Assembly: GCA_030616165.1 (NCBI GenBank)
Contig: JAUWXV010000251.1
Span: 1-5,311, forward strand
DNA: 5,311 bases
Origin: a bacterium
GTDB lineage: Bacteria; SM23-31; JAUVVT01
Direction: 5' to 3'
Positions within the stretch are counted from its first letter, which is position 1. Each line of letters opens with the position of its first letter. Below are positions 1 through 5,311 of the stretch, piece after piece. Made by a program: the position numbers and the translations under genes. The notes beneath the pieces are model-generated. The model was not told the origin of the DNA and searched no databases. It was given only the letters and a program-made list of their open reading frames with translations.

Positions 1-14
1 CCAAATTTTCCATA

Positions 15-32
15 GGCAGGTCCCTGTGCCTG
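15..32 (+). repeat. REP-like hairpin, degenerate copy
   Basis: The 18 bases GGCAGGTCCCTGTGCCTG are identical to 5276-5293. The stem GGCAGG...CCTG is shorter than in the right-hand copy and the GTAG head is missing. The loop TCCCTGTG is the one found in the other two copies. It is read inside the left RAYT as Q-A-Q-G-P-A. With the inverted element at 55-80 it forms a tail-to-tail pair 22 bases apart, an arrangement like that of BIMEs. Confidence 0.6.
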
Positions 33-54
33 AATATTTTCTGGATTCATCAAA

Positions 55-80
55 GGGCGCCCACAGGGAGGCGCCCCTAC
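55..80 (-). repeat. REP element with GTAG head inside the RAYT reading frame
   Basis: On the minus strand the head GTAG (80-77) is followed by a perfect 7-bp stem, GGGCGCC with GGCGCCC, closed by the 8-base loop TCCCTGTG. A GTAG tetranucleotide beside a hairpin is the known recognition layout of the E. coli REP transposase. The element is translated in the RAYT frame as V-G-A-P-P-C-G-R-P. Compared with 5271-5296, head and loop are identical while three stem positions change on both sides and still pair. Confidence 0.7.
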
Positions 81-369
81 ATTGTCGTTGTTTAATATAA
101 TAATCCCATGAAGATGATTGGGCATAACTATATGTTCACAGATCTCAACATTGGGGTAATATTTGGGTATTTCCTGCCATATCCTATCCACTATTTTTCC
201 AGCATCATTTAATTTCATTTCATCGTCTTCAATATCACCGAATAAACACAATTGCTTATTAACATATAAGGTTATATAATACATTCATTTTGAGGAATAA
301 TCATACCCTTTCAAACGAATTGACCATATATTATGTTTGTCTGGATTATATTTCATATCATACTCACAC

Positions 370-399
370 CTAGAAATTCTCCCACTCGTGCTTAATCCG
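370..399 (-). pseudogene. C-terminal relic C (RIKHEWENF, then TAG)
   Basis: Ten codons including the stop match the end of relics A (4914-5000) and B (1319-1381). Against relic A, AGA/CGG, ATC/ATT, AAA/AAG, GAA/GAG and TTT/TTC are all synonymous, so the ancestor was translated. The codon after ENF is TAG, while A has AAG and B has GGG there; the GTG TGA that follows matches the end of A. The relic begins 7 bases after the hydrolase stop codon, and its end supplies the weak ribosome site of the left RAYT. Confidence 0.6.
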
Positions 400-406
400 T
401 ACAGAT

Positions 407-1279
407 TTATTTTGAAGAATCTAAAAATTCTTGAATTGTCTCCTCCAGAAGGCTATTAAATTCATCCGTGACTTCCCACATAAGCAGATGTCCGACATTT
501 TTGATTATTTTTGCTTTGAAGTATGGTGTATAATCTCGGATTAAATCAATATCCGGTATACGCTGATCCGAATTTATACAGCTAATAGGAATTTTTATTA
601 ACTTTAGATCGTTTACCTGATCTTCTGACATCCATAAATAAGTTGATCTTAATGATTCTTCCCAGCCATGTTTTTGTGCTGAGTTTAACTGGTCAATAAA
701 ATCGGAAATAATATCATCTTCAACATCTCTAACAAACCAAGCCCGCATCATCTCTTCGGTGGGATTATTTACAAGATTCATGAAACTATTAACTTGATTA
801 TCTATTTGTTCCTCAGTCATTTTTTGTCCTACATCATGCAGCATATCTATTGGAATGATCCCAACTACTTTTCTTGGTATCTGAATTGCAGTTTTTAAAA
901 CAACCGGAGTTCCCATAGAATAACCAACAAGAATTACATTATCGATATTAAGTTGATTTATCACCGCAACAACATCTTTTGCGAATGCATCCATCGTCCA
1001 GTTGTTGCGAATGTTGCTTGATTCCCCAAATCCTGCAAGATCTATAGCTATGACTTTATATTTGTCCGAAAAATAATCCATTTGTACGTCCCAGTTAGTA
1101 CGATTTCCACTCCAGCCATGCACAAAAACCAGTGCCGGTTCCCCTTCTCCCTGAACATCGAATCTGATTTCTACACCATCAGCTGAGATTGCGACGTTTT
1201 CGGATTCAGTAGAACAACTTATAAATAAGGCTATTCCTAATATGAGGATTGCGGACAAGACCTTCACTATGCCTCGCAT
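407..1279 (-). CDS. alpha/beta-hydrolase fold lipoprotein
   Basis: This 290-residue protein is a predicted secreted serine hydrolase. It starts with a hydrophobic signal segment (residues 4-20) ending in a probable lipobox FISC with Cys22, so it is likely lipid-anchored in the envelope. The fold core follows in order: the oxyanion segment VFVHGWSG (52-58), DLAGFGESS (80-88), the nucleophile elbow GYSMG with Ser121, a helical cap (about 145-215), a probable acid Asp238 in NSDQRIPD (Asp243 is an alternative), and the catalytic His264 in VGHLLMWE. The triad is complete and the length is normal for the family. Esterases, lactonases, haloalkane-type hydrolases and S33-like peptidases share this pattern, so no substrate is assigned. 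The ATG at 1279 is supported by GGAGG five bases upstream. It has its own predicted promoter (1411-1438) and lies 440 bases from the M16 genes, so cotranscription with them is not required. Confidence 0.9.
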   Translation of the reverse strand: MRGIVKVLSAILILGIALFISCSTESENVAISADGVEIRFDVQGEGEPALVFVHGWSGNRTNWDVQMDYFSDKYKVIAIDLAGFGESSNIRNNWTMDAFAKDVVAVINQLNIDNVILVGYSMGTPVVLKTAIQIPRKVVGIIPIDMLHDVGQKMTEEQIDNQVNSFMNLVNNPTEEMMRAWFVRDVEDDIISDFIDQLNSAQKHGWEESLRSTYLWMSEDQVNDLKLIKIPISCINSDQRIPDIDLIRDYTPYFKAKIIKNVGHLLMWEVTDEFNSLLEETIQEFLDSSK

Positions 1280-1284
1280 TTTTG

Positions 1285-1289
1285 CCTCC
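1285..1289 (-). promoter_or_regulatory. ribosome binding site of the hydrolase
   Basis: GGAGG on the minus strand, 5 bases before the ATG at 1279. It fixes the start codon at the head of the signal peptide. Confidence 0.8.
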
Positions 1290-1318
1290 TTTCTATGTTT
1301 TATTGAAACTCTTTTTTA

Positions 1319-1381
1319 TTACACCCCAAAATTCTCCCACTCATACTTGACTCTTTCCATGAGTTTTTTTAACCGCTCCTC
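1319..1381 (-). pseudogene. C-terminal relic B (EERLKKLMERVKYEWENFGV, then TAA)
   Basis: Twenty codons plus stop are homologous to relic A. The frame stays open upstream to 1438 (just after a TGA), but the residues before EERLKK no longer resemble A, so only this core is marked. Third-position changes relative to A (AAA/AAG, TAC/TAT, GAA/GAG) show the ancestor was coding. The highly charged tail with the EW-EN-F ending resembles the extreme C-terminus of TPR-containing kinase- or cyclase-like proteins as I remember them; that assignment is weak. It lies 40 bases before the hydrolase start, inside its predicted 5' leader. Confidence 0.6.
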
Positions 1382-1410
1382 GCTGTTGCCATGAGACTTA
1401 GGAATAGAGG

Positions 1411-1438
1411 ATTTTATAATTGGAAATTGTTTTGTCAA
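1411..1438 (-). promoter_or_regulatory. predicted sigma70-type promoter for the hydrolase
   Basis: On the minus strand a perfect -35 box TTGACA (1433-1438) is followed by a 16-base spacer and TAAAAT (1411-1416), one mismatch from the -10 consensus. Transcription would begin near 1404, leaving a leader of about 125 bases that crosses relic B before the hydrolase ATG. Confidence 0.5.
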
Positions 1439-1509
1439 TCATAAAAACCTCTTAAATAAATGTTTTCTTAATTATAATAAAAAGAATAAACATTCAATAG
1501 TCTGAGAAA

Positions 1510-1532
1510 GTAGGACGAACGGCCATTCGACC
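1510..1532 (+). repeat. REP-like hairpin with GTAG head, imperfect stem
   Basis: A GTAG head (1510-1513) overlaps by one base a 7-bp stem, GGACGAA with TTCGACC, which has one A-A mismatch; the loop is CGGCCA. The layout matches the RAYT-associated elements at 55-80 and 5271-5296, but stem and loop differ, so it is a different or decayed subfamily. Confidence 0.5.
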
Positions 1533-1609
1533 CTCCTCAATTAGACAATCCAGGTTTGCAAACTAAACATTCATGCTCTTTCAGAAAACTACGAAACATG
1601 AAAATAATT

Positions 1610-1660
1610 GTAAGGACAGAACACTGCCTGCGCACTGTGCCTGCACTTTGTGTTCTGTCC
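1610..1660. repeat. 11-bp perfect inverted repeat, REP-like element or terminator
   Basis: GGACAGAACAC (1614-1624) pairs perfectly with GTGTTCTGTCC (1650-1660) around a 25-base loop that carries TGCCTGC twice. It is preceded by GTAA, close to the GTAG head of the REP elements, and the loop shares CTGTGCCTGC with the REP at 5271-5296. It lies 60 bases beyond the M16 operon stop and could end that transcript, but the sequence after it on the minus strand (TTACAATTATTTTC) is a poor U-tract. A dispersed repeat seems likelier than a dedicated intrinsic terminator. Confidence 0.5.
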
Positions 1661-1667
1661 CTGCATC

Positions 1668-1694
1668 TAATCTCTTTAATCTGTGTAATTCGTG
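1668..1694. repeat. three tandem 9-bp units (TAATCTCTT, TAATCTGTG, TAATTCGTG)
   Basis: Three consecutive 9-base units share TAAT at their start. Read on the minus strand it gives the phrase ACACAGATTA, which I recall as a recurrent intergenic repeat in several bacterial phyla. It adjoins the hairpin at 1610-1660 and may belong to the same mobile unit. Confidence 0.45.
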
Positions 1695-1719
1695 GTTCTA
1701 TTTTCGGGATAAAAATATA

Positions 1720-3213
1720 TTATTTTAAGGTTAAAATATTGACATTACCGTCCCCGTATTTTTTTGCCAGACCGTCGATCGCCCTTCCACCGAATATTTC
1801 CGCCATAGCGTCAATCGTCTGCTGATTCGGGAGAAGGTCGTCAGCTCCTGCACGGCATTCTTCAATATTGCCGGATACCATTATGACCATATTTTCCGGT
1901 TGGAGATACTTTTTAGCAATTCGCTGTATGTCTTCAACAGTAACCTTCTCGTAATTTTCCAGATATGTATCATAGTAATCCATTGGACGCCCGGTGAATT
2001 CAAGATTGGCAAAGTTTCTCAGAATCCTGCTGATAGAAGAAAACTGCGACGGGAAAGAATTTATACGTGCGGTTTTTGCAAATTTAAGGTCATCTTCACT
2101 GACAGGTTCATTTCTTATTTTTTCAATTTCATTAAGCATTAATTGAGAGGCAAAGACTACGGTTGAATTTTTTGTCTGGCAGGAGGCAGCAAAAGTCCCC
2201 GGGTAAAGAATTCCGCCTGAGAAACGTGAACCTGTAGAATAAGCAAGACCATGGTCCGAGCGGACTATTTTTGTTATGCGCGAGGAGAATGAACCACCTC
2301 CTAAAATGTAGTTCATGAGATCCACTGCCGGATAATCGGGATTATCTTGCATCAATCCAAGGTTTCCTATCCTTATAACTCCCTGGTTGGGAATAACTTC
2401 AGGCTGAATCATATAGACTCCTGCCTTTGCAGCCTGCTTGACTTCAGGAATTTCAGGTACGGCTTTTTCTGCGTTTTCCCATTTACCAAAGGTTTCTTCA
2501 AGTTTTTTCAGCATGTCAAACTTATTGAAGTCGCCGGACACTATAAGGATTGCATTGTTAGCGCCCCAGTATTTTTTGTGCCGGTTAATCAAGTCATCCC
2601 GGACGATGCCATTAACCATACTTTCTGTCTGCTGTGCGGTAATCGGTGAGTCTTCTCCGTAAACCAACTCGTTAAAAGTACGGCTCCCTACGGAGGAAAC
2701 ATTCTTATTCCTGTTGCGAATTCTGTTAATAGCGCTGTCTTTCTCCCTTCGAAGTTTATCTTCGGGAAATGCAGGATTATTTAAAATATCCATCCATATT
2801 TTTAATCCTTCATCCAAATGGCGCATATGTATGGACAGACTTGTGGCGGAAACAGACCCTGCCAGGAAATCCATTCTTTCGTTTATTTCTTCACCTGTCA
2901 TTGATGTTGTCCCGCCTGAACGCATGATAGTTTGAGTCATTCTTTCTACACCAAGTTTATCTTCGGGCTCGAGGAATGGTCCTGTTCTAACCATTAGTGA
3001 AGCATTAAACCATGGAATTTCATGGTCTTCGGCAATGTATACAACAATGCCGTTGGATAACTCCGTGCGGAATTCTCCGGGCTCAGGGGGTGAAAAAACT
3101 AATTTTTCATAAGTAAAATCTCCCGGACGTGGTCCCAAATGACTGGCACAAGAAGATACCAAAAGAGCAGCGAAAATCAGGAGCAGTGAAAATGCTTTAT
3201 ATTTCTTAAACAT
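1720..3213 (-). CDS. M16 peptidase-family lipoprotein without zinc site (non-catalytic subunit)
   Basis: This 497-residue protein has the two-lobed M16 fold but cannot bind zinc. The HxxEH site is replaced by E90-R-M-T-Q94 (in GVERMTQTIMRSGGT), and the distal ligand region REKDSAINR has Arg164 in place of the Glu. The C-terminal lobe keeps NYILGGGSFSSRITKIVR followed by SDHGLAY, with Arg318 and Tyr325 seven apart, the substrate-anchoring pair of active M16 enzymes. It is therefore the expected partner of the catalytic subunit encoded just upstream, 36 bases away in the same operon. The N-terminus is a lipoprotein signal with lipobox VSSC (Cys22), so the complex is probably tethered to a membrane facing the periplasm. 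The ATG at 3213 is chosen over the TTG at 3228 because that TTG overlaps the ribosome site and the ATG lies 8 bases after GGAGG. The last 40 residues are the least conserved-looking part. Confidence 0.92.
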   Translation of the reverse strand: MFKKYKAFSLLLIFAALLVSSCASHLGPRPGDFTYEKLVFSPPEPGEFRTELSNGIVVYIAEDHEIPWFNASLMVRTGPFLEPEDKLGVERMTQTIMRSGGTTSMTGEEINERMDFLAGSVSATSLSIHMRHLDEGLKIWMDILNNPAFPEDKLRREKDSAINRIRNRNKNVSSVGSRTFNELVYGEDSPITAQQTESMVNGIVRDDLINRHKKYWGANNAILIVSGDFNKFDMLKKLEETFGKWENAEKAVPEIPEVKQAAKAGVYMIQPEVIPNQGVIRIGNLGLMQDNPDYPAVDLMNYILGGGSFSSRITKIVRSDHGLAYSTGSRFSGGILYPGTFAASCQTKNSTVVFASQLMLNEIEKIRNEPVSEDDLKFAKTARINSFPSQFSSISRILRNFANLEFTGRPMDYYDTYLENYEKVTVEDIQRIAKKYLQPENMVIMVSGNIEECRAGADDLLPNQQTIDAMAEIFGGRAIDGLAKKYGDGNVNILTLK

Positions 3214-3221
3214 TTCTATAT

Positions 3222-3226
3222 CCTCC
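3222..3226 (-). promoter_or_regulatory. ribosome binding site deciding the start of the second M16 gene
   Basis: GGAGG on the minus strand with 8 bases to the ATG at 3213. The frame is also open from a TTG at 3228, but that codon overlaps this site and would add five residues before the signal peptide. Confidence 0.8.
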
Positions 3227-3249
3227 AATTTATAAATTTAAACGATTTA

Positions 3250-4794
3250 TCATTTTTTGCGCTCTAAAATGCCTGTAACGCTGTTTCCTTTTGTAAGATA
3301 TTTTTCTGCAACTCTCATCATATCGTCAAAAGTAACAGCCATTCGCTGTTTATACTGTTCTTCGATAAACTGCCATTTATACGCAGTCTCCATTCTTACC
3401 AATGTACCTGCGATACCAGTGCCTCGTAAACTGCGTAGAAAAGAGGCTTCAACAGAATTTTTAACTCTCTGAAGCAGCTCTTCATCAAAATGTTTACTTT
3501 TGGCGTTTTCTATATATGTCCAGAGCTTATTTTCAATGGAATCAGGCGATACTACAGCAATATTTTTTCGTTCTTTTGTTGTGGCTCTGACTGTAAATGA
3601 ACCGTCGTACATTGAATTTGAAGCAGACGCAGAAACAGATGTCGCAATTTCGTTTTCCTCAACCATATCCATATACATATCGCCCGTTCGCGCACTCATA
3701 ACCCTGCCGAGCATATATAACGGCGCCAGGTCATCGTGCCAGAGGGGTGGAATATGGAACATTATTGTTACATATGGATTGGTTTCATCTTTACCGTAAA
3801 CACGTTTCTCGATATATGGCACGTCAAAATCAGGACCAACTGTTCGTTTGTAATATTCCGGTGAAGGTTCTTCGGTTCTCACCCGCGGAGATTTACCTTC
3901 TGGTTTAATAGTACCAAAATATTTTTGAACAATCGCCATAACTTTATCTACATCAATATCCCCTGCCATCACCAGCGTAGCATTATCGGGACGGTAATAT
4001 TCTTCCCGGAATTCAATCATATCTTGTCTGGTCGTACTTAATATGTCTGACATCCATCCAATAACGGACCAGGAATATGGACTTGCCGCATAAAAAGTAG
4101 CATTTAACTGCTCCCTGAAGAAATATCCGGGTCTGTTTTCACTCATCCGGCGTTCTTCGGCAATCACATCTCTTTCAGAATAAAATTCTCTAAATACTGG
4201 ATTTCCCATTCTGTCTGCTTCAAGAGCAAGAAACAATTCAATTTTGTTTTTCGGCAGGGTTACATAGTATTGTGTCATCTCTCTTCCCGTCGAGGCGTTG
4301 ATCCCGGTTCCGCCGGCTTCCTGGTAGGCGCCCCATAACTCATCAGAAATAATAGTTTCCTTTCTCTGAAGTTCAATGAGTTCAGCAATCTGCGCTTTCC
4401 ACTCAATAATCTTATTTTCATCGCGCCCCTTAACCTTGGATTCTTCTTCAACCACTTTTTCCATGATTTCATCAATTTGACGAATAATATCCAGGTCTTT
4501 ATCAAGCATACCCGGTTTAATACCCATTGAATAGGTTCCTTTGAACATCATATGTTCATGAAAATGAGAGATACCCGTAATTCCGGGACGCTCGTTTACC
4601 GAACCAACACGGTAAGCAAGAATACTCCTTATCAATGGAGCCTGCGGGCGTTTGACCATCAGTACTTTAAGACCGTTATCCAATACTCTTTCTATGACCT
4701 GGTCGGTAAGGCTTAAATCCTGCCCCACTGCAACAGATATACAGAATAACATGAAAATCATAATGGTCAAAAATAAAATTTTCGATTTCTTCAT
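3250..4794 (-). CDS. zinc metallopeptidase, M16 family, catalytic subunit
   Basis: A 514-residue exported peptidase. A signal peptide (about 1-24, ending SVAVG before QD) carries it to the periplasm. The zinc site is H77-F-H-E80-H81 in GISHFHEHMMFKGT, with Glu80 as the base. The third ligand is probably Glu214 in ERDVIAEERR, seven residues after Glu207, the usual M16 spacing. GGTGINASTGREMTQYYVTLP (161-181, minus its edges) and GWMSDIL (246-252) are typical of the subfamily. Between the zinc motif and residue 160 is a charged, probably coiled-coil insertion (about 95-158), longer than in short M16B enzymes. In the C-terminal lobe the usual Arg and Tyr are Val378 and Thr385 (VEENEIAT), so the partner encoded downstream should supply them. 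The family cleaves peptides inside a closed chamber. The ATG at 4794 follows GGAGG by 5 bases, and the gene ends with TGA followed directly by TAA. It is the first gene of the operon. Confidence 0.95.
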   Translation of the reverse strand: MKKSKILFLTIMIFMLFCISVAVGQDLSLTDQVIERVLDNGLKVLMVKRPQAPLIRSILAYRVGSVNERPGITGISHFHEHMMFKGTYSMGIKPGMLDKDLDIIRQIDEIMEKVVEEESKVKGRDENKIIEWKAQIAELIELQRKETIISDELWGAYQEAGGTGINASTGREMTQYYVTLPKNKIELFLALEADRMGNPVFREFYSERDVIAEERRMSENRPGYFFREQLNATFYAASPYSWSVIGWMSDILSTTRQDMIEFREEYYRPDNATLVMAGDIDVDKVMAIVQKYFGTIKPEGKSPRVRTEEPSPEYYKRTVGPDFDVPYIEKRVYGKDETNPYVTIMFHIPPLWHDDLAPLYMLGRVMSARTGDMYMDMVEENEIATSVSASASNSMYDGSFTVRATTKERKNIAVVSPDSIENKLWTYIENAKSKHFDEELLQRVKNSVEASFLRSLRGTGIAGTLVRMETAYKWQFIEEQYKQRMAVTFDDMMRVAEKYLTKGNSVTGILERKK

Positions 4795-4799
4795 ATAAA

Positions 4800-4804
4800 C
4801 CTCC
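4800..4804 (-). promoter_or_regulatory. ribosome binding site of the catalytic M16 gene
   Basis: GGAGG on the minus strand, 5 bases before the ATG at 4794. Confidence 0.8.
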
Positions 4805-4837
4805 TTAATGAAATTATTTATTGTTATTATTTCACTC

Positions 4838-4860
4838 TAAATGAGAACGAGTATCATTTA
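4838..4860 (-). promoter_or_regulatory. inverted repeat resembling a Fur-type operator
   Basis: Perfect 7-bp arms TAAATGA and TCATTTA flank a 9-base centre. Read on the minus strand the core TGATACTCGTTCTCA matches the 7-1-7 Fur consensus TGATAATnATTATCA at 11 of 14 fixed positions. It lies immediately downstream of the predicted -10 box, where a bound repressor would block initiation. Regulation of the M16 operon by a Fur-family metal sensor is an inference, and chance in AT-rich DNA is possible. Confidence 0.4.
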
Positions 4861-4865
4861 ACTTG

Positions 4866-4893
4866 AATATAAATTTTTAAACTGTTAATGCAA
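4866..4893 (-). promoter_or_regulatory. candidate promoter of the M16 operon
   Basis: On the minus strand TTGCAT (4888-4893; 3 of 6 to the -35 consensus) and TATATT (4866-4871; 5 of 6 to the -10 consensus) are separated by 16 bases. The -35 box is weak and the region is AT-rich, so this is a candidate only. It leaves a leader of about 65 bases containing the inverted repeat. Confidence 0.35.
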
Positions 4894-4913
4894 AATACTT
4901 TTAAATTAAGTTT

Positions 4914-5000
4914 TCACACCTTAAAATTCTCCCATTCGTATTTGATTCTTTCCATGAGTTTTTTGAACCGCTCCTCACCTCGGATGTTTTCGAGGACATT
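4914..5000 (-). pseudogene. C-terminal relic A (28 codons ending MERIKYEWENFKV)
   Basis: After an in-frame TAA at 5001-5003 the minus strand reads NVLENIRGEERFKKL, then MERIKYEWENFKV and TGA. It has no start codon upstream of the internal Met and no ribosome site, so it is the leftover C-terminus of a larger gene. It is the longest-conserved of three homologous relics in the window. The ENIRGEERFKKLMERI pattern resembles the short helix that closes TPR arrays in some kinase- or cyclase-like proteins (LR-DPRF-KLL); this resemblance is from memory and low-confidence. It starts 23 bases after the stop of the right-hand RAYT. Confidence 0.6.
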
Positions 5001-5023
5001 TTAATGTAATATGGTTTAGCTTA

Positions 5024-5311
5024 TCATTTATTATTACTCCAATTTTTTGGATTCTCTTCGTCTGTTTCCCAATTTATTGGATTATTTTTGATGTATTCAC
5101 GAATTCTATTTATTTCTTTTTCATCTCGAATAATATGTTCGTAATAATTTCGTTGCCACAATTTTTTTTGAAATGGTTTCCATTGATGGTTTCGGACACC
5201 AAGGATATATTGATACATTGTGAATGATTCAAATCGTCCAACTACATCCCCCAATGATAATCTTCCGTCCGTAGGGGCAGGTCCCTGTGCCTGCCCATAT
5301 TTTCCATTGGC
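5024..5311 (-). CDS. REP-associated tyrosine transposase (RAYT), C-terminal half, cut by the window edge
   Basis: The frame is open from the right edge (95 codons visible) and ends with TGA followed by TAA. It has the family's C-terminal pattern: LGDVVGRFESFT (20-31), GVRNHQWKPF (38-47), LWQRNYYEHIIRDEKE (51-66) and IREYIKNNPINW. The nucleophilic Tyr of these HUH enzymes should lie in the helix after VVGRF; Tyr33 and Tyr35 are the candidates, but I cannot choose between them. The HUH motif is outside the window. A TTG at 5252-5254 could be read as a start, but homologous residues continue upstream of it, so the gene is partial and not short. Its first visible residues are encoded by a REP element. 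It is a second copy, distinct from the broken RAYT at the left edge, which it follows in the same orientation. Confidence 0.85.
   Translation of the reverse strand, partial: ANGKYGQAQGPAPTDGRLSLGDVVGRFESFTMYQYILGVRNHQWKPFQKKLWQRNYYEHIIRDEKEINRIREYIKNNPINWETDEENPKNWSNNK
5271..5296 (+). repeat. REP element with GTAG head inside the right-hand RAYT
   Basis: The head GTAG (5271-5274) is followed by a perfect 7-bp stem, GGGCAGG with CCTGCCC, and the loop TCCCTGTG (5282-5289). Eighteen of its bases recur at 15-32. The element is antisense to the RAYT and is translated there as G-Q-A-Q-G-P-A-P-T, in the same frame as in the left RAYT. Confidence 0.7.

Follow-up and report, generated by a model that had tools for sequence, protein, structure and literature searches.

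The window, the whole stretch of DNA that was analysed, is the entire 5311-base contig C273 of an assembly of 343 contigs (3.74 Mb, completeness 90%). A piece of a RAYT (TnpA-REP) gene with a REP hairpin lies at each end, and a hydrolase gene and two peptidase genes lie between. The features are as follows.

3-284, minus strand: N-terminal portion of a RAYT gene, including the HUH motif MPNHLHG and truncated by the contig end (open reading frame, own-genome search)
15-32, plus strand: third stem-loop, of the right type but headless (GTAG lost), GGCAGG TCCCTGTG CCTG (direct repeat, C316 array)
55-80, minus strand: left REP element, GTAG GGGCGCC TCCCTGTG GGCGCCC (sequence and fold; identical copies on contigs C199 and C316)
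407-1279: alpha/beta hydrolase gene (Pfam PF00561)
1720-3228 and 3250-4794: two adjacent M16 peptidase genes (Pfam PF05193/PF00675)
5024-5311, minus strand: C-terminal portion of a second RAYT copy, including the Tyr motif YIKNNP and truncated by the contig end (open reading frame)
5271-5296, plus strand: right REP element, GTAG GGGCAGG TCCCTGTG CCTGCCC (sequence and fold; identical copy on C316)

The hydrolase and peptidase genes are ordinary and have no visible relation to the REPs. A coding-type repeat, reading approximately ERxKKLMERVKYEWENF on the reverse strand, occurs three times in the window (364-396, 1316-1381 and 4911-4976) and eight times in the genome. The RAYT of genome G005 at locus L114 ends in a similar peptide, LKKLMERIKHEWENF, and the repeat has the look of a C-terminal tail that is mobile or has been shuffled. 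An imperfect inverted repeat, GGACAGAACAC...GTGTTCTGTCC, spans 1600-1674 and shares its stem sequence with the double-foot REP GTAGGGACAGAACAGTGTTCTGTCCCTAC found at a RAYT on C302; it is probably a decayed REP from another family.

Contig ends and the REP array

The fragment at 5024-5311, which is only part of a gene, matched NCBIfam NF047646 (REP_Tyr_transpos) with E 2.8e-9 and Pfam Y1_Tnp with 0.0033, both below the model cut-offs. In the left copy, an in-frame TGA stands just upstream of the ATG at position 284; because of this stop in the upstream frame, the left copy is probably a pseudogene. The start of C199 is identical to the first ~140 bases of the window, and the likeness continues through the gene start. 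The linker is uninterrupted on C316, where a single RAYT frame contains the left (62-87, plus strand) and right (140-165, minus strand) elements together with a headless unit, the array reading NVGAPPCGRPLMNPENIQAQGPAYGKFGQAQGPAPTDG. Since C316 holds both elements in one gene, the ends of the window are, on this comparison of contigs, assembly breaks within a repeated RAYT gene. The two elements accordingly belong to one array, as its left and right halves, and form a single in-frame, outward-facing inverted REP dimer.

An earlier note on this DNA had compared the elements as one site in two RAYT genes, a comparison that must give way to one between the halves of a dimer. Its description of the elements themselves is exact: 55-80 and 5271-5296 have the GTAG head, the 7-bp stem length and the loop TCCCTGTG in common, and three stem positions are changed on both arms with pairing kept; the headless copy at 15-32 is absent from it. 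Its statement that they lie inside RAYT frames without breaking them holds for the REP segment and fails for the left gene as a whole, owing to the TGA.

The left element encodes VGAPPCGRP in frame, and the right element encodes GQAQGPAPT from the coding (minus) strand; the headless copy belongs to a tandem repeat encoding (G/I)QAQGPA(Y/N)GK(F/Y). Each 26-nt element alone folds as a 7-bp hairpin under DNA parameters (left -9.5 and right -7.9 kcal/mol, with z-scores of -3.3 and -2.7). The window holds two GTAG-headed 7-bp hairpins, compared with a mean of 0.011 and a maximum of 1 in 1000 dinucleotide shuffles; these shuffles, together with permuted-head controls across RAYT genes, rule out chance hairpins. 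A relative in G005 from another family of the same class (L109) carries the same array with one further tandem unit. Nucleotide identity between L097 and L109 is 98% in the REP codons and 84% in the remainder.

Internal REPs across RAYT genes and in the source genome

The wider sample comprised 80 RAYT loci from many phyla together with loci of the window's own class, giving 82 full-length genes; a scan of viral contigs yielded only two relatives. A GTAG hairpin of at least 7 bp lies within the linker between HUH and Tyr in 65 of the 82 genes. Matches number 115 over 17.4 kb of linker, whereas the sequence upstream of HUH yields 10 over 22.7 kb and that downstream of Tyr yields 3 over 11.1 kb. 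Permuted control heads were found in at most 10 genes each, except for TAGG, which overlaps GTAGG. By the 7-bp criterion, 17 of the 82 genes have no internal hairpin, indicating that it is not essential; linkers without the REP segment occur in L100, L191 and L201.

Of 31 internal pairs, 30 face outward. Both elements of a gene have the same loop in 18 of 31, compared with 3.0 after shuffling (0 of 20000 shuffles as high). The same 7-nt stem arm is found left and right in 5 of 31 (1.8 shuffled; 419 of 20000 as high), and agreement judged by the inner three bases is 5 versus 2.9 shuffled, suggesting that left and right stems are coupled weakly, if at all. Elements standing alone were also found, both single ones and double-foot ones. 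An internal stem recurs in a flanking REP in 17 of 33 genes, versus 2.9 shuffled (0 of 20000 as high); where flanking REPs exist, the internal hairpins thus often match their type. In 24 of the 48 internal-REP genes with at least 600 bp on both sides, no GTAG hairpin flanks the gene within 600 bp, which often leaves the internal copy as the sole one nearby. On a tree of 81 RAYTs, presence or absence of the internal REP changes about 15 times, a weak count given that 54 of the 78 inner branches are open.

The earlier note had called for a search of the genome for further copies. A relaxed pattern, GTAGGGGCNNNNCCCTGTGNNNGCCC with up to 3 mismatches, does find them (51 copies, 42 of them outside RAYT genes; 0 for the reversed control), and GTAG-headed hairpins at the gene together with many genome copies are a trait of RAYT membership. 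The genome-wide search for GTAGGGGC with the exact loop TCCCTGTG gave only 5 copies, all within RAYT genes; recent spread of the exact type is therefore not seen.

Seven other places in the genome exceed the Pfam Y1_Tnp cut-off, and several of its other RAYTs contain internal hairpins of different types. The internal hairpins on C108 (GGGCACAG, its head decayed to GCAG) and C329 (AGACGTTG) are of the type of their flanks. The RAYT on C268 has GGGCGAAC; in that at C302:8400, GGGCGGA precedes and GGGCGGG follows the HUH motif. The second of the RAYT copies on C182 has no internal hairpin.

The pattern search also returned nine copies of a non-pairing GAA/CGT inner type; two of these, when read out, have kept the outer 8-bp stem and have a larger loop. 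An expanded-loop variant of the GGGCGAAC REP, with loop CCCTGTGCGTGCACTGTGT and the outer 8-bp stem kept, occurs in the same genome (for example at L079 and L086). At L107 (C42:1-3500), a long transposase-like open reading frame (916-2661, minus strand) lies between copies of the same two hairpins (769-794/856-878 and 2723-2745/2781-2806), as if an IS sits in a duplicated REP cluster.

Stem pairing and codon choice

Covariation between the window's two elements had been taken as evidence for selection on folding. Two elements alone are insufficient for this, and it is the wider sample that provides the support. When elements were picked by head and loop only, blind to pairing (24 genes of the wider set), all 8 positions were paired in 26 of 31 distinct elements. 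Distinct inner arms were fully paired in 13 of 17 cases, versus 2.2 in shuffles that preserve column make-up and ignore relatedness and hence give no exact probabilities. Stem covariation is also found within the source genome, where 6 of 11 inner-stem types are fully Watson-Crick (1.0 shuffled). Individual cases show it plainly: in the same linker, two Nodosilinea sister genes have GGGCTTTGC/GCAAAGCCC (L188) and GGGCATTGC/GCAATGCCC (L189).

One and the same hairpin DNA appears in different reading phases, giving different peptides, and GTAG is absent from the phase that would yield a TAG stop among the internal elements. For linker 'VG' dipeptides, defined by residue, the V codon is GTA in 59 of 99 (60%), versus 87 of 530 (16%) in the core, and the G codon is GGG in 64 of 99 (65%), versus 144 of 559 (26%). 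Identical residues use the same codon in 149 of 157 REP positions versus 512 of 1110 core positions in two four-gene groups, which were picked for a shared REP type and are thus biased, and whose pairs are not independent. In the L097/L109 pair alone, the same-codon contrast is not significant (17/18 versus 62/78, p 0.18). This codon choice places the constraint on the DNA. The central proposal of the earlier note, that the RAYT gene carries in frame REP hairpins selected for folding, is supported by both the covariation and the codon tests. Ordinary conserved RAYT protein, the alternative that the note itself had raised, does not fit the different phases and peptides or the biased codons.

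A substrate within the gene, its alternatives and known REP systems

RAYTs act on folded single-stranded DNA. Our comparisons show that the hairpins are kept as DNA structures, with GTAG as the head, one loop common to the elements of a gene and a paired stem of free sequence. We think it rather likely that the internal dimer is the enzyme's own substrate kept in the gene. The linker between HUH and Tyr is encoded by an in-frame, outward-facing REP hairpin dimer and would tolerate the hairpins, being a peripheral loop of the protein (peripheral position per PMC6006769). The internal hairpins may then serve the encoded enzyme as its single-stranded DNA substrate, recognized through hairpin and loop and with cutting guided by GTAG. 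A substrate inside the gene would keep the enzyme and its cognate REP together on transfer between genomes, one gene constituting a self-contained REPtron. A fixed head, a gene-tied loop and a free but paired stem are what published assays of a perfect-palindrome TnpAREP would predict: GTAG mutations reduce or abolish cleavage, which also depends critically on one loop base and is affected or nearly eliminated by mismatches in the stem, and the effect of stem sequence is milder (PMC8266576).

As the reason for keeping the hairpins, we prefer co-transfer of enzyme and substrate over self-insertion or regulation because half of the testable internal-REP genes lack flanking REPs within 600 bp. 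All three reasons are mutually compatible. An extension that we regard as tentative, and on balance unlikely, is that a RAYT gene with an internal dimer is an enzyme-plus-substrate unit in which the shared loop sets specificity, the stems are free and the internal copy seeds genomic REP families after transfer.

The strongest competitor is tolerated self-insertion, in which RAYTs spread REPs, the gene closest to the enzyme is often struck and only stop-free insertions in the flexible linker survive; the hairpins would be functionless in the gene and would resemble genomic REPs through repeated insertion or conversion. We consider this possible, though clearly the lesser candidate. In-frame REPs are also present in other genes of published genomes (PMC3733652), GTAG never occupies the TAG-stop phase, several phases and REP types are represented with internal types matching the flanks, and presence changes about 15 times on the weakly resolved tree. 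Set against these observations, retention in 65 of 82 genes from many phyla looks like maintenance rather than decay, and near-perfect pairing, the outward orientation of 30 of 31 pairs and the DNA-level codon constraint likewise suggest maintenance. Continuous re-insertion could mimic such apparent maintenance.

Regulation, in which RAYT would hold down its own expression by binding the hairpins in the mRNA or in the gene DNA, appears improbable. The elements lie within a transcribed gene and fold stably, and binding of such hairpins in single-stranded DNA has been reported for one TnpAREP (PMC8266576); the double- and single-foot types, the orientation on both strands and the mid-gene position nevertheless indicate no particular RNA mechanism. 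It is about equally hard to credit that the selected structure is a long, REPIN-like hairpin pairing the left element of the dimer with the right. On either strand, the full C316 array does pair left with right when folded to its energy minimum, and identical loops in opposite orientation are mutually complementary, with loop identity in excess. Yet the same stems occur in only 5 of 31 genes, left-right pairing is broken exactly where each element pairs with itself, and single and double-foot elements also stand alone; the stem differences thus disfavour the long hairpin as the selected unit even though it is the minimum-energy fold. The idea that different stems serve to block left-right pairing also found no support, as the long hairpin is still predicted and the stem difference is not above chance. 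Finally, the recurrence of VGA...P and ...APT peptides in the linker might suggest ordinary conserved transposase sequence with palindromes as peptide by-products, a highly implausible account that is rejected by the phase and synonymous-codon tests and is at odds with the existence of REP-less linkers.

The reading of the internal dimer as the enzyme's own substrate bears on how REP families begin and on how each stays matched to its RAYT. Hairpin-carrying genes form a natural data set with enzyme and substrate in one sequence, from which loop-enzyme coevolution may be read directly. That the loop is shared, the stem free but paired and the internal type often that of the flanks makes testable recognition rules out of what was a known curiosity. 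We regard these loop, stem and flank statistics as a modest addition, not found in the papers searched for them.

The family aligns with the HUH motif MPNHLHG and the catalytic motif YIKNNP (Y---NP) in L097. L109 matched NF047646 with E 9.6e-13 and 48 bits, below the 80-bit cut-off, and the sole match of the family profile among PDB sequences was 4er8, TnpArep. The trait itself is known: it is the 'internal REP' of TnpAREP subclass 2.4, which stands out for REPs that lie in frame between HuH and Y, within a peripheral extension, and has a published median HuH-Y distance of 88 (Quentin et al., 2018; PMC6006769). The corresponding median in our 82 genes is 94.5 (105 in L097 and 116 in L109), and both L097 and L109 have the in-frame REP. 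The window RAYT appears subclass 2.4-like, assigned by traits rather than by the published profiles. It shares with that subclass the in-frame REPs between HuH and Y, the GTAG heads, a stem base of three G-C pairs, the double-foot type in sister genes and a patchy distribution across phyla (PMC6006769). It differs in its new host class, in the same loop on different stems and in the headless tandem third unit.

Other systems share part of this arrangement. For GTAG families, Di Nocera et al. (2013; PMC3733652) described REP heterodimers whose stems differ and which are likewise inverted pairs with a spacer of tens of bases; those dimers are mainly extragenic, whereas the present one is coding and lies inside the transposase gene. 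Rickettsia palindromic elements are also palindromes in frame within coding genes, although their known carriers are many unrelated genes (PMC3733652) and the carrier here is the transposase itself. Group 3 TnpAREP of S. maltophilia and Marinomonas, the only group from which the biochemistry comes, has GTAG, a perfect stem, an important loop and a lesser role of stem sequence in common with our family, whereas its REPs have 5-8 bp stems and lie at gene flanks (Corneloup et al., 2021; PMC8266576). To these systems the window adds a RAYT member whose bacterial class has been poorly sampled, and it illustrates what selection appears to preserve: head, loop and stem pairing.
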